Positions 1 to 64,000 of a stretch of DNA of 64,000 nucleotides are shown piece after piece (the first letter of the stretch is position 1; each line of letters begins with the position of its first letter). Origin of the DNA: an uncultured Alistipes sp. (GTDB lineage Bacteria > Bacteroidota > Bacteroidia > Bacteroidales > Rikenellaceae); assembly GCA_947364365.1 (NCBI GenBank), contig CANASP010000004.1:1-64000 (forward strand), read 5' to 3'. Under the pieces are notes generated by a model. That model saw nothing but the letters and a program-made list of their open reading frames with translations. It searched no databases and was not told where the DNA came from. The translations under genes and the position numbers were made by a program.

Positions 1-1526
1 TGGTCTTCTACTTCAACACCTCGCCCGGCGAGCCGCGCGAACGCGACTACGTCTACGCCGGGTCGTTCTACGCCTTCTCGATCTGGATCGGCTTCGGCGT
101 GCTGGCGCTCTACGAATTGCTGGGACAGACGCTCCGCCGGAACCGCACGGCGGCCGCAGCCGCCGCGACCCTCGTCTGCCTGGGCGTCCCGACGCTGCTC
201 GCGGCCCAAAACTGGGACGACCACGACCGCTCGCACCGCACCATGGCGCGCGACATCGGCTGGAACTACCTCCAGACGACGCTGCCCAACTCCATCATCC
301 TCAACTACGGCGACAACGACACCTTCCCGCTCTGGAACAACCAGGACGTCTACGGCGTGCGCCCCGACGTGCGCGTGATGAACACCTCCTATCTCGGCGG
401 CGAGTGGTATATCGACCAGATGAAGCGCCGCGCCTACGAGGCTCCGGGCGTTCCCTTCACGCTGCCCAAGCACAAGTACACCTACGTCAACGACCAGGTG
501 CCCGTCTACGAGCGCATCGACCGCACGGTCGAGCTCAAGGAGGCGATCGACTTCATCCGCAGCGACGACCCGCGCACGCAGGTGCGCCTCGACGACGGCA
601 CGGCCGAAGGGGCGCTCACCGACTACTTCCCCACGCGGCGTCTGGCGCTCCCGGTCGACAAGCAGAACGCCATCGACGCGGGGATCGTCCGCGAGGAGGA
701 CCGCGACCTGATGGTCGACACGGTCTACATCGACCTCAAGCGCAACTCGGTCGACAAGCCGCAGCTGATGATCCTCGACATGCTGGCCCACTTCGACTGG
801 AAACGGCCGATCTACCTCACGCAGCCCTACATCTTCGAGCAGCTCGGGCTGATCGACTACCTCCAGTTCGACGGCTACGCCTACCGCCTGGTGCCGATCC
901 GCACCGAGGCGACGGACTACCGCGAGATCGGCCGCATCGACCCCGACTACGCCGCGCCGCTGCTGCGCGACACGTTCCGCTACGGCAACCTCGCCGACCC
1001 GCGCGTCTACGTCGACCACTTCATCCAGTACAACCTCGAAGCGGCCCACGCCCGCGACGCCTTCGCCCGCGTGGCCAAGGAGCTCCTGCGCCAGAACCGC
1101 ACGGCGGAGGCCGTCGAGCTGCTCGACCTGGGGCTGGAGCGGCTGCCCGTGGAGACGATCCGCTTCACCGAGGACAACACCTACCCCTTCGTCGAAGCCT
1201 ACTACGTCGCCGGAGCCCAGGGCGACGCCTCGGCCACGGAGAAGGGCGACGCGCTGCTGCGCGCCTACGTGCACAACATCATCGAGTACGTCGAATACTA
1301 CCTGCGTTTCGACGGCGCGCAGGCCGATCTGGTAGCCGACTCATTCACCCGCCGGCTCGACGAGCTCAACCGCGCCTACCTGCTGGCCAACTACGCCGGC
1401 CGCCGCGCGATCGTCGACGAGATGAACGACTACTACCGCACGCTCGGCGTCGGCGACGACGACCTGTTCCTCTCCGACGACGACCGGCTCCGGCCGCTCG
1501 ACACCGCAGCGCCCGCCGAGGAGTAG
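1..1526 (+). CDS. DUF2723 family membrane protein, C-terminal part (5' truncated)
   Basis: The reading frame is open from base 3, so the gene starts before the window; the GTG at 99 is internal. What is visible is one hydrophobic segment near the cut edge, a second at about 145-215 (AAAAAATLVCLGVPTLLAA), then a long soluble domain that contains NSIILNYGDNDTFPLWNNQD. This is typical of the C-terminal half of DUF2723 proteins, large Bacteroidota inner-membrane proteins related to glycosyltransferase/O-mannosyltransferase folds. Their reaction is not firmly established. The soluble part is probably periplasmic and ends in helical repeat-like sequence. Family assignment is from recognised sequence style; the substrate is unknown. 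Confidence 0.75.
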   Translation, partial: VFYFNTSPGEPRERDYVYAGSFYAFSIWIGFGVLALYELLGQTLRRNRTAAAAAATLVCLGVPTLLAAQNWDDHDRSHRTMARDIGWNYLQTTLPNSIILNYGDNDTFPLWNNQDVYGVRPDVRVMNTSYLGGEWYIDQMKRRAYEAPGVPFTLPKHKYTYVNDQVPVYERIDRTVELKEAIDFIRSDDPRTQVRLDDGTAEGALTDYFPTRRLALPVDKQNAIDAGIVREEDRDLMVDTVYIDLKRNSVDKPQLMILDMLAHFDWKRPIYLTQPYIFEQLGLIDYLQFDGYAYRLVPIRTEATDYREIGRIDPDYAAPLLRDTFRYGNLADPRVYVDHFIQYNLEAAHARDAFARVAKELLRQNRTAEAVELLDLGLERLPVETIRFTEDNTYPFVEAYYVAGAQGDASATEKGDALLRAYVHNIIEYVEYYLRFDGAQADLVADSFTRRLDELNRAYLLANYAGRRAIVDEMNDYYRTLGVGDDDLFLSDDDRLRPLDTAAPAEE

Positions 1527-1547
1527 GCGCACAGGTCCCGCTACGCG

Positions 1548-1583
1548 AAAAAGGAGCTTCCGTCGATCGGAAGCTCCTTTTTT
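1548..1583. terminator. bidirectional intrinsic terminator
   Basis: A 14-bp perfect stem (1548-1561 with 1569-1582) closes a 7-nt loop, with an A-run on the left and a T-run on the right. It can end the DUF2723 transcript on the plus strand and the AraC transcript arriving from the minus strand. Confidence 0.9.
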
Positions 1584-1716
1584 CGTGCGGCGCGCCCTTC
1601 GCGCTCTTTCCGGCGCGCGATGCCCGCCGGGACGCGGGCCGTGCGGCACCCGTCTGCGACACCTCCGTGCGGTGCCTGCCTGCGGCGGCAATCCGTACAG
1701 GCCGGCCGACGGGGCG

Positions 1717-2652
1717 CTACCCCTCCTTGATCGAGGAGATCAGCTGGGCGGGCGTCGCCTGGAGGTAGTTCTTGCAGAAACGGCTGAACTGCGTGTAGTG
1801 GCGGAAGCCGTATTTGTCCATCAGCGCCTTGGTGCTGTCCTCGCCGTCGCGGATGTCCGAGAAGATCTTCATCGCCTTCTGGCGCATCATCCAGTGGTAG
1901 ACGCTGTCGTTGAAATGCTCGGCGAAGCGGCGCTTGAAGACCGAGAGGCTCATCCCGGCCAGCGCGGCCAGCTCCGTGACACCCTGCGCCTTGTCGTAGT
2001 TGTTGCACACGAAGACCCGGAAATTGTCCTGGGGCTGGATCATCGACTGGAAGAAGTAGGCGTGTTCCGTAGGCGTGTAGAGCACCTTGATGAGCATGAA
2101 CAGCTCGGCGGCCTTCATCTTGTGGTAGCGCGCGCAGTCGTAGAGCTCCCTCACGGCGAACAGCTCGCCGAGCAGCGCGGCGATCGACGGATGGATCGTC
2201 AGCGTCGGTGCCGCCTCGGTCGGGACGGCCGTGTCGTAGGGCATCGTCCTATCGAAGATATCCTGTTCGCAGAACTCGATACGGTGGATGAGCGAGAGCA
2301 CCACCACGCGCGTATCGTCGTGGGCCGTGGCCTCGTAACGCTCGCCGCGCGCCAGACAGACGCACTGCATCGAGGTCGCCATGCGCGTATCCTCCTCGTG
2401 GGCGATCATCAGCGAGCCCGACAGCACGAAGAGGATGCGCACCATCCGGTCGCCGGGGAAACAGACGCCCTCGCCCGTGCGGTATTTCACCTCGGCGAAA
2501 CGGCAATAGGTCGAATCGCCGATCCGGCGAAACGGGGCGGGAAAGGTCGGACAGCTGCTGCAATCCGCCGGACAATTCTCCTTCAGGGCAGCCTCCACGA
2601 ACTGCGGTTTGGTTCTCTCCATGGTTCGGAATGGTTCGGTAGTGAATATCAT
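1717..2652 (-). CDS. AraC-family transcriptional regulator with N-terminal cysteine cluster
   Basis: 311 residues. The last hundred or so form an AraC-type double helix-turn-helix (FRVFVCNNYDKAQGVTELAA, then MSLSVFKRRFAEHF, then YGFRHYTQFSRFCKNYLQATP). The N-terminal part is a cupin-like sensor domain (MVRILFVLSGSLMIAHEEDT) with a short cysteine cluster near the start (CPADCSSCPTF, with further Cys downstream). The start ATG overlaps the stop of the upstream lipoprotein gene as ATGA, so the two are translationally coupled; an internal Met at residue 11 is an alternative start. The ligand is unknown. The cysteines suggest metal or redox sensing, which is inference. Confidence 0.85.
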   Translation of the reverse strand: MIFTTEPFRTMERTKPQFVEAALKENCPADCSSCPTFPAPFRRIGDSTYCRFAEVKYRTGEGVCFPGDRMVRILFVLSGSLMIAHEEDTRMATSMQCVCLARGERYEATAHDDTRVVVLSLIHRIEFCEQDIFDRTMPYDTAVPTEAAPTLTIHPSIAALLGELFAVRELYDCARYHKMKAAELFMLIKVLYTPTEHAYFFQSMIQPQDNFRVFVCNNYDKAQGVTELAALAGMSLSVFKRRFAEHFNDSVYHWMMRQKAMKIFSDIRDGEDSTKALMDKYGFRHYTQFSRFCKNYLQATPAQLISSIKEG

Positions 2653-3509
2653 TTATAGCTGATGACCAGCACTTTCGACGACTCCCAGAAACGGTCGGGA
2701 TCCACGATCACGAGCTTCTCGACCCGCTTGTCGGCCCCCGTCACCAGCTCGTAGCTCCCCTCGGGATGCGACGAGACGACCTTGACGCGCCGATGGCCCA
2801 CGGCGATCTCGCCGAGCAGCCGCGCATCGGCGCTCGTGAAGCTCTCCACGCCCGCCGACCGGCCCACCGTGAGCGTGCGGCCGATGAAGCCCTGCTTGTC
2901 GATGATCTGGGCATCGCGCAGCTCCTTCTCCTCGCCCACGATATAGTAGACCGTGTGGAGATGGTCGATCCGCTCCTCCAGCTCCTCCTTCTCCTCGTGG
3001 AGTTGCTCGACCTCGGCTTCGCGGAGGGCCACCTGCTCGACCAGCTGCTCCGCCTCGGCTCCCATCCGGGCGATCTCGGCATGCAGCCGCTCGATCTCGC
3101 GGCTCTTGTCGTCCAGCCGGGCTTCCAGATCGCGGATCGTCTTTTCGAGCGCCCCGATCTTCACGTCGGCACGGCGCAGCTGCGCCGCCGTCCGCTCCAG
3201 CGAAGCGATCCGGGCGCGGTTCTGCTCCAGCAGCCGGTCGATGGCGTCGATGTCGCTGCGGATCTCGTCGATCGGACGCCGCACGCCCTCCTCTGCGGGG
3301 GTGTTTATCAGGTTCTCGCGCGTGCGGATGCGGGCGAGGTTCTCCGAGATGGCGTTGATCTGCTCGAAGACGGCATTGATAAGCGAATCCTTCGACACGA
3401 CCACCGACGTGAGCGAATCGCGCTGCTGGGCAACCTCCAGCACCACCTGCTTGCGGATGCACGACCCGAGCAGAAGCGCGAGCCCCGCGACGACAAAGAT
3501 GCGTTTCAT
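2649..3509 (-). CDS. coiled-coil lipoprotein
   Basis: 286 residues. The N-terminus is a lipoprotein signal with lipobox LLGSC, so the mature protein is anchored by Cys16. Residues about 25-180 are heptad-rich coiled coil (for example ALREAEVEQLHEEKEELEER). The C-terminal ~100 residues are globular (YYIVGEEKELRDAQIIDKQG, then an IGRTLTVGR stretch). The architecture resembles Bacteroidota lipoproteins that databases sometimes label Cbp1-like collagen-binding adhesins, but the sequence alone does not support adhesion. It heads a two-gene operon with the AraC regulator, with an ATGA overlap, so the regulator may control it. Confidence 0.8.
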   Translation of the reverse strand: MKRIFVVAGLALLLGSCIRKQVVLEVAQQRDSLTSVVVSKDSLINAVFEQINAISENLARIRTRENLINTPAEEGVRRPIDEIRSDIDAIDRLLEQNRARIASLERTAAQLRRADVKIGALEKTIRDLEARLDDKSREIERLHAEIARMGAEAEQLVEQVALREAEVEQLHEEKEELEERIDHLHTVYYIVGEEKELRDAQIIDKQGFIGRTLTVGRSAGVESFTSADARLLGEIAVGHRRVKVVSSHPEGSYELVTGADKRVEKLVIVDPDRFWESSKVLVISYK

Positions 3510-3540
3510 GACTGTATGCTTTTGGGGACCATATACGAAG

Positions 3541-3548
3541 CAAATATA
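3541..3548 (-). promoter_or_regulatory. -7 box for the lipoprotein/AraC operon
   Basis: The minus strand reads TATATTTG, a match to the Bacteroidota TAnnTTTG box, about 30 nt upstream of the lipoprotein start codon. Confidence 0.6.
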
Positions 3549-3642
3549 ACCATTTATCCCTTCCGCTGTTCAGAAAACGGGATTATCCCCTGCAATTTTT
3601 CGGGGCGCACGACTCTGGCGAGCCGAATCGAGAGAGCGACCG

Positions 3643-3716
3643 GCCCGTAGCCGGCGGAGGCCGGTTTTCGGAGCGACAGCGACAGAAACAGCCCTCCGCC
3701 CGGGGCGGCTACGGGC
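3643..3716. repeat. long inverted repeat in a gene-free stretch
   Basis: Bases 3643-3660 pair with 3693-3700 and 3706-3716: an 18-bp G+C-rich stem interrupted only by a 5-nt bulge, with a 32-nt loop. It sits in the gap 3510-3858 between divergent-looking units, where no credible ORF is seen. Further G+C palindromes follow at about 3718-3800. It may be a REP-like element or a structured RNA; nothing links it to a known family. Confidence 0.55.
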
Positions 3717-3801
3717 TGTGCGGCTGAAAAGCCGCAGAGTGCCGGGACGGCGGCCCCGCCGGCTCTCCCGGGTCCTCAGACCCCGGGGCCCCGCCGCGCA
3801 A

Positions 3802-3836
3802 AAAACAGACGGGCCGCACCCTCGGTGCAGCCCGTC
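3802..3836 (-). terminator. intrinsic terminator of rpmE2
   Basis: A 13-bp stem (3808-3820 with 3824-3836, one G-T pair) with a 3-nt loop is followed on the minus strand by TGTTTTTT. It lies 22 bp past the rpmE2 stop. Confidence 0.9.
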
Positions 3837-3858
3837 GTTCGGCGAAAACCGACGCGAA

Positions 3859-4128
3859 TTACTTCGCGGCGTTCTTCTTATCGTAGCGCTTTGCGTAGCG
3901 GCTCATAAACTTATCGACGCGGCCGGCGGTGTCAACCAACTTCATCTTACCGGTGTAGAACGGGTGCGACGTGTTGGAGATTTCCATCTTGTACACGGGA
4001 TAGGTTTCGCCGTTCACTTCGATGGTCTCTTTTGTCGAAACGGCGGACCGACACAAAAACACGTGGTCGTTGGACATGTCCTTGAACGCCACCAAACGAT
4101 AATTCTCCGGATGAATACCCTTTTTCAT
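3859..4128 (-). CDS. rpmE2: 50S ribosomal protein L31 type B
   Basis: 89 residues starting [20 protein letters not shown], the normal length and start for type B L31. The single cysteine (FLCRS) means the four-Cys zinc site of zinc-binding L31 is absent, as expected for the type B paralogue. It joins the large ribosomal subunit. It is monocistronic, with its own -7 box upstream and terminator downstream. Confidence 0.97.
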
Positions 4129-4166
4129 TTCGTTTTTTGTTTTTGAATGTGATGTTTAATCGGCGG

Positions 4167-4174
4167 CAAAGGTA
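4167..4174 (-). promoter_or_regulatory. rpmE2 promoter (-7 box)
   Basis: The minus strand reads TACCTTTG, with a TTG about 19 bp further upstream, 38 nt before the rpmE2 start. This fits the Bacteroidota -33/-7 arrangement. Confidence 0.75.
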
Positions 4175-4320
4175 CGAATTTATTCCGAACAAACAAGCGC
4201 AGCGCGGAAAATTTATGCCGCACGGAAACCTTTCCCCGCAGCACGGAAGGCATACGGCCCCTCCATCCGATATTTTTTCGCCCGTCACGGCGTAAAATTG
4301 CGGATTCGGAATAGTTTTCC

Positions 4321-4328
4321 TATCTTTG
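4321..4328 (+). promoter_or_regulatory. tRNA promoter (-7 box)
   Basis: TATCTTTG lies 28 nt before the mature tRNA, with a TTG about 20 bp upstream. Confidence 0.75.
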
Positions 4329-4356
4329 CCCCGCAAAACGATCCGCGGATCGTTCC

Positions 4357-4432
4357 GGACCCATAGCTCAGTCGGTCAGAGCAGCGGACTCATAATCCGA
4401 AGGTCGTGGGATCATGCCCCTCTGGGTCCACC
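4357..4432 (+). tRNA. tRNA with CAU anticodon (elongator Met or Ile2)
   Basis: A cloverleaf can be drawn: acceptor 4357-4363 pairs with 4423-4429, D stem GCTC/GAGC, anticodon loop CTCATAA, anticodon CAU, then a discriminator A and CC. G1:C72 pairing rules out the bacterial initiator. Met and lysidine-modified Ile2 cannot be separated by the anticodon alone. The T arm is odd: the loop reads ATCATGC instead of TTCGANN and the T stem has one T-T mismatch; the anticodon stem also has a terminal G-A. It has its own promoter and terminator. Confidence 0.8.
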
Positions 4433-4441
4433 TTATCAGTC

Positions 4442-4476
4442 AAGAGGTTACGAATTGCCGTAACCTCTTTTCCTTT
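4442..4476 (+). terminator. terminator of the tRNA
   Basis: A perfect 11-bp stem (4442-4452 with 4459-4469) with a 6-nt loop and a T-rich tail lies 10 nt after the tRNA. The following 230 bp up to the next promoter contain no supported gene. Confidence 0.9.
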
Positions 4477-4682
4477 TCCCGCAAGATTTACGACAACATT
4501 TACGACGGGAATAACGACCTTGTCCGGGCGCTTCACAACGCTCCGGCTCCCGCGCAGGGCGCCCGGCCTGACGGGCCCCGAACCCGGCCGCCGCGATCCG
4601 CGGCGCCCCTTCGGCTCCCCTACGGCACCGCTTCCACCGCCGCATTTTCCTCAAAGGGAGGGTAACATTTCGGTCTGAAAAA

Positions 4683-4713
4683 TTGTTTATTCTGTCGTTT
4701 GATCGTACTTTTG
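4683..4713 (+). promoter_or_regulatory. promoter of the S9 peptidase gene
   Basis: TTG at 4683-4685 and TACTTTTG at 4706-4713, 20 bp apart, match the Bacteroidota -33/-7 pair. The leader to the chosen ATG is about 57 nt. Confidence 0.7.
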
Positions 4714-4776
4714 TCCGATACCGTCCGGGACCGCCGATCTGCGGCGGCCGGCGGCGACAAACCACTCATCACCGAT

Positions 4777-7233
4777 ATGCGTAAAACACTCATCGCCCTT
4801 TTCCTGGCTTTCGGCGTCGCACCGACGCCCGATGTCGCGGCGCAGCAGCCCGTGACCAAAGCCAACTACGCGCTGGCCGAGCAGTTCTCGCCCGCGAAGA
4901 TCGACCGCATGGTCTACTCGACCGAGGTCTCGCCCCACTGGTTCCGCGATTCGGACCGCTTCTGGTACAGCTACCGCACCTCCGAAGGGGTGAAGTACTA
5001 CCTCGTCGACCCCGTGGCCCGCACCAAGCGCGAGCTCTTCGATCTGGCCGACCTGGCCGCCCGGATCACCGAGATCACGGGCGATCCGTTCGACTCGCAG
5101 CACCTGCCGCTCGCTAAGCTCGAACTCAAGGACGACAAGTACCTCACCTTCGAGATCCGCAGCACGCTCGACGAGGAGAAAAAGGAGGAGGAGAAGGACG
5201 ACAAGAAGAAGGGCGACCGCAAGAAACCCGGCAAGAAGATCTTCCGCTTCCGCTACGACCTCGCGTCGGCCGCACTCGCCGACATCACCTCCGAAGAGAA
5301 GGAGAAGGAGTACCCCCAGTGGGCCAGCATATCGCCCGACGGCGAGTGGGCCGTCTACTGCAAGCGCTACGACCTCTACTACATGGACCGCGAAAACCTG
5401 CTCAAGGTCATGAAGGACGAGAAGGACTCGACGGTCATGGAGCACCGCCTGACCACCGACGGCGAGCGCCGTTTCTCCTACGGCTACACCGCCTACGACC
5501 CCTACGCCACCGACGAGGAGATCGACAAGCGCACGGGGGCGGGCATCGTCTGGTCGCCCGATTCGCGCCGCTTCGCCCTGGTACGCAACGACAGCCGCAA
5601 GATCAAGGACCTGTGGGTCATCGACGTGCTGGCGCAGCCGCGTCCCAAGCTGGAGACCTACCAGTACCAGATGCCCGGCGAGGAGGGCCCCGTGGCCTCG
5701 CTCTATCTGTTCGATTTCGCGAACAAGACGAGCCGGGTCATCCGCGCCGGCGCCTTCAAGGAGCAGACCGTCGAGATCCAGCGCAAGGCCCGCACCCACG
5801 CCGACCGCTACGAGAAACCGGCCAAGCGGCTCTGGCTGGGCGATGATAAGACCTTCTACTTCACCCGCACGAGCCGCGACCTGAAGCGCATCGACCTGTG
5901 CGCCGTCGATGTCGACGCCGACTCGTGCCGCACGGTCGTGGCCGAGAAGATGAACACCTCGATCGAGAACCGCGCGCCGCGCCTCGTCAACGGCGGGAGC
6001 GAGCTGCTCCACTGGTCTGAGCGCAACGGCTGGGCCCACCTCTACCGCTACACGGCCGACGGGCGGCTCCTGAACGCGCTCACGCGCGGCGAGTGGCACG
6101 TCGACCAGATCCTCGGCGCCGACGACAAGACCCAGACGGTCTACTTCACGGCCAACGGCCGCGAGGAGGGCAACCCCTACTATACCTATGTTTACAGCGT
6201 CCGCTACGACGGCACGGGGCTCAAGCTGCTGTGCGACGTCGACCTGGAGCACGGCATCTCGCTCGCCGACGACACGCGCTTCTTCGTCGACAACTCGTCG
6301 CGCGTCGACACCACGCCCTCGACCGTGCTTCGCAACAGCCTCGGCCAGAAGGTCATGGATCTCGAAACGGCCGACTTCAGCCAGCTCCTGAAGACGGGCT
6401 ACCGCTTCCCCGAGCGTTTCACCGTCAAGGCCGGCGACGGCGTGACGGACCTCTACGGCGTGATGTACAAGCCCTTCGACTTCGACTCCACGCGCTGCTA
6501 CCCCATCATCGAGTATGTCTACCCGGGTCCCCAGACCGAGGCGGTCAACACCGCATGGAACCGCTCGATGAACCGCGTCGACCGCCTGGCGCAGCTCGGC
6601 TTCGTCGTCATCACGGTGGGCAACCGCGGCGGCCACCCCTCGCGCTCGAAGTGGTACCACAACTACGGCTACGGCAACCTGCGCGACTACGGCCTGGAGG
6701 ACAAGAAGGTCGCCGTGCAGCAGCTGGCCGCCCGCCACAACTTCATCGACGGCGAGCGCGTGGGCATCACGGGCCACTCGGGCGGCGGCTTCATGTCGAC
6801 GGCCGCGATCCTCAAGTACCCCGACTTCTTCAAGGTCGCCGTCTCGTGCGCCGGCAACCACGACAACAGCATCTACAACCGCTGGTGGAGCGAGAAGCAC
6901 CACGGCGTGAAGGAGGTCGTCGGCGACAAGGGCGACACGACGTTCCTCTACAGCATCGCCAACAACCAGCAGCTGGCCCGCAACCTCAAGGGGCGCCTGC
7001 TTCTGGTGACGGGCGACATCGACAACAACGTCCACCCGGGCAACACGATGCGCGTGGTCAACGCACTCATCCGCGCCAACAAGCGCTTCGACATGCTCGT
7101 CCTGCCGGGCCAGCGCCACGGCTTCGGCGACATGAACGAATACTACTTCTGGCGCATGGCCGACTACTTCAGCGAGCACCTGCTGGGCGATTCGCAGAAG
7201 AGCGTCGACATCCCGCAGCTCAACAACGACTGA
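4777..7233 (+). CDS. exported S9-family dipeptidyl peptidase (DPP IV type)
   Basis: 818 residues from ATG 4777, chosen because it opens a signal peptide (MRKTLIALFLAFGV) and lies after the promoter; the in-frame ATG at 4699 is too close to that promoter. An N-terminal beta-propeller of about 550 residues precedes an alpha/beta-hydrolase with the full triad: Ser668 in GHSGGG, Asp749 in GDIDNNVH and His781 in GQRHGF. The family removes dipeptides from peptide N-termini in the periplasm. A Lys/Glu-rich loop (EEKKEEEKDDKKKG) lies at about residues 129-152. It converges with the C1B peptidase gene and shares its terminator. Confidence 0.93.
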   Translation: MRKTLIALFLAFGVAPTPDVAAQQPVTKANYALAEQFSPAKIDRMVYSTEVSPHWFRDSDRFWYSYRTSEGVKYYLVDPVARTKRELFDLADLAARITEITGDPFDSQHLPLAKLELKDDKYLTFEIRSTLDEEKKEEEKDDKKKGDRKKPGKKIFRFRYDLASAALADITSEEKEKEYPQWASISPDGEWAVYCKRYDLYYMDRENLLKVMKDEKDSTVMEHRLTTDGERRFSYGYTAYDPYATDEEIDKRTGAGIVWSPDSRRFALVRNDSRKIKDLWVIDVLAQPRPKLETYQYQMPGEEGPVASLYLFDFANKTSRVIRAGAFKEQTVEIQRKARTHADRYEKPAKRLWLGDDKTFYFTRTSRDLKRIDLCAVDVDADSCRTVVAEKMNTSIENRAPRLVNGGSELLHWSERNGWAHLYRYTADGRLLNALTRGEWHVDQILGADDKTQTVYFTANGREEGNPYYTYVYSVRYDGTGLKLLCDVDLEHGISLADDTRFFVDNSSRVDTTPSTVLRNSLGQKVMDLETADFSQLLKTGYRFPERFTVKAGDGVTDLYGVMYKPFDFDSTRCYPIIEYVYPGPQTEAVNTAWNRSMNRVDRLAQLGFVVITVGNRGGHPSRSKWYHNYGYGNLRDYGLEDKKVAVQQLAARHNFIDGERVGITGHSGGGFMSTAAILKYPDFFKVAVSCAGNHDNSIYNRWWSEKHHGVKEVVGDKGDTTFLYSIANNQQLARNLKGRLLLVTGDIDNNVHPGNTMRVVNALIRANKRFDMLVLPGQRHGFGDMNEYYFWRMADYFSEHLLGDSQKSVDIPQLNND

Positions 7234-7258
7234 CGCGGCGCGCCGCCGCAACGCAAAA

Positions 7259-7286
7259 GAGGGCCCCTTCAGCGGAAGGGGCCCTC
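7259..7286. terminator. shared bidirectional terminator
   Basis: A perfect 12-bp stem (7259-7270 with 7275-7286) closes an AGCG tetraloop, between two convergent peptidase genes. Confidence 0.85.
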
Positions 7287-7306
7287 TCTGTTGTATCCGG
7301 CCGGCG

Positions 7307-8695
7307 CTACTCCTCGGGGGCGAACATCGGATCCCACGCCGGCAGCAGCACGGGCTTCTCGCGCGCAAGGATCTCCAGCACGTCGGCGGGCACGTACTTG
7401 CGCTCCACCACCACGCGGAACATGTACTCGTCGAACCACTCGTCGGTCATGATAAGGCAGCCCTTGTAGCCCGACGTCGGGCCCCAGCTGTTCTCCACCA
7501 TCCACTTGCGGGGCGTACCCTCGGCGTCGAGATCCACGGCGATGAGCGTCATAGCGTGCGACGAGCCGCTGGCGAAGGTGCGGATGCGGTCGCGCTTGTC
7601 CATGGGGAACTTCGTGTCGAAGAGCGACTCCGTATCCGTATTGGCGATGTCGAGCACCCCCTTGGTGCGGTCGAGGAACTTGCCCACGTCGCACGAGAAA
7701 TACATCGCCGTGTTGTCCTTGATCGAGGCGATGGCCATCTGCTTGATCCGCTCGAGGGGCAGATTGACGTAGAGCCAGTTCTCGCCGTCGTAGACGTGGC
7801 GGTCGTACTCGATCTCGTAGACCTTGCCGTACTCGCGCGAGGGGTCGTTCATCACCATCACGTAGTTGTGCTCCAGATCCTCGCCGATGAAGGTGTCGTA
7901 GAAGCTGCGGGGCGTGTAGGTCGCCGTCGAGAGCACCTTGCCCTCCTTGTCGCGCATCGTCCACTCGAACTCCGCGGGCGGCACGCCCAGACACTCCGCG
8001 AGGATGCGGTAGATCTCCGTGAGCTGCCCGGTCTTGCGCTCGGCCGCCTCCGCGGGGCGCAGCCCGCGCAGCTCCAGCGCATATTCGCGCAACTTGAGCT
8101 TGAGCACCGCGATCATCTGCGACGTGTTCTCGCTCTGGTAGGTCTCGGGCATCACCGACTTGGGCACCACGCCGTACTTCATCACCAGGTTCGACACGCC
8201 GGTGAACTGGCCGCCGTCGCCGATGGGGTTCTTCAGCAGCCACTCGACCTTGCGGTCGTCGAGCGGCAGTGCCCGCGTGTCGACGATCGCCTGCAGGAAG
8301 AGGTTCGACTTCTCCAGCAGGTCGTGGAACGAGCAATAGTTCTGCGAGAACTCGAACTCGCCGAGGTCGTACTTCTGGATCATCTTCGACCGCAGGACGT
8401 TAAGCCCCGTGAAGAGCCAGCAGCGGCCCGACGAGCGCTGGTTGGTGATGCCGCGCGTCTCGACGCGGTCCGAGAAGTGGGTGTCGCACATGGCCAGACG
8501 GTCGGCGTTGACCGTCAGCGCCGAGATGGCGTTCGAGGCCAGGGCGTTCCTGGCGGCCCGCTGCTCCGTCGTCGCCGCATAGCCCTGACGGATGCGCGCG
8601 AGCATCCCTTCGTCGATGCCTCCCGTGCGGTTCTGGGCCCGAAGGCCCCCTGCGGCGGCAAGGAGCATCGCCGCGCACATAAGCTGCTTTTTCAT
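7307..8695 (-). CDS. exported C1B cysteine peptidase (bleomycin hydrolase/aminopeptidase C family)
   Basis: 462 residues from the ATG at 8695, which begins the signal peptide MKKQLMCAAMLLAAAGGLRA; the frame extends upstream but that part is not protein-like. Papain-fold residues are all present: Gln and Cys in TNQRSSGRCWLFTGLN, His in SSHAMTLIAVD, Asn in MVENSWGP. C1B enzymes are usually cytosolic hexameric aminopeptidases; the leader here implies a periplasmic version, as is common in Bacteroidota. With the S9 enzyme it probably trims imported peptides. Confidence 0.92.
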   Translation of the reverse strand: MKKQLMCAAMLLAAAGGLRAQNRTGGIDEGMLARIRQGYAATTEQRAARNALASNAISALTVNADRLAMCDTHFSDRVETRGITNQRSSGRCWLFTGLNVLRSKMIQKYDLGEFEFSQNYCSFHDLLEKSNLFLQAIVDTRALPLDDRKVEWLLKNPIGDGGQFTGVSNLVMKYGVVPKSVMPETYQSENTSQMIAVLKLKLREYALELRGLRPAEAAERKTGQLTEIYRILAECLGVPPAEFEWTMRDKEGKVLSTATYTPRSFYDTFIGEDLEHNYVMVMNDPSREYGKVYEIEYDRHVYDGENWLYVNLPLERIKQMAIASIKDNTAMYFSCDVGKFLDRTKGVLDIANTDTESLFDTKFPMDKRDRIRTFASGSSHAMTLIAVDLDAEGTPRKWMVENSWGPTSGYKGCLIMTDEWFDEYMFRVVVERKYVPADVLEILAREKPVLLPAWDPMFAPEE

Positions 8696-8733
8696 ATTCC
8701 GTGTTGTTTTTGAGGTTTTCGTTTCCTGTCCGA

Positions 8734-8741
8734 CGAAGATA
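8734..8741 (-). promoter_or_regulatory. -7 box of the C1B peptidase gene
   Basis: The minus strand reads TATCTTCG, the TAnnTTCG variant, 38 nt before the start codon. Confidence 0.6.
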
Positions 8742-8823
8742 CGGATTTTCGTCCAAAAGGCCAAAAGCGGCTCCGCACGGCCGAAAATAATCGCCGGCCA
8801 TATGTTTTTCCCGAAACTTTTCT

Positions 8824-8831
8824 TAAATTTG
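8824..8831 (+). promoter_or_regulatory. -7 box of the fucose operon
   Basis: TAAATTTG matches TAnnTTTG and lies 84 nt before fucI. The ~75-nt leader could hold regulatory sequence; no operator could be identified. Confidence 0.55.
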
Positions 8832-8915
8832 TTACGATGGACCCGCCGCGCGGGAGGCGCCGCAGCCACCCGCCGGAGGACGACCGCAACTTAATCGACC
8901 TAAAAACCTCATACG

Positions 8916-10691
8916 ATGAAAAAGTATCCGAAAATCGGTATCCGACCCACGATCGACGGCCGCCAGGGCGGCGTGCGCGAGAGTCTGGAGGAGAAGACCA
9001 TGGCACTGGCCCGCGCCGTCGCCGAGCTCATCTCCTCGAACCTGAAGAACGGCGACGGCTCGCCCGTCGAGTGCGTCATCGCCGATTCGACCATCGGCCG
9101 CGTGGCCGAGAGCGCCGCCTGCGCCGAGAAGTTCGAGCGCGAGGGGGTAGGCGCCACCATCACCGTGACGTCGTGCTGGTGCTACGGCGCCGAGACGATG
9201 GACATGAACCCCCACTGGCCCAAGGCCGTCTGGGGCTTCAACGGGACGGAGCGTCCGGGTGCCGTCTACCTGGCCGCCGTGCTGGCCGGCCACGCCCAGA
9301 AGGGGCTCCCCGCCTTCGGCATCTACGGCCGCGACGTGCAGGACCTCGACGACAACACCATCCCCGCCGACGTGGCCGAGAAGCTGCTGCGCTTCGCCCG
9401 TGCGGCGCAGGCCGTGGCCACCATGCGGGGCAAGTCCTACCTGTCGATGGGCAGCGTCTCGATGGGCATCGCCGGCTCGATCGTCTCGCCCGACTTCTTC
9501 CAGGAGTACCTGGGCATGCGCTGCGAGTCGGTCGACCTGACCGAGATCATCCGCCGCATGACCGAGGGCATCTACGACAAGGAGGAGTACGCCCGCGCGA
9601 TGGCCTGGACCGAGCGGCACTGCAAGTGCAACGAGGGCGACGACTTCAAGAACCGGCCCGAGAAGCGCAAGACGCGCGAGGAGAAGGACGCCGACTGGGA
9701 GTTCATCGTCAAGATGACGATCATCATGCGCGACCTGATGGAGGGCAACCCCCGCCTGCGCGAGATGGGCTTCAAGGAGGAGGCGCTGGGCCACAACGCC
9801 ATCGCCGCGGGCTTCCAGGGCCAGCGCCAGTGGACCGACTTCTACCCCAACGGCGACTATTCGGAGGCGCTGCTCAACACCTCGTTCGACTGGAACGGCA
9901 TCCGCGAAGCCTACGTCGTCGCCACCGAGAACGACGCCTGCAACGGCGTGGCGATGCTCTTCGGCCACCTGCTGACCAACCGCGCCCAGATCTTCTCCGA
10001 CGTACGCACCTACTGGAGCCCCGAGGCGGTCAAACGCGTCACGGGCATGGAGCTCACGGGCCGCGCCGCGGGCGGCATCATCCACCTCATCAACTCGGGC
10101 GCCACGACGCTCGACGGCACGGGCCGCCAGAGCGACGCCGCGGGCGCCCCCACGATGAAACCCCACTGGGAGCTCACCCAGGAGGAGGTCGGCGCCTGCC
10201 TCGAGGCCACCACCTGGTACCCGGCCGACCGCGACTACTTCCGCGGCGGCGGTTTCTCGTCCAACTTCCTCTCGCGCGGCGGCATGCCCGTCACGATGAT
10301 GCGCCTGAATCTGGTCAAGGGGCTCGGTCCCGTGCTCCAGATCGCCGAGGGGTGGACGGTCGACATCGACCCCGAGATCCACCAGAAGCTCAACGTCCGT
10401 ACCGACCCCACGTGGCCCACGACGTGGTTCGTGCCGCGTCTGTGCGACAAGGCCGCCTTCCGCGACGTCTACTCGGTGATGAACAACTGGGGCGCCAACC
10501 ACGGCGCGATCAGCTACGGCCACATCGGCGCCGACCTGATCACGCTGGCCTCCATCCTGCGCATCCCCGTCTGCATGCACAACGTCGACGAGGAGCGGAT
10601 CTTCCGCCCCGCGGCGTGGAACGCCTTCGGCATGGACAAGGAGGGGGCCGACTACCGCGCCTGCGCCACCTACGGACCTATCTATAAATAA
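8916..10691 (+). CDS. fucI: L-fucose isomerase
   Basis: 591 residues, the family length. It converts L-fucose to L-fuculose in the cytosol using Mn2+. The metal ligands known from E. coli (Glu337, Asp361, His528) are conserved with an offset of one: Glu338 in [11 protein letters not shown], Asp362 in FSDVRTYW and His529 in GANHGAIS. The start [19 protein letters not shown] is the standard family N-terminus. First gene of the fuc operon, 57 bp before fucO. Confidence 0.98.
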
Positions 10692-10748
10692 CCGAGCGCC
10701 CCGGCCGTGCGTCGCGCGGCCGGGGCCTTCGCCAAAAAACCACCGACC

Positions 10749-11903
10749 ATGATCCACCGTTTCGTCCTCAACGAGGTCTCCTACTTCGGGCCCGGCGCCC
10801 GCGAGATGCTCCCGCAGGAGGTCCGCCGCCTGGGCCTGCACAAGGCCTTCGTCGCCACCGACGCCGACCTGCTGCGCTTCGGCGTCGCCGCCAAGGTCCT
10901 CGACGTGCTCGACCGCGCCGGCATCCCCTACGAAGTCTTCAGCGACATCAAGCCCAACCCCACCGTCGCCAACGTGCAGGCCGGCGTCGCCGCCTTCGCC
11001 GCCTCGGGCGCCGACTTCATCCTGGCCATCGGCGGCGGCTCGTCGATCGACACGGCCAAGGCCGTGGGCATCATCACCAACAACCCCGAGTTCGCCGACG
11101 TCGTCTCGCTCGAAGGGGTGGCCGACACCCGCCGCAAGTCGGTGCCCGTCATCGCGCTGCCCACCACGGCCGGCACGGCCGCCGAGGTGACGATCAACTA
11201 CGTCATCACCGACGAGAAGAACCAGAAGAAGATGGTGTGCGTCGACCCCAACGACATCCCCGCCATCGCCATCGTCGACGCCGAGCTGATGTATACTCTC
11301 CCGCGGAGCCTCACCGCCTCGACGGGTCTCGACGCGCTGACCCACGCCATCGAGGGGCTCATCACCCGCGGCGCCTGGGAGATGAGCGACATGTTCGAGA
11401 TCAAGGCGATCGAGATGATCGCCCGCCACCTCGAACGGGCCGTCGCCGAGCCGACCGACGCCGAGGCGCGCAACGGCATGGCCGTGGCGCAGTACATCGC
11501 CGGCATGGCCTTCTCCAACGTCGGCCTGGGCGTCGTCCACGGCATGGCCCACCCGCTGGGAGCGATCTTCGACATCCCCCACGGCGTGGCCAACGCCCTG
11601 CTGCTGCCCGTGGTCATGGAGTTCAACGCCCCGGCGGCACCCGACAAATACGTCGACATCGCCCGCGCGCTGGGCGTTCTCGCCCCCGACATGAGCCGCG
11701 AGGAGGCGGCCCGGGCCGCCGTCACGGCCGTCCGCGAGCTCTCCGTCCGCGTGGGCATCCCGCAGCACCTCTCCGAGCTGGGCATCCGCGAGGAGGACCT
11801 CGACCGCCTGGCCGAGGCCGCAGCCGCCGACGTCTGCACCCCGGGCAATCCCCGCGAGGTCGACCGGCAAACCATTCTCCAACTCTACAAAAAAGCCTTA
11901 TGA
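10749..11903 (+). CDS. fucO: lactaldehyde reductase (1,2-propanediol oxidoreductase)
   Basis: 384 residues from the ATG at 10749 (MIHRFVLNEVSYFGPGARE), an iron-dependent group III alcohol dehydrogenase. Visible motifs are GGGSSIDTAKAVG for NAD and GLDALTHAIEG plus HGMAHPLGAIFDIPHGVAN for the metal site (Asp and three His). It reduces the L-lactaldehyde released by FucA to 1,2-propanediol, regenerating NAD+ anaerobically. Its position between fucI and fucA supports this over a general alcohol dehydrogenase. It overlaps fucA by ATGA. Confidence 0.93.
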   Translation: MIHRFVLNEVSYFGPGAREMLPQEVRRLGLHKAFVATDADLLRFGVAAKVLDVLDRAGIPYEVFSDIKPNPTVANVQAGVAAFAASGADFILAIGGGSSIDTAKAVGIITNNPEFADVVSLEGVADTRRKSVPVIALPTTAGTAAEVTINYVITDEKNQKKMVCVDPNDIPAIAIVDAELMYTLPRSLTASTGLDALTHAIEGLITRGAWEMSDMFEIKAIEMIARHLERAVAEPTDAEARNGMAVAQYIAGMAFSNVGLGVVHGMAHPLGAIFDIPHGVANALLLPVVMEFNAPAAPDKYVDIARALGVLAPDMSREEAARAAVTAVRELSVRVGIPQHLSELGIREEDLDRLAEAAAADVCTPGNPREVDRQTILQLYKKAL

Positions 11904-12538
11904 TCACCGACGAACAGATCCGACAGTTTCTCGACCAGGCCCACCGCTACGGCGCCGCCCGCCTGATGCTTTGCAGCAGCGGCAACCTCTCGTGGCGCAT
12001 CGGCCAGCAGGCCCTCGTCTCGGGCACCGGCTCGTGGGTCCCCGACCTCCGGCAGGAAAAGGTCGCCCTGTGCGACATCGCCACGGGCGCCTCGCTCAAC
12101 GGCGTCAAACCCTCGATGGAGAGCACCTTCCACCTGGGCATCCTGCGCGAGCGTCCCGACGTCGACGTGGTGCTCCACTTCCAGTCGGAGTACGCCACCG
12201 CCGTCGCCTGCATGAAAAACAAGCCGACGAACTTCAACGTCACGGCCGAGATCCCCTGCCACGTGGGCAGCGAGATCCCCGTCATCCCCTACTTCCGCCC
12301 CGGGTCGCCCGAGCTGGCCCATGCCGTCGTCGAGGCGATGCGCAACCACAACTCGGTGCTGCTCACCAACCACGGGCAGGTGGTCTGCGGCAAGACCTTC
12401 GACCAGGTCTTCGAGCGCGCCACCTTCTTCGAGATGGCCTGCCGCATCATCGTCCAGTCGGGCGGCGACTACAGCGTGCTGACGCAGGAGGAGATCGACG
12501 ATCTGGAGACCTACGTACTGGGCAAGAAAAGCAAGTGA
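11900..12538 (+). CDS. fucA: L-fuculose-1-phosphate aldolase, class II aldolase/adducin fold
   Basis: 212 residues. It cleaves fuculose 1-phosphate to dihydroxyacetone phosphate and L-lactaldehyde. The class II aldolase fold is clear (SSGNLSWR, GVKPSMESTFHLGIL, LLTNHGQVVCG). Against E. coli FucA zinc and catalytic residues, Glu74 (Glu73), His93 (His92) and His158 (His155) are kept, but the position of His94 is Gln95 (LHFQSEYATAV). The substitution does not break the frame and the context is intact, so the enzyme is probably active with an altered metal site. Translationally coupled to fucO and 4 bp from fucK. Confidence 0.9.
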   Translation: MITDEQIRQFLDQAHRYGAARLMLCSSGNLSWRIGQQALVSGTGSWVPDLRQEKVALCDIATGASLNGVKPSMESTFHLGILRERPDVDVVLHFQSEYATAVACMKNKPTNFNVTAEIPCHVGSEIPVIPYFRPGSPELAHAVVEAMRNHNSVLLTNHGQVVCGKTFDQVFERATFFEMACRIIVQSGGDYSVLTQEEIDDLETYVLGKKSK

Positions 12539-12542
12539 CGCC

Positions 12543-13952
12543 ATGAAAGCGTGCTATCTCGCCGCCGACTTCGGCGGAGGAAGCGGGCGCGTGATGGCCG
12601 GCCGTCTCGTCGACGGCCGCCTCGCGCTTGAGGAGGTCTACCGCTTCGCCAACCGCCAGATCCGCCTGGGCGACCGCCTCTGCTGGGACTTCCCGGCGCT
12701 CTTCCAGGAGATGAAGGAGGGCATCGCGCAGGCGGTCCGCCGCGGCTACCGCGTGCGCAGCATCGGTATCGACACCTGGGGCGTCGACTTCGGCCTGGTC
12801 GACCGCGCGGGCGACCTGCTGGGCAACCCCGTCTGCTACCGCGACGCGCGCACCGAGGGCGAACCCGAGCGTTTTATGGCCGACAACGACCCCGCGGCCC
12901 ACTACGCCCTGACGGGCATCCAGACGATGCCGATCAACACGCTCTACCAGCTGCGTGCGATGCGCCGCGCGGGCGACGTGAGGCTCGACGCGGCCGAGCG
13001 GCTGCTCTTCATGCCCGATCTTCTGAGCTTCTACCTCACGGGCGAGGCCGGCAACGAATACACCATCGCCTCGACCTCCGAGCTGCTCGACGCCGCGCAG
13101 GGCACGTGGTCCGACGAGACGATCCGCCGCGCCGACCTGCCGCGCCGCCTCTTCGGCCCCATCGTCCGCCCGGGCACCGTGCGCGGCACCGTGCGGGCCG
13201 ACATCGCCGCCGAGCTGGGCCTCGACCCCGACGTCGCCGTCGTCGCCGTGGGCTCGCACGACACGGCCAGCGCCGCCTTCGCCGCCCCCGAGGCGGGCGA
13301 GGGCGGGGCCTTCCTCAGCTCGGGCACCTGGTCGCTGCTCGGCGCGCTGGTCGACCGCCCCGTACTCTCGGAGGAGGCGCGCCGCGCCGGCTTCTCCAAC
13401 GAAGGGGGCGTGGGCAAGATCTGCCTGCTGCAAAACATCACCGGACTGTGGATCGTCCAGCGGCTCATGGCCGAGTGGGAGGCCCGCGGCGAAGGGGTCA
13501 CCTACGAGGAGATCAACGCTGCGGCCGAGCGGTCGACCGTCGCGGTCACGATCGACGTCGACGACCCCTCGTTCGCCAACCCCCGGTCGATGGAGCAGGC
13601 CGTCCGCGCCTTCTGCCGCCGCACGGGGCAGGAGGAGCCCCGCACGAAGGGCGACTTCATGCGCACGGTCTGCCTCTCGCTGGCGGCGCGCTACCGGCGC
13701 GGCATCGGGGAGATGAACCGGCTGCTCCCGCGCCCCGTCGAGCGGCTCAACATCCTCGGCGGCGGGTGCCGCAACCGCCTGCTCAACCGCCTGACGGCCC
13801 GCGCGCTGGGCATTCCGGTCTACGCCGGTCCGGTCGAGGCCACGGCTCTGGGCAACCTGCTGCTCCAGGCCATCGCCCTGGGCGACGTCGCCCGCGAGGA
13901 GGCCGCGGCGATCGTCGCCCGCAGCACCGAGCTCGAACGCTTCGACCCCTGA
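12543..13952 (+). CDS. fucK: FGGY-family kinase, L-fuculokinase (rhamnulokinase-like)
   Basis: 469 residues. Sugar kinase with N-terminal phosphate motif DFGGGSGR, the substrate/catalytic segment IGIDTWGVDFGLVD and C-terminal ATP-binding ILGGGCRNRLLN. By sequence style it is closer to rhamnulokinase (RhaB) than to E. coli FucK. Its place between fucA and fucP argues that it phosphorylates L-fuculose, as the analogous Bacteroides gene does. Dual activity on rhamnulose cannot be excluded. Confidence 0.9.
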   Translation: MKACYLAADFGGGSGRVMAGRLVDGRLALEEVYRFANRQIRLGDRLCWDFPALFQEMKEGIAQAVRRGYRVRSIGIDTWGVDFGLVDRAGDLLGNPVCYRDARTEGEPERFMADNDPAAHYALTGIQTMPINTLYQLRAMRRAGDVRLDAAERLLFMPDLLSFYLTGEAGNEYTIASTSELLDAAQGTWSDETIRRADLPRRLFGPIVRPGTVRGTVRADIAAELGLDPDVAVVAVGSHDTASAAFAAPEAGEGGAFLSSGTWSLLGALVDRPVLSEEARRAGFSNEGGVGKICLLQNITGLWIVQRLMAEWEARGEGVTYEEINAAAERSTVAVTIDVDDPSFANPRSMEQAVRAFCRRTGQEEPRTKGDFMRTVCLSLAARYRRGIGEMNRLLPRPVERLNILGGGCRNRLLNRLTARALGIPVYAGPVEATALGNLLLQAIALGDVAREEAAAIVARSTELERFDP

Positions 13953-13989
13953 TCGTTTCCACCGCACACCACCGACCTACTACCGACCC

Positions 13990-15294
13990 ATGAAACCACC
14001 CAGACAATCCATTCTCTCCAAGGACGGCGTGAGCTACCTCCTGCCGTTCGTCCTCATCACCTCGTGCTTCGCGCTGTGGGGCTTCGCCAACGACATCACC
14101 AACCCGATGGTCAAGGCCTTCTCCAAGATCTTCCGCATGAGCGTCGCCGACGGCGCCCTGGTGCAGGTCGCCTTCTACGGCGGCTACTTCGCCATGGCCT
14201 TCCCCGCGGCGATGTTCATCCGCCGCTACTCCTACAAGGCGGGCATCCTGCTCGGCCTGGGACTCTATGCCGCCGGCGCCTTCCTCTTCTACCCCGCGGC
14301 GCTCACCGGGAGCTACTACCCCTTCCTGGCGGCCTACTTCATCCTCACCTGCGGCCTCTCGTTCCTCGAGACCAGCGCCAACCCCTACATCCTCTCGATG
14401 GGCACGCCCGAGACCGCCACGCGGCGCCTCAACCTCGCCCAGTCGTTCAACCCCATGGGGTCGCTGCTGGGCATGTGGGTGGCGATGAACTTCATCCAGG
14501 CGCGGCTCCACCCGATGGATACCGCCGACCGCGCGCTGCTCTCCGACGCCGAGTTCGCCGCCGTGCGCGACGCCGACATCGCCGTGCTGATCGCCCCCTA
14601 CCTGGCCATCGGCGCCGTCATCCTCGGCATGCTGCTGCTGATCCGCCTGACGAAGATGCCCAAGAACGGCGACCGCAACCACTCGATCGACCTCCTGCCG
14701 ACGCTGCGGCGCATCTTCTCGCTGCCGCGCTACCGCGAAGGGGTCGTCGCGCAGTTCTTCTACGTCGGCGCGCAGATCATGTGCTGGACCTTCATCATCC
14801 AGTACGGCACGCGCATCTTCATGGCCGAAGGGATGGCCGAGAAGGCCGCCGAGGTGCTCTCGCAGCAATACAACATCGTCGCCATGGTGATCTTCTGCGT
14901 CAGCCGCTTCGTCTGCACCTTCCTGCTGCGCTACGTCAACGCCGGGCGGCTGCTGGCGCTGCTGGCCGGCGCCGGCATCCTGTTCACGGCCGGGGTCATC
15001 GGGTTCCACGACATCCGGGGGCTCTACTGCCTGGTGGCCGTCTCGGCCTGCATGTCGCTGATGTTCCCCACCATCTACGGCATCGCCCTCGACGGCCTGG
15101 GCGACGACGCCAAGTTCGGCGCCGCGGGGCTCATCATGGCCATCCTCGGCGGGTCGGTCCTGCCGCCTCTCCAGGCCGCGATCATCGACCGCGGCACCGT
15201 CGCAGGCATGCCGGCCGTCAACCTCTCGTTCGCGCTGCCGCTCGTCTGCTTCGTCGTCATCGCCCTCTACGGCTACCGCAGCATCCGGCGCTGA
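13990..15294 (+). CDS. fucP: L-fucose:H+ symporter, MFS
   Basis: 434 residues with about twelve membrane segments. The start (SYLLPFVLITSCFALWGFAN, then DITNPMVKAF) and FLETSANPYILSMG are hallmarks of FucP. It imports L-fucose across the inner membrane with protons. Last gene of the operon, 37 bp after fucK and followed by a terminator. Confidence 0.95.
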   Translation: MKPPRQSILSKDGVSYLLPFVLITSCFALWGFANDITNPMVKAFSKIFRMSVADGALVQVAFYGGYFAMAFPAAMFIRRYSYKAGILLGLGLYAAGAFLFYPAALTGSYYPFLAAYFILTCGLSFLETSANPYILSMGTPETATRRLNLAQSFNPMGSLLGMWVAMNFIQARLHPMDTADRALLSDAEFAAVRDADIAVLIAPYLAIGAVILGMLLLIRLTKMPKNGDRNHSIDLLPTLRRIFSLPRYREGVVAQFFYVGAQIMCWTFIIQYGTRIFMAEGMAEKAAEVLSQQYNIVAMVIFCVSRFVCTFLLRYVNAGRLLALLAGAGILFTAGVIGFHDIRGLYCLVAVSACMSLMFPTIYGIALDGLGDDAKFGAAGLIMAILGGSVLPPLQAAIIDRGTVAGMPAVNLSFALPLVCFVVIALYGYRSIRR

Positions 15295-15388
15295 CGGCGG
15301 CCCGCGAAGGAGAGAGCGGGCATCCGAAAGCGCATCCGCAGGCCGCGCGCCCGGACTTTGCGCCGACGCCCCCTCCCGCCGCATCCGA

Positions 15389-15417
15389 CCCCGCGCCGCA
15401 CGGTGCGGGGCTTTTTT
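15389..15417 (+). terminator. fuc operon terminator
   Basis: CCCCGC (15389-15394) pairs with GCGGGG (15405-15410), with an inner CCG/CGG pair, then CTTTTTT. It lies about 95 bp after fucP. Confidence 0.85.
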
Positions 15418-15451
15418 CGCCGAAAAGAGGCGGGCGAAGCGAAAAATTCGC

Positions 15452-15459
15452 TACCTTTG
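15452..15459 (+). promoter_or_regulatory. -7 box of the DUF3127 gene
   Basis: TACCTTTG, 27 nt before the start codon. Confidence 0.7.
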
Positions 15460-15485
15460 TCTTCAAATCAAAAAACAGACAAGCT

Positions 15486-15851
15486 ATGGAATTCGAAGGA
15501 ACCGTTTACAAAATAATGCCCGTGACGAAGGGCACCTCGGCGCGCGGCGAGTGGCAGCGCCAGGACGTCGTGTTCGAGATGCAGGACGGCGCCTACGCCC
15601 GCAAGATCTGCGTGACGTTCTTCAACCGGCCCGACGACGTGGCCCGGCTCAAGGAGGGTGCGACCTACACCGTCTCGGTCAATATCGAGTCGCGCGAGTA
15701 CAACGGCCGCTGGTACACCGACATCCGCGCTTGGCGTCTCCAGCCCAAGCAGGTCGAGGCTCCCGCGCCGATGCCCGACATGCCGCCCCTGGGCGACGAG
15801 CCATCCTACACCGCAACGCCCGCCGCCGAGGTCGACGACCTGCCGTTCTGA
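15486..15851 (+). CDS. DUF3127 domain protein (OB-fold, SSB-like)
   Basis: 121 residues (MEFEGTVYKIMPVTKGTSAR). The N-terminal ~95 residues match the Bacteroidota DUF3127 pattern, a small OB-fold domain. The C-terminal tail is Pro/Glu-rich and ends DDLPF, which resembles the acidic, Phe-terminated tip of single-stranded DNA-binding proteins. A nucleic-acid-binding role is therefore plausible but inferred. Single gene with its own -7 box and terminator. Confidence 0.85.
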   Translation: MEFEGTVYKIMPVTKGTSARGEWQRQDVVFEMQDGAYARKICVTFFNRPDDVARLKEGATYTVSVNIESREYNGRWYTDIRAWRLQPKQVEAPAPMPDMPPLGDEPSYTATPAAEVDDLPF

Positions 15852-15880
15852 TCCGGCGCGGACGCTTTCCGACAACCCGA

Positions 15881-15915
15881 CCGGCCGCCCTCTTATGGGG
15901 CCGGCCGTTTTTTCA
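15881..15915 (+). terminator. terminator of the DUF3127 gene
   Basis: CCGGCC (15881-15886) plus flanking bases pair with GGCCGG in 15899-15906 around a TCTTAT-containing loop, followed by six T. Confidence 0.8.
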
Positions 15916-15920
15916 TCCGC

Positions 15921-16085
15921 CGGGGCAGACTTCACCGGAGCAGACCTCGCCGGGACAGACCTCACCGGGACAGACTTCGCCGGAGCAGACCTCGACGGGA
16001 CAGACCTCACCGGGACAGACTTCACCGGAGCAGACCTCGCCGGGACAGACTTCACCGGGACAGACCTCGCCGAGACATACTTCGC
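15921..16085 (+). repeat. 15-bp minisatellite, eleven units
   Basis: Eleven contiguous units of exactly 15 bp, consensus CGGgaCAGACcTCaC with alternating variants at a few positions. Because 15 is a multiple of three, every frame looks like a pentapeptide repeat; one plus frame reads (GADLT/GTDFA)n, the other strand EVCPG repeats. There is no convincing start, promoter or partner, and the array continues into 16-bp units that break the frame, so it is taken as non-coding. Confidence 0.9.
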
Positions 16086-16453
16086 AGCGCGCCGTTGCGG
16101 AGAGGCTAATGCCGAAGGATCCTTTGCCGGGGGAGGTTTTGCCGAGAGGGTTTCGCAGGAAATCCTTCGCCGAAACGCTCCTCGCCGGAACACACCCCTG
16201 TCGGTACACTCCCCTGTCGGAACACACCCCTGTCGGAACACACCCCTGTCGGTACACTCCCCTGTCGGAACACACACCTGCCGGAACACGCCCTGCCGGA
16301 ACACTCCTCGCCGAAACACACACCTGACGGACCGCTCCTCGCCGGAACGCTCCCCTGCCAAAACACACACCAGCCGAAACACACACCAGCCGGAACACGC
16401 CCTTGCCGAAACACACACCTGCCGGAACACGCCCTTGCCGGAACACCCTTCGC
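16086..16453 (+). repeat. degenerate 14-16-bp repeats continuing the minisatellite
   Basis: 16086-16170 holds decayed 14-15-bp units. 16171-16453 holds about eighteen units, mostly 16 bp (CGGAACACACCCCTGT type) mixed with 15-bp ones (CGGAACACTCCTCGC). Some adjacent units are identical (16218-16233 and 16234-16249). The units share the CGGxaCA core with the preceding 15-bp array, suggesting one origin. Confidence 0.85.
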
Positions 16454-16508
16454 TGCGCGGCCTATGCGGATCCCGGCTCCGCCGGCGGACGCAGGGCCTC
16501 GCAACCTC

Positions 16509-16548
16509 ATACAAACACAAAGGGCATCCTTCGCGGGATGCCCTTTGT
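16509..16548 (-). terminator. terminator of the rpmB-rpmG-DUF4295 unit
   Basis: A perfect 13-bp stem (16517-16529 with 16536-16548) with a 6-nt loop; on the minus strand it is followed by a T-rich tract. Confidence 0.85.
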
Positions 16549-16575
16549 ATTTCAAGCCGAGGCCTGAAAATACGC

Positions 16576-16734
16576 TTATTTCTTGCCTTCGAAGAAATCC
16601 TTGACCTGGTCGTTGGGGATGATACCCTCCTTGAACATATAGGCGCCGGTCTTCTCCGACTTGACCATCTTGATGCACTTGGTGAACTGCTTGCCCGTGC
16701 CGGTCTTCAGCGTTGCGACTACTTTCTTTGCCAT
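16576..16734 (-). CDS. DUF4295 small basic protein
   Basis: 52 residues (MAKKVVATLKTGTGKQFTKC, then IKMVKSEKTGAYMFKEG), a Bacteroidota-specific small protein habitually encoded just after rpmG. The strongly basic composition and linkage to rpmB and rpmG suggest ribosome association; no function is established. It begins 10 bp after rpmG and is followed by a terminator. Confidence 0.92.
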   Translation of the reverse strand: MAKKVVATLKTGTGKQFTKCIKMVKSEKTGAYMFKEGIIPNDQVKDFFEGKK

Positions 16735-16744
16735 AAAGCTCTAA

Positions 16745-16927
16745 CTATTTGATTTCACGGTGAACGGTGACACGCTTCAGGAACGGGTTGTACTTCTTGC
16801 GCTCCAGACGGTCGGGGGTGTTCTTCTTGTTCTTGGTGGTGATGTAACGGGACATACCCGCAACACCGCTCTCTTTCTGTTCGGTGCATTCGAGAATCAC
16901 CTGAACGCGATTGCCTTTCTTTGCCAT
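16745..16927 (-). CDS. rpmG: 50S ribosomal protein L33
   Basis: 60 residues ([20 protein letters not shown]), standard L33 with [23 protein letters not shown] core split over two motifs. Only one cysteine, so the zinc-free form. It lies 18 bp after rpmB. Confidence 0.97.
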
Positions 16928-16945
16928 TTGTTACTTCGGTGTTGT

Positions 16946-17179
16946 TTAGTAAACGCTCTTCGGGGCTACGGCTTCGCGCAGGGCGACTTCGAGACCCTTC
17001 TTGTTGATGGTTTTCATACCGGCTGCCGTGACCTTCAGGGTGATCCAGCGGCCCTCCTGCTCCGACCAGAAGCGCTTGGTTTTCAGATTCGGGCTGAATC
17101 TGCGCTTGGTCTTGTGGTGCGAGTGCGAGACGTTGTTGCCAACGACTGCGGTCTTGCCCGTGATTTCGCAAATTTTCAT
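16946..17179 (-). CDS. rpmB: 50S ribosomal protein L28
   Basis: 77 residues (MKICEITGKTAVVGNNVSHS), the L28 hallmark N-terminus with KTKRRFSPNL. First gene of rpmB-rpmG-DUF4295, with its own -7 box upstream. Confidence 0.97.
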   Translation of the reverse strand: MKICEITGKTAVVGNNVSHSHHKTKRRFSPNLKTKRFWSEQEGRWITLKVTAAGMKTINKKGLEVALREAVAPKSVY

Positions 17180-17219
17180 TGTGAGACTGAATTTTAGTTA
17201 AAATGCCCGTAAGGGAGTG

Positions 17220-17227
17220 CAAATGTA
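17220..17227 (-). promoter_or_regulatory. rpmB promoter (-7 box)
   Basis: The minus strand reads TACATTTG in an A+T-rich island, 40 nt before rpmB. It gives the ribosomal genes their own start despite following cinA. Confidence 0.7.
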
Positions 17228-17262
17228 ATGAAAAATCGCCAATTAAAAGCGAAAAGCGGGAA

Positions 17263-18528
17263 TTATTCGTTCGAAATCTTCGCTTTCTCCTCCTCGCGCA
17301 GGGCGTCGCGCAGCAGCGAGACGGCCTGGGCCGAGGCGCGGTCGACGATCTGGCCGCGGTCGGTGCCGCACTGGCGGCAGACGGCCACGGTGCCCCGCGG
17401 CGTGGCCACGGCGATCCACACCGTGCCCACGGGCTTCTCCTCCGAGCCCCCCGAAGGGCCGGCGATGCCGGTCGTGGCGACGGCGTAGTCGGCTCCGGCG
17501 ACGCGGCGCGCGCCCTCGGCCATCTGGCAGGCAACCTGCTCGCTCACGGCACCGTGGCGGGCGATGGCCGCGGGGTCGACGCCCAGCAGGTCGCACTTCG
17601 CCTCGTTGCTGTAGGCCACCACGCCGCAGCGCAGGTAGGCCGAGGCGCCGGGCATGGCCGTGAAACGTGCGGCGATCGTACCTCCCGTGCAACTCTCGGC
17701 CAGAGCCAGCGTCAGGCCGCGCTCCGTCAGCATGCGGTGGACGAGTTCCTGCATCGTGGCGGTCTCGAATCCCACGACATAGTCGGGGATGAGGCGTTGC
17801 AGCGCGGCGAACCGGCGGTCGATCTCCTCGGCGACCTGCCGGCCGTCGACCTCGTAGGCCGACAGACGCAGCCTGACGGCTCCGGGGTTGGGCAGGTAGG
17901 CCAGCTTGAGATAGGGCGGCAGAGCCGCCTCCCACTCCTCGATCCGTTCGGCCAGCATCGACTCGGCCAGCCCCGCGGTGATGAGCGTGCGATGGACGAT
18001 CTGTCGCAGGGCGAAGCGCGCCTTCAGCCGCGGCATCACCTCGTCGAGCATCAGGTGTTCCATCTCGAACGGCACGCCCGGCAGCGACACGACCACCCGC
18101 CCGTCGCGCTCGAACCACATGCCCGGGGCCGTGCCGTGGGCGTTGAAAAGCACCGTGCAGCGCTCGGGGACCATCGCCTGCCCCCGGTTGAGCGCGTTGA
18201 AGGCGATGCCGCGCGCCGCGAGCATCCGCTCGACATGGGCGCCCACCGTCTCGTCGTAGCGCATTTCGCTCTGGAAGAGCTTGGCCAGCGTGCGTTTGGT
18301 GATGTCGTCCTTGGTGGGGCCCAGTCCGCCGGTGAGGACGACCACCTGCGACTGCTGGAGCGCCCGTTCGACGGCGGCGACGATCTGGGCGTGGTTGTCG
18401 CCGATCGAGGTGCGCTCGCCTACCGTGACGCCCGCGGCGTTGAGCTGACGGGCGATGAATACCGAATTGGTATCGACGATCTGACCGATGAGGATCTCGT
18501 CGCCGATGGTGATGATCGTAGCTTGCAT
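17263..18528 (-). CDS. cinA: CinA-family protein (nicotinamide-nucleotide amidase)
   Basis: 421 residues. N-terminal MoaB/MogA-like domain (MQATIITIGDEILIGQIVDT, TGGLGPTKDDIT) and C-terminal PncC-type amidase domain (LALAESCTGGTIAARFT, SEQVACQMAEGAR). CinA proteins recycle NMN to nicotinate mononucleotide and hydrolyse ADP-ribose. It is 12 bp after pyrD in the same direction and so probably cotranscribed. Confidence 0.95.
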   Translation of the reverse strand: MQATIITIGDEILIGQIVDTNSVFIARQLNAAGVTVGERTSIGDNHAQIVAAVERALQQSQVVVLTGGLGPTKDDITKRTLAKLFQSEMRYDETVGAHVERMLAARGIAFNALNRGQAMVPERCTVLFNAHGTAPGMWFERDGRVVVSLPGVPFEMEHLMLDEVMPRLKARFALRQIVHRTLITAGLAESMLAERIEEWEAALPPYLKLAYLPNPGAVRLRLSAYEVDGRQVAEEIDRRFAALQRLIPDYVVGFETATMQELVHRMLTERGLTLALAESCTGGTIAARFTAMPGASAYLRCGVVAYSNEAKCDLLGVDPAAIARHGAVSEQVACQMAEGARRVAGADYAVATTGIAGPSGGSEEKPVGTVWIAVATPRGTVAVCRQCGTDRGQIVDRASAQAVSLLRDALREEEKAKISNE

Positions 18529-18540
18529 GGAGCAGAGGGT

Positions 18541-19695
18541 TTAGGAGGGTTCGGAGGAGGAAAGGTCGTCTCCCGGCGTTCGTCCGGGGTCGGCGGAGGG
18601 CATGGCGGCGGCCGCTTCCTCCCGCATCGAGGCTTCGGCGGCACGCATCGCGGAGAGTTCCCCGTCGTAGGAGAGCAGCTCGCGACAGATGTCGCGGACG
18701 AACCCCGGACCGTTGTAGATCAGTCCGGTGTGTATCTGTACGAGGTCGGCGCCAGCATCGAGCATCGCCCGCACGTCGGCAGGGGTCATCAGGCCGCCCA
18801 CGCCGATGATCGGGTAGGCACCGCCCGAACGGGTGTGGATGCGGCGCACGAGTTCGAGGGCCCGCTGCCTGAGCGGAGCGCCGCCCAGCCGTCCGGGGCC
18901 GATCTCGTCGGTGGCCTCGACGCTGGTCCGCAGCCCCTCGCGCGAGCGGGTGCCGTCGGTGGCCACCACGCCGTCGAGCGGCGTTTCGATCAGGATGTCG
19001 GCCACGCGGTCGGCCTCCTCGTCCGTCAGGTCGGGCGAGACCTTGAGCAGGATGGGCCGGTACTGGTTCTGTCCGCGGCGGAAGTCGAACAGCGGGTTGA
19101 GTATGCCGAGCAGATAGGCGCGCGTATAGGTGCTGCGCTCGTTCGAGGCGTTGTCGCAGCCGACCTTCACCGAGAAGTAGTCGGCATACTGGTAGAGATT
19201 GCGGAAGAGCTTGAGGTAGTCGCCCGCAGCCTCGTCGGGCGGCGTCGAGGCATTGCGGCCGATGTTGCAGCCGACGATCACGCCGTGGCGCGGGCGGCGC
19301 AGCCGCTGAATCGCCCGCTCCAGCCCCCGGTTGGGGTAGCCCAGGCGGTCGACGACGGCGCGGTCCTTGGGCAGACGGAAGATGCGGGGCCGCGGATTGC
19401 CCTCCTGCGGCCGCGGGGTGAGGGTCCCCACCTCGACGAAGCCGAACCCCAGCGCTCCCAGCTCGCGCACCGCCTCGCCGTTGCGGTCGAAGCCGGCGGC
19501 CAATCCCACGGGGTTGGGGAAACGGCGGCCGAAGACCTCGCGTTCGAGCGCGGGGTCGTGCTCGGCGCAGCACTTGTCGACGAGCCACCGGCCGCCGGGA
19601 ATCCACCCCACGGCACGCAGCAGAAGCAGCGCGAGGCGGTGGGCCTGCTCGATGGGCAGCGCGAAGAGCAGCGGTCGGAGAATTCGGTTATACAT
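18541..19695 (-). CDS. pyrD: dihydroorotate dehydrogenase, class 2 type, with altered active site
   Basis: 384 residues with the N-terminal membrane-association helix of quinone-dependent enzymes (YNRILRPLLFALPIEQAHRL) and FMN barrel motifs (GLAAGFDRNGE, GLIYNGPGFVRDI). The family loop that carries the catalytic Ser (E. coli VNISSPNTPGLR) reads VKVGCDNASNER here, placing Cys180 at or next to the base and Lys177 at an orotate-binding Asn; the TNTT motif reads TDGT (Asp247). Two other Asn (122, 182) are kept. It may be an active variant using Cys, as class 1 enzymes do, or a repurposed one. Confidence 0.85.
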   Translation of the reverse strand: MYNRILRPLLFALPIEQAHRLALLLLRAVGWIPGGRWLVDKCCAEHDPALEREVFGRRFPNPVGLAAGFDRNGEAVRELGALGFGFVEVGTLTPRPQEGNPRPRIFRLPKDRAVVDRLGYPNRGLERAIQRLRRPRHGVIVGCNIGRNASTPPDEAAGDYLKLFRNLYQYADYFSVKVGCDNASNERSTYTRAYLLGILNPLFDFRRGQNQYRPILLKVSPDLTDEEADRVADILIETPLDGVVATDGTRSREGLRTSVEATDEIGPGRLGGAPLRQRALELVRRIHTRSGGAYPIIGVGGLMTPADVRAMLDAGADLVQIHTGLIYNGPGFVRDICRELLSYDGELSAMRAAEASMREEAAAAMPSADPGRTPGDDLSSSEPS

Positions 19696-19719
19696 CGTGC
19701 GGAGCGCTATGAGACGGGG

Positions 19720-19727
19720 CGAAGATA
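19720..19727 (-). promoter_or_regulatory. pyrD promoter (-7 box)
   Basis: The minus strand reads TATCTTCG, preceded by GCGCTCGACTTTTCG, the same flank as in the FKBP-gene promoter at 33.4 kb. Confidence 0.7.
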
Positions 19728-19776
19728 CGAAAAGTCGAGCGCATAATCAAGCGTTTCGCCTGCTTCTGTCTCGGAG
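19728..19776 (-). repeat. promoter-embedded palindromic repeat, copy 1
   Basis: Directly upstream of the pyrD -7 box. It contains CAAGCG-TTT-CGCcTG inside a larger imperfect palindrome. The same palindrome occurs at 33267-33296, but inverted relative to its promoter flank. The rest of the gap to 19939 shows no gene or clear signal. Confidence 0.7.
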
Positions 19777-19939
19777 GGTGCATATTCAGGCTCGCTTCGG
19801 GCCTCCCGCAGTGCAGCGGATCGCAACCGCCCGGCACGGAGGGCCGCTCGATCCGGGACAATCGAGAAAAACGCCGGAGAAAGGGTCGTCGCCCCGGGCA
19901 CGCACCCGCCGGAGGCTCCGCGAGGAAGGACCTCCGCCG

Positions 19940-20506
19940 TCAATCGCCCCACCCGAGCACGTAGGGGGCGTTGTGGAAGAATCCGCACACGAGGGTCAGG
20001 TAGTCGGGCATCCGCCCGTCGCGGCCCCAGCGGAGCTCGATGCCGAAAAGCTCGTCCAACGTGCGCCCGATATCGAAGCCGTACGCTTCGAGCGAGGGAC
20101 GCACCAGCTCCGGGTGACGGCACGCAAGCCCCGCGGAGCGGGTGCATTCGCCCGCGGGGCAGTAGAGGCACTCGCCGATGTAGGCGCATGCGCGGCCGCC
20201 GTACCGCCGCTCCAGTTCGCGCAGCCGCTTTTCGAGCCGGATGCGCTCGGGACGGATCAGCTCCTGCGAGGCCGAGAGCGGCAGACCGGGTCGCTGCGGG
20301 GTGATCTTCGTGGCGATCAGCAGCAGCGAACGGTAGCCTCCCAGCAGCTCCGCGACGTCGTAGCCGAAGGGCGGGCAGCCCCAGCTGCGGCCGTAGTTGG
20401 GGCAGGCGCGGCAGCAGTCGATGAAACGCCCGGCATCGCGGAAGCGGGCGACGTAGTCGGCCGCGGCGATCGGGAAGGTGAAATCCTCGGCGAGGTAGTC
20501 GGTCAT
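19940..20506 (-). CDS. DUF2284 cysteine-rich putative metal-binding protein
   Basis: 188 residues with about eleven cysteines: CCRACPNYGRSWGCPPFG near residues 31-48 and CLYCPAGECTRSAGLACRHP near 114-133. This is the DUF2284 pattern, predicted to bind metal or Fe-S clusters; no reaction is known. Last gene of a long minus-strand run, 4 bp after the DUF6064 gene. Confidence 0.85.
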   Translation of the reverse strand: MTDYLAEDFTFPIAAADYVARFRDAGRFIDCCRACPNYGRSWGCPPFGYDVAELLGGYRSLLLIATKITPQRPGLPLSASQELIRPERIRLEKRLRELERRYGGRACAYIGECLYCPAGECTRSAGLACRHPELVRPSLEAYGFDIGRTLDELFGIELRWGRDGRMPDYLTLVCGFFHNAPYVLGWGD

Positions 20507-20510
20507 GGGA

Positions 20511-21245
20511 TCAGAGCGAGGCGAAGAGGTTGAACTGGTGCAGCAGCGTGCAGGTGAAGAAGATCCCCACGATCAGACACAGGACGAGGAGCAATGCGTC
20601 GAGCACGCGCCGCGAGGGTTTCGTCGGATGGTCGGCATGAGTCCGGACATACTCCCGAAAGAAGATATAGAGCGCCGGAACGGTGCTGCAGGCCAGCAGG
20701 TAATCCTCGGGGATACCGAAGAAGTAGACCTTCGACAGGCCGATCAGCGCCCAGTGGCAGAGAAACATCGCCAGCACGATGTTGACGCGCTCGGAAAAGG
20801 CGAGCATCACGCCGATGGTGAAGACCGCCACCGAGCAGGGCATCACGGGCATGGTCATCGCCGGAAACCCGCGTCCCAGGGCCAGCGAACAGAAGGGGTA
20901 GAGGAGCGGCATGGCGAGCAGCAGCACGGCGAAGCCGTTGTGCTGGCCGGTGCGTTCGAGCGAGGCGTGCTTCACCAGCAGGTCGTAGACCCAGATGCCG
21001 CCCATGACGGCCCAGAAGAGCGCCAGCATGCCGTGGTATTCGCGCGGCTCGCAATAGACCATGTAGTAGACCCCGGCGATCCAGAAATTGAGCGCCGCCA
21101 TGAAACACTTCATGGCCACTCTCACGGCCGGCGTCGGACGGAAGTAGAGCAGCACGAGCAGCACAAACGCCAGGAGCGCGAAACCGATCTGCACGGGCCA
21201 CGTCGCAGCGTTGTAGGCCGCGATCGTATTCCAGAAAATTTCCAT
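20511..21245 (-). CDS. DUF6064 family membrane protein
   Basis: 244 residues with about eight hydrophobic segments (WPVQIGFALLAFVLLVLLYF, then AALNFWIAGVYYMVY and others). It matches the style of DUF6064 inner-membrane proteins; function unknown. It starts 31 bp after the exporter gene and runs into the DUF2284 gene, so the four genes from 22529 down are probably cotranscribed. Confidence 0.75.
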   Translation of the reverse strand: MEIFWNTIAAYNAATWPVQIGFALLAFVLLVLLYFRPTPAVRVAMKCFMAALNFWIAGVYYMVYCEPREYHGMLALFWAVMGGIWVYDLLVKHASLERTGQHNGFAVLLLAMPLLYPFCSLALGRGFPAMTMPVMPCSVAVFTIGVMLAFSERVNIVLAMFLCHWALIGLSKVYFFGIPEDYLLACSTVPALYIFFREYVRTHADHPTKPSRRVLDALLLVLCLIVGIFFTCTLLHQFNLFASL

Positions 21246-21276
21246 AACCTAACTGATTTTCAACCTGAATATCCAT

Positions 21277-21765
21277 TCATTTACGCCGAGTCATCGAGAA
21301 GGCCCGGCGACGGAAGACGAAGATCGGCAACGTGGCTCCGGCGGCGAGCAGCGCGATGACGCTCAGCGACACGGTGGCGTTGAGAAAAAACTGCTGCATG
21401 TAACGCACGCCCCCGTCGGCCCGGTCGAGCGACTGGAGAAACATAATCAGAGAGAAGACCGTCCGATAGGCATAGACGCCCGGCACCATCGGCAGCAGCG
21501 CCGGAATGTAGAGGCAGGTCATCGGGCAGCGGATGCCCCGGCCCAGCCACAGGCTGCCCATGCCGATGACGAGCGCGGCGACGAACGAGGCCGACGCGAT
21601 GTCCGCACCGGCATGGCGCATCAGACAGAAACGCAGCGCATGGCCCGCGGCGGCGAGCAGCGCGATGCGCGGCAAAGCGCGCATCGGAGGGTCGGAGATC
21701 GCACCGAACCCGATGGCGGCGACGGCGGCGAAGAGCCCGTCGAGCAGCATATCCGTAACGATCAT
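21277..21765 (-). CDS. threonine/serine exporter, ThrE_2 subunit
   Basis: 162 residues with about five membrane segments (LPMVPGVYAYRTVFSLIMFL typical of ThrE_2/DUF3815). In this split form, ThrE is made of a long DUF1212 protein and this short partner. Its ATG overlaps the stop of the partner gene. Exports L-threonine/serine across the inner membrane by family knowledge. Confidence 0.88.
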   Translation of the reverse strand: MIVTDMLLDGLFAAVAAIGFGAISDPPMRALPRIALLAAAGHALRFCLMRHAGADIASASFVAALVIGMGSLWLGRGIRCPMTCLYIPALLPMVPGVYAYRTVFSLIMFLQSLDRADGGVRYMQQFFLNATVSLSVIALLAAGATLPIFVFRRRAFSMTRRK

Positions 21766-22529
21766 AGCAGAGAATCCTTAACCATCAGCAACGTGACCGA
21801 GAGCCCGGCGGCGATGCAGACGATGAGCAGCATGGCGTTGACCAGCCGGCTGACGCCCATGAGCACGTGGCCCTCCACGATGTCGATGACCCCGTTGATG
21901 AGCGGCACGCCCGGCACGAGAAACAGCGGGCTGGTCGCCAGGGCGATCTCGGCCGTACAGTCGAACCGCAGGGCCGCCGTGGCGCAGAGCGACGCCACGA
22001 ACGCCGAGCCGGCGAAGAGGAGAAAATGGTTGACGCCGTGCGCCTGCATGCGTTGCTTGACGGCATAGCCCACGAGCGTCGCCGTGAAGACGATGCCGAC
22101 CGCTGTCCAGTCGCCGCCGAACAGCCGGCAGAACGAAGCGTTGGCCAGCCCGACCACGGCGAGCGTGAAGATGGGATCCATGCGCGGTTTGTCGACGAGC
22201 GTGCGGTAGCGCCGGCGGATCTCGTCGAGCGCGAGCCCCTCGTCGAGCGCCTCCCAGCTCAGGGCGCTCAGGTCGGAGTTGCGCTCGAAGCTGATCGGAA
22301 GGGCCGGGATCGCCGCCACGCGCGTCAGGGCTTCGCCGCTTTCGGGGTCGAGGACCGTCAGCACGGTGCTTTTCTGGAAACTCGACAGCTGGACGTCGAC
22401 GCCCAGCGCCTCCCCGATGCGACGCGAATTGCGGACCGCCCGCGAGGTGTGCACGCCCGAGCCGAGCTGGTAGGTGGCGTACCGGGCGATGAAGTCGAGG
22501 ATCTCCTTCAGTTCCTGTTTCGTTTTCAT
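21762..22529 (-). CDS. threonine/serine exporter, ThrE (DUF1212) subunit
   Basis: 255 residues: N-terminal soluble DUF1212 part (LGSGVHTSRAVRNSRRIGEA) and about five membrane helices in the C-terminal half. Coupled by ATGA to the ThrE_2 subunit and 16 bp after btuD, so it may be on the riboswitch-controlled transcript. Confidence 0.9.
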   Translation of the reverse strand: MKTKQELKEILDFIARYATYQLGSGVHTSRAVRNSRRIGEALGVDVQLSSFQKSTVLTVLDPESGEALTRVAAIPALPISFERNSDLSALSWEALDEGLALDEIRRRYRTLVDKPRMDPIFTLAVVGLANASFCRLFGGDWTAVGIVFTATLVGYAVKQRMQAHGVNHFLLFAGSAFVASLCATAALRFDCTAEIALATSPLFLVPGVPLINGVIDIVEGHVLMGVSRLVNAMLLIVCIAAGLSVTLLMVKDSLL

Positions 22530-22545
22530 GTTTTCCGGAGTCGTT

Positions 22546-23301
22546 TCATCGGATCTCCACCCGTCCCGTCGCGGCGTCGAACCGCACGGCGTCGTTGCTG
22601 AACAGCCGCTCGATGCGGCCGCTGCGGATCATCTCGGCGACGGGCAGGTGGTGGAGCTGCGGCGGGTCGATCAGCGCCACCGAGTCGCACAGCGTGAGGG
22701 CGATATCCAGCTCGTGGGTCGAAAAGAGGATGCACTTGCCCTCGTCGCGGGCCAGCCGGGCCAGCAGCGTACAGAGCTCGTAACGGTTCGGGAGGTCGAG
22801 AAACGACGTGGGTTCGTCGAGCAGGATGATCGGCGTCTGCTGGGCCAGCGCACGGGCGATCATCACCCGCTGGCACTCGCCGTCGGACATGCTGTCCATC
22901 GTGCGGTCGGCATAATCGGCCATGCCCACCTGCGCGAGCGAGCGGGCCACCGCGGCGGCATCCTCGCCCCGCAGGCGGCCGGTCCAGTCGGTGTAGGGGG
23001 CCCGGCCCAGCCCCACGACGTCGCGGCAGCGCAGGTCGGGAATGCGCACCCGCTCGGTGGTGACCAGCGCCACGCACTCGGCCCGGCGGCGGGGCGTCAG
23101 GCCGTCGATCTCCTTTCCGGCGAGCAGGATGCGTCCCCGCTGCCGTTCGCCCAGTCCCGCCAGCGCCCGCAGCAGGGTCGACTTGCCCGTGCCGTTGCGG
23201 CCGACGAGCGCCGTGAGCGCACCGGCGGGAATCGAGGCCGAGACGTCGTCGAGCAGCGTGCGGCGGCCGTAACCGAGCGTGAGGTGTTCGAATCGGATCA
23301 T
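22546..23301 (-). CDS. btuD: cobalamin/corrinoid ABC transporter ATP-binding protein
   Basis: 251 residues. Walker A GRNGTGKST (residues 35-43), signature MSDGECQR (138-145, a variant of LSGGQ), Walker B IILLDEPT (158-165) and the switch His in STHELD. It energises BtuC; the substrate is inferred from the riboswitch and BtuG/BtuB neighbours. One base separates its start from the btuC stop. Confidence 0.92.
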   Translation of the reverse strand: MIRFEHLTLGYGRRTLLDDVSASIPAGALTALVGRNGTGKSTLLRALAGLGERQRGRILLAGKEIDGLTPRRRAECVALVTTERVRIPDLRCRDVVGLGRAPYTDWTGRLRGEDAAAVARSLAQVGMADYADRTMDSMSDGECQRVMIARALAQQTPIILLDEPTSFLDLPNRYELCTLLARLARDEGKCILFSTHELDIALTLCDSVALIDPPQLHHLPVAEMIRSGRIERLFSNDAVRFDAATGRVEIR

Positions 23302-23302
23302 A

Positions 23303-24310
23303 TCAGGAGGCGGATTGGTAACGGACGACGACCCACACGACGATCGGGATGCCCAGCAGGGCGGTGATCGTGTTGACGGGGAGCGTCAGCCATTTGGAGA
23401 CGATATCGCACAGAAGCAGCACGACGGCGCCCGTCAGCGCCGCACCGGGCAGCAGCACGCGGTGGTCGGCCCGGCGGAAGAGCAGCCGGGCGACATGCGG
23501 CACGGCCAGCCCGACGAAGCCGATCGGCCCGCAGAAGGCCGTCACGGTGCCTGCCAGCAGCGTCGTGGAGAGGAAGACGAGCTGCCGCGAACGGCGCACG
23601 TCGAGCCCCATCGTGCGGGCGTAGTGCTCGCCCAGCAGCAGCAGGTCGAGGGGTTTGACGACCGCCACCGACAGCGCCAGGCCGAGCCCGACGGCCGGGA
23701 GCAGCAGCGCGAGCTGTCCCGACGTGACGTCGCCCAGCGACCCCATCGTCCAGATGACGAAGGCCTTGAGGGCATCCTCGTGGCTCAGGTACTGGAGCAT
23801 CTGCACCACGGCGCCGACACCCGACGAAAACATCATGCCGAGGATCAGGATCACCATGATGTCGCGGATCCGCCGCCCGACGGCGGCGATGACGACCAGC
23901 ACGGCCGCGGCACCCGCCCAGGCGGCACCGGCCATGCCGAGCGTCGAGAGTGCGGCGCTGCCCGTCGCCCCGAGCAGCGGAGCCCCGAGGATGAAGAGCG
24001 CCACGCCGAGGCTCGCGCCCGAGCTGATGCCCAGCACGTAGGGGCCCGCCAGCGGATTGCGGAACAGCGTCTGCATCTGAAGCCCGCTCACCGACAGCGC
24101 CGCACCCGTCGCCACGGCGACCACCGCCTTGATCAGACGGATCGAGCGGACGATCTTGGCGGTCGCGGGGGCCGTCTCGCCCCCCGTGAGCGCGGCCCAC
24201 ACCTCACCGAGCGGGATCGCGACCGAGCCCGTCGCCAGATCGACGACGAAGAGCGCGGCGACGGCCGCCGTCAGCAACGCGAAAGTCAGGGGAATCCGGT
24301 GTCTCATCAT
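23303..24310 (-). CDS. btuC: cobalamin ABC transporter permease (FecCD/BtuC)
   Basis: 335 residues from the first of two adjacent ATGs (MMRHRIPLTFALL), 8 bp after btuF. About ten membrane helices, with FecCD hallmarks LSVSGLQMQTLFRNPLAGPY and CGPIGFVGLAVPHVARLL. The upstream extension of the frame overlaps btuF and is not protein-like. Confidence 0.93.
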   Translation of the reverse strand: MMRHRIPLTFALLTAAVAALFVVDLATGSVAIPLGEVWAALTGGETAPATAKIVRSIRLIKAVVAVATGAALSVSGLQMQTLFRNPLAGPYVLGISSGASLGVALFILGAPLLGATGSAALSTLGMAGAAWAGAAAVLVVIAAVGRRIRDIMVILILGMMFSSGVGAVVQMLQYLSHEDALKAFVIWTMGSLGDVTSGQLALLLPAVGLGLALSVAVVKPLDLLLLGEHYARTMGLDVRRSRQLVFLSTTLLAGTVTAFCGPIGFVGLAVPHVARLLFRRADHRVLLPGAALTGAVVLLLCDIVSKWLTLPVNTITALLGIPIVVWVVVRYQSAS

Positions 24311-24318
24311 CGGGCGGG

Positions 24319-25452
24319 TTACTCCAGTCGGCGGTAATAGCAGAACGCGTCGTCGACCAGCTCGGGGTGGAAGATCTTCACCAGATCGCGCAGCACCCGA
24401 TCGGGCCGCACGGCACCCGACTCCCAGTAGTCGTTGCCTCCCGCGGCGTTGGTACGCAGATCGGCGTTGTAGACCTGGCCGCTGCGCACGCAGCGCGCAT
24501 CGGCGAACTTTGGAAAGCGGCGACGCAGGTCGTCGAGCGAGGCGGCCTGGGCGTTGATCCACATGTCGGCCGCACCGATGAGCAACGCCGCCTCTTCGAG
24601 ATCGATCGGCAGCGAGCGGCGGGTGTCGTTCTTCGTATAGATATAGGAGCCGCCGGCGTCGGCGACCAGCCGGGCGACGTAGCTGCCCGTCGAGGCCATG
24701 AACCACGTGTCACCGTAGGGGGTGTTGAGCATCACCGAAGGGGCGTCGAGCGCCGCGGCGGCCACGCGCTCCCTGAGCGCCAGATAGCGCTCGGCGATCG
24801 GGGCGAAGGCCCGTTCGGCCTCGGCACGGCGGCCCACCGTCTCGCCCACGGCCACCATCCACTCGGCCTTTCCGAGCGGATCCTCTTCGAGGTATTCGCC
24901 CACGTAGGCGAAGGGGATGCCCAGCTCGGCGAGCTTCTCCTCCATGCCGCTCGCGCCGTTCACGCCGTAGAGCAGCACCAGGTCGGGATCGAGCGCCAGC
25001 AGCCTCTCGTAGTCGACATTGCCCTCGTAGCCCACCTCGCCCACGCTGTCGCGGCGGGCGGCGATACGGGGATTCGAGAGGTACTCGACCCCCGAGGCGC
25101 CCACGATCCGATCGGCGGCGCCCGCGGCGTCGAGCAGGGCGACATGGGTCGACGACATGCACACCACGCGTCGGGCGTCGCCCCGCAGCACCTCGCCGGA
25201 GAAGCCCGCGGGAATCGGTTCGTCGTCGCGGAGGATCAGCAGCTGCCGCTCGACCCCCTCGGCACCCTGCCACGGATCGCGCACGCGCAGAAGGGTGCTG
25301 GCGGAACCCTCGGCGCCCGCGATCTCGAAGCCCGAGGCGTAGCGGGGGGCGTAGAGCACCTTGTCGAAGTCGGAAAGCGACGGGCCGCTGCCTCCGCAGG
25401 CGGCGGACAGGAGCGCCCACAGGGCGGCAAGCGGGAAAAAGAGTCGTTTCAT
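24319..25452 (-). CDS. btuF: cobalamin ABC transporter substrate-binding lipoprotein
   Basis: 377 residues. Lipobox LLSAACGG anchors it to a membrane. It is a class III periplasmic-binding fold (two lobes joined by a rigid helix; LLALDPDLVLLYGVNGASGM, then EKLAELGIPFAYVGEYLEED). It delivers corrinoid from BtuB to BtuCD. ATG 25452 overlaps the btuB stop. The same frame stays open far upstream inside btuB, which is a composition effect. Confidence 0.9.
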   Translation of the reverse strand: MKRLFFPLAALWALLSAACGGSGPSLSDFDKVLYAPRYASGFEIAGAEGSASTLLRVRDPWQGAEGVERQLLILRDDEPIPAGFSGEVLRGDARRVVCMSSTHVALLDAAGAADRIVGASGVEYLSNPRIAARRDSVGEVGYEGNVDYERLLALDPDLVLLYGVNGASGMEEKLAELGIPFAYVGEYLEEDPLGKAEWMVAVGETVGRRAEAERAFAPIAERYLALRERVAAAALDAPSVMLNTPYGDTWFMASTGSYVARLVADAGGSYIYTKNDTRRSLPIDLEEAALLIGAADMWINAQAASLDDLRRRFPKFADARCVRSGQVYNADLRTNAAGGNDYWESGAVRPDRVLRDLVKIFHPELVDDAFCYYRRLE

Positions 25453-27518
25453 GGCTGATGGCGTTTGCCCCATCGGGGCGTTATACCGACGAATAGCTCG
25501 AAGTGGATGCCCGGCATCGGACGCGAGAGCACCGAAAGATACTCCTCGTCGAAGAGGTTGTTCACTGCCCCCTTGACCGACAGATCGGCCCACCGGAAGG
25601 CGAAACGCTTCTCGAGCGAGAGGTTGTTCATAAAGTAGGCCGGCAGGTGGCCCGTCAGCGTGGTGTCGTTGCTCGACATCGTATAGCGCCGGCTGTACCA
25701 GCACCACTTGTAGAGCAGCGTCCAGGTGCGCCACGCGAGCCGCCCGGTGAGCGCCGCCGAATGTTCGGGCACATAGGGCAGCTGCTTGCCCACGGAGCGG
25801 TCGTCCTCGGTCATCGGCTCGCCGCAGTTGATCGACGGGGTCCACGAGTAGGTGCCGTCGAGTCCGAGCCGCCACGCCTGCGCGAGAGCTACGTCGAGGT
25901 CGGCCTGCAACTCGACGCCGTAGGCGTGGACCCGCTTGAGGTTGCGGGGAGAGAAGAAGCCCTTGGTCGTCGGCAGCCAGACGATCCAGTCGTCGACGTG
26001 CGAATCGAACCACGTGGCCGAGCCCGAAAGCCGGTAGGAGCCCGCACGGCCCGCGGCGAACGAAAGGCCGGCGTCGTAGGTCCAGCCCCGCTCCTTTTTC
26101 AGGTCGGGATTGCCGCCCGGCAGGAAATAGAGGTCGTTCAGGGTCGGGAAGCGGAAGTTGCGCGAAAGGGAGGCCTTGACCGTCAGGTCGCCCCGCTCGG
26201 AGAGTACGCCGTCGACGAACAGCGCCGGGATCGGCGGCGTCCACTCCGTGCCGAAAAGCTCTTCGCGCAGCACCGCCGACACGCCGAACCGGTCCGTAGG
26301 GCGCCATTTGGCCGAGAGCGACCCCGAGAGCTCGACACGACGCTGGTCGTATCCCACCACGGCCTGATCGCCGTCCTGGCGGATGATGTTCCGGTCGCGG
26401 CTCTCGACCAGGTGCTGATGGGCCGCGAGCGAGGCGGTGAAGAGCCAGCGCCGGCCGATGCTGTACTGGCCGTCGACCTGCCCGTAAAAGGTATCGACGC
26501 GGCTGCGCGAGCGGGTCATCGGGGTCATCGTGCCGTTGCCCGGGTCGCGCTCGTAGTCGTAGGCCATCCGCGTGTGGATATAACCGGCGCGGGCGGCTAC
26601 CTTCCAGTCGCGGCGCAGGTGGTCCCACGAGACCACCCCGCGGAAGGTCCGCTCGCGCTGGCTGTTCTCGAACGCCGTCCGGTCGGCATAGTCGGTGGTG
26701 AGCACCGGCAGTTCGCGGTCGGAGTCGACGTACCACGCATTCAGGCCGAAGCGGTCGCCGCGGCCGGTGTTGTAGTAGACCTCCTGCAACAGGTGCAGGT
26801 CCTTGAACGCACCGCTGCGGTTGCGCTCCACGGGATAGTAGGAGCCGACGATGTTCATCTCGTCGTCGTAGACGTTCTCCTTCTTGTCGCGGTTGCGGTA
26901 GGGGTAGTCGTTGGACGACGAGGAGTAGACGGCACGCGTCGAGAGCTGCCAATGGTCGTCGCCCCAGGTCATACGCAGGAACTCGTCGAAGGTGCCGAAC
27001 GACCCGAAGCCCTGGACATATTGCAGCGCGAAGCCGCGGGCCTCGGCCGGCCGGGTCGCCAGCTTCACGGCACCCCCCAGGCCGCCGCCCGTCTCGCCGA
27101 CCGACGAGGTGCCGTGCAGCAGCGAGGCGTCGTCGATGAAGTACGAGGGGATCATCGAGAAATCGGTCATGCCCAGCATCGGCGAGTTGATCTTCATGCC
27201 GTTCCACGTCACCTGCGTATGGGAGGGCGACGTGCCGCGGAAGGCTGCCGTCGAGAGCGTGGCGCGGCCGTAGCTCTTGACGAAGATCGACGAATGGAAG
27301 GTCAGCACGTCGGCCATCGACAGGGCGATGTTCTCCTTGAGCACGGCCGAGTCGAGGCGGGTACGCTGCACGCCGACCTCCCCGATCGGGCGGCTGCCCA
27401 CGACCTGCACCCCGGGGATGGCGTGGATGCGGCGGGACCAGTCCTCCTGCGGCGCAGGTTCCCGGGCCGCGAGCCCGGCCGGAAGCAGGAGAAGGAGCAG
27501 TACACGGAGTCGCTTCAT
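25449..27518 (-). CDS. btuB: TonB-dependent outer-membrane cobalamin receptor
   Basis: 689 residues: signal peptide, plug domain (residues about 40-160, with VTWNGMKINSPMLGMTDFSM and GGGLGGAVKL) and a 22-strand barrel that ends FVGITPRWGKRHQP. Assigned to cobalamin because it follows a B12 riboswitch and a BtuG homologue. Its stop overlaps btuF as ATGA. Confidence 0.9.
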   Translation of the reverse strand: MKRLRVLLLLLLPAGLAAREPAPQEDWSRRIHAIPGVQVVGSRPIGEVGVQRTRLDSAVLKENIALSMADVLTFHSSIFVKSYGRATLSTAAFRGTSPSHTQVTWNGMKINSPMLGMTDFSMIPSYFIDDASLLHGTSSVGETGGGLGGAVKLATRPAEARGFALQYVQGFGSFGTFDEFLRMTWGDDHWQLSTRAVYSSSSNDYPYRNRDKKENVYDDEMNIVGSYYPVERNRSGAFKDLHLLQEVYYNTGRGDRFGLNAWYVDSDRELPVLTTDYADRTAFENSQRERTFRGVVSWDHLRRDWKVAARAGYIHTRMAYDYERDPGNGTMTPMTRSRSRVDTFYGQVDGQYSIGRRWLFTASLAAHQHLVESRDRNIIRQDGDQAVVGYDQRRVELSGSLSAKWRPTDRFGVSAVLREELFGTEWTPPIPALFVDGVLSERGDLTVKASLSRNFRFPTLNDLYFLPGGNPDLKKERGWTYDAGLSFAAGRAGSYRLSGSATWFDSHVDDWIVWLPTTKGFFSPRNLKRVHAYGVELQADLDVALAQAWRLGLDGTYSWTPSINCGEPMTEDDRSVGKQLPYVPEHSAALTGRLAWRTWTLLYKWCWYSRRYTMSSNDTTLTGHLPAYFMNNLSLEKRFAFRWADLSVKGAVNNLFDEEYLSVLSRPMPGIHFELFVGITPRWGKRHQP

Positions 27519-27530
27519 GGTCGGTCGGGT

Positions 27531-28595
27531 TTATTTCCAGCAGAAAGCGCCGGGCGTCACGCCCGCATAGAACCGGTCGAGCAGCTCGCCCGACGACGCA
27601 TAGCGGCGGACGACGCCCTGCTGCTGGTAGTCGATGGCGTCGGCCACATAGACATCGCCGCGCTCGGGATCGACCGTCAGTCCGTAATATAAGGTGCCGT
27701 CGCCGCGGACGAAGGGTTGCCCGGGGAGGCGGTCGGCAGCCGTCTCCATGCACCAGATGTCGTCGTCGATCCAGTAGAGCCGATCGCCCGCGCCGTTGAG
27801 CCGCATCGCCGAGGGGGAGCTGCCCAGGCGGAACTCGAACCGCCGCTCGACGGCGAAGGTCTCGGGGTCGATGCGGCAGAGGGAGGGGGCCTCATAGCCG
27901 TAGGGGCTCCCCTCGTAGCCGCCGTCGGTGAGCGTCCACAGCTTCCGGTTGCAGTCCATGACCAGCGACACGGGCTGGATGCCCACCGTGAGCTCGTCGA
28001 CCACCCGGTCCGTCTCGGTGTCGATCTTCAGGATGCGGTTCTGGTACGACCAGCAGTTGACGTAGAGGTAGCGGCCGTCCTGCACCATCTGCTCCGTCGA
28101 GCCGCTCTCCATCGTCATGCCCGGGCACTCGATGTAGCCCATGATGCGGTAGCGGCGGGGATCGACGACGAAGATGCGGTTGTCCCACAGCTGCGTGACA
28201 TAGGCCTTGTCGTCCGAAAGGAAATGGATGTAACGGGGCGAGGTGAGGTTGGTGATGCGGCCCACCTCGCGGAAGGTCGCCAGATCGATGGCGAAGATGA
28301 CGTGGGAGTTGTTGACCACGATCCACCCCACGTCGCCGCGGACGGTCATCGACTGCGCCACATCGCCCAGCCGGAAGCCGTTGGCGCGGCGGAAGAGTTC
28401 GTTCTCGACCCGCCGCGTCTCGGGATCGTAGAACGAGAGCGTGGCGTTGCCGTACTGGAAGTTGCCCTCGTTGAGCACGAAGAGCCCCCGGGCCGGAGCC
28501 TCGAACGTTTCGGTCGAGCCGTAGTCCCATTTCATGCAGCCCCCCAGCAGGAGCGCCGCCAGCGTGGCGAAGAGTATGCGTCGTGCGGTTTTCAT
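27531..28595 (-). CDS. btuG: BtuG-like surface cobalamin-binding lipoprotein (DUF5074/YncE propeller)
   Basis: 354 residues from the ATG at 28595, which opens a lipoprotein signal with lipobox LLGGC; an upstream in-frame ATG at 28610 is less likely. The body is a seven-bladed propeller (repeats such as VDPRRYRIMGYIECPG, IDTETDRVVDELTVGIQPVS). Known Bacteroides BtuG proteins sit on BtuB and capture B12 with very high affinity. First gene of the operon, 12 bp before btuB. Confidence 0.88.
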   Translation of the reverse strand: MKTARRILFATLAALLLGGCMKWDYGSTETFEAPARGLFVLNEGNFQYGNATLSFYDPETRRVENELFRRANGFRLGDVAQSMTVRGDVGWIVVNNSHVIFAIDLATFREVGRITNLTSPRYIHFLSDDKAYVTQLWDNRIFVVDPRRYRIMGYIECPGMTMESGSTEQMVQDGRYLYVNCWSYQNRILKIDTETDRVVDELTVGIQPVSLVMDCNRKLWTLTDGGYEGSPYGYEAPSLCRIDPETFAVERRFEFRLGSSPSAMRLNGAGDRLYWIDDDIWCMETAADRLPGQPFVRGDGTLYYGLTVDPERGDVYVADAIDYQQQGVVRRYASSGELLDRFYAGVTPGAFCWK

Positions 28596-28634
28596 GTCGA
28601 TGTACGCCAATTTCCCGTGGCCGTGTATCCGATC

Positions 28635-28808
28635 AGGGTCGGGCAGGTCTTCTGGCTCGTTCCGCCCGTCGCGCCTTCTCGGCGGATGGCCGCCAATGGC
28701 AAGCGTGCGACGGGGTGTTGCTGGAACTTACAGCTGCGAGTACAGCTCCGGATTCGCACCGGTATTCCCTCCTCTCGGCCGCCGACGCGCAGGCGACGGC
28801 GGAACCCG
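28635..28808 (-). promoter_or_regulatory. cobalamin riboswitch
   Basis: Read on the minus strand, the leader contains in order GGGAATACCGGTGCGAATCC, a CTGTACTCGCAGCTGTAAG segment, and near the 3' end GCCAGAAGACCTGCC. These are the conserved core (including the B12 box) of the AdoCbl/cobalamin riboswitch, in the right order and spacing. It ends about 40 nt before btuG, so B12 should repress the btuG-btuB-btuF-btuC-btuD transcript. Confidence 0.95.
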
Positions 28809-28814
28809 ACGCCG

Positions 28815-28822
28815 CGAAGGTA
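28815..28822 (-). promoter_or_regulatory. btu operon promoter (-7 box)
   Basis: The minus strand reads TACCTTCG, 12 bp past the pdxB stop and just before the riboswitch. It separates the btu operon from pdxB. Confidence 0.65.
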
Positions 28823-28833
28823 CGAAAATTCCG

Positions 28834-29838
28834 TCAGAAATACTCGCGGCGGTAGCGATAATTGTCGCGCAAGTGCTCGAAATCAGCGGGCGACGCCTTC
28901 AGACGCCGGCTCTCGGCCTCGATGTCGTAGACGTCGCGGATCGTCCCGCACAGCGCCTCCCACGCGATGGGGCGCGGAGCCGAGGGGGCCGCCTCGGCGG
29001 GATACCAGCCGCTAATCGGCAGATCGAAGCGGCGGGCGACGGCCTCGACGGCCATCGCCGTGGCGGTGGCCTTGCCCTGCTCGGAGTAGCCGGCGATGTG
29101 GGGCGTGGCGATCGCGGCCCCGGCGAGCAGCGCCGGGTCGATCGCGGGTTCGCGCTCCCAGACGTCGAGGCAGTAGTCCAGGCCGCTCCGGCGGAGCGCA
29201 TCGCCGTCGACCACGCCGCCGCGCGAGGAGTTGAGCACCGTGGCTCCGGGCTTCATCGCCCCCAGCAGCGCGGCGTCGGCCAGGTGGCGGGTCGAGGCGT
29301 CGAGCGGCGTGTGGAAGGTGAGGATGTCGGCCGCACGCGCCACCTCCCCGATCGGCCGGAAGCCGCACCCCTCGCGCGCCTCGCGCGGCGGGTCGCAGCA
29401 GACGACGCGGAAGCCCCACGCCTCGGCATAGGTTTTGACGAGCGAACCGACATGCCCCACGCCGACCACCCCCAGCGTGCGCTCCGAAGGGTGCCACCCC
29501 CCGCGGCGGGCGAGCGATTCGAGCGCGGCGGCTACCCATTGCAACACCCCGCGGGCGTTGCACCCGGCAGCGGTGGCCACCTCGATGCCGTGCGCAGCGC
29601 ACCACGCGCGGTCGATGTGGTCGAAACCGATGGTCGCGGTGGCGACGAGCCGCACGCGCGACGAGGCGAGCAGCCGTTCGTCGCAGCGCGTGCGCGTGCG
29701 GACGATGAGGGCGTCGGCGTCGCGCACGTCGCCGGGAGCGATCGCAGCGCCGGGCAGATAGCGCACCTCGGCCCAAGGCTCGAGCACGCCGCGCAGAAAG
29801 GGAACGGCGCTGTCGGCGATGATTTTCAGACGGTTCAT
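28834..29838 (-). CDS. pdxB: erythronate-4-phosphate dehydrogenase
   Basis: 334 residues. D-isomer 2-hydroxyacid dehydrogenase with NAD motif GVGHVGSLV (about residues 125-133) and PdxB-type sequence TATIGFDHIDRAWCAAHGIE, GCNARGVLQW, HTPLDA, HIAGYSEQGK. It oxidises 4-phosphoerythronate in pyridoxal phosphate synthesis. PLP users such as tryptophanase are encoded nearby, although the gene stands alone with its own promoter. Confidence 0.95.
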   Translation of the reverse strand: MNRLKIIADSAVPFLRGVLEPWAEVRYLPGAAIAPGDVRDADALIVRTRTRCDERLLASSRVRLVATATIGFDHIDRAWCAAHGIEVATAAGCNARGVLQWVAAALESLARRGGWHPSERTLGVVGVGHVGSLVKTYAEAWGFRVVCCDPPREAREGCGFRPIGEVARAADILTFHTPLDASTRHLADAALLGAMKPGATVLNSSRGGVVDGDALRRSGLDYCLDVWEREPAIDPALLAGAAIATPHIAGYSEQGKATATAMAVEAVARRFDLPISGWYPAEAAPSAPRPIAWEALCGTIRDVYDIEAESRRLKASPADFEHLRDNYRYRREYF

Positions 29839-29868
29839 TTTGTCGGAGGGTGTTGTTTTTTACAGGGG

Positions 29869-29904
29869 CAAAGATACGCTATTTTTAAATTTTTTGTAAC
29901 TTTG
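29869..29904. promoter_or_regulatory. divergent promoters between pdxB and the agmatinase-family gene
   Basis: 29869-29876 reads TATCTTTG on the minus strand (for pdxB) and 29897-29904 reads TAACTTTG on the plus strand, in an A+T-rich island with the two -7 boxes 20 bp apart. Confidence 0.75.
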
Positions 29905-29923
29905 CTCGTTACATATCATCGCA

Positions 29924-30961
29924 ATGCGCATGGAACAGAAAACATTCGATCCCGACGGCGTGGGTGTGGCCAACGGCGCCTACTTCGGTCTGCCGTTCGA
30001 ACCGGACTCGGCCGATCTGGTGCTCATTTCGGCGCCGTGGGACGTCACGGTCTCCTACGGTGCGGGCACGGCCTACGGCCCCGATGCGATCATCGAGGCC
30101 TCGACGCAGCTCGACTTCCACGAGCCGCTGGCCCCCGAGGCGTGGCGGCGCGGCATCGCGACGGCCGACGTCGACTACTCGCTGCTGGAGACTTCGCAAC
30201 GGCTGCGGGCCGATGCGGTGCGGGTGATCGAGCACCTCGAAGGGGGCGGCGCGGCCGACGACGACGCGATCCTGCGCAAGCTGCGCCGCGTCAACGAGGG
30301 GTGCGCCGCGATGAACGCCGCGATCCGCTCGCAGGCGGGCCGCTGGCTCTCGGCCGGCAAGCTCGTGGGGCTGGTGGGCGGCGACCACTCAACGCCCTAC
30401 GGACTGGTGTGCGCACTCGCCGAACGGCACGCGTCGTTCGGCGTGCTGCACGTCGACGCCCACATGGACCTACGCGTCGCCTACGAAGGGTTCGAGTTCT
30501 CCCACGCGTCGATCATGCACAACCTGCTGCGCGACGTTCCGCAGATCGAGCGTCTGGTGCAGGTCGGCGTGCGCGATTTCTGCCGCACGGAGGCCGAGGC
30601 GGCCGAAGGGTCGGAGCGCATAGCGTCGTTCCCCGGCTTCGACCTTTCGGCGGCGATGTTCCGCGGCGAGACGTGGGACGCGCTCTGCCGCCGGATCGTC
30701 GAGACGCTGCCCCGCGAGGTCTACGTCAGCTTCGACATCGACGGATTGAGCCCCGACTGCTGCCCCCACACGGGAACCCCCGTGCCGGGCGGGTTGTCGT
30801 TCGACCAGGCCGTGTGGCTGCTCGACACGCTGGTGCGGTCGGGCCGCCGGATCATCGGCTTCGACGTGGTCGAGGTGGCGCCCGCCGGCGAGGAGCGCAT
30901 CGACGCCATCGTCGGGGCACGCATGCTGTGGAAGCTCTGCTCGCTGACGCTCAAGCGATAG
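29924..30961 (+). CDS. agmatinase/arginase (ureohydrolase) family protein
   Basis: 345 residues. The binuclear Mn site is complete: His155 in GGDHS, Asp178, His180 and Asp182 in DAHMD, Asp271 and Asp273 in SFDIDG. It hydrolyses a guanidino substrate, probably agmatine or formiminoglutamate; the sequence does not decide. ATG 29930 is an alternative start. The 120 bp after it are G+C-rich hairpin sequence. Confidence 0.88.
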   Translation: MRMEQKTFDPDGVGVANGAYFGLPFEPDSADLVLISAPWDVTVSYGAGTAYGPDAIIEASTQLDFHEPLAPEAWRRGIATADVDYSLLETSQRLRADAVRVIEHLEGGGAADDDAILRKLRRVNEGCAAMNAAIRSQAGRWLSAGKLVGLVGGDHSTPYGLVCALAERHASFGVLHVDAHMDLRVAYEGFEFSHASIMHNLLRDVPQIERLVQVGVRDFCRTEAEAAEGSERIASFPGFDLSAAMFRGETWDALCRRIVETLPREVYVSFDIDGLSPDCCPHTGTPVPGGLSFDQAVWLLDTLVRSGRRIIGFDVVEVAPAGEERIDAIVGARMLWKLCSLTLKR

Positions 30962-31060
30962 CGCATCGGCCGAGCCGATACGCCGGCGGATCGCACGGCG
31001 GCCCTGCGGGCCGTGGGCTCCGGCGGTCGACGGCCCCGAAGCCGGCAGACGAAGAAACGA

Positions 31061-31068
31061 TACCTTTA
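31061..31068 (+). promoter_or_regulatory. possible nhaA -7 box
   Basis: TACCTTTA differs from the consensus only at the last base and lies 16 nt before the nhaA ATG in the only A+T-rich stretch of the gap. Confidence 0.45.
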
Positions 31069-31084
31069 ATAATAGTATAACACT

Positions 31085-32482
31085 ATGCGTCTATTTTCAA
31101 TGTACCGCTGGGTCCGCACACGCCACGAGCTGGGCTGCCGCGGACGCGGATTCATGGAAGCTCCCTGGGCGGGCGGCGTCGTGCTGCTCGCGTGCGTGGC
31201 CATCGCCATGCTGCTGGCCAACCTGCCGTGGACGGCACCCTTCTACCGCCACCTGCTGGAGACTGACCTCTCGCTGCTCGTCAAGTCGCCCGACGGGGTG
31301 ATCGACTGGGCCTTCCCCGAAGGGATGACCGTCGAGAAGCTCATCAACGACGGTCTGATGGTGATCTTCTTCTTCACCGTGGGCCTCGAAATCAAGCGCG
31401 AGGTAGTCTGCGGCCACCTCTCGTCGGTGCGTCAGGCGATCCTGCCGGTGATCGCGGCCGCAGGCGGCATGCTGGCTCCGGCGCTGATCTTCACGCTCTT
31501 CAACCACGGGACGCTGGCGGCCAACGGCTGGGGAATCCCCACCGCCACGGACATCGCCTTCGCCGTGGGTATCCTCTCGATGCTGGGCGACCGCGTGCCC
31601 GTCTCGCTCAAGATCTTCCTCACGGCGCTGGCCATCGCCGACGACCTGGGCGCGATCCTGGTCATCGCCCTCTTCTACGGAGGCGAACTGCAATGGGGCT
31701 GTCTGGCCGCCTCGCTGGCGATCCTGGCGCTGCTCTACTTCATGAACCGCATGGGCGAGAAGCGCATGTTCTTCTACCTCGTCCCGGCCTTCGTCGTCTG
31801 GGGTCTCTTCTACTACTCGGGCATCCACTCGACCCTCTCGGGCGTGGCGATGGCCCTCGTGATCCCCATGCGGCCCCGCTTCCGCAAGGAGTATTTCATG
31901 CACAAGATGCCGTGGCTCAAGGAGCGGCTCCTCAACGCCAACCCCGACCGCAACGGCGACGGCGTGGAGGACGACTTCCCCAACGAGGAGCACCGCTTCT
32001 ACATGCGGCAGATGCAACGGCTGGCCTCGGGCTCGGTGGGCATGAGCTACCGGCTCGAACATGCGCTGACCCCCTACGTGACCTTCCTCATCATGCCCGT
32101 CTTCGCGCTGGCCAATGCCGGCGTGGAGATCACCTCGGTCGAGTACTTCAACATCTTCCACCTCTCGCCCGAGCTGGGCTCGGTGGGCATGGGCGTCTTC
32201 TTCGGCCTGCTGGTGGGCAAGCCGCTGGGCATCTTCCTCGCGAGCTGGGCCGCCGTCAAGACGCGTCTGGCCGTGGTGCCCGACGGAGCGTCGTGGCGGA
32301 TGCTGCTGGCCGTGGCCTGCCTGGGCGGTATCGGTTTCACCATGTCGCTCTTCGTCGACTCGCTGGCCTACACCGACCCGACGCTGATCGACCGCGGCAA
32401 GATCGCCATCCTGATGGGATCGACCGCCGCCGCAGTGGCCGGCATCGTGCTCATCATGCTCTTCTCCAGAAAAAAGGCATAG
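31085..32482 (+). CDS. nhaA: Na+/H+ antiporter NhaA
   Basis: 465 residues, about eleven or twelve membrane helices. Family signatures include LLAN near the first helix, INDGLMVIFFFTVGLEIKRE, PTATDIAFAVGIL and ALAIADDLGAI, which contains the two adjacent Asp of the ion site. A soluble insertion rich in charged residues (NPDRNGDGVEDDFPNEEHRF, about residues 283-302) interrupts the usual helix order, typical of Bacteroidota NhaA. It exports Na+ in exchange for protons. Followed after 4 bp by an FKBP lipoprotein gene. Confidence 0.95.
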   Translation: MRLFSMYRWVRTRHELGCRGRGFMEAPWAGGVVLLACVAIAMLLANLPWTAPFYRHLLETDLSLLVKSPDGVIDWAFPEGMTVEKLINDGLMVIFFFTVGLEIKREVVCGHLSSVRQAILPVIAAAGGMLAPALIFTLFNHGTLAANGWGIPTATDIAFAVGILSMLGDRVPVSLKIFLTALAIADDLGAILVIALFYGGELQWGCLAASLAILALLYFMNRMGEKRMFFYLVPAFVVWGLFYYSGIHSTLSGVAMALVIPMRPRFRKEYFMHKMPWLKERLLNANPDRNGDGVEDDFPNEEHRFYMRQMQRLASGSVGMSYRLEHALTPYVTFLIMPVFALANAGVEITSVEYFNIFHLSPELGSVGMGVFFGLLVGKPLGIFLASWAAVKTRLAVVPDGASWRMLLAVACLGGIGFTMSLFVDSLAYTDPTLIDRGKIAILMGSTAAAVAGIVLIMLFSRKKA

Positions 32483-32486
32483 GACG

Positions 32487-33200
32487 ATGAGACGATCCGC
32501 AATACTCCTCGCCGCGCTGGCCGCTCTCGCCGCCGGAGCCTGCTCGAAACACGGGGGCGGCAGCGCAAGGATAGCCTCCGACAGCGATTCGGTGGCCTAC
32601 ATTCTCGGGATGAACATGGGCCTCACGCTCCAGCGCATGGACTCGACGCTCAACGTCGAGGCCGTGTGCGCGGGGATCCGCGAGGCCTTCGCCGGGACGA
32701 CGCGGCTCACCATGGAGGAGGCCAAAGCCTACTACCTGCGCTACATGAACCACACGCTGCCCGAACGGGCGCGGGCCCACGAGGAGGAGTTCCTCGCCGA
32801 GGTGGCCCGCACCAACCGCTCGTTCGCCCGCACCGAGTCGGGCGTGACCTACCGCGTCGCGGAGGTGGGCGACCAGGAGTTGCTGCCCGAACGCACCACC
32901 GACAGCGTGGCGCTGCGCTGGGTGATCCGCACGACCGACGGAACGGTCCGCTACTCCTCCTACGAGCGGGGCGACACGCTGCGCACGACGCTGGGCGAGC
33001 TGCTGCCGGGCGTGCGCGAGAGCGTCAAGTTCATAGGCAAGGGAGGCCGCATCGAGACGTGGCTGCCCGCGGCCGAGGCCTACGGCGCCGGCGGCGACGC
33101 GACGCTGGGGATCGGCCCCAACGCCACGCTCCGCTACGAGATCGAACTCGTCGACGTCGGCCGCAACACGGGACGCAAAAGGGTCGATCTGCGGCGATAG
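32487..33200 (+). CDS. FKBP-like lipoprotein, degenerate active site
   Basis: 237 residues. Lipobox LAAGAC anchors it. N-terminal FKBP dimerisation domain (SVAYILGMNMG) and a C-terminal FKBP fold (residues about 125-230, GVRESVKFIGKGGRIETWLP and GIGPNATLRYEIELVDV). Active-site positions differ from FKBP: the HY of VHY is RW, FD is RY, and the PGW tryptophan is Val. It is therefore probably a chaperone or scaffold rather than a prolyl isomerase. Directly follows nhaA. Confidence 0.85.
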   Translation: MRRSAILLAALAALAAGACSKHGGGSARIASDSDSVAYILGMNMGLTLQRMDSTLNVEAVCAGIREAFAGTTRLTMEEAKAYYLRYMNHTLPERARAHEEEFLAEVARTNRSFARTESGVTYRVAEVGDQELLPERTTDSVALRWVIRTTDGTVRYSSYERGDTLRTTLGELLPGVRESVKFIGKGGRIETWLPAAEAYGAGGDATLGIGPNATLRYEIELVDVGRNTGRKRVDLRR

Positions 33201-33230
33201 GCCGCCCGAAGACAGATGGCCCGGAGCATC

Positions 33231-33378
33231 CGCACTTTGACTAAAGTCGAAGATACTTCGTCTCGGCATAATCAAGCGTTTCGCTTGCTTCTGCGCTCGA
33301 CTTTTCGCACTTTGACTAAAGTCGAAGATACTTCGTCTCGGCAAAATGCAAGCGAGCTTGCTTTTGCTCTCGACTTTT
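33231..33378 (+). repeat. promoter-embedded palindromic repeat, two tandem units
   Basis: Unit 1 is 33231-33305 (75 bp), unit 2 is 33306-33378 (73 bp). Each begins CGCACTTTGACTAAAGTCGA, continues AGATACTTCGTCTCGGC, has a central palindrome (CAAGCG-TTT-CGCTTG in unit 1, GCAAGCGAGCTTGC in unit 2) and ends CTCGACTTTT. Both contain the palindrome CGAAG-ATA-CTTCG. Each unit start resembles a decayed -7 region, while the true -7 follows unit 2. Confidence 0.85.
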
Positions 33379-33380
33379 CG

Positions 33381-33388
33381 TATCTTTG
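33381..33388 (+). promoter_or_regulatory. -7 box of the second FKBP gene
   Basis: TATCTTTG immediately after the repeat array, 42 nt before the start codon. Confidence 0.75.
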
Positions 33389-33429
33389 GCGGTCCGTAGA
33401 AAAATAGAACCAAAAAAAGGATAAAAAAA

Positions 33430-34539
33430 ATGAAAAAAGTGATTTTGAGTGCAGTGCTCGCCACTGCCGCAGTATTCGCCGCCTGCTCGGGCAAGAGCAC
33501 TTCGGGCGTGCAGATGGGCAGCCTGTCGAAGTTCGACTCGCTGTCGTATGCTTTCGGCGTGAACATCGCCGCAGGCATGAACTACCAGATGGGCGACATC
33601 CCCTTCGACATGAAGGCCGTGGCCAAGGGTGTCGAAGAGGCGGCCCTCGGCAAGTCGAAGCTCGACCACGACAAGGCGATCGAGACCCTGCAGGAGTACT
33701 TCATGCACAAGCGCGGCGAGCGCGCCCACGCCATCGCCGAGAAGCGTGCCGCAGCCGACAGCGCCCGCCTGGCCCAGGGCGACTCGACCCGCGTGGAGTA
33801 TCCGCGCGCCGACGAGGCGATGTTCGACACGGAGCAGGAGCGCGAGGAGCTGTCGTACGCCTTCGGTAACGACATCGGCTTCAACGTAGCGCAGATGGGC
33901 ACCCCGCTGCAGATCGTATGGCTCAACAAGGCCATGGCCGACGTCGTGGAGGAGAAGGCCGAGATGGACGAGATGGCCGCCCAGCAGTATCTCCAGTACT
34001 ACTTCACGGAGAAGGTTCCGGCCGAGAACGCCGCCGCTTCGGAGAAGTGGCTGGCCGAGGTGGAGAAGCGCTCGGGCGTGCAGAAGACAGAGACGGGCCT
34101 GCTCTACAAGGTGGTCGAGGCCGGCGACATGTCGGTGAAGGCCAACGACGCACGCGACGAGGTGGCCGTACACTACGTGGGCCGCACGCGCGAGGGCAAG
34201 GTGTTCGACGCCTCGAAGTTCGAGAACTTCTCGAAGGAGCGTCAGGAGATGGTCCGCAAGGGCAACCCCGCGCTCTTCGACGAGAACGGCAAGCTCAAGG
34301 AGGCCGAGGAGCCCGTGCGCTTCGCGCTCAACCGCGTGATCCCCGGCTGGACCGAGGGCATGCAGCTCGTAGGCAAGGGCGGCAAGATCATCCTCTGGAT
34401 CCCCGCCGAGATGGCCTATGGCCAGCGCGGTGCCGGTCGTGACATCGGCCCCAACGAGGCGCTGGAGTTCGAGGTCGAGCTCATCGACGTAACCCCCTAC
34501 ACCGAGCCGGAGCCCGCAGCCGAAGAGGCTGCCGAGTAG
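33430..34539 (+). CDS. FKBP-type peptidyl-prolyl isomerase lipoprotein
   Basis: 369 residues. Lipobox VFAACSG. Two N-terminal FKBP_N-like helical segments (SLSYAFGVNIAAGMNY at about 36-51 and LSYAFGNDIGFNV at about 141-153) and a C-terminal FKBP domain with intact residues VAVHYVGRT, VFDASK and VIPGW, ending GPNEALEFEVELIDV. A charged insertion of about 25 residues follows FDASKFENF. It folds exported proteins by family role. Its own promoter separates it from the nhaA unit. Confidence 0.92.
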   Translation: MKKVILSAVLATAAVFAACSGKSTSGVQMGSLSKFDSLSYAFGVNIAAGMNYQMGDIPFDMKAVAKGVEEAALGKSKLDHDKAIETLQEYFMHKRGERAHAIAEKRAAADSARLAQGDSTRVEYPRADEAMFDTEQEREELSYAFGNDIGFNVAQMGTPLQIVWLNKAMADVVEEKAEMDEMAAQQYLQYYFTEKVPAENAAASEKWLAEVEKRSGVQKTETGLLYKVVEAGDMSVKANDARDEVAVHYVGRTREGKVFDASKFENFSKERQEMVRKGNPALFDENGKLKEAEEPVRFALNRVIPGWTEGMQLVGKGGKIILWIPAEMAYGQRGAGRDIGPNEALEFEVELIDVTPYTEPEPAAEEAAE

Positions 34540-34583
34540 GCTCCCTACCGCCCCGGACGACGCAAGATCGTCCGGCAACGCAA

Positions 34584-34613
34584 CGACGGCCGCCCCTTTC
34601 GGGACGGCCGTCG
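34584..34613. terminator. terminator between convergent genes
   Basis: A 9-bp stem CGACGGCCG (34584-34592) with 34605-34613 and a 12-nt loop, between the FKBP gene and the minus-strand secreted protein. The T-tract is weak. Confidence 0.65.
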
Positions 34614-34704
34614 CTCGTTTCCTCTCTCGTCGCTCGTTTCCTCTCTTCGGGCCGACGCACCGGCAGCGCCGCCGCAGCGATCGGCAGCGGTCGGCCCCGC
34701 CGCG

Positions 34705-35652
34705 TCAGAACTTGCGCACGGCACGCACCAGGAACTTCGCATTCTTGACGATACCCTCCATATAGGGGGGCTCGATCGCCGTGTGCGACGTCAGAGCCGA
34801 CGTGGCGCTCTCCTCGGTCGACGAGTAGTAGTAGACCAGCCGGTTGAGACGCTTGCCTCCGTGATCGGTCAGTGCGGCGTTGAAGCGCGCACGCGCCTTG
34901 CGGTCGAACTTCAGGCGCGAACCGCCGTTGAAGCTGTGGCCGATGGTCAGCAGCTCGTCGATCGCGGGAAGGTACCACCCGTCGCCCTTGGCCCGGCACC
35001 ACTCGAACGCCGGAAAATCGCTCCACGCGAGGCCGTTGTCGGCGATATAGCGCGCCACGGTCTGCATGTTGACCTCGCCGTCGTCGTGGGCATCGGCACC
35101 CACGGCCTTCAGTTCGGACTTGGATCCGACGCTCCAGGGCAGGTAGATCTCGTCGAGCGAGAGCAGAAGGCCGTGCGTGGCGTCGTCGGTGAGCTTGCAC
35201 ACCACGCCGCGCACGCCGTCGCGCTCGTAGTACTCGCCGATCTCGTAGCGGCGCACGATGTACTCGGGACCCGCGGCAGGTGCAGCGGGGGCGGGCTCGG
35301 CTGCGGGCCGGGCGGGTTTCTCCGCAGCAGCCGGTTTGGCAGGTTCGGCGGGCACGGCGGATTTTTCCGCCGCGGCCGGTTGGGTCTCCCCGGCGGGCTG
35401 TGCCGCGGGCTGCGCGGGGGCGAAGCGCTCGACCTCGCCGTTGGCGAAACGGATGTATTCGATCTGGACGGCGGGCAGCACGTAGGTCGGGCCGTCGGAG
35501 TTCGAGAAACGCTTGTAGCGCACCGTCTCGGGGGCGATCTCGGCGACGAGGGCCTCCACGCGCGAGGAGTCGCGCTTGACGATCAGATCTTGGGCCGAGG
35601 CGGCCGAAAGGCCGAAAAATGCTGCCAGCAGCAGCGCAAGGAGTTTTTTCAT
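34705..35652 (-). CDS. secreted protein with Ala/Pro linker and DUF1566-like C-terminus
   Basis: 315 residues from the ATG at 35652, which starts the signal peptide MKKLLALLLAAFFGLSAASA. Residues about 25-75 form a small beta domain (VKRDSSRVEALVAEIAPETV) common in Bacteroidota exported proteins. An Ala/Pro/Glu-rich linker spans about 80-130. The C-terminal ~180 residues contain WYLPAIDELLTIG, YYYSSTE and VRAVRKF, resembling the Lcl/DUF1566 fold. Function unknown. Divergent from ftsY. Confidence 0.75.
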   Translation of the reverse strand: MKKLLALLLAAFFGLSAASAQDLIVKRDSSRVEALVAEIAPETVRYKRFSNSDGPTYVLPAVQIEYIRFANGEVERFAPAQPAAQPAGETQPAAAEKSAVPAEPAKPAAAEKPARPAAEPAPAAPAAGPEYIVRRYEIGEYYERDGVRGVVCKLTDDATHGLLLSLDEIYLPWSVGSKSELKAVGADAHDDGEVNMQTVARYIADNGLAWSDFPAFEWCRAKGDGWYLPAIDELLTIGHSFNGGSRLKFDRKARARFNAALTDHGGKRLNRLVYYYSSTEESATSALTSHTAIEPPYMEGIVKNAKFLVRAVRKF

Positions 35653-35675
35653 GGTCGGATACAATGCTATTTATA

Positions 35676-35714
35676 CAAAGGTAACGCTTTTTTCGGAACT
35701 TCTTCGTACCTTTG
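35676..35714. promoter_or_regulatory. divergent promoters for the secreted protein and ftsY
   Basis: 35676-35683 reads TACCTTTG on the minus strand and 35707-35714 reads TACCTTTG on the plus strand, 25 nt before the ftsY ATG. Confidence 0.8.
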
Positions 35715-35738
35715 CGTAAATTATCATCGCGAACGCTT

Positions 35739-36770
35739 ATGGCATTTTTCGATATTTTCAAAAAGCGTCCCGCCGCCGCGCCGGCCGAGGCGACGGAGGC
35801 GACGGCGACCCGCCCCGAAGGGGCTTCGGAGGAGCAGGCGCGCCGCGAGCTCGACGCCGGACTGGAGCGGACCAAGACGGGGCTCTTCTCGAAACTGGCC
35901 CGCGCCGTAGCGGGCCGCACGACGGTCGACGCCGACGTGCTCGACGACCTGGAGGAGGTGCTCATCACCTCCGACGTGGGGGTGGAGACCACCGTGAAGA
36001 TCATCCGCCGCATCGAGGAGCGCGTGGCCCGCGACAAGTACATGGGCACGGCCGAGTTGCAGCGCATCCTGCGCGAGGAGGTCGCCGCGCTCATGGAGGA
36101 GGCCCACGCCGCCGAGGGCAACTTCGGCCTCGACGCCCGCGAGGGCGAACCCTACGTGGTGATGGTCGTGGGCGTCAACGGCGCCGGCAAGACCACGACC
36201 ATCGGCAAGCTCGCCGCGCAGCTCACGCGCATGGGCCGCCGGGTATGGATCGGCGCCGCCGACACCTTCCGCGCCGCGGCGATCGACCAGCTCAAGGTGT
36301 GGGCCGACCGCGCCGGGGCGACGATGATCCGCCAGGAGATGGGATCGGACCCCGCGTCGGTGGCTTACGACACGCTCGCCTCGGCCAAGGCCAACGGCGC
36401 CGACGTGGTACTGATCGACACGGCGGGCCGCCTGCACAACAAGATCGGCCTGATGAACGAACTGACGAAGATCCGCAACGTCATGCAGAAGGTGATCCCC
36501 GGAGCGCCCCACGAGGTGATGCTCGTGCTCGACGGCTCGACGGGGCAGAACGCCTTCGAGCAGGCGCGCCAGTTCACCGAGGCGACGCAGGTCACGTCGC
36601 TGGCCATCACCAAGCTCGACGGCACGGCTAAGGGCGGCGTGGTGATCGGCATCAGCGACCGTTTCCGCATCCCCGTGCGCTACATCGGCATCGGCGAGGG
36701 GGTGGACCACCTGCGCATCTTCGACCGCAAGGCCTTCGTCAACGCACTCTTCGGCGATGAAAAAAATTAA
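35739..36770 (+). CDS. ftsY: signal recognition particle receptor FtsY
   Basis: 343 residues from the ATG at 35739 (MAFFDIFKKR), just after the promoter. N-terminal acidic A region is short, then the NG domain with GVNGAGKTTTIGKLAAQ, DTFRAAAIDQL, DTAGRLHNK and TKLDGTAKGG. It receives SRP-ribosome complexes at the inner membrane. The stop lies inside rimO: the genes overlap by 14 bp. Confidence 0.97.
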   Translation: MAFFDIFKKRPAAAPAEATEATATRPEGASEEQARRELDAGLERTKTGLFSKLARAVAGRTTVDADVLDDLEEVLITSDVGVETTVKIIRRIEERVARDKYMGTAELQRILREEVAALMEEAHAAEGNFGLDAREGEPYVVMVVGVNGAGKTTTIGKLAAQLTRMGRRVWIGAADTFRAAAIDQLKVWADRAGATMIRQEMGSDPASVAYDTLASAKANGADVVLIDTAGRLHNKIGLMNELTKIRNVMQKVIPGAPHEVMLVLDGSTGQNAFEQARQFTEATQVTSLAITKLDGTAKGGVVIGISDRFRIPVRYIGIGEGVDHLRIFDRKAFVNALFGDEKN

Positions 36771-38058
36771 CGTCATCACGCTCGGCTGCTCCAAGAACAC
36801 GGTCGACAGCGAACACTTCATGGCGCGCCTCGCGGCGGCCGGTTACCGCGTGGTCTTCGACAGCGACCGCACCGACGCGCAGGTGGTGGTCATCAACACC
36901 TGCGGCTTCATCGGCGACGCCAAGCAGGAGTCGGTCGACATGATCCTGCGCGCGGCGGCGGCCAAGACCGCGGGCCGCATCGAACGGCTCTTCGTCATCG
37001 GCTGCCTCTCGGAGCGCTACGCCGACGAGCTGCGGGCCGAGATTCCCGAGGTCGACGACTACTTCGGGGCCCGCGACCTGGAGGGGATCGCCCACGCACT
37101 GGAGGCCGCCGGGGCTCCCGAACTCGCCACCGAGCGTCTGCTCACCACGCCGCGCCACTACGCTTACCTGAAGATCTCCGAGGGGTGCAACTGGATGTGC
37201 GGCTACTGCGCCATCCCGCTCATCCGCGGCCGCCACATCTCGGTGCCGATGGAGAGGCTGGAGGAGGAGGCCCGCAAGCTGGCAGCCGGCGGCGTGAGGG
37301 AGCTGATCGTCATCGCCCAGGACACCACCTACTACGGCGTGGATCTCTACGGGCGCCGCATGCTCGCCGAGCTGCTGCGCCGCCTGTGCCGCATCGACGG
37401 GATCGAGTGGGTGCGCCTCCACTACGCCTACCCCACGGCCTTCCCCGACGACGTCATCGAGACGATGGCCGCCGAGCCGAAGATCTGCAAATACCTCGAC
37501 ATCCCCTTCCAGCACATCTCCGACGCCCAGCTCGCGGCGATGCACCGCCGCCACACCAAGGCCGAGGCCCTGGCGCTCATCGACCGCCTGCGCGCGGCGA
37601 TCCCCGACCTGGCGCTGCGCACGACCCTGCTGGTGGGCTACCCCGGCGAGACCGAAGCCGACTTCGACGAGCTGATGGAGTTTGTCCGCACGGTGCGCTT
37701 CGAGCGGCTCGGGGTCTTCCCCTACTCCGAGGAGGAGGGGACCTACTCGGCCCGCGAGCTGCGCGACGACGTGCCCGACGCGGTCAAGCAGGAGCGCGTC
37801 GAGCGGGTGATGGCGCTCCAGCGCGAGCTGTCGCTCGAAAACAACCTCCGCCGCGTGGGGCGCACCGAGCGCATCCTCGTCGACTCGCGCCAGGGCGACT
37901 TCTATGTCGGCCGCTCGCAGTACGACTCGCCCGAGGTCGACCAGGAGATCCTGATCCCCGCGGCCGACCGGCGCCTCATACGGGGCCGCTTCTACGACGT
38001 GCGGATCGAGCGCGCGGCCGACTACGACCTCTACGGCCGCACCGTCACCCGGCGATAG
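36757..38058 (+). CDS. rimO: ribosomal protein S12 methylthiotransferase RimO
   Basis: 433 residues. N-terminal MTTase domain with cluster cysteines in LGCSKNTVDSE, NTCGFI and GCLSERY; radical SAM CNWMCGYC (CxxxCxxC); C-terminal TRAM domain. It methylthiolates Asp of ribosomal protein S12. Overlaps ftsY and ends a two-gene unit. Confidence 0.97.
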   Translation: MKKINVITLGCSKNTVDSEHFMARLAAAGYRVVFDSDRTDAQVVVINTCGFIGDAKQESVDMILRAAAAKTAGRIERLFVIGCLSERYADELRAEIPEVDDYFGARDLEGIAHALEAAGAPELATERLLTTPRHYAYLKISEGCNWMCGYCAIPLIRGRHISVPMERLEEEARKLAAGGVRELIVIAQDTTYYGVDLYGRRMLAELLRRLCRIDGIEWVRLHYAYPTAFPDDVIETMAAEPKICKYLDIPFQHISDAQLAAMHRRHTKAEALALIDRLRAAIPDLALRTTLLVGYPGETEADFDELMEFVRTVRFERLGVFPYSEEEGTYSARELRDDVPDAVKQERVERVMALQRELSLENNLRRVGRTERILVDSRQGDFYVGRSQYDSPEVDQEILIPAADRRLIRGRFYDVRIERAADYDLYGRTVTRR

Positions 38059-38155
38059 GCGGACGGAGCCGCCGAGGGATGTTCACCCGAAAATTTGTGA
38101 ATTTCCGTTCTTTTTCGTACCTTCGGGACGGTAAACCGGAACTTGACCGCAACGC

Positions 38156-38482
38156 ATGGCCGACAAAAGCGCAATCACCCTCCTTGAGAGCCGCATCCGG
38201 CAACTCCTCGACGACCACCGCCGCCTGGCGGGGCTCTGCGCGGAGCTCACGGCCGAACGCGACGCGCTGAAGGCGGCCAACCGCTCGCTCGAAGAGCGCT
38301 CGCGCGAGCTCGACGCACGCGTGGCGCGTATCGAGCTGGCCGAAGGCCTTGCGGGAGGGAACCGGGACCGGGAGCAGGCCCGCGCACGCGTCAACCGTCT
38401 TATGCGGGAGGTCGACAAGTGCATCGCGCTGCTCGGCAAGGCCGAGACGCTCCCCCCGACGCAAACGGACGAAACACGATAA
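38156..38482 (+). CDS. small coiled-coil protein upstream of zapA
   Basis: 108 residues, almost entirely a heptad-patterned coiled coil (MADKSAITLLESRIRQLLDD, LTAERDALKAANRSLEERSR), ending in a short unstructured tail. It is 12 bp before zapA, which suggests cotranscription and a divisome role comparable with ZapB, but no sequence signature proves this. The promoter is probably in the A+T-rich patch near 38090-38125 (TACCTTCG at 38118). Confidence 0.8.
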   Translation: MADKSAITLLESRIRQLLDDHRRLAGLCAELTAERDALKAANRSLEERSRELDARVARIELAEGLAGGNRDREQARARVNRLMREVDKCIALLGKAETLPPTQTDETR

Positions 38483-38494
38483 ACGAAACCGAAA

Positions 38495-38794
38495 ATGGCA
38501 CAGCAGGCGATCACCCTCAAGATAGCTGGCAAGAGCTATCCGCTCAACATCGAGAGCGGCAAGGAGGAGGTATACCGGCTGGCCGAACGCGAGGTCAACG
38601 CCTACCTCGCCCAGATAAAACAGAACAACTTCCGCAGCTGGACCGACCAGGACTATGTCGCGATGGCCGCCCTGAAGTTCGCCATCGCCAACGTCGCCCT
38701 GCGGCAGAGCCGCGAGGTGGGCGGCGAGGATCTCCGCAAGCTCGAAGCGCTCGCCGACGAGATCGACACCTACCTCAACGCCCCCGACCGCTGA
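38495..38794 (+). CDS. zapA: cell division protein ZapA
   Basis: 99 residues. Start MAQQAITLKIAGKSYPLNIE and YRLAEREVNAYL are typical of ZapA; the C-terminal half is the tetramerising coiled coil. It bundles FtsZ at mid-cell. The position before a 6S RNA candidate recalls zapA-ssrS of gammaproteobacteria. Confidence 0.95.
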   Translation: MAQQAITLKIAGKSYPLNIESGKEEVYRLAEREVNAYLAQIKQNNFRSWTDQDYVAMAALKFAIANVALRQSREVGGEDLRKLEALADEIDTYLNAPDR

Positions 38795-39180
38795 CAGCAA
38801 AGGGGCCAAAGAGAAAGGATCCCGACAGCAAAGGGCCGGAAAAGGGGCCGCCGACACCGGAGCCGGATGACCGACGCCGAAGATCGGAGCAGGGAGACGG
38901 GACAGAGAGACAGGACAGGACAGGACAGGACAGGGCAGAGACGGGACTGGAAGCGGAAAGCCGGCACCGGGAGCCGGACGGTACGCCGAAAGGCAGCCGG
39001 GGCAGAGAAACCGGCACCGGGACGGGGTTCCGCGAAGACGTCCGGCGGCCGACACCCCGGCACCGGAACCGGCCCGAAGGAGGACGAACGCAACGACAGA
39101 AAGGCGACCGCATCCGGAAGCGGTGCTACCGAAGCCGGACGAACGACAAAAAACCGACGTTCTTTTACATACCATAAGAA
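38795..39180. other. purine-rich low-complexity spacer
   Basis: About 390 bp without a supported gene. The plus strand is strongly purine-rich, contains five tandem CAGGA units at 38911-38934, and many GACCGGCACCGG-like imperfect repeats. The long frames through it are composition artefacts. Confidence 0.6.
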
Positions 39181-39189
39181 GAATCTTAC

Positions 39190-39385
39190 CCGCATAGATT
39201 CCTTAAAGCTTTGCGAAACTGAACACTTATTACATTGGGGCAACTCGGGGTGTTTCAAAACCAGGCCTCGACCCGCGAGGGTGTACGCGCGACGTACCGG
39301 TGGAAGGTTGCGATTGCCGGAGACCCCACACCTGACAATCCTGCAGATTCGTCAAACGAAAGTAAGGAATCCTATGCGGTTTTTT
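39190..39385 (+). ncRNA. ssrS: 6S RNA candidate
   Basis: The ends pair: CCGCATAG-ATTCCTTA (39190-39205) with 39363-39379, sixteen base pairs with one bulged G, followed by TTTTTT. Inside, GGTGT and ACACC arms flank a large internal loop and small hairpins (CCTCG/CGAGG, GTAC/GTAC) cap the end. A ~190-nt rod with a closed base stem, directly after zapA, is what 6S RNA looks like. It would bind RNA polymerase holoenzyme. No covariance search could be run. Confidence 0.8.
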
Positions 39386-39433
39386 CGTAACCGAAGTTAA
39401 CACGCAATATTCACTTAAAACCCAACGACAACG

Positions 39434-40984
39434 ATGTATACAAGCATCATTTTGACAGCCTGCATCTCGGCCGTCGTCGCGATAGCCGCCTACGCCGCCG
39501 TGACGAACCTCATCCTGCAGACTTCGATCCGCAAGCGCCGCGACGCAGCGCTCAAGGAGGCCGAAGCCGAGGGCGAGATGATCAAGAAGGAGAAGATGCT
39601 CCAGGCCAAGGAGAAGTTCATGCAGCTCAAGAGTGAGCACGACCGTCAGGTCAACGAGCGCAACCAGAAGGTCGCCCAGAGCGAGCAGCGCGCCCGCCAG
39701 ATCGAGCAGAACCTCGAGAACAAGCAGCGTGACCTGGACAACCGCCTGCGCGAGAACGACCGTCTGAAGGAGCAGCTCAAGAACCAGCTCCAGCTCGTCG
39801 AGCACAAGAAGGAGGAGATCGACCAGATGAAGCGCGAGCAGAACGTGCGTCTGGAGCAGATCTCGGGCATGAGCTCGGAGGACGCCAAGAACATCCTCAT
39901 CGAGAACATGAAGGCCGAGGCCAAGAGCGAGGCGGCCGCCTATGTCAACGAGACGATCGAGGAGGCCAAGCTCTCGGCTTCGAAGGAGGCCAAGCGCATC
40001 ATCGTCGCCTCGATCCAGCGCGTGGCGACCGAGACGGCCATCGAGAACGCCGTGACGGTCTTCAACATCGAAAGCGACGAGGTCAAGGGGCGCATCATCG
40101 GCCGCGAGGGGCGCAACATCCGCGCCCTGGAGGCTGCCACGGGCATCGAGATCATCGTCGACGACACCCCCGAGGCGATCATCCTCTCGGGCTTCGACCC
40201 CGTGCGCCGCGAGATCGCCCGTCTGGCCCTGCACCAGCTCGTCACCGACGGCCGCATCCATCCCGCGCGCATCGAGGAGGTCGTGGCCAAGGTACAGAAG
40301 CAGATCGAGGAGGAGATCGTCGAGGTGGGCAAGCGCACGACCATCGACCTGGGCATCCACGGCCTGCACCCCGAACTGATCCGCATGATCGGCAAGATGA
40401 AGTACCGCTCCTCCTACGGTCAGAACCTTCTCCAGCACGCCCGCGAGACGGCCAACCTGGCCGGCATCATGGCCTCGGAGCTGGGGCTCAACCCCAAGGT
40501 GGCCCGTCGCGCCGGTCTGCTGCACGACATCGGCAAGGTGCCCGACGACGAGCCCGAACTGCCGCACGCAATCATCGGCATGAAGCTCGCCGAGAAGTAC
40601 AAGGAGAAGGCCGAGGTATGCAACGCCATCGGCGCCCACCACGACGAGGTGGAGATGACCTCGCTCATCGCCCCGATCATCCAGGTGTGCGACGCCATCT
40701 CGGGCGCCCGTCCCGGTGCCCGCCGCGAGGTGGTCGAGAGCTACATCAAGCGTCTGAAGGAGATGGAGGACATCGCCCTCTCCTACCCCGGCGTGGTGAA
40801 GACCTACGCCATCCAGGCGGGTCGCGAGCTGCGCGTGATCGTCGGCGCCGACAAGCTCTCGGATCAGGAGTCGGAGGGCCTCTCGCACGAGATCGCCAAG
40901 AAGATCCAGGACGAGATGACCTATCCGGGCCAGGTGAAGATCACCGTCATCCGCGAGACCCGCGCCGTATCCTACGCCAAGTAG
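39434..40984 (+). CDS. rny: ribonuclease Y
   Basis: 516 residues: N-terminal membrane helix ([20 protein letters not shown]), a long coiled coil (about 30-200), KH domain ([17 protein letters not shown]) and HD domain ([11 protein letters not shown]). It initiates mRNA decay at the membrane. The last 53 coding bases plus stop are part of a 59-bp direct repeat with a copy downstream. Confidence 0.97.
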
Positions 40985-41133
40985 CGGCGGAGAACCGGAC
41001 AGGTCATGCGACGCATCCCGACATTCCCTCCTAAATCCTCCCTTTGACAAAGGGAGGACTTGAGGCCGGATCAGGGTGAAGATCACCGTCATCCGCGAGA
41101 CCCGCGCCGTATCCTACGCCAAGTAGCGGCGGA
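40933..41133 (+). repeat. 59-bp exact duplication of the rny 3' end
   Basis: 40933-40991 and 41075-41133 are identical over 59 bp, including the rny stop codon and six following bases. The 83 bp between them contain a near-perfect hairpin, TCCTCCCTTT/AAAGGGAGGA (about 41037-41059). The second copy has no start and is not a gene. Confidence 0.95.
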
Positions 41134-41149
41134 CCAATCAACACAGTGT

Positions 41150-41181
41150 GCATCCCGCAGTCATTCCAGACTGCGGGATGC
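41150..41181. terminator. strong palindrome, probable rny terminator
   Basis: A perfect 13-bp stem (41150-41162 with 41169-41181) and 6-nt loop. No long T-run follows, so the function is likely but not certain. Confidence 0.6.
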
Positions 41182-41238
41182 GCCGTTTAAGGAGCCACCG
41201 TATCATACCGTCAGGAACATCGTTCGAATGTTCAGGGC

Positions 41239-41335
41239 CGCGGCCTGCGAAGGGCGCACGAGCCGACGGCGAGCTGCGAGCCTTCGCCGGGGGAGGCTGC
41301 GGCCCGCCGGCTCCCTCGGGAGCCGACCGGTCTGC
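41239..41335 (-). repeat. dispersed ~90-bp intergenic repeat, copy 1 (inverted)
   Basis: Its reverse complement matches 50481-50570: a shared 22-bp block around GCCGGCGGGCCGCAGCC, then CGGCGAAGGC, then GCCCTTCGCAGGC(C/T)GCG in the same order and spacing. Non-coding in all frames. Confidence 0.8.
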
Positions 41336-41378
41336 ACTCGGCAAAATGCGGGCAAACCTGTTTTTGATCTGGCTTATT

Positions 41379-41523
41379 CGCACTTTGGCTGCGCCGAAGA
41401 TACTTCGCCTCGGGAAACTCAAAACAAGTTTTGGTTTCCCCTCGCTTATTCGCACTTTGGCTCCGCCGAAGATACTCCCGCTCGGAAAAATACAAACAAG
41501 TTTGCATTTTCCCCTCGCTTATT
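41379..41523 (+). repeat. promoter-embedded palindromic repeat, two units plus a partial one
   Basis: Units 41379-41450 (72 bp) and 41451-41523 (73 bp) start CGCACTTTGGCT, contain CGCCGAAGATACT and end CCCCTCGCTTATT; a partial unit lies at about 41337-41378. Layout is the same as at 33231-33378, with a diverged central part (AACAAGTTTT; ACAAGTTTGC). The true -7 box follows directly. Confidence 0.85.
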
Positions 41524-41525
41524 CG

Positions 41526-41533
41526 TATCTTTG
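41526..41533 (+). promoter_or_regulatory. tnaA promoter (-7 box)
   Basis: TATCTTTG, 30 nt before the start codon, at the end of the repeat array. Confidence 0.8.
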
Positions 41534-41562
41534 AAAAAACCAACCACCTAAAACCCAAAACC

Positions 41563-42939
41563 ATGAAACTTCCCTATGCCGAACCCTACCGGATCAAGAT
41601 GACCGAACCGATCCGCACCTCCACGCGCGAGGAGCGCGAGGAGTGGATCCGCCAGGCGCGCTACAACCTCTTCAAACTGCGCTCGGACCAGGTGACGATC
41701 GACCTTCTGACCGACTCGGGCACCGGGTCGATGAGCGACCGCCAGTGGGCCGCCATGATGACCGGCGACGAAAGCTACGCCGGCGCCTCCTCCTACTTCC
41801 GCCTCAAGGAGACGATCGGGCGGCTCTTCGACATGCCCTGGTTCCTGCCGACGCACCAGGGGCGTGCGGCCGAGAACGTCATCTTCTCGGCGCTGCTCCG
41901 CGAGGGCGACATCGTGCCCGGCAACTCGCACTTCGACACCACGAAGGGCCACATCGAGCACCGCCGCTGCCATGCCGTCGACTGCACGATCGACGCCGCG
42001 GCCGACACGCAGCTCGACATCCCCTTCAAGGGCGAGATGGACATCGCGAAACTGGAGACCGTACTGAAGGCGCATCCCCGCGAGAAGGTGCCGTGCGTGG
42101 TGCTGACGATCACCAACAACACGGCCGGCGGCCAGCCCGTCTCGATGCGCAACATCCGCGAGACGGCCGACCTGTGCCGCCGCTACGGCGTGCCGCTGCT
42201 CATCGACTCGGCCCGCTTCGCCGAAAACGCCTACTTCATCCGAACGCGCGAGGAGGGCTACGCCGCGAAGACAATCAAGGAGATCGTGCGCGAGATCTAC
42301 TCCTATGCCGACATCATGACCATCTCGGCCAAGAAGGACGGCGTGGTCAACATGGGCGGCTTCGTGGCGATGCGCTCGGAGGAGTTGTTCCGCCGGGCCA
42401 TGTCCTACTGCATCATGTACGAGGGCTACGTCACCTACGGCGGCATGGCGGGCCGCGACATGGACGCCCTGGCCGTGGGGCTCGACGAGAACACCGAATT
42501 CGAGCAGCTTGACGCGCGCATCCGCCAGGTGCGGCTGCTGGGCGACCTGCTCGACGAGTACGGCGTGCCCTACCAGCGCCCGGCGGGCGGCCATGCGATC
42601 TTCATCGACGCCAAGCGCGTGCTGCCCAACCTGCCCAAGGAGCAGTTCATCGCCCAGACGCTGGCCGTGGAGCTCTATCTCGAAGCGGGCATCCGCGGCG
42701 TGGAGATCGGCTCGATCCTCGCCGACCGCGACCCCGAGACCCACGAGAACCGCTACCCGGCGCTCGAACTGCTGCGTCTGGCCATCCCGCGGCGCGTCTA
42801 CACCGACAACCACATCCGTGTGATCGCCGCCGCCTGCCGCAACATCTACGAGCGACGGGAGCGGATCACCTCGGGCTACCGCATCGCCTTCGAGGCGCCG
42901 ATCCTGCGCCACTTCACCGTGGAGCTGGAGAAGATCTGA
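41563..42939 (+). CDS. tnaA: tryptophanase
   Basis: 458 residues from ATG 41563 (MKLPYAEPYRIKMTEPI). Beta-eliminating lyase with PLP lysine in SAKKDGVV and LLTDSGTGSMSD. Tryptophanase rather than tyrosine phenol-lyase: the position of Thr124 of TPL is Asp (HFDTTKGH), and the position of TPL Arg381 (MERG) is Ile (VEIGS), as in E. coli TnaA. It splits tryptophan into indole, pyruvate and ammonia. No tnaC-like leader or adjacent tryptophan permease is seen. Confidence 0.9.
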   Translation: MKLPYAEPYRIKMTEPIRTSTREEREEWIRQARYNLFKLRSDQVTIDLLTDSGTGSMSDRQWAAMMTGDESYAGASSYFRLKETIGRLFDMPWFLPTHQGRAAENVIFSALLREGDIVPGNSHFDTTKGHIEHRRCHAVDCTIDAAADTQLDIPFKGEMDIAKLETVLKAHPREKVPCVVLTITNNTAGGQPVSMRNIRETADLCRRYGVPLLIDSARFAENAYFIRTREEGYAAKTIKEIVREIYSYADIMTISAKKDGVVNMGGFVAMRSEELFRRAMSYCIMYEGYVTYGGMAGRDMDALAVGLDENTEFEQLDARIRQVRLLGDLLDEYGVPYQRPAGGHAIFIDAKRVLPNLPKEQFIAQTLAVELYLEAGIRGVEIGSILADRDPETHENRYPALELLRLAIPRRVYTDNHIRVIAAACRNIYERRERITSGYRIAFEAPILRHFTVELEKI

Positions 42940-42958
42940 CACCCGACCGCAAACGAAG

Positions 42959-42985
42959 CGCGGGGCCGGACGATCCGGCCCCGCG
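42959..42985 (+). terminator. tnaA terminator
   Basis: A perfect 12-bp stem (42959-42970 with 42974-42985) with a 3-nt loop, then TTCTGTTTC. It may also serve the minus-strand membrane protein gene. Confidence 0.8.
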
Positions 42986-43007
42986 TTCTGTTTCGGGAGA
43001 GGCTGCG

Positions 43008-43535
43008 TCAGCCCCCTGTCGCAAAGAGGACGACCGCCATGAGGAGCACGGCCCACCACGTCGGTAGCCGCGCGTCGCGCGGGAAGAGGCGGGCGAGGCG
43101 CTCCGAACGCTCGAAGTAGAGCAGCAGCGCCAGCCATGCGGCGACCCAAAGCAGGTTGGAGAGCACGGCGGCGGAGAGGTTGCCGAGGCCGAAGGGATGC
43201 CACGCGCGGAAATCGAAAAGACGCCAGCCGCAGGCCGCAAGGCTCGTCAGGGCCTTCAGCCCCGCGTAGGCCGAGGCGAGCGGCAGGGCGCGGGAGCGCC
43301 GCTGCGCGAGGGCGACGAAGAGTCCCAGCGGGAGCAGCGCGGCCAGTACGGCGAGAAGGGAGACCGACACGCTCTGCCACGTGGCGCCCGAACCGAAAAC
43401 GCCCGAAAAGAGCGGCCCCAGGACCCGGACCGCCCGGTCGAAGCCGTAGGCGCCCAGCGCCCACACGGGCCCCGGCAGGGCGCCAGCCTGCCGCACGAAG
43501 GGCGACGCGGCGATGCGGTCGACGAGGTGGTTCAC
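43008..43535 (-). CDS. small membrane protein of unknown function
   Basis: 175 residues if started at the GTG at 43535 (NHLVDRIAASPFVRQ), 7 bp after asd; there is no later ATG before the membrane part. About four membrane helices (VSVSLLAVLAALLPLGLFVA, LLWVAAWLALLLYF, WWAVLLMAVVLFA). I do not recognise the family. Probably cotranscribed with asd. Confidence 0.65.
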   Translation of the reverse strand: MNHLVDRIAASPFVRQAGALPGPVWALGAYGFDRAVRVLGPLFSGVFGSGATWQSVSVSLLAVLAALLPLGLFVALAQRRSRALPLASAYAGLKALTSLAACGWRLFDFRAWHPFGLGNLSAAVLSNLLWVAAWLALLLYFERSERLARLFPRDARLPTWWAVLLMAVVLFATGG

Positions 43536-43542
43536 GGCGCGG

Positions 43543-44535
43543 TCAGATGAGCGTCTCGAGGATCTGCACGGCGTTGAGTGCCGCACCCTTGCGGATCTGG
43601 TCGCTCACGCACCAGAACGCGAGGCCGTTGTCCGAGGCGAGGTCCTTGCGGATGCGGCCCACGTAGACCGGATCGTGGTCGGCGACGAAGAGCGGCATGG
43701 GATAGACCTTGCCGGCCGGATCGTCCATCAGCACCACGCCCTCGGCCGCGGCGAAGGCGGCGCGCGCCTCCTCGACCGAGACGGGACGCTCGGTTTCGAT
43801 CCAGATGCTCTCCGAGTGGGCGCGCATGACCGGCACGCGCACACAGGTGGCCGACACGGCGATGTCGGAGTGCATGATCTTGCGCGTCTCGTTGTACATC
43901 TTCATCTCCTCCTTCGTGTAGTCGTTGTCCGTGAAGAGGTCGATATGCGGGATGACGTTGTAGGCGAGCTGGAAGGCGAACTTCTCGACCGGGGGCTGCC
44001 CGCCTGCGGCGAGCCGGGCGTGCTGCGTCTCCAGCTCGGCCATGCCGGCGGCTCCGGCACCGCTGGCCGACTGGTAGGTGGCCACATGGACGCGGCGGAT
44101 GTGCGAGAGGCGCTCGATGGCCTTGAGCGCCACGACCATCTGGATCGTCGTGCAGTTGGGGTTGGCGATGATGCGGCGCGGCGCCTGCCGGGCATCCTCG
44201 GGGTTGACCTCGGGAACCACCAGCGGAACGTCGTCGGCCATGCGGAAAGCGCTCGAATTGTCGATCATCGTCGTCCCGTGCTTCGTGATCGTCCCGGCGA
44301 ACTCGACCGAAGTGCCGGCACCGGCCGAGACGAGCGCGAAGTCGATGCCGCGGAAGTCGTCGTTGTGCTGCAGGAGTTTCACCTCCAGCTCCTTGCCGCG
44401 GAACATGTATTTGCGGCCCGCGCTGCGCTCGGAGCCGAACAGCACCAGCTCGTCGATCGGAAGCGGACGCGCCTCCAGAATCTTCAGGAATTCCTGACCT
44501 ACGGCGCCGCTGGCGCCGACGATTGCGATCTTCAT
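43543..44535 (-). CDS. asd: aspartate-semialdehyde dehydrogenase
   Basis: 330 residues from ATG 44535 ([20 protein letters not shown]). NADP motif GASGAVG, catalytic Cys in ANPNCTTIQ, and active-site His in [10 protein letters not shown]. It makes aspartate semialdehyde for lysine/diaminopimelate, threonine and methionine. 49 bp after the PBP gene, in line with cell-wall precursor supply. Confidence 0.96.
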
Positions 44536-44584
44536 GTTTTTTGACTTTTTATTTATGCGGATTGACTCTTCATCTCCTCTGCCG

Positions 44585-46981
44585 TCAGTCGAAGAACTCG
44601 TCCTCGACGGCGGACACCTGCGTCTCCTCGATCTCCTCCTCGCAGTCGTAGCGGGGCATCTGCGCCGGACGGACGAAGCGGTCGGCGCTGCTGACCCCCA
44701 GCCCGCCGTGGGCATAGACCCGCTTGAGGAAGTCGCCCACGATGGGCAGCGCCACCACGCCGCCCTCGCCGCGCGCGAGCAGGTGGACCGACTGGTCCTC
44801 GCCGCCGACCCACGCGCCGGCGACCAGCCGCGGGGTGACGCACATGAACCACCCGTCGCGGTTCTCGTTGGAGGTGCCGGTCTTGCCGCCCACCTCCGCC
44901 TCGCGGGGCACGTACTGGCGCAGACGGCCGCCCGTACCGCCGTCGACGACGCCCTGGAGCATCGTCAGCATGGTGTAGGCCGTGCGCTCGTTGACGGCAT
45001 CCTGCGACTGGGGGATGAAGCTGGCGATGAGATTGCCCTGGCGGTCCTCGATGCGCGTGACGAAGATCGGGTCGTTGTGCACGCCCTGGTTGACGAAGGT
45101 CGAGAAGGCGCTCGTGAGCTCGAAGACGTTCGACTCCGACGAACCGATGCAGAGCGCCGGCACGGGATCGATGAAGCTGCGGATACCCATGTTGTGGATG
45201 AAGTCGGCCACGGCCTCGGGCTGCTTGGCCTGCTTCATGATCCAGGCCGAGTAGTTGTTGCGGCTGCGCGCGAGGCCCCAGCGCAACGGGTGGAGCACGC
45301 CGTCGTACTCGACCTTGCCCGCCTCCTTGGGCGACCAGGCCGTGCCGCCCGCCGTCTCGATCGTCACCGGCAGGTTGGGAACCATCGTGCAGGGCGAGAA
45401 GCCCAGGTGGTCGATGGCGAAGGTGTAGACGAAGGGTTTCATCGTCGAGCCGATCTGGCGCTTGCCCTGCTTGGCCATGTCGTACTTGAAGTAGCGGAAG
45501 TTGGGGCCGCCGACATAGGCGCGCACGTAGCCCGTGCGGGGATCGAGCGCCACGAAGGCCGCGCGCATGATGCGTTTGTGGTGGAGGATCGAGTCGCGGG
45601 GCGTCATCACCGTGTCGCGCTCGCCCTTGAAGGTGAACACGCGCGTCGAGCAGGGACGGTCGAAGGCCGCCTCGATCTGCTTGTCGCTCGCTCCGGCGCG
45701 CTTCATCTCGCGGTAGCGGTCGGAGTAGCGGATGGCGCGCCGCATGATGCGCTCGCGCTCCTCCTTGTCGATGCCGATGAAGAGGGTCTTGGTGCGGCGC
45801 ACCTGGGCATCCATCTGGGGCTGGATCGCCGTCGCGAGCTGGCGTTGCAGGGCCTGCTCGGCGTAGGTCTGCATCGTGGAGTTGATCGTGGTGTAGATCT
45901 TCAGGCCGTCGCGGTAGATGTTGTAGGGCTCGCCGTCGGCCTTGCGGTTCTTGTGGCACCAGCCGTAGAGGGGGTTCTCCTCGTACTCCCTGACCGCCAC
46001 GTCGTAGTCCCACTCGTTGTAGAACTGGTTGCGGCGAGGCTTCTCGGCGTTCATCACCAGACGCAGCATCTCGCGGAAGTAGGTCGCCGTGCCCTCGTTG
46101 TGCGACACGGGACGGTAGTCGAGCCGGATGGGCAGCGCCGAGAGCGAGTCGCAGGCGTGGCGCGTGAGCGCCCCGGCCTTCTCCATGCGCGAGAGGACGA
46201 GGTTGCGGCGCGCGAGGGCGTTGTCGGGATTGCGCACGGGCGAGTAGCGCGTGGGGGCGTTGACCACGCCCACCAGCACGGCGGCCTCCTGGACGTTGAG
46301 CTGGTGGGGCTCCTTGTTGAAGAAGGTCTGCGCCGCCGACTTGATGCCGTAGGCGTTCGAGCCGTACTCGACCGTATTGAGGTACATGGCGGCGATCTCC
46401 TCCTTGGTGTAGTTGTATTCGAGCTTCAGGGCGGTGATCCACTCCTTGAACTTCGAGGTGACGAGCTTGGCCGTGCGGTAAATGCGGCCGCGGTTGCGCA
46501 CCGTGTCGCGCGGGAAGAGGTTCTTGGCCAGCTGCTGCGTGATGGTCGAACCGCCGCCCTGCGACGAGCGCTGGAGCAGCACGGTCTTCAGCGCCACACG
46601 GAACAGCGAGGGGATGTCGATGCCCGAGTGGGAGCGGAAACGGACGTCCTCGGTCGCGACGAGCGCCCCGACGATGGGCGGCACCTCGCGCCCGTCGAGG
46701 CGGATGCGGAGCGTCGAGTCGGAGGGGAACAGGTCGGCGTACTGGACGTAGGAGCGGTTCTGGACGAAGAACGAGCCGAGGACCTTGCCGTCCTCGGAGT
46801 AGATCTCCGTCGCGAGGTTGCTGCGCGGGTTCTCCAGCTCCTCGAACGACGGGAGGCGGCCGAAGGCGCCGGCGGCCGTCAGCAGCAGCATCGCGGCGAG
46901 CAGCGCCACGGGGGCGAAAGCCGCGATCCAGATCCAGCGTATCGTCTTGGGGCCGAAGCCCTGCTTTTTCTTCTTTGCCAT
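44585..46981 (-). CDS. mrcA: class A penicillin-binding protein 1A
   Basis: 798 residues from ATG 46981 ([16 protein letters not shown]). One N-terminal membrane helix, GT51 transglycosylase ([12 protein letters not shown] with catalytic Glu, [16 protein letters not shown]) and a transpeptidase with SxxK in GSTMKPF, SRN in ARSRNNYSA and KTG in GGKTGTSN. It polymerises and cross-links peptidoglycan. Gene symbol by analogy. Confidence 0.93.
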
Positions 46982-46999
46982 AAAAGAGCGAATTTGGTG

Positions 47000-47007
47000 C
47001 GAAGATA
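47000..47007 (-). promoter_or_regulatory. -7 box of the PBP1A/asd unit
   Basis: The minus strand reads TATCTTCG, 18 nt before the start codon. Confidence 0.65.
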
Positions 47008-47235
47008 GGAAGAATTTGCCAAAAAACGGGCGATCGGGCCCGACAATCGCGCGCGCGAACACGACGACGGGCCGGAGCGCATCGTGCGGGACAGCGGAAA
47101 ACGGGGCGAGAGAGCAGCAGAGCCGGCGGTGCGGCGGGAGGCGGCGCAACGGGAGGCGGACAGCGGACAGCGGGAGGCGGCGCAACGGACGGAACGGAAC
47201 CTATGACCGCCCGGACCGCGGCGGCACATCCGCCC

Positions 47236-47265
47236 GCCGCAGGTCAGAGCGCCGCAGGTCAGAGC
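47236..47265. repeat. 15-bp tandem duplication across a stop codon
   Basis: GCCGCAGGTCAGAGC occurs twice in a row; the second copy contains the TGA of the GH20 gene. The gap 47008-47235 also carries two copies of an 18-bp G+C-rich sequence (GGGAGGCGGCGCAACGG type). Confidence 0.85.
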
Positions 47266-49412
47266 GCCGGGCGGATCCGCGGCGGCTGGATGGTCACGTA
47301 GGGGGTGCCGTTGTCGTCGCACGTGGAGACGATCCTCACGGCGCGCACCGGGCGGTCGGGACGGAGCGTGACGCTCCCCTGCTCCAGCTCGCCCGCGGGG
47401 CGGAACGTACGCCCGTCGTAGGAGACCTCGACGCGTCCCGTGGTGACGATCGTCTTGGGCAGCTGGCGGTTGCCCGTCTGGAGGAATAGCTCGCGGCAGC
47501 GCACCGGCGAGGCGAACTCGTAGAGCACCCAGTCGCCCCGGCGGCAGGCGCGGGCCGTGCGCGAGAGGCCGCGGTAGCGCTCGGCGTTGGCGTAGGGGAA
47601 GCGGCGGCTCTCGCCCATCGAAGTGGTGATCGTCACCTCGGGGGCCACGGTGCGGTGGTAGGCCTTGCCCGTCACGTAGGGGCTGCGGGCCCCGCCCCGG
47701 CGGCTGAAGAAGCGGAGCGAGGGCGAGCGCATGGCGTCGACGGGGCCGCGGTAGCGCTCCGCCTCGCCGCCGTCCTCCACCTGCCAGAGCTCCGAGCCGT
47801 CGTCGACCGAGAGGTGCATGGCCCCGTCGCGCACCTCCATCCGCGGCGGGAACAGCCGGAAGCGGATGCCCATCGCCTCCATGCGGGGGTAGTGGCGTTC
47901 GATCAGTTCGCGGCGGTAGGCCTCCCACCCTTCGGCGTTGCCGCTCCAGGCGATGCGCGCGAGGGCGCAGATGCGCGGGAAGGTCATGTAGTCGAGGTAG
48001 TCGGGCTTCTCGGGCTCGTGCGAAATGTAGGCTTCGCTGAAGAAGGCCCCGGCCAGGCCGACGACGCGGCCGAGCAGCTCGGGGGTGAAGCCCTTGGCCG
48101 CGGGGTCGAAGGCGAAGGTCTTCTGCGCGTCGAAGATCGCGGCCCAGTCGTGTCCGTCCTCGTAAGGGCTCTGGCGCATGTCGAAATAGAAGCTCTCGCC
48201 GGGCATCACCACCGTGGGGTAGCCCTTCGACGCGGCGTCGAGGCAGGCGGCGACGCTCTGCCAGCCGTAGACGCGCGTCGAGCGGTCGATCCGTCCCGTC
48301 TTCACCGCCTCGTTCCACACGGCGGGGCGCTTGCCGTGGCGCGCGAGGATCGCCGCGACGCGCTCCATGAAGAGGTCCTCGAGGCCGTGGGCATCGGCTA
48401 GGCCGCGGCGGCGCATCAGCGCCCGGCAGTCGGGGCAGCGCTCCCACTGCGAGGTCTCGACCTCGTCGCCGCCCACGTGGATGTATTCCGAGGGGAAGAG
48501 GGCGCAGAGCTCGCCGAGGATGTCGTCGAGCAGCGCGTAGTTCTCCTCGCGGGCCACGCACCACGCCGAGCGGTAGTCGTAGCCGTTGGTCGAGACCGTG
48601 TCGGGCGGGTAGGGGCAGCGGATCTCGGGCCGCACCGAGGCGATGCAGCGGCTGTGGCCCGGCAGGTCGATCTCGGGGATGATCTCGATGTTGCGCAGGG
48701 CGGCGTAGTCGATGATGCGGCGCATCTGCTCCTGGGTGAAGTAGCCGCCGTATTTCTCGCCCCACTTGCCGTAGACGGGCCTCACGGGCGAGTCGCCGCC
48801 GCGGAAGCCCCCCACGGCGGCCAGCTCGGGGTGCGAGCGGATCTCGATGCGCCACCCCTCGTCGTCCGAGAGGTGGAGGTGCAGCTTGTTTATATTGTGG
48901 AACGCCAGCAGGTCGATGTAGCGCAGGAGAGCTGCCTCGTCGATCCACGTGCGCGCCAGGTCGAGCATCATGCCGCGGTAGGCGAAGCGCGGCGCGTCGT
49001 CGATGCGGCAGCAGGCCACCCCGGTCCCGGGGGCGACGCCGCGGCCCGCGTAGACCTCGGGCGGGAGCAGGCGGAAGAGCTGCTGCAGCCCGTTGAAGAC
49101 CCCGCCTGCCGTCGCGGCGCGCACGACGATGCGGTCCGGGACGACGTCGAGGCGGTAGCCCTCGGCCGAGGCGACCGCAAGCGTGTCGAGCAGCAGCGCG
49201 ACCGCCCCGTCGCCCGCACGGTCCGTATCGACCCCGCAGCCGAGGTAACGGGCCGCGTAGTCGGCCAGCGGCAGCAGCGCGCGGTCGGCGACGAGGGTCG
49301 TCGAGGCGGAGAAGACGAAACGGCCCGGTGCGGCGGCGACCGAGCGCGGGGCGGGCTGCGCGGCGGCCGCGAGCGGAGCCAGCAGGCAGAGTATCAGCAG
49401 ACGGAGCTTCAT
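47259..49412 (-). CDS. beta-N-acetylhexosaminidase, GH20
   Basis: 717 residues. Signal peptide MKLRLLILCLLAPLAAAAQ; N-terminal GH20b domain; catalytic barrel with HLHLSDDEGWR, PEIDLPGH and the Asp-Glu pair in HVGGDEVETSQW; a C-terminal galactose-binding-like domain (about 560-717). It removes terminal GlcNAc/GalNAc from host glycans or chitooligosaccharides in the periplasm or outside. Divergent from mazG. Confidence 0.95.
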   Translation of the reverse strand: MKLRLLILCLLAPLAAAAQPAPRSVAAAPGRFVFSASTTLVADRALLPLADYAARYLGCGVDTDRAGDGAVALLLDTLAVASAEGYRLDVVPDRIVVRAATAGGVFNGLQQLFRLLPPEVYAGRGVAPGTGVACCRIDDAPRFAYRGMMLDLARTWIDEAALLRYIDLLAFHNINKLHLHLSDDEGWRIEIRSHPELAAVGGFRGGDSPVRPVYGKWGEKYGGYFTQEQMRRIIDYAALRNIEIIPEIDLPGHSRCIASVRPEIRCPYPPDTVSTNGYDYRSAWCVAREENYALLDDILGELCALFPSEYIHVGGDEVETSQWERCPDCRALMRRRGLADAHGLEDLFMERVAAILARHGKRPAVWNEAVKTGRIDRSTRVYGWQSVAACLDAASKGYPTVVMPGESFYFDMRQSPYEDGHDWAAIFDAQKTFAFDPAAKGFTPELLGRVVGLAGAFFSEAYISHEPEKPDYLDYMTFPRICALARIAWSGNAEGWEAYRRELIERHYPRMEAMGIRFRLFPPRMEVRDGAMHLSVDDGSELWQVEDGGEAERYRGPVDAMRSPSLRFFSRRGGARSPYVTGKAYHRTVAPEVTITTSMGESRRFPYANAERYRGLSRTARACRRGDWVLYEFASPVRCRELFLQTGNRQLPKTIVTTGRVEVSYDGRTFRPAGELEQGSVTLRPDRPVRAVRIVSTCDDNGTPYVTIQPPRIRPAL

Positions 49413-49434
49413 GTTTTCGGACGAATTGCTCCGG

Positions 49435-49471
49435 CAAAATTACTTTTTTCCGGCCGAATATGCTACCTTTG
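49435..49471. promoter_or_regulatory. divergent promoters for GH20 and mazG
   Basis: 49435-49442 reads TAATTTTG on the minus strand; 49464-49471 reads TACCTTTG on the plus strand. Confidence 0.75.
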
Positions 49472-49495
49472 TCGTGATAAATGGAAAATACCGCA

Positions 49496-50284
49496 ATGGA
49501 AGACAAACGTTTGAAAGCGACGGCCCGCCTGCTGGAGGTGATGGAGACGCTGCGCCGCGAGTGCCCGTGGGACCGCGAGCAGACCTTCGAGTCGCTGCGC
49601 AACAATACGATCGAGGAGACCTACGAACTGGTCGACGCCATCACCGACGGCAACATGGAGGGCATCCGCGAGGAGCTGGGCGACCTGCTACTGCACGTGG
49701 TGTTCTACTCGAAGCTAGGCGAGGAGCAGGGCGCCTTCGACTTCGGCGACGTGGCCGACGCGCTGTGCGACAAACTCATCTACCGCCACCCGCACGTCTA
49801 CGGCGACATCCACGCCGCGACGCCCGACGCCGTGCGCGAGAACTGGGAGGCGCTCAAGCTGCGCAAGAAGAAGCGCAAGAGCGGCACGCTGGGCGGCGTC
49901 CCGCGCGCGCTGCCGGCGATGGTCAAGGCCTACCGCATGGGCGAGAAGGCCGCCGGCGCCGGCTTCGATTGGGAGAAGAAGGAGGACGTGTGGGAGAAGG
50001 TCCGCGAGGAGATCGGCGAGGTCGAGGCCGAGATGCGCCGCGGCGAGGCGGGCGACCTTGAGGGCGAGTTCGGCGACCTGTTCTTCGCGCTGGTCAACGC
50101 CTGCCGCCTCTACGGCGTCGATCCCGAGTCGGCGCTGGCCCGTACCAACCGCAAGTTCCGCCGCCGCTTCGACGCGATGGAGGAGCGGGCCGCGGCCGCG
50201 GGACACACGCTGCACGAGCTCCCGCTCGCGGAGCAGGAGGCGCTCTGGCAGGAGGCCAAGCGGCAGGAGCGCGAGGAGAAGTAG
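49496..50284 (+). CDS. mazG: nucleoside triphosphate pyrophosphohydrolase MazG
   Basis: 262 residues from ATG 49496, preferred over ATG 49481 because the latter would leave only about 5 nt of leader after the -7 box. Two MazG domains: the first has CPWDREQT, EETYELVDAI and EELGDLLLHV, the second has EEIGEVEAEMRR and EFGDLFFALVN. It hydrolyses non-canonical NTPs to NMP and pyrophosphate. Confidence 0.95.
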   Translation: MEDKRLKATARLLEVMETLRRECPWDREQTFESLRNNTIEETYELVDAITDGNMEGIREELGDLLLHVVFYSKLGEEQGAFDFGDVADALCDKLIYRHPHVYGDIHAATPDAVRENWEALKLRKKKRKSGTLGGVPRALPAMVKAYRMGEKAAGAGFDWEKKEDVWEKVREEIGEVEAEMRRGEAGDLEGEFGDLFFALVNACRLYGVDPESALARTNRKFRRRFDAMEERAAAAGHTLHELPLAEQEALWQEAKRQEREEK

Positions 50285-50344
50285 GGAGAGACGGATCGTT
50301 TCTCGCCGTTGCGACAACGGTCCGCGCTTCGGCGCCTCGGAGCG

Positions 50345-50570
50345 CGGCAAAAAAGCAGCCACCCGGCGCGGAGGGCAGCTCTTCTCGCACAAGGCTCGCC
50401 GCAGCCTCCGCCGGCTGCGGGCTGGAACCGACAATACGATTATGCAACGGGCCGTGTCGCGGCAAAAAGCAGCCCCGCTTCGGCTCCCCGGAGCCGGCGG
50501 GCCGCAGCCTCCGGCGGCGAAGGCCCGCCAATCTCGCTTTACGCTCGTCGGGGCCCTTCGCAGGCTGCGT
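50345..50570 (+). repeat. dispersed intergenic repeat, copy 2, with internal duplication
   Basis: In the gene-free gap 50285-50614. 50481-50570 matches the reverse complement of 41239-41335. Within the gap, GCGGCAAAAA(A)GCAGCC followed by a GCCGCAGCCTCC block occurs twice (from about 50345 and from about 50458), the first copy more degenerate. No coding potential is convincing. Confidence 0.75.
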
Positions 50571-50614
50571 CCCGACCCTGCGACGATAAAAAATGACACG
50601 ATAAACGACCAGCA

Positions 50615-51844
50615 ATGAACCCTGCAACCCGCCTCCGCATCGCCGCACCGGTCTTCGCCGCGCTGCTGACAGCCTCCTGCGGCGGCACGGCGGCACCGAC
50701 CGACACCGACACAGCACCCGAAGGGCTGCCCGCGGGAGCGATCGCCTGCGAATACGCGGACGGCCACCTCTATTTCGACGCCCGGATCCGCGACACGATC
50801 CCCGCGCGACTGCTCTTCGACACCGGAGCCACGGACCTTTCGGTCGACTCGCTGTGGCTCGCCCGCTCGGGGTTCGAGCCCGAGGCGGTCGGGCAGGCGC
50901 TGCTTCGGGGCGCCGGAAGCCAGACGGTCCGCCTGCCGCTCCTGCTCGACACGATACGATTCCGAGTCGACACGCTTTGCATGGAGTGCCGTGCGACGGC
51001 GGTGATCGGACTCAAGGAGATCCTGGGCCGCCGCGCCGACGGTATCTTCGGGCTGAACTATTGGGCCGACCGCTGCGTGGAGTTCGACCTGCGGCGCGGC
51101 TACGTGCGCGCCGCGTCGCCCGACACGCTGGCCGAGGCGGGCTTCGTGCGCCTGCCGCTGCGCCGCAGCGGACGCGACCTGCTCGTCGCAGCCGAGGTGG
51201 CGCTCGGCGAAGGATGCCGCATCGCGGGAGAGTTCCTGCTCGACACGGGGTGCGGCCCGGCCGCCGTGGTGAACGCTCCGGCGGCACGCCAGGCGGGATT
51301 CGACCGCTACGAGGGCCCGAAGATCGGTTACCGGACCGTGGCGGGCGGCGTGGGCGGCCTCTCGGCGAGCGACGTGTGTCTGGCCGACACGGTGCGCCTG
51401 GGCCGGTGGGCGTTCGCGGCCGTGCCGGTCGAGGTATCGCGCAACGAAAGCGGAGTGCTCGCCCGCGAGGATATGGCCGGCGTGATCGGCATGGAGCTGC
51501 TCGAACGCTTCGTCTTCGCCATCGACTTCGATCGCGACGCCCCGGCGCTGTGGCTGCGTCCGGCCAACGGAGCCGACGCCCCGTTCCCTTTGGTCGCACC
51601 GCCCTTCGGCTCGGTCGACCGCACCGACATCGGCCGGGGATGGGTCGTCACGGGGCTCTACGAGGGGCTGGCGCCCGAAGGGCTGCGGCCGGGCGACGAG
51701 ATCGTCGCGTGGGACGGCCGTTCCACCGACTCCTGCGACGATCCCGGGGCTGCGCTGCGCACGCCGGGCCGCCACCGCATGGAGGTACGGCGCGGCGGGG
51801 AGCTTCGCACCTATGAAACCGAAACGAAAAATTTATTCGATTAG
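50615..51844 (+). CDS. retropepsin-like aspartic protease lipoprotein with PDZ domain
   Basis: 409 residues. Lipobox LLTASCGG. Two aspartic-protease half-sites: LLFDTGATDLSVD (about 69-81) and FLLDTGCGPAAVV (about 208-220), with a following hydrophobic-Gly (GVIGMELLERF). The C-terminal ~80 residues form a PDZ fold (GLYEGLAPEGLRPGDEIVAW). It may process or quality-control peptides outside the inner membrane; the substrate is unknown. It may be cotranscribed with the downstream gene, 4 bp away. Confidence 0.85.
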   Translation: MNPATRLRIAAPVFAALLTASCGGTAAPTDTDTAPEGLPAGAIACEYADGHLYFDARIRDTIPARLLFDTGATDLSVDSLWLARSGFEPEAVGQALLRGAGSQTVRLPLLLDTIRFRVDTLCMECRATAVIGLKEILGRRADGIFGLNYWADRCVEFDLRRGYVRAASPDTLAEAGFVRLPLRRSGRDLLVAAEVALGEGCRIAGEFLLDTGCGPAAVVNAPAARQAGFDRYEGPKIGYRTVAGGVGGLSASDVCLADTVRLGRWAFAAVPVEVSRNESGVLAREDMAGVIGMELLERFVFAIDFDRDAPALWLRPANGADAPFPLVAPPFGSVDRTDIGRGWVVTGLYEGLAPEGLRPGDEIVAWDGRSTDSCDDPGAALRTPGRHRMEVRRGGELRTYETETKNLFD

Positions 51845-51848
51845 AGAT

Positions 51849-52388
51849 ATGGCATTGATCCGAAAAGTGCGCGGGCACCGTCCCGCGGTGGGAGAGAACA
51901 CCTTTCTGGCCGAGACGGCCGTGCTGCTGGGCGACGTGACGGTGGGTCGCGACTGCTCGATCTGGTACAACGCCGTGCTGCGCGGCGACGTCAACCGCAT
52001 CGTCATAGGCGACCGCACCAACATCCAGGACGGCGTGGTGCTCCACACGCTCTACGACGGTTCGAAACACCCCTCGCAGACGATCATCGGCAACGACGTC
52101 TCGGTGGGACACAACGCCGTGATCCACGGCGCCCGCATCGGCGACAGCTGCCTGATCGGCATGAACGCCACGGTACTCGACAACGCCGTGGTCCCCTCGG
52201 GCTGCATCATCGCCGCGGGGGCGCTCGTCCTCTCGGGGGCGCAGCTCGAACCCGACTCGCTCTACGCCGGGGTGCCGGCCCGGCGCATCCGCGCCGTGAC
52301 GGCGGAGCAGCGCGAGGAGATCGTCCGCCGCACGGCGCGCGACTACATGCTCTACGCCTCGTGGTACAAGGAGGAAGAGGAGGAGTAA
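51849..52388 (+). CDS. gamma-carbonic anhydrase family protein
   Basis: 179 residues from ATG 51849 (MALIRKVRGHRPAVGENTFL); an in-frame ATG at 51813 lies inside the upstream gene. Left-handed beta-helix hexapeptides and the three metal-binding His (in VVLHTLYDG, SVGHNAVIHG). Family members are zinc/iron carbonic anhydrases or related acyltransferase-like proteins. Anhydrase activity is plausible because all three ligands are kept. Confidence 0.9.
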   Translation: MALIRKVRGHRPAVGENTFLAETAVLLGDVTVGRDCSIWYNAVLRGDVNRIVIGDRTNIQDGVVLHTLYDGSKHPSQTIIGNDVSVGHNAVIHGARIGDSCLIGMNATVLDNAVVPSGCIIAAGALVLSGAQLEPDSLYAGVPARRIRAVTAEQREEIVRRTARDYMLYASWYKEEEEE

Positions 52389-52401
52389 CCGGCCGACGAC
52401 G

Positions 52402-53706
52402 ATGAAACTGCGCTCCCGTTATTCGGGGATCGTCCCGAATCTGCTGGTCGCCGTGGCGATCTCGCTGGTGGTCAACTTCTCCTACCTGCTGCTGCTGCTC
52501 GTCGAACGCAACGACACGCCGCCCAAACCCGACGAAACGCTCATCGTGAGCCGCCCCGAGGAGGGCACGCTGTCGGTGAACCCCGACGGCCACGCCTACC
52601 TGGTCTATCCCGACGGCGACAGCGTCTACGTCACCCAGTCGCGCGTGCGCCGCTTCTCGCTCGCCGACGGCGACCGGCTCGTCGGCGATCTGGAGCCGCC
52701 CCGCTCGCAGTCGGGACACCCCCAGCTGGCGCGCATCGCACGGCGCAACGGCTGCGAGTTCGATTACAGCACCCTCTACAACCGCCCGTCGGAGGGCTAT
52801 CAGCTGATGTTGCAGCTGCTCTACTACCTCGTCGTATCGTTCATCCTGCTGCTGATCCTCTCGCGTTCGCGCCGCAACTACTCGGCCCGCGGCTTCGCGC
52901 TGCTGTGTCTGTGGTGCGTGCCCATCGCCGCGGCGCTCTACCTCGTGGCGCCCGTCACCGAATGGCACACGGGGCGGATCCGCCTCAACTTCATGGGCGG
53001 GCGGCTCTTCGACTACGTGCTGCTGCTCAAGTACTCGTTCGTCGTCGTGGTGTCGGTGCTCTACGGCCGCATCTACGTCCTCGTGTCGCAGCAGCGGGCC
53101 GTGGAGCTCGAAAACGAACAGCTCAAGAACGAGAACCTCACCACGCGCTACAACATGCTCGTGGGACAGATCAACCCCCACTTCTTCTTCAACTCGCTCA
53201 ACTCGCTGGCGATGCTCGTGCGCGAGGGCGAGCAGCAACGGGCTCTCACCTACATCGACCGCCTCTCCTACACGTTCCGCTACATTCTCCAGAACGGGCA
53301 GAACATGCTGGTGAGCGTGGAGGAGGAGCTGCGCTTCCTGGAGGCCTATGCCTACCAGTTCAAGGTGCGTTACGAGGAGAAGCTCTTCTTCGACATCGCC
53401 GTCGAACCCCGCTACCGTTCGTGGAGGCTGCCGGCGCTGACGCTCCAGCCCCTGATCGACAACGCCGTGAAACACAACGCGCTCACCTCGGCCCACCCGC
53501 TGCGGATCGCCATCCGCACCGAGGGCGATCGGCTCGTGGTGTCGAACCCCCTCTCGCCCAAGCTCGAAAAGGTCGCCTCGACGGGCATCGGGCTCGAAAA
53601 CCTGCGCAACCGCTGGCACCTGATCGCCGACTGCCCGATCGAGGTGGTCGACGACGGCGAACGCTTCACCGTGCGCCTGCCGCTCCAACCCCCCGCCGAC
53701 AAATGA
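52402..53706 (+). CDS. LytS/YehU-type sensor histidine kinase
   Basis: 434 residues. Membrane helices at about 10-34, 138-155, 165-185 and 203-226; the loop at about 35-135 is the probable periplasmic sensor. The kinase is His_kinase type: His260 in QINPHFFFNSLNSL, then LQPLIDNAVKHN (N box) and STGIGLENLRNR (G box). Overlaps the regulator gene by ATGA, forming a two-component system. Confidence 0.93.
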   Translation: MKLRSRYSGIVPNLLVAVAISLVVNFSYLLLLLVERNDTPPKPDETLIVSRPEEGTLSVNPDGHAYLVYPDGDSVYVTQSRVRRFSLADGDRLVGDLEPPRSQSGHPQLARIARRNGCEFDYSTLYNRPSEGYQLMLQLLYYLVVSFILLLILSRSRRNYSARGFALLCLWCVPIAAALYLVAPVTEWHTGRIRLNFMGGRLFDYVLLLKYSFVVVVSVLYGRIYVLVSQQRAVELENEQLKNENLTTRYNMLVGQINPHFFFNSLNSLAMLVREGEQQRALTYIDRLSYTFRYILQNGQNMLVSVEEELRFLEAYAYQFKVRYEEKLFFDIAVEPRYRSWRLPALTLQPLIDNAVKHNALTSAHPLRIAIRTEGDRLVVSNPLSPKLEKVASTGIGLENLRNRWHLIADCPIEVVDDGERFTVRLPLQPPADK

Positions 53707-54464
53707 AAGCCCTGATTATCGAAGACGAAACGGCCGCCGCACGCAACCTGAAGGCCATCCTGCGCGAGGTGGCGCCCGAGATGGAGATCGCGGCCACGCT
53801 CGAAAGCGTCGTCGAGAGCGTCGACTACCTGCGCTCGAACCCGCGACCCGACCTGCTCTTCATGGACATCCACCTGGCCGACGGCGATTCGTTCCGCATC
53901 TTCGACGCCGTGGAGGTCTCGTCGCCCGTGATCTTCACCACGGCCTACGACCAGTATGCGCTCGAAGCCTTCCGCGTCGACAGCATCGACTACCTGCTCA
54001 AGCCCGTCAACGCCGCCGACGTGGAGCGCGCCCTGGGCAAATTGCAGCGGCTGACCGGACTCCAGCGGGCCGAATACGGCTCGCGCGTGCGGCGCATGGC
54101 CGCGGCGCAGCGCGCGGAAGGCGCCTTCCTGGTCCATGTGCGCGACCGCATCATCCCGCTACCCACCGACCGCATCGCCTTCTGCTATACGGCCGACGAA
54201 CGGGTATGGGCCCACGACTACGACGGCACGGCCTACCCGCTGGACAAGACGCTCGAAGCGTTGCAGGCCGCACTGCCCGAGGCGGAGTTCTTCCGCGCCA
54301 ACCGCCAGTTCATCGTCGCGCGCCGCGCCGTGCGCGACATCGCCGTGTGGTTCGGCAGCCGGCTGTCGCTGTCGCTGACCGTCGAGACCCCCGAGCGGAT
54401 CGTGGTTCCCAAGGCCCGCGTCCCCGAATTCAAGGCCTGGCTCACGGCGGTTCGCCCCCTCTGA
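53703..54464 (+). CDS. LytTR-family response regulator
   Basis: 253 residues. Receiver domain 1-120 with phospho-acceptor Asp55 (LLFMDIHL), acidic pair in IEDE and Lys in YLLKPVN; LytTR DNA-binding domain about 150-250 (FFRANRQFIVARRAVRDI). Coupled to the kinase. LytTR proteins bind direct repeats on one helix face; such repeats with 21-bp spacing lie immediately downstream. Confidence 0.95.
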   Translation: MKALIIEDETAAARNLKAILREVAPEMEIAATLESVVESVDYLRSNPRPDLLFMDIHLADGDSFRIFDAVEVSSPVIFTTAYDQYALEAFRVDSIDYLLKPVNAADVERALGKLQRLTGLQRAEYGSRVRRMAAAQRAEGAFLVHVRDRIIPLPTDRIAFCYTADERVWAHDYDGTAYPLDKTLEALQAALPEAEFFRANRQFIVARRAVRDIAVWFGSRLSLSLTVETPERIVVPKARVPEFKAWLTAVRPL

Positions 54465-54498
54465 AGGGCGATTCACCCCGCCATTGGGTCGTTCGACC
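54448..54498 (+). promoter_or_regulatory. probable LytTR operator, three repeats at 21-bp spacing
   Basis: CGGTTCGCC (54448-54456), CGATTCACC (54469-54477) and CGTTCGACC (54490-54498) start exactly 21 bp apart and sit 84, 63 and 42 bp before the -7 box. The first lies inside the regulator's own 3' end. Confidence 0.65.
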
Positions 54499-54531
54499 CG
54501 GAGTGCGGCTCCGGGCCGGAGGTTTCGTGAC

Positions 54532-54539
54532 TATCTTTG
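54532..54539 (+). promoter_or_regulatory. -7 box of the Spy-like gene
   Basis: TATCTTTG, 58 nt before the start codon and 42 bp after the start of the third operator repeat. Confidence 0.75.
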
Positions 54540-54596
54540 CTACGGGAGCCCCGCGCGATGCGGGTCCCGAGCAGAAACCTTTAAAACACAGATGTC

Positions 54597-55025
54597 ATGA
54601 AACTGAAAATCACGATGGCCGCAGCGCTCGTCTGCCTGCTGGCTACGGCGGCGCTCTTCGCCCAGACCCCCGAACGTTCGAACCGCAAGCAGCCCACGGC
54701 CGAGCAGATGGCCCGCCGGCAGAGCGACCGCATGCAGAAATCGCTGAAACTCGACGCGCAGCAGACCGAGCGGGTCTACAAGCTCCGTCTCGACCAGATC
54801 AAGCGCGAGGAGGCCCGGCGCGAAGCGCTGCGCAAGGAGCGCAAGGCCGACGAAGAGGCGCTGCGCAAGATCCTCACCGAGGAGCAGTATCTCCAGTGGC
54901 AGAAACAGCAGAAGCAACAGCAGCGCCCCGGCGGCCCGGGCAACGGCATGGGCCCCCGCGGCAACGGCATGGGGCCCCGCGGCGGATTCCCGGGCACGGG
55001 CGAAGAGTCCGGGTTCGGAGCATAA
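54597..55025 (+). CDS. small exported Spy/LTXXQ-like protein with Gly/Pro tail
   Basis: 142 residues. Signal peptide MKLKITMAAALVCLLATAALFA. A helical Arg/Glu/Gln-rich body (LKLDAQQTERVYKLRLDQIK, LRKILTEEQYLQWQKQQ) resembles the helices of Spy/CpxP-type periplasmic chaperones and DUF4890 proteins. The tail (GGPGNGMGPRGNGMGPRGG) resembles the C-terminus of the next gene product. Own promoter with LytTR-like repeats, hence a probable target of the adjacent system. Confidence 0.75.
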   Translation: MKLKITMAAALVCLLATAALFAQTPERSNRKQPTAEQMARRQSDRMQKSLKLDAQQTERVYKLRLDQIKREEARREALRKERKADEEALRKILTEEQYLQWQKQQKQQQRPGGPGNGMGPRGNGMGPRGGFPGTGEESGFGA

Positions 55026-55048
55026 TGCCGCCCGGCACACGATCCGGT

Positions 55049-55099
55049 CGACTGACACCCCTTTTTGGGCGATTCACCGCCCGAGGGGCGGAGGTCGCC
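55049..55099 (+). promoter_or_regulatory. probable second LytTR operator
   Basis: Contains CGATTCACC at 55070-55078, within a 12-bp sequence (GGGCGATTCACC) identical to 54466-54477, 41 bp before the -7 box. Weaker repeats sit 21 bp to either side (55049-55057 and GAGGTCGCC at 55091-55099). Confidence 0.6.
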
Positions 55100-55110
55100 G
55101 GGAAAATGGT

Positions 55111-55118
55111 TATCTTCG
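55111..55118 (+). promoter_or_regulatory. -7 box of the beta-barrel receptor gene
   Basis: TATCTTCG, 31 nt before the start codon. Confidence 0.65.
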
Positions 55119-55149
55119 CGAGAAATTTTCAAAACCCGATACAGACAAG

Positions 55150-58110
55150 ATGAGAAAAGCAGTGCTAACGCTCCTGGTCGCACTCTTCGCGACCTCGGTC
55201 CTCGCCCAGCAGCGGGGAACCCTGACGGCCAAGATCGTCGACGCGGCAACGGGAGAGGGTATCCCCGGCGCCGTGCTGACGATCACCCCCGCCGCAACGC
55301 CCGACAAACCCAAACAGCTCACCTCGGGATACGAGGGCGCGGTCTCCGTGCCGTCGCTCGCCTACGGCGACTACACGCTGGAGGTCAGCTTCCTGGGATA
55401 TGACAACCACAAGTCGGAGTTCAAGATCGACGCGGCGAAGGTCGACGTGGGTCGCGTGGAGATGCGCGAGGGTATCCGCATCGAGACCGTCGTCAAGGAG
55501 GCCAAGCAGATGCGCACCTCGCAGAAGGGCGACACGGTGAGCTACAACGCCGGAGCCTTCAAGGTGACCAACGACGCCGACGTCGAGGGCCTGCTCAAGA
55601 AAATGCCGGGCATCACCATCACCAACGGCGCCGTAGAGGCCCAGGGCGAGGAGGTGAAGAAGATCTTCGTCGACGGCAAGGAGTTCTTCGGCGAGGACGT
55701 CACCACGGCGATCAAGTCGCTGCCGGCGCAGGCCGTCGACCGCATCGAGGTCTACAACAAGCTCTCCGACGCGGCCGAGTTCTCGGGCATGGACGACGGC
55801 GAGGGCTACAAGGCCATCAACATCGTCACCCACGCCAACATGCGCCAGGGACAGTTCGGCAAGCTCTACGCCGGCTACGGCTACGACGCCGACACGAAGA
55901 CCGAGACGCGTCACAAGTACCTCGCTGGCGGCAACGTCAACATCTTCAACGGCGACACGCGCGTATCGCTGCTCGGGCTGTTCAACAACGTCAACCAGCA
56001 GAACTTCTCGTTCGAGGACATTCTGGGCGTCACCGGGTCGAGCGGCCCGCAGCGGGGCGGCGTGGGCCAGTACATGATGCGTCCGCAGAGCGGCGTGGCC
56101 CGCGTCAACGCCTTCGGTATCAACTTCTCCGACGTATGGGGCAAGCGCGACCAGGTCAACGTGCAGGGCAGCTACTTCTTCAACAACACCCGCACGAAGA
56201 ACACGCAGACGACCGACAAGTGGTACGAGCCGCCCATGCTCATCGACACCCTTTCGACGCTCGGCTATTCCGACACGCCGGCCTACAACCACCGCGCCAA
56301 CGCCCGCATCGAGTGGAAGATCTCGGAAAACCAGAACCTGATGCTCCGCCCGTCGTTCAGCTATCAGACCAACGACCCGTGGAGCACGACCCAGGGCTGG
56401 CAGTTCGGCCAAAGCGGATACAGCCGCACCGACAACTTCAGCCAGTCGACGCGCAACGGCTACAACCTGCGTCTGTCGGCCGTCTACCGCGCCAAGCTGG
56501 GCAAGGACGGCCGCACGCTGACCATCGACGCCAACGGCGCCTACCGCGACAATTCGAGCACGGCCGACTCGTGGTCGAACCAAATGGGATTGCAGTCCAC
56601 ACGGCCGGGCGCAGGCTCGCTCATCGACGCATGGGACCCCACCGACTACACCCAGCTGCGCTACCTGCGCTCGCTCACTCCGTCGAAAAGCCATTCGGTG
56701 GGCGCCAACGCCACCTACACCGAGCCGCTGGCCAAGTACCTCCAGTTCAGCGTCCAGTACCGCTTCTCGCTCTCGCACTCGGAGCGCGACAAACGGTCGT
56801 ACATCACCGCCGACGACCGCTTCGACATCACGGGCCTCGAACCCGACCTGTCGCTGTCGAACGCCTACGAGAGCAACTACAAGACCCACACCGTGGGCCC
56901 GGGTATCCGCTTCGCCAAGGAGCGCAACACCTTCATCGCCAACGTCTACTACCAGCGTGCGACGCTCGACGGCAAGGTCGTGCGCGGCAACACCGAGGAG
57001 ATCCGCCACGACTACGACCGCGTGACCTACTTCATGATGGGCCAGCTGCAGATCAACCGCGAGAACTCGCTGCGTCTGTTCGTCACGTCCAACACCAACT
57101 CGCCGAGCATCACCAACCTGCAAAGCGTCTACGACGTGTCGAACGCCCAGAACATCACGCGCGGTAACCCCAATCTGAACCCCTATTACAACCACAACAT
57201 CAACTTCCACTACATCAATTCGAACGTGGAGAAGGGCCGCACCTTCATGTGGATGTTCTCGACGCAGTTCACGCAGGACTACAACGGCACGCACACGGTG
57301 CAGAACCCCGGCACGATGACGATCGACGAGCAGGAGTACCGCCCCAACTACTACTCGATGCCGGTGAACCTCGACGGCTACAAGAGCCTGCGCACCCACC
57401 TGAGCTACGGATTCCCGATCGGGTTCCTCAAGAGCAACTTCAACGTCATGGCCGGCGTCTCCTACACCCAGACCCCGAGCATGCTGGGCGGCACGGTGCT
57501 GAGCGACGGCACGATCGAGGGCGGCATGCGCAACGACACCAAGACGATGGGTTACGACGGCCGCGCGGTGTTGGGCAGCAACATCTCGGAGAATGTCGAC
57601 TTCACCCTCTCGTGGAACGGGACCTACAACGAGTCGACCAACTCCTACGACGGCAACCGCACCAAGAACCGTTACTTCAACCACACGGCCGAGGCCAGCA
57701 TGAAGTTCGTGCTCCCGCTGGGCTTCACCCTCACGGCGAGCGCCGCCTACAACCAGTATATCGGCTTCACGAACAACTACGACGAGTCGTACCTGCTCTG
57801 CAACGTCTACGTGGGCAAGAAGATCTTCAAGAACCAGCGGGGCGAGATCCTCGTGGGGGTCAACGACCTGCTGAACCAGAACACGGCCTTCGCCCGTTCG
57901 GTGGGCTCGGGCTGGACGCAGAACGTCACCAACAGCGTCATCGGCCGCTACTACATGGTGCAGTTCACCTACAACCTGCGCCGCTTCGGCAAGAAGGGCT
58001 CGACCAATCTGAAGGACTACGGGATCTCGGACAAGTCGTCGGGCAACCGCCGCATGGGCCCCGGCGGCCCGGGCGGTCCCCCTCCGGGTGGCTTCGGAGG
58101 ACCGCGGTAA
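55150..58110 (+). CDS. TonB-dependent-receptor-like outer-membrane beta-barrel protein
   Basis: 986 residues. Signal peptide ending VLAQQ, a carboxypeptidase-regulatory-like domain (about 23-105, TGEGIPGAVLTITP), a plug-like domain (about 110-230, VEGLLKKMPGITITNGAVEA) and a large barrel in the style of OMP_b-brl_3. The C-terminus does not end with an aromatic residue but with a Gly/Pro tail (MGPGGPGGPPPGGFGGPR) after the final strand. The ligand is unknown; no SusD-like partner is adjacent. Probable target of the LytTR system. Confidence 0.9.
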   Translation: MRKAVLTLLVALFATSVLAQQRGTLTAKIVDAATGEGIPGAVLTITPAATPDKPKQLTSGYEGAVSVPSLAYGDYTLEVSFLGYDNHKSEFKIDAAKVDVGRVEMREGIRIETVVKEAKQMRTSQKGDTVSYNAGAFKVTNDADVEGLLKKMPGITITNGAVEAQGEEVKKIFVDGKEFFGEDVTTAIKSLPAQAVDRIEVYNKLSDAAEFSGMDDGEGYKAINIVTHANMRQGQFGKLYAGYGYDADTKTETRHKYLAGGNVNIFNGDTRVSLLGLFNNVNQQNFSFEDILGVTGSSGPQRGGVGQYMMRPQSGVARVNAFGINFSDVWGKRDQVNVQGSYFFNNTRTKNTQTTDKWYEPPMLIDTLSTLGYSDTPAYNHRANARIEWKISENQNLMLRPSFSYQTNDPWSTTQGWQFGQSGYSRTDNFSQSTRNGYNLRLSAVYRAKLGKDGRTLTIDANGAYRDNSSTADSWSNQMGLQSTRPGAGSLIDAWDPTDYTQLRYLRSLTPSKSHSVGANATYTEPLAKYLQFSVQYRFSLSHSERDKRSYITADDRFDITGLEPDLSLSNAYESNYKTHTVGPGIRFAKERNTFIANVYYQRATLDGKVVRGNTEEIRHDYDRVTYFMMGQLQINRENSLRLFVTSNTNSPSITNLQSVYDVSNAQNITRGNPNLNPYYNHNINFHYINSNVEKGRTFMWMFSTQFTQDYNGTHTVQNPGTMTIDEQEYRPNYYSMPVNLDGYKSLRTHLSYGFPIGFLKSNFNVMAGVSYTQTPSMLGGTVLSDGTIEGGMRNDTKTMGYDGRAVLGSNISENVDFTLSWNGTYNESTNSYDGNRTKNRYFNHTAEASMKFVLPLGFTLTASAAYNQYIGFTNNYDESYLLCNVYVGKKIFKNQRGEILVGVNDLLNQNTAFARSVGSGWTQNVTNSVIGRYYMVQFTYNLRRFGKKGSTNLKDYGISDKSSGNRRMGPGGPGGPPPGGFGGPR

Positions 58111-58128
58111 CCGCGGATCGGCACTGCG

Positions 58129-58165
58129 AAAAAAGAGGTCGGGAGCGATTCCCGACCTCTTTTTT
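58129..58165 (+). terminator. terminator of the receptor gene
   Basis: A 16-bp perfect stem (58129-58144 with 58150-58165) includes the A- and T-runs, loop of 5 nt. Confidence 0.95.
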
Positions 58166-58229
58166 CCGATAACCGCAGCCCCGCCTTCCGCCCGAAGGCG
58201 TGCCGGAAGCGACACCGCCGCGGAGTCTC

Positions 58230-58363
58230 GCGCGACACAGGGTTCGCGCGACAAACGACGCAGGATTCGCACGACGCGGGAGTTCTCACGGCACACGACG
58301 CAGGGTCTCGTACGACACACAGGATTCGCGCCACGCGGGGATTCGCCCGACGCGCCCCGGTTC
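58230..58363. repeat. degenerate 16-24-bp tandem array
   Basis: Seven units beginning GCGCGACAC or similar and ending GGATTC/GGTTC (for example 58230-58245, 58269-58285, 58310-58327, 58328-58344). Two are longer because they repeat the ACGACGCAGG part. The array ends at the stop of the minus-strand gene. Confidence 0.7.
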
Positions 58364-58364
58364 G

Positions 58365-61340
58365 TCAGAAGGGAAGCCCGAGCGCCACGGCGAACGACGT
58401 TCCGCCCGTCGAGGGACGGTAGAGCGAGAACTTGACGGTGGAGGTGGCCGAGGCGGGCTGGCGGAAGGCGTTGATGTCGAAGACCAGGTCGCCGCCCGCG
58501 GACCAGATGCGGCGGCACTCGGTGCGCGGTCCCGCCGGGCGGCGGAACTGGGCGTAGTCGCCGCCCAGGTTGAGGCGGATGCGCTTGAAGTAGAGCACCG
58601 AACCGATACCGCCCTCGGGGTACCATACGGGCAGCTGGTAGTCAATGCGCGCGGCGACGTAGTTGTTGGCGACGATCTCGGCCGAGGTGAAGCCGCGGGG
58701 AATCAGGCTCGACGATTTGTAGCTCAGCGGAGCGTAACCCGAGGGGAACTGATAGCCGCCCACCGAGGTCTGCCACGTCGAGGCGAGTTGCAGCGAGTGG
58801 TGGGCGGCGGCACCCGGGAGGATAAGCCGGACATAGGCCGACACGAGGTCGCTGAAACGGGCGTTGGAGGGGTTGAAGGTATAACCCGCCGAGAGGGTAT
58901 ACCCCCAGCGGGGCGCGAAGTCGCGGTGCGCCAGCAGCGTCTGGTCGGAGAACGAGGCGCCGAACGAGAGCTTGTGCAGGCCGTGGCGGAAACCCACGTG
59001 CTGGATGTTGGTGATCCCGCCGCCCTCCGACCACTCGATGCGGTCGACGTCGGCCACCATGCCGTTGGAGTAGTTCCACCCGGCCCGCAGAGTGAGCCAG
59101 CGCGTGCGGGCGCCGCGCGGGAAGCAGAGCGGCAGGGCGGCCGAGAGCCCCGTGGAGAAGTAGCGGTCGGGGGCCGGGCACGTCTGGTAGACGGGATTGC
59201 CCGTCTGGGGGTCGTAGGACGAGAGGGCGTAGAAGAGCTGGTTGCCGCCGTAGTCGAGATCGAAGTCGAACTCCACGCCCAGGCCGAAGTAGCGGACGCC
59301 GGTGCGCACCAGCGACCCCTCGGCGCGGTTCCAGCCGTAGGAGGCGAAGGCTTCGGTGTTGGAGAGAAGGTTCTGCGAGAGGATCGTCGCGCCGAGATTG
59401 ACCTCGATACGGTGTTCGTCGACCGCATCGAAGGGGTTGAACGCCACGGGCATCCAGCTGTGGATGTTGACCAGGTTGGGCAGCTTGCGGTAGCGGCGGG
59501 GACGCACGGCGGGCCGCTGCGCGCGGGCGGCCTCCTCGCTGTAACGGATCGTGTCGAGGTTGGGGACATTCCACCGGGCGAGGGGCGGATTCACCCGGTC
59601 GGCGGGCAGCCGCGCGGGAGCCACCTCCTCCGCCTCGCGCAGATCGGCCGCCGGGCGCACGGCCACGCGGTAGCCGCGGCGGTCGTAGAGCGTCACGAGC
59701 ACGCTGTCGCCCGCAGGAGCGGGTTCGAAGGCGCCGTAACGCGAGGCGGTGAGGCGGTATTCGCGCCCCGAGGCGAGGTCGTAGCAGTGGGCCTCGTCCT
59801 GGCCCGAGGCGATCGATCCGTAGTAGAGCCGCCCGCCCGCAGCGCGCAGGTGGCTCAGCGTGATGTAGGCACCCGAAGTTATCGGACGCAGCGCTCCCGC
59901 CTCCGCGCGGGCCAGGTGCATGCCGTCGTCGTCGGTGACCAGCGCGTAGAGCGCCCGCGTCGCATCGTCCCACGCCAGGCCGTGGATCTCGCGCCCGGGT
60001 TCGGCCGTGCCGCACACCTCCGCATCGCCTCCGGCACGTTCGCGGAGGATGCGGTAGCTGCCGTCGAGCGCATATTCGACCCAGGCCATGCCGTCGTCCG
60101 TCCAGGTGGGATAGAGGGCGTTGCGGGCTCCGAAGGCGCAGGGCCGGGGCCGGGCATCGTCCAGATCGAGCGCACAGAGCTGCGAATGGACCCGCTGCTC
60201 GAAGAGCGTCGAGCGGCGGTACTCGGTCCACACCAGCCGGCTGCCGGCGAGCGCCGGGCGCGACGAGAGGCTGCCCACGCCGGCGACGACGCGCTCCTCG
60301 CCCGTCATGCGGTCGAGGATCACGAACCGGGCCGGACGGTCGTAGTCGCTCTTCAGGACGACGATCCGGCGGTCGTCGAGCGGCAGCGGCCAGCGATAGG
60401 TCGTGTAGTTGTTGTCGGGCAGCCGGACGATCGTCCGCGCATCGTCCTCACAGAGGGGAAGGGCGTCCCAGAAGCCGCGGAGCGCGTCGAACGTCTCGTG
60501 GAAGAGCTTCGCGACGCTGGTGTCGTAGTATTTCGACAGGGCGAAGCGCGTGGTGACGATCAGGTAGGGATTGCGCGCCCCGAAGCGCACCACCTTGTCC
60601 CAGATGTTCTCGCCGTAGCGCCGCCACGCGTAGGAGCAGATCTGGTAGCCCAGCTCGTAGTGGTCGGGGACATGGCTGCGGTAGGAGCCGCAGAACCACT
60701 TGTCGATGTTCCGGCGGTCGCGGCCGCGGTCGTCGACGCCTGGGCGTCCCATCGCCCGGTAGGCCATCGAGAAGGAGGGTTGCAGTCCGCGGCCGTAGGA
60801 GGACATCATCGTCTCCGACATCACCGCATCGCCCTCCATCGCCCAGAGGGGCATGCCGAGCAGACCGACGGTCGACCCCTGCTGGCCCAGCACGTAGCTC
60901 AATACGCGGATCAGCCCTCTGTCGAGGTTGTTGTACTGCACGGCGTGGCGGTATTCGTGGGCCACCAGCTGCTTGTACCACGGCATCGAGTAGCCCTCGA
61001 CGGCCGGAGCCGTGAGAAACTCGACGCGCTTGGGAAGATACATCACCAAGCCGTTGGAGCGGAAATTGCCCGGGTGCATGACGAAGGGGATGCGCATGGG
61101 GCCGTGGGTGAAACCGTAGCCGATCGCAGGTTGCACCGTGCGCACGAAGAAGAGCGTGCGCCGTGCCAGCGGCGCGACCGTATCGGGATAGATCATCCTC
61201 ACGTCGGGCGTGCGGACGGTCGTCCACTTCATCGGGGCGTCGGAGCCCCACGTGTAGTACTGCGCCGCAGCGCGGTGCGCACCGCAGAGCAGCACGAAGA
61301 GCCACAGCAGGCAGAGTCTATGTCGGACCGGGATTGCCAA
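58365..61340 (-). CDS. gluzincin metalloprotease fused to propeller and outer-membrane barrel
   Basis: 991 residues. Signal peptide (LCLLWLFVLLCGAHRAAAQ). Residues about 40-290 are a peptidase-MA-like domain with zinc motif HEYRH (128-132) and third ligand Glu169 in PLWAMEGDAV. About 300-640 is a WD40/TolB-like propeller. About 650-991 is beta-strand-rich with alternating aromatics and ends in Phe (VALGLPF), as outer-membrane barrels do. This suggests a periplasmic or surface protease tethered by its own barrel. Substrate unknown. 30 bp after the SUI1 gene. Confidence 0.85.
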   Translation of the reverse strand: MAIPVRHRLCLLWLFVLLCGAHRAAAQYYTWGSDAPMKWTTVRTPDVRMIYPDTVAPLARRTLFFVRTVQPAIGYGFTHGPMRIPFVMHPGNFRSNGLVMYLPKRVEFLTAPAVEGYSMPWYKQLVAHEYRHAVQYNNLDRGLIRVLSYVLGQQGSTVGLLGMPLWAMEGDAVMSETMMSSYGRGLQPSFSMAYRAMGRPGVDDRGRDRRNIDKWFCGSYRSHVPDHYELGYQICSYAWRRYGENIWDKVVRFGARNPYLIVTTRFALSKYYDTSVAKLFHETFDALRGFWDALPLCEDDARTIVRLPDNNYTTYRWPLPLDDRRIVVLKSDYDRPARFVILDRMTGEERVVAGVGSLSSRPALAGSRLVWTEYRRSTLFEQRVHSQLCALDLDDARPRPCAFGARNALYPTWTDDGMAWVEYALDGSYRILRERAGGDAEVCGTAEPGREIHGLAWDDATRALYALVTDDDGMHLARAEAGALRPITSGAYITLSHLRAAGGRLYYGSIASGQDEAHCYDLASGREYRLTASRYGAFEPAPAGDSVLVTLYDRRGYRVAVRPAADLREAEEVAPARLPADRVNPPLARWNVPNLDTIRYSEEAARAQRPAVRPRRYRKLPNLVNIHSWMPVAFNPFDAVDEHRIEVNLGATILSQNLLSNTEAFASYGWNRAEGSLVRTGVRYFGLGVEFDFDLDYGGNQLFYALSSYDPQTGNPVYQTCPAPDRYFSTGLSAALPLCFPRGARTRWLTLRAGWNYSNGMVADVDRIEWSEGGGITNIQHVGFRHGLHKLSFGASFSDQTLLAHRDFAPRWGYTLSAGYTFNPSNARFSDLVSAYVRLILPGAAAHHSLQLASTWQTSVGGYQFPSGYAPLSYKSSSLIPRGFTSAEIVANNYVAARIDYQLPVWYPEGGIGSVLYFKRIRLNLGGDYAQFRRPAGPRTECRRIWSAGGDLVFDINAFRQPASATSTVKFSLYRPSTGGTSFAVALGLPF

Positions 61341-61370
61341 TTTTTGATTGTCTACTTTCGATTGCCGATC

Positions 61371-61718
61371 TCACCCTCCGGCCTTCTTGCAGCCGTAGCC
61401 CGCCGCCGTGAGGATCTCGACCACGCGGTCGCGCCGGTCGCCCTGGATGAGGATCTCGCCCTCCTTGGCCGAGCCGCCCACGCCGCACTTGTTCTTGAGC
61501 ATCCGGGCCAGCGCCTCAAGGTCGGCGCTGCTCCCCACGAAGCCCCGCACGAGCGTCACGGTCTTGCCGCCCCGCTGCCGGCGGTCGAGCCACACGCGCA
61601 GCCGCTGCTGCGCCGCAGGCAGGGTCTCGGCCTCGGGCTCCGAGCCCGTGTCGTATACGAAATCGGGATCGGTCGAGTAGACCATCCCCAACCGTGCTTT
61701 CCAGTCGTTGTCCGCCAT
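61371..61718 (-). CDS. SUI1/eIF1-family translation factor (YciH-like)
   Basis: 115 residues. The C-terminal ~75 residues are the SUI1 fold (GGKTVTLVRGFVGSSADLEA, LKNKCGVGGSAKEGEILIQG). Bacterial members bind the small subunit and may influence start selection. First gene of a two-gene minus-strand unit. Confidence 0.93.
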   Translation of the reverse strand: MADNDWKARLGMVYSTDPDFVYDTGSEPEAETLPAAQQRLRVWLDRRQRGGKTVTLVRGFVGSSADLEALARMLKNKCGVGGSAKEGEILIQGDRRDRVVEILTAAGYGCKKAGG

Positions 61719-61765
61719 ATCGCGTCGGGTAGGATTTTCGCCGCTCGATGCGGCATTATTTTGTG

Positions 61766-61791
61766 CAAATTTAACAAAATTCTTATCTTTG
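61766..61791. promoter_or_regulatory. closely spaced divergent promoters
   Basis: 61766-61773 reads TAAATTTG on the minus strand (SUI1 unit) and 61784-61791 reads TATCTTTG on the plus strand (DUF4435 gene), only 10 bp apart, so the two polymerases should compete. The plus -7 box is 8 nt before the DUF4435 ATG, implying a nearly leaderless mRNA. Confidence 0.7.
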
Positions 61792-61798
61792 GGGTATC

Positions 61799-62893
61799 AT
61801 GGCCGACAACTTACGCGAAAAATTACGCCGCATGAACCCCTTCGCCCCGGGCAAGGGGACCCAGCCGCTCCCCCGGCCCCTGCCGGCGGACCCCTGCCAA
61901 AGGCTGGTGAGGGTCTATGTCGAAGGGTACGAGGACGTCGCCTTCTGGCGCGGCATCTTCGACCACTTCCGCAACCCCTACCTGCGGTTCGAGATCTCGG
62001 TGCCCGACCGCGGCGACCTGCCCAAAGGCAAGAAGGTGCTCCTGCAGACGATTCCCCGCTCGTCGGAGGAGCTGCTGCTGTGCGTCGACTCGGATTTCGA
62101 CTACCTCTTCGCCGGACGGACCGAGCAGTCGCGCCAGGTGGGAGCCGCCCAGTTCATGTTCCACACCTACGCCTACGCCACCGAGAACTACCTCTGCTAC
62201 GCCCCGTCGCTGCACAACGTCTGCGTCAAGGCCACCAAGAACGACACGCGCATCTTCGACTTCGTGGGCTTCCTGCGCGACTACTCGGTGACGATCCACC
62301 CGCTCTTCGTGTGGTATGCCTACTCGGCGCAGCAGGCCACCGAGCACGTCTTCACGCTCAACGACTTCAAGTCGGCCGTGCGGCTGGGCTACCTCGACCT
62401 GGAGGACAACGGCGCCCCGACGCTCGCCTGGCTCGCGCGCAACGTCGCCAAGCGGCTCAAGCTGCTCGAAGGGCGCAATCCGCAGCTCGCCGAGCCGCTG
62501 CGGCAGTTCGAGGCCCAGCTGCGGCTGCGGGGCCTCAGACCCGAGAACACCTACCTGTTCATGCACGGCCACACGCTCATGGACAACGTGGTGATGGTGC
62601 TGCTCAACTCGGTGTGCGAGAAGCTGCGGGCGCTCTCGATCGCCCGCATCACCGCCTCCGAGAAGCGGGGCGTGGCGCTCAAGAACGAGATGGCCAACTA
62701 CACCAACTCGCTGCGGTCGATCCGCGACGTGCTGCTCGACAACGAGAACTACACCCGCTGCCCGCTCTACAAGAGCCTGCGGCGCGACATCGCCCGCTAC
62801 CTCATCCGCACGATCGTGGGCATGAAGCAGCGCGGCGAGATCCGCGACGACTCGTTCTGGATGATCCTCCGCCGCTTCAAGGAGGAGCGATAG
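61799..62893 (+). CDS. DUF4435 protein with Toprim-like motifs
   Basis: 364 residues. VRVYVEGYEDVAFW (about 37-50) supplies a conserved Glu and LLLCVDSDFDYLF (about 94-106) an Asp-x-Asp, the arrangement of Toprim nucleotidyl-transfer/nuclease folds and of OLD-like nucleases. DUF4435 proteins often accompany ATPases; none is adjacent here. Role unknown; DNA or RNA processing is plausible. Confidence 0.82.
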   Translation: MADNLREKLRRMNPFAPGKGTQPLPRPLPADPCQRLVRVYVEGYEDVAFWRGIFDHFRNPYLRFEISVPDRGDLPKGKKVLLQTIPRSSEELLLCVDSDFDYLFAGRTEQSRQVGAAQFMFHTYAYATENYLCYAPSLHNVCVKATKNDTRIFDFVGFLRDYSVTIHPLFVWYAYSAQQATEHVFTLNDFKSAVRLGYLDLEDNGAPTLAWLARNVAKRLKLLEGRNPQLAEPLRQFEAQLRLRGLRPENTYLFMHGHTLMDNVVMVLLNSVCEKLRALSIARITASEKRGVALKNEMANYTNSLRSIRDVLLDNENYTRCPLYKSLRRDIARYLIRTIVGMKQRGEIRDDSFWMILRRFKEER

Positions 62894-62929
62894 GCCCGAC
62901 GGGCGGAACCCGCCCGATCCCGCCGTCCG

Positions 62930-62989
62930 GTCCGCCATCCAGTCCGCCATCCAGTCCGCCATCCAGTCCGCCGTCCAGTCCGGCATCCA
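62930..62989. repeat. 12-bp tandem repeat, five units
   Basis: Five units of GTCCGCCATCCA (units 4 and 5 each differ at one base) between the DUF4435 gene and the convergent acetyltransferase gene. Confidence 0.9.
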
Positions 62990-63027
62990 GTTCGGCGGGC
63001 GGCGGGCGGAGTGCCGCCGCGATCGCG

Positions 63028-63573
63028 CTACGGCCGGGGGTCGCTCGCTGACGGGATATGCCGGACGATGCGCGCGGGGTTGCCCGCGACGATCGTCGCG
63101 GGAGGCACGTCGCGCGTGACGACGCTGCCGGCCCCCACGACGCTCCCCTCCCCCACCGTCACTCCGGGCAGGATCGTGGCTCCGGCGCCGATCCACGCCC
63201 GGCGGCCGATATGCACCGGCCGGCACGTGATGACCGCGCGGTCGTCGAGGTCGTGGTTGTTGGAGATCAGCTGGACATTGGCGGCGATCAGCGCGTCGTC
63301 GTCGATCGTGATGCCTCCGGCGGCCATCATCAGGCAGCCGTTCATGACGACGACCCGCCGTCCGATCCGCACCTCGTGGGCCCGGACCACCGTGAGCGGC
63401 GAGCGGACGACGCTCCCCTCGCCCATGTCGGGAAAGATGCGGCGGAGCAGCGCGTCGTATTCGGGGGTCATCGGCAACGTGTGGTTGAGCCGGAAAACCG
63501 TCTGTTCCAGCTCGCGGGCCCGGGCCAGCTCCTCGGGGCTCTGGCGGGCGCAGTCTATGCGTCGTTCATCCAT
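63028..63573 (-). CDS. hexapeptide acetyltransferase (maltose/galactoside type)
   Basis: 181 residues from ATG 63573 (MDERRIDCARQS), just after the -7 box; longer frames cross the promoter. N-terminal helical Mac-like domain, then left-handed beta-helix with NNHDLDDR (catalytic His region) and IGAGATILPGVTVGEGSVVG. Transfers acetyl from acetyl-CoA to a sugar or similar hydroxyl; acceptor unknown. Confidence 0.9.
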   Translation of the reverse strand: MDERRIDCARQSPEELARARELEQTVFRLNHTLPMTPEYDALLRRIFPDMGEGSVVRSPLTVVRAHEVRIGRRVVVMNGCLMMAAGGITIDDDALIAANVQLISNNHDLDDRAVITCRPVHIGRRAWIGAGATILPGVTVGEGSVVGAGSVVTRDVPPATIVAGNPARIVRHIPSASDPRP

Positions 63574-63594
63574 CGTCAAGAATCTTTTACGGTG

Positions 63595-63602
63595 CAAAGG
63601 TA
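63595..63602 (-). promoter_or_regulatory. -7 box of the acetyltransferase gene
   Basis: The minus strand reads TACCTTTG, 22 nt before the start codon. Confidence 0.75.
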
Positions 63603-63717
63603 GCGATCGGCCGTCGAAAAACATGCACCCGATTACGCAGAAAACAACCGAAAATACGGATCGCCGCACATCGGGGCATCGTATTTGCAGAGGAGCCGGG
63701 AAAACGAATCAGCCGCC

Positions 63718-64000
63718 ATGAATTACCTGATCGCGACACTTCTAATCTTACCCTTTATGAATCATACCACTCCCGGCACGGCTCCCTTCGCACCGAAGGA
63801 GCTCCCCTACGCCTACGACGCCCTGGCGCCGCACATCTCGGAGGAGACCCTCCGCTACCACCACGACAAGCACTACACGGGCTACGTCGCCAAGCTCAAC
63901 GAGCTGGTGGCCGGCACGCCGCAGGCCGGACAGACGTTGGAAGAGCTCGTCCGCACGGCCGAAGGCCCCCTCTACAACAACGCCGCACAGATGTGGAACC
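63718..64000 (+). CDS. sodB: Fe/Mn superoxide dismutase, 5' part (3' truncated)
   Basis: The frame runs off the window after 94 codons. PKELPYAYDALAPHISEETLRYHHDKHYTGYV includes the first metal-ligand His and the HHxxHY region, and LYNNAAQMWN carries the next conserved part. It dismutates superoxide. The start is uncertain: ATG 63718 adds a hydrophobic leader (NYLIATLLILPF) that could export the enzyme; ATG 63757 gives the usual cytosolic form. Both are in frame. Confidence 0.9.
   Translation, partial: MNYLIATLLILPFMNHTTPGTAPFAPKELPYAYDALAPHISEETLRYHHDKHYTGYVAKLNELVAGTPQAGQTLEELVRTAEGPLYNNAAQMWN

What the first reader, a model, noticed from the sequence alone, without database searches (positions are those of the whole stretch)
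54448..55118. 21-bp-phased direct repeats at two promoters next to a LytTR two-component system
Three 9-bp elements (CGGTTCGCC, CGATTCACC, CGTTCGACC) start exactly 21 bp apart, 84/63/42 bp before the -7 box of the Spy-like gene. An identical 12-bp sequence, GGGCGATTCACC, recurs before the beta-barrel receptor gene with CGATTCACC 41 bp before its -7 box and weaker repeats 21 bp on each side. LytTR regulators bind direct repeats on one DNA face, so a kinase/regulator/Spy-like/receptor module with defined operators is predicted. It looks like an envelope-stress or ligand-sensing circuit.
Basis: partly seen in the sequence, partly recalled or inferred. Interest (0 to 1): 0.7.

Follow-up and report, generated by a model that had tools for sequence, protein, structure and literature searches.

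The report
Envelope gene switch with phased operators
In Alistipes-type gut bacteria, 9-base DNA repeats set 21 bases apart stand before envelope-protein genes beside a two-component switch whose regulator is predicted to bind them, and the switch's sensor kinase carries a domain matching the RNA-binding part of the termination factor Rho, likely on the periplasmic side, so this may be an envelope-stress response with an unusual sensor.

Summary
In the window and 80 related loci, CGDTTSRCC pairs occur 84 times at 21 bp on the regulator-gene strand, 9 times at 22 bp, and at most 4 times at any other spacing from 10 to 41 bp. In 50 of 80 relatives the proximal element starts 40-43 bp before a TAnnTT(T/C) box. 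Element 1 lies in the regulator's coding end and is held at DNA level: 38 of 39 codons end in T, 6.4 expected. A sequence model built without the window finds, below E 0.01, only this locus in the window's genome; at E<=0.001 it finds 93 of 101 congeneric genomes and 3 of 118 others of the order. Off-locus sites lie before outer-membrane barrels, Spy-like proteins, RND efflux adaptors and PelZ-like proteins. Best reading: LytTR operators of an envelope-maintenance regulon; similar operators are in print for Bacteroides LytTR operons (PMC6193735). The kinase's predicted periplasmic domain is a Rho-type OB fold, absent in some relatives. Binding, sign of regulation and signal are untested.

The parts
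52402..53706 (+). sensor histidine kinase (PF06580), 434 aa, four predicted membrane helices
   Evidence: PF06580 73 bits, cut-off 25.2; model helices 10-35 (with a break), 131-157, 162-181, 205-256
52546..52755 (+). Rho-type OB/cold-shock-like domain of the kinase (residues 49-118), predicted periplasmic between helix 1 and helix 2
53703..54464 (+). LytTR response regulator, 253 aa; ATGA overlap with the kinase gene
   Evidence: PF04397 56.8 bits (cut-off 22.6), PF00072 47.3 bits (cut-off 30.2)
54448..54456 (+). element 1 CGGTTCGCC, inside the 3' coding end of the regulator gene
   Evidence: codon constraint
54469..54477 (+). element 2 CGATTCACC
54490..54498 (+). element 3 CGTTCGACC, proximal, 42 bp before the -7 box
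54532..54539 (+). -7 box TATCTTTG of the Spy-like gene
   Evidence: consensus TAnnTTTG from a passage of PMC7366714
54597..55025 (+). Spy-like small secreted protein, 142 aa, with an LTEEQ stretch
   Evidence: DUF4890 25.4 bits, below its cut-off 29.7
55049..55057 (+). distal element of the barrel-gene promoter, CGACTGACA (2 mismatches); in most relatives examined it is part of a terminator-like hairpin behind the Spy-like gene
55070..55078 (+). proximal element of the barrel-gene promoter, CGATTCACC, 41 bp before the -7 box
   Evidence: promoter 40.5 bits with model R1
55111..55118 (+). -7 box TATCTTCG of the barrel gene
55150..58110 (+). outer-membrane beta-barrel protein (OMP_b-brl_3) with CarboxypepD_reg-like domain, 986 aa
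   Evidence: PF14905 70.7 bits (cut-off 27), PF13620 37.5 bits (cut-off 32.3)

Best explanation
The locus is a kinase and LytTR regulator pair followed by a Spy-like gene and an outer-membrane barrel gene, each preceded by 9-bp direct repeats 21 bp apart whose proximal copy starts 41-42 bp before a -7 box, and the phosphorylated regulator likely binds these repeats on one DNA face and would activate both genes. Shown by sequence comparison: the repeats, their phase, orientation and place are conserved, the first one even within the regulator's coding end; the same array stands before envelope genes elsewhere in the genus. Inferred: the regulator of this locus is the binder; binding just upstream of the -33 region activates transcription. 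The output is predicted to be envelope maintenance (periplasmic chaperone-like protein, outer-membrane barrels, in relatives also RND efflux pumps), like the E. coli Bae/Cpx responses in content but built on a LytTR regulator. The kinase is predicted to sense through a Rho-type OB domain placed in the periplasm; its ligand is unknown, and the best guess is an envelope-damage product or a partner protein such as the Spy-like protein.
For: Spacing: 84 pairs at 21 bp, 9 at 22, 22 at 42, 8 at 43, and 0-4 at every other spacing from 10 to 59 bp on the + strand of 81 sources; 1 at 21 bp on the other strand, itself before a Spy-like gene there (L093). -7 box 40-43 bp from the proximal element in 50 of 80 relatives. 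Element 1 in the coding end: third codon base T in 38 of 39 regulator genes with such a tail (of 81), 6.4 expected from each gene's own codon use; 27 of 28 after removing near-copies, 5.0 expected. A model made without the window scores the window's barrel promoter at 40.5 bits; in the own genome only this locus is below E 0.01. At E<=0.001: 93 of 101 genus genomes, 3 of 118 others of the order. Regulator present: 82 of 92 with an operator match at E<=1e-5; absent: 2 of 9; Fisher p 3e-5. Off-locus sites: of 43 promoters, 19 before relatives of the window's barrel protein, 5 before Spy-like, 5 before an RND-adaptor family, 6 before a PelZ-like family, although barrel-family matches number only 7-12 per genome in ten genomes. 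In a genome of another genus of the family the array stands before the kinase gene itself (L221). LytTR direct repeats just upstream of a TATCTTTG promoter are in print for B. thetaiotaomicron and B. ovatus (PMC6193735 passages).
Against: No binding or expression data. 30 of 80 relatives lack a pair with a -7 box at 40-43 bp: in some the pair sits one unit further up (62-64 bp), in others no array is present behind the regulator. 10 of 92 genomes with the regulator lack a strong operator match and 2 of 9 without it have one; in one of these two (G009) the Spy and barrel part ends at a contig end. Several LytTR proteins exist per genome, so another could be the binder. 14 regulator homologues of other families of the order show neither these neighbours nor, but for one distant array, the repeats. 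Two of the 40 off-locus regions (L159, L160) are themselves Spy- or small-gene-plus-barrel loci. The Rho-type motif is missing in 19 of 77 relatives' kinases, among them the kinase behind the array of L221/L098.
Confidence: 0.8

Rival explanations
1. The arrays are operators of a different LytTR protein, or of several paralogues that share one motif, and the adjacent pair is only one of the bound genes.
For: 4-8 LytTR domains per genome in 10 genomes, 4 in the window's genome; G008 has strong arrays without a close regulator orthologue.
Against: Arrays track this regulator's presence and its gene's 3' end, whose codons they constrain; in another genus of the family an array stands before the kinase gene.
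Confidence: 0.12
2. The regulator bound to the arrays represses rather than activates.
For: CoxC, a LytTR protein with three direct repeats, represses where its repeats overlap the -35 box (PMC11347149 passages).
Against: Here the proximal element ends about 32 bp before the -7 box, upstream of the -33 region, where by the same passages most LytTR activators bind; autoactivating LytTR repeats lie 4-11 bp upstream of the -35 box in S. mutans (PMC6193735 passages).
Confidence: 0.1
3. The repeats are not protein sites but parts of terminators or hairpins: GGGTCGTTCGACCC and GGCGGTTCGCC are small inverted repeats, and the distal barrel-gene element lies in a terminator in relatives.
For: In 34 of 46 relatives with a proximal element and -7 box before the barrel gene, the distal element coincides with the 3' arm of a stem (counted by eye).
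Against: The phase holds where no stem overlaps the element (L053 with a short one, L055, L064, L102); the window shows no such stem in the fold (-12.6 kcal/mol, other pairs) and keeps the element; a terminator would not need a -7 box at a fixed 41-42 bp, nor stand inside the regulator's coding end.
Confidence: 0.03
4. The 21-bp phasing is inherited sequence without function.
For: The loci are related, so pairs are not independent.
Against: Arrays recur before other genes at other loci; coding-end codons depart from usage in 27 of 28 divergent tails; spacer letters vary while spacer length does not in A1, whose rows were chosen for 21 bp, and 21 bp dominates in the unselected count.
Confidence: 0.01

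Closest known systems
LytTR regulatory systems (LRS) and the LRS-like operons of Bacteroides
   Same: LytTR direct repeats just upstream of the promoter; in B. thetaiotaomicron and B. ovatus 11-bp repeats with 11-bp spacer (22-bp period) before a TATCTTTG promoter, proximal repeat ending 34 bp before it by the printed spacings (PMC6193735 passages and table), against 32 bp here.
   Different: Membrane-bound LytTR regulators with NfeD-like membrane proteins, no kinase; different repeat sequence (TCCGGTATTCA); autoregulation of the operon; predicted there from sequence.
E. coli YpdA/YpdB (LytTR) and its yhjX promoter
   Same: Direct repeat GGCATTTCAT as A and B sites (PMC4847170 passages), close to the GGnCGTTTCACC seen here; LytS/LytTR-type pair.
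   Different: Responds to extracellular pyruvate (same passages); two sites, not three; target a transporter gene and a kinase without an OB domain (recalled).
RcoM1 and CoxC (LytTR with triplet direct repeats)
   Same: Three evenly spaced direct repeats, 12-13 bp spacers (PMC11347149 passages).
   Different: CoxC is a membrane one-component CO sensor and a repressor; 8-bp TTCNNGCA repeats.
E. coli BaeSR / CpxAR envelope stress responses
   Same: Targets include spy and RND efflux genes (BaeR: spy, mdtABCD; PMC7657598 passages), as in the genus-wide list here.
   Different: OmpR-type regulators, other sensor domains, no OMP_b-brl_3 targets (recalled).
Transcription termination factor Rho, RNA-binding OB domain
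   Same: Kinase residues 49-118 share fold and motifs (DGyGYl for DGFGFL, DSvYv for DDIYV).
   Different: Here within a membrane kinase, predicted periplasmic, no ATPase domain.

Membership tests
LytTR response regulators | receiver domain plus LytTR DNA-binding domain | tested here: met
   PF00072 47.3 bits (cut-off 30.2), PF04397 56.8 bits (cut-off 22.6)
LytTR operators | two or three direct repeats of about 9 bp with 10-13 bp spacers, near the promoter | tested here: met
   12-bp spacers; definition from passages of PMC4847170, PMC11347149, PMC6193735
LytTR operators | bound by the regulator | not testable with these tools
   only indirect: co-occurrence, codon constraint
LytTR regulatory systems (LRS) | LytTR regulator with an inhibitory membrane protein instead of a kinase | tested here: not met
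   the partner here is a PF06580 kinase and the regulator has a receiver domain
PF06580 histidine kinases | His_kinase domain | tested here: met
   and 28 of 28 kinases scanned, window included
Rho RNA-binding (OB/cold-shock) domain | sequence and fold of PF07497 | tested here: met
   above cut-off; 18 of 28 kinases, window included. Relatives: motif DGxGY-like in 58 of 77 kinases, absent in 19, one of them cut by a contig end
Rho RNA-binding (OB/cold-shock) domain | base-stacking aromatics (F64 and Y80 of E. coli Rho, recalled) | tested here: met
   equivalent Y23 invariant and Y33 in at least 90% of 25 rows chosen for having the domain
Rho RNA-binding (OB/cold-shock) domain | binds single-stranded nucleic acid | not testable with these tools
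   none
Spy/CpxP (LTXXQ) periplasmic chaperones | family profile match | tested here: inconclusive
   no LTXXQ hit at E<=0.001; DUF4890 25.4 bits below cut-off 29.7; LTEEQ read by eye
OMP_b-brl_3 outer-membrane proteins | PF14905 match | tested here: met
   70.7 bits, cut-off 27
TonB-dependent receptors | plug domain PF07715 | tested here: inconclusive
   no PF07715 hit for the window protein; weak, below cut-off, in a homologue (L171)
BaeSR/CpxAR stress systems | OmpR-type regulator | tested here: not met
   regulator is LytTR; resemblance is of target content only

The most novel reading that the evidence does not exclude
A two-component system of gut Bacteroidales reads periplasmic single-stranded nucleic acid, or a similar oligomer released by damage, through a Rho-type OB domain moved from termination into a membrane kinase, and drives an envelope-defence regulon (chaperone, barrels, efflux) through 21-bp-phased LytTR arrays, one of which has shaped the regulator's own C-terminal amino acids and one of which doubles as a transcription terminator.
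Probability: 0.1. Interest if true: 0.85.

Novelty: new variant of a known kind. Interest (0 to 1): 0.62.

Why it matters
It gives a base-level operator code and a predicted regulon for a LytTR two-component system across a large genus of gut bacteria; the searches run here (titles and abstract starts, plus passages of two of the listed papers) showed none for Alistipes. Targets become predictable from sequence alone, and Spy-like proteins, OMP_b-brl_3 barrels and RND pumps are linked to one circuit. The Rho-type domain in the kinase asks a clear, testable question: what does an RNA-binding fold sense in the periplasm?

Tried and rejected
Single-element enrichment: CGRTTCRCC with one mismatch is not enriched in the window, so single sites carry no weight. 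The downstream 'weak repeat' at 55091 was rejected (no conserved column there). The reverse-strand reading was rejected (29 sites on that strand, none paired at 21 bp). Extension beyond the family: of 16 loci fetched, 14 are regulator homologues of other families of the order (L208-L220, L223); none has the window's Spy or barrel neighbours by tblastn, and only L219 (G259) has an array with a -7 box, 6 kb upstream, before a gene named RND-pump-like by eye. The full-length kinase fold search showed 50 rows without Rho, so the OB domain was modelled alone. The first codon script used a regex that skipped most tails (17 rows); corrected (39 rows). Information content of A1 is inflated because rows were chosen by element and -7 box; only unselected columns (the G two bases before element 1, the T run before element 2) are independent support. 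Kinase alignment A2 holds 28 kinases (the window's and 27 of the 77) picked by me; it left out the short kinases, so one search counts all 77. The profile search with Rho_RNA_bind finds only the kinase in the window's genome, 87% complete, so descent from the resident Rho was not tested. Literature: 10 searches; no title or abstract start listed there is about an Alistipes LytTR operator or a Rho-domain kinase; no paper was read whole; passages were seen of PMC4847170, PMC11347149, PMC7657598, PMC7366714, PMC6193735 and PMC11850416. The probability of the novel case was lowered from 0.12 to 0.10 because the recount shows the Rho-type motif missing in 19 of 77 kinases; other odds stand.

Full report
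WHAT IS THERE. The window carries, on the + strand, a sensor kinase (52402-53706), a LytTR response regulator overlapping it by ATGA (53703-54464), a small Spy-like secreted protein (54597-55025) and a 986-aa outer-membrane barrel protein (55150-58110). TAnnTTTG is the -7 consensus deduced for the Bacteroidetes primary sigma factor (PMC7366714, passage seen). The genus is inferred to be Alistipes: the closest named loci are Alistipes, and one of them (L040) has the same match coordinates as a genome marked 'same genus' (G110).

IS IT MORE THAN CHANCE? Single 9-mers are not enriched. The phased pair is. The regulator was used to fetch 80 named related loci (the best 80 of 561; regulator identity 55-77%). 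In 129 regions (81 behind the regulator gene, 48 before the barrel gene) there were 92 element pairs at 21 bp with at most one mismatch each, 11 at 22 bp, and a mean of 0.04 pairs at 21 bp (largest 1) in 50 mononucleotide shuffles; on the other strand 29 elements and no pair at 21 bp. Over the 81 full sources, pairs with at most one mismatch in all numbered 84 at 21 bp, 9 at 22, 22 at 42, 8 at 43, and 0 to 4 at every other spacing between 10 and 59 bp on the + strand; 1 at 21 bp on the - strand, which itself precedes a Spy-like gene (L093). 50 of 80 relatives have a pair whose proximal element starts 40-43 bp before TAnnTT(T/C); 30 do not. In several of those 30 the pair sits at 62-64 bp, one unit further up; in others no array is present behind the regulator (seen).

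SELECTION AT DNA LEVEL. Element 1 lies within the last codons of the regulator. In 39 of 81 regulator genes (window included) the protein ends in W[LM]xx[VILF][HRQ], and there the element supplies the [VILF] codon: V, I, L and F all occur, but the third base is T in 38 of 39, against 6.4 expected from each gene's own codon usage; after dropping near-identical tails, 27 of 28 against 5.0. So the DNA element rather than the residue is conserved, and the operator appears to have written the regulator's C-terminus.

WHERE ELSE. A sequence-only model R1 of 77 positions was built from 44 promoters of relatives, without the window (rows chosen by element and -7 box). It scores the window's barrel promoter at 40.5 bits and the Spy promoter as two parts of 20.5 and 17.6 bits. 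In the window's genome (2.15 Mb) these three are the only matches below E 0.01 of 17 listed up to E 10. In the genus 98 of 101 genomes (own included) match at E<=0.01 and 93 at E<=0.001; in the order 3 of 118 other genomes match at E<=0.001: one of the same family, one strong in another family, one partial. Among the 101, regulator orthologue present (E<=1e-80): 82 of 92 have a match at E<=1e-5; absent: 2 of 9; Fisher p 3e-5 (E-values copied by hand, cut-offs set after seeing them; the genomes are related and many incomplete, so p is only a guide).

TARGETS. From the off-locus rows I fetched 40 regions. A simple rule (up to three mismatches over two elements, -7 box at 40-43 bp) finds arrays in 39 of them, 44 rows or 43 distinct promoters. 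The longest frame starting within 500 bp behind the -7 box is a relative of the window's barrel protein at 19 promoters (blastp, 24-66% identity; L192 is a short frame), Spy-like at 5, one of a 373-aa family at 5, of a 557-577 aa family at 6, of a 136-aa secreted family at 2, and a singleton at 6. Profile scans were made of ten plus nine of these or neighbouring proteins, not all: the 373-aa family is an RND adaptor (TIGR01730) with AcrB next in L161; the 557-577 aa family is weakly PelZ-like, far below NCBIfam's cut-off; of two distant barrels scanned, L171 has PF14905 and L182 only the CarboxypepD_reg domains; singletons include a TonB-dependent receptor and a BACON-domain protein. L159 and L160 are whole small-gene/Spy plus barrel loci. 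Barrel-family matches number only 7-12 per genome in ten genomes, so 19 of 43 is a strong enrichment, though total genes were not counted.

THE BARREL-GENE PROMOTER. Among 46 relatives with a proximal element and -7 box there, the distal element coincides in 34 with the 3' arm of a stem that in most of them is followed by a T run (stems counted by eye; T runs read); in others, such as L055, L064 and L102, a canonical element stands there with no stem overlapping it (L053 has a short one). The window keeps CGACTGACACCCC and the T run but its fold shows no such stem. This suggests, without proving, that one stretch serves as terminator and weak operator half. Against: in L073 and L076 the stem is kept while the element has decayed to 3-4 mismatches.

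MECHANISM. Most likely: an envelope signal acts on the OB domain, the kinase phosphorylates the regulator, and regulator molecules bind two or three elements on one face, two helical turns apart, just upstream of the -33 region, recruiting RNA polymerase to the Spy-like and barrel genes. LytTR sites of this form are described (PMC4847170, PMC11347149 and PMC6193735, passages seen); YpdB's GGCATTTCAT is close to the GGnCGTTTCACC here. The Bacteroides LRS-like operons of PMC6193735 have 11-bp repeats, 11-bp spacer, ending 34 bp before TATCTTTG by the printed spacings, nearly the geometry seen here (32 bp), with another repeat sequence and no kinase. The target list recalls BaeR's spy and mdtABCD (PMC7657598, passages). 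Binding, sign of regulation and signal are inferred.

VERDICT. The operator type is known, also in Bacteroides; the combination of a two-component LytTR pair, a Rho-type sensor domain and a barrel/Spy/efflux regulon is a new variant. The literature library searched holds open-licence papers only, so prior description elsewhere is not excluded.

Noticed in passing
52546-52755: Rho-type OB domain in the sensor kinase, predicted periplasmic; motif present in 58 of 77 relatives' kinases.
   Followed up: yes
54448-54464: The regulator's last codons are constrained by the operator; amino acids vary (V/I/L/F) while the third base stays T.
   Followed up: yes
55046-55066: Remnant of a terminator behind the Spy-like gene: 3' arm and T run kept, no matching 5' arm in the fold, element phase kept.
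   Followed up: partly
L175:1599-3281, L181:1537-3264: A 557-577 aa secreted family, weakly PelZ-like, behind arrays at six promoters; function unclear.
   Followed up: partly
L165:1685-2092: A 136-aa secreted protein without Pfam match behind near-identical arrays in two genomes (L165, L187).
   Followed up: no
L221 (same contig as L098:3733): In another genus of the family an array lies before the kinase gene, suggesting autoregulation of a kinase-regulator-barrel operon; that kinase lacks the Rho-type motif.
   Followed up: partly
58365-61340: 991-aa protein on the - strand behind the barrel gene with no Pfam match at E<=0.001.
   Followed up: no
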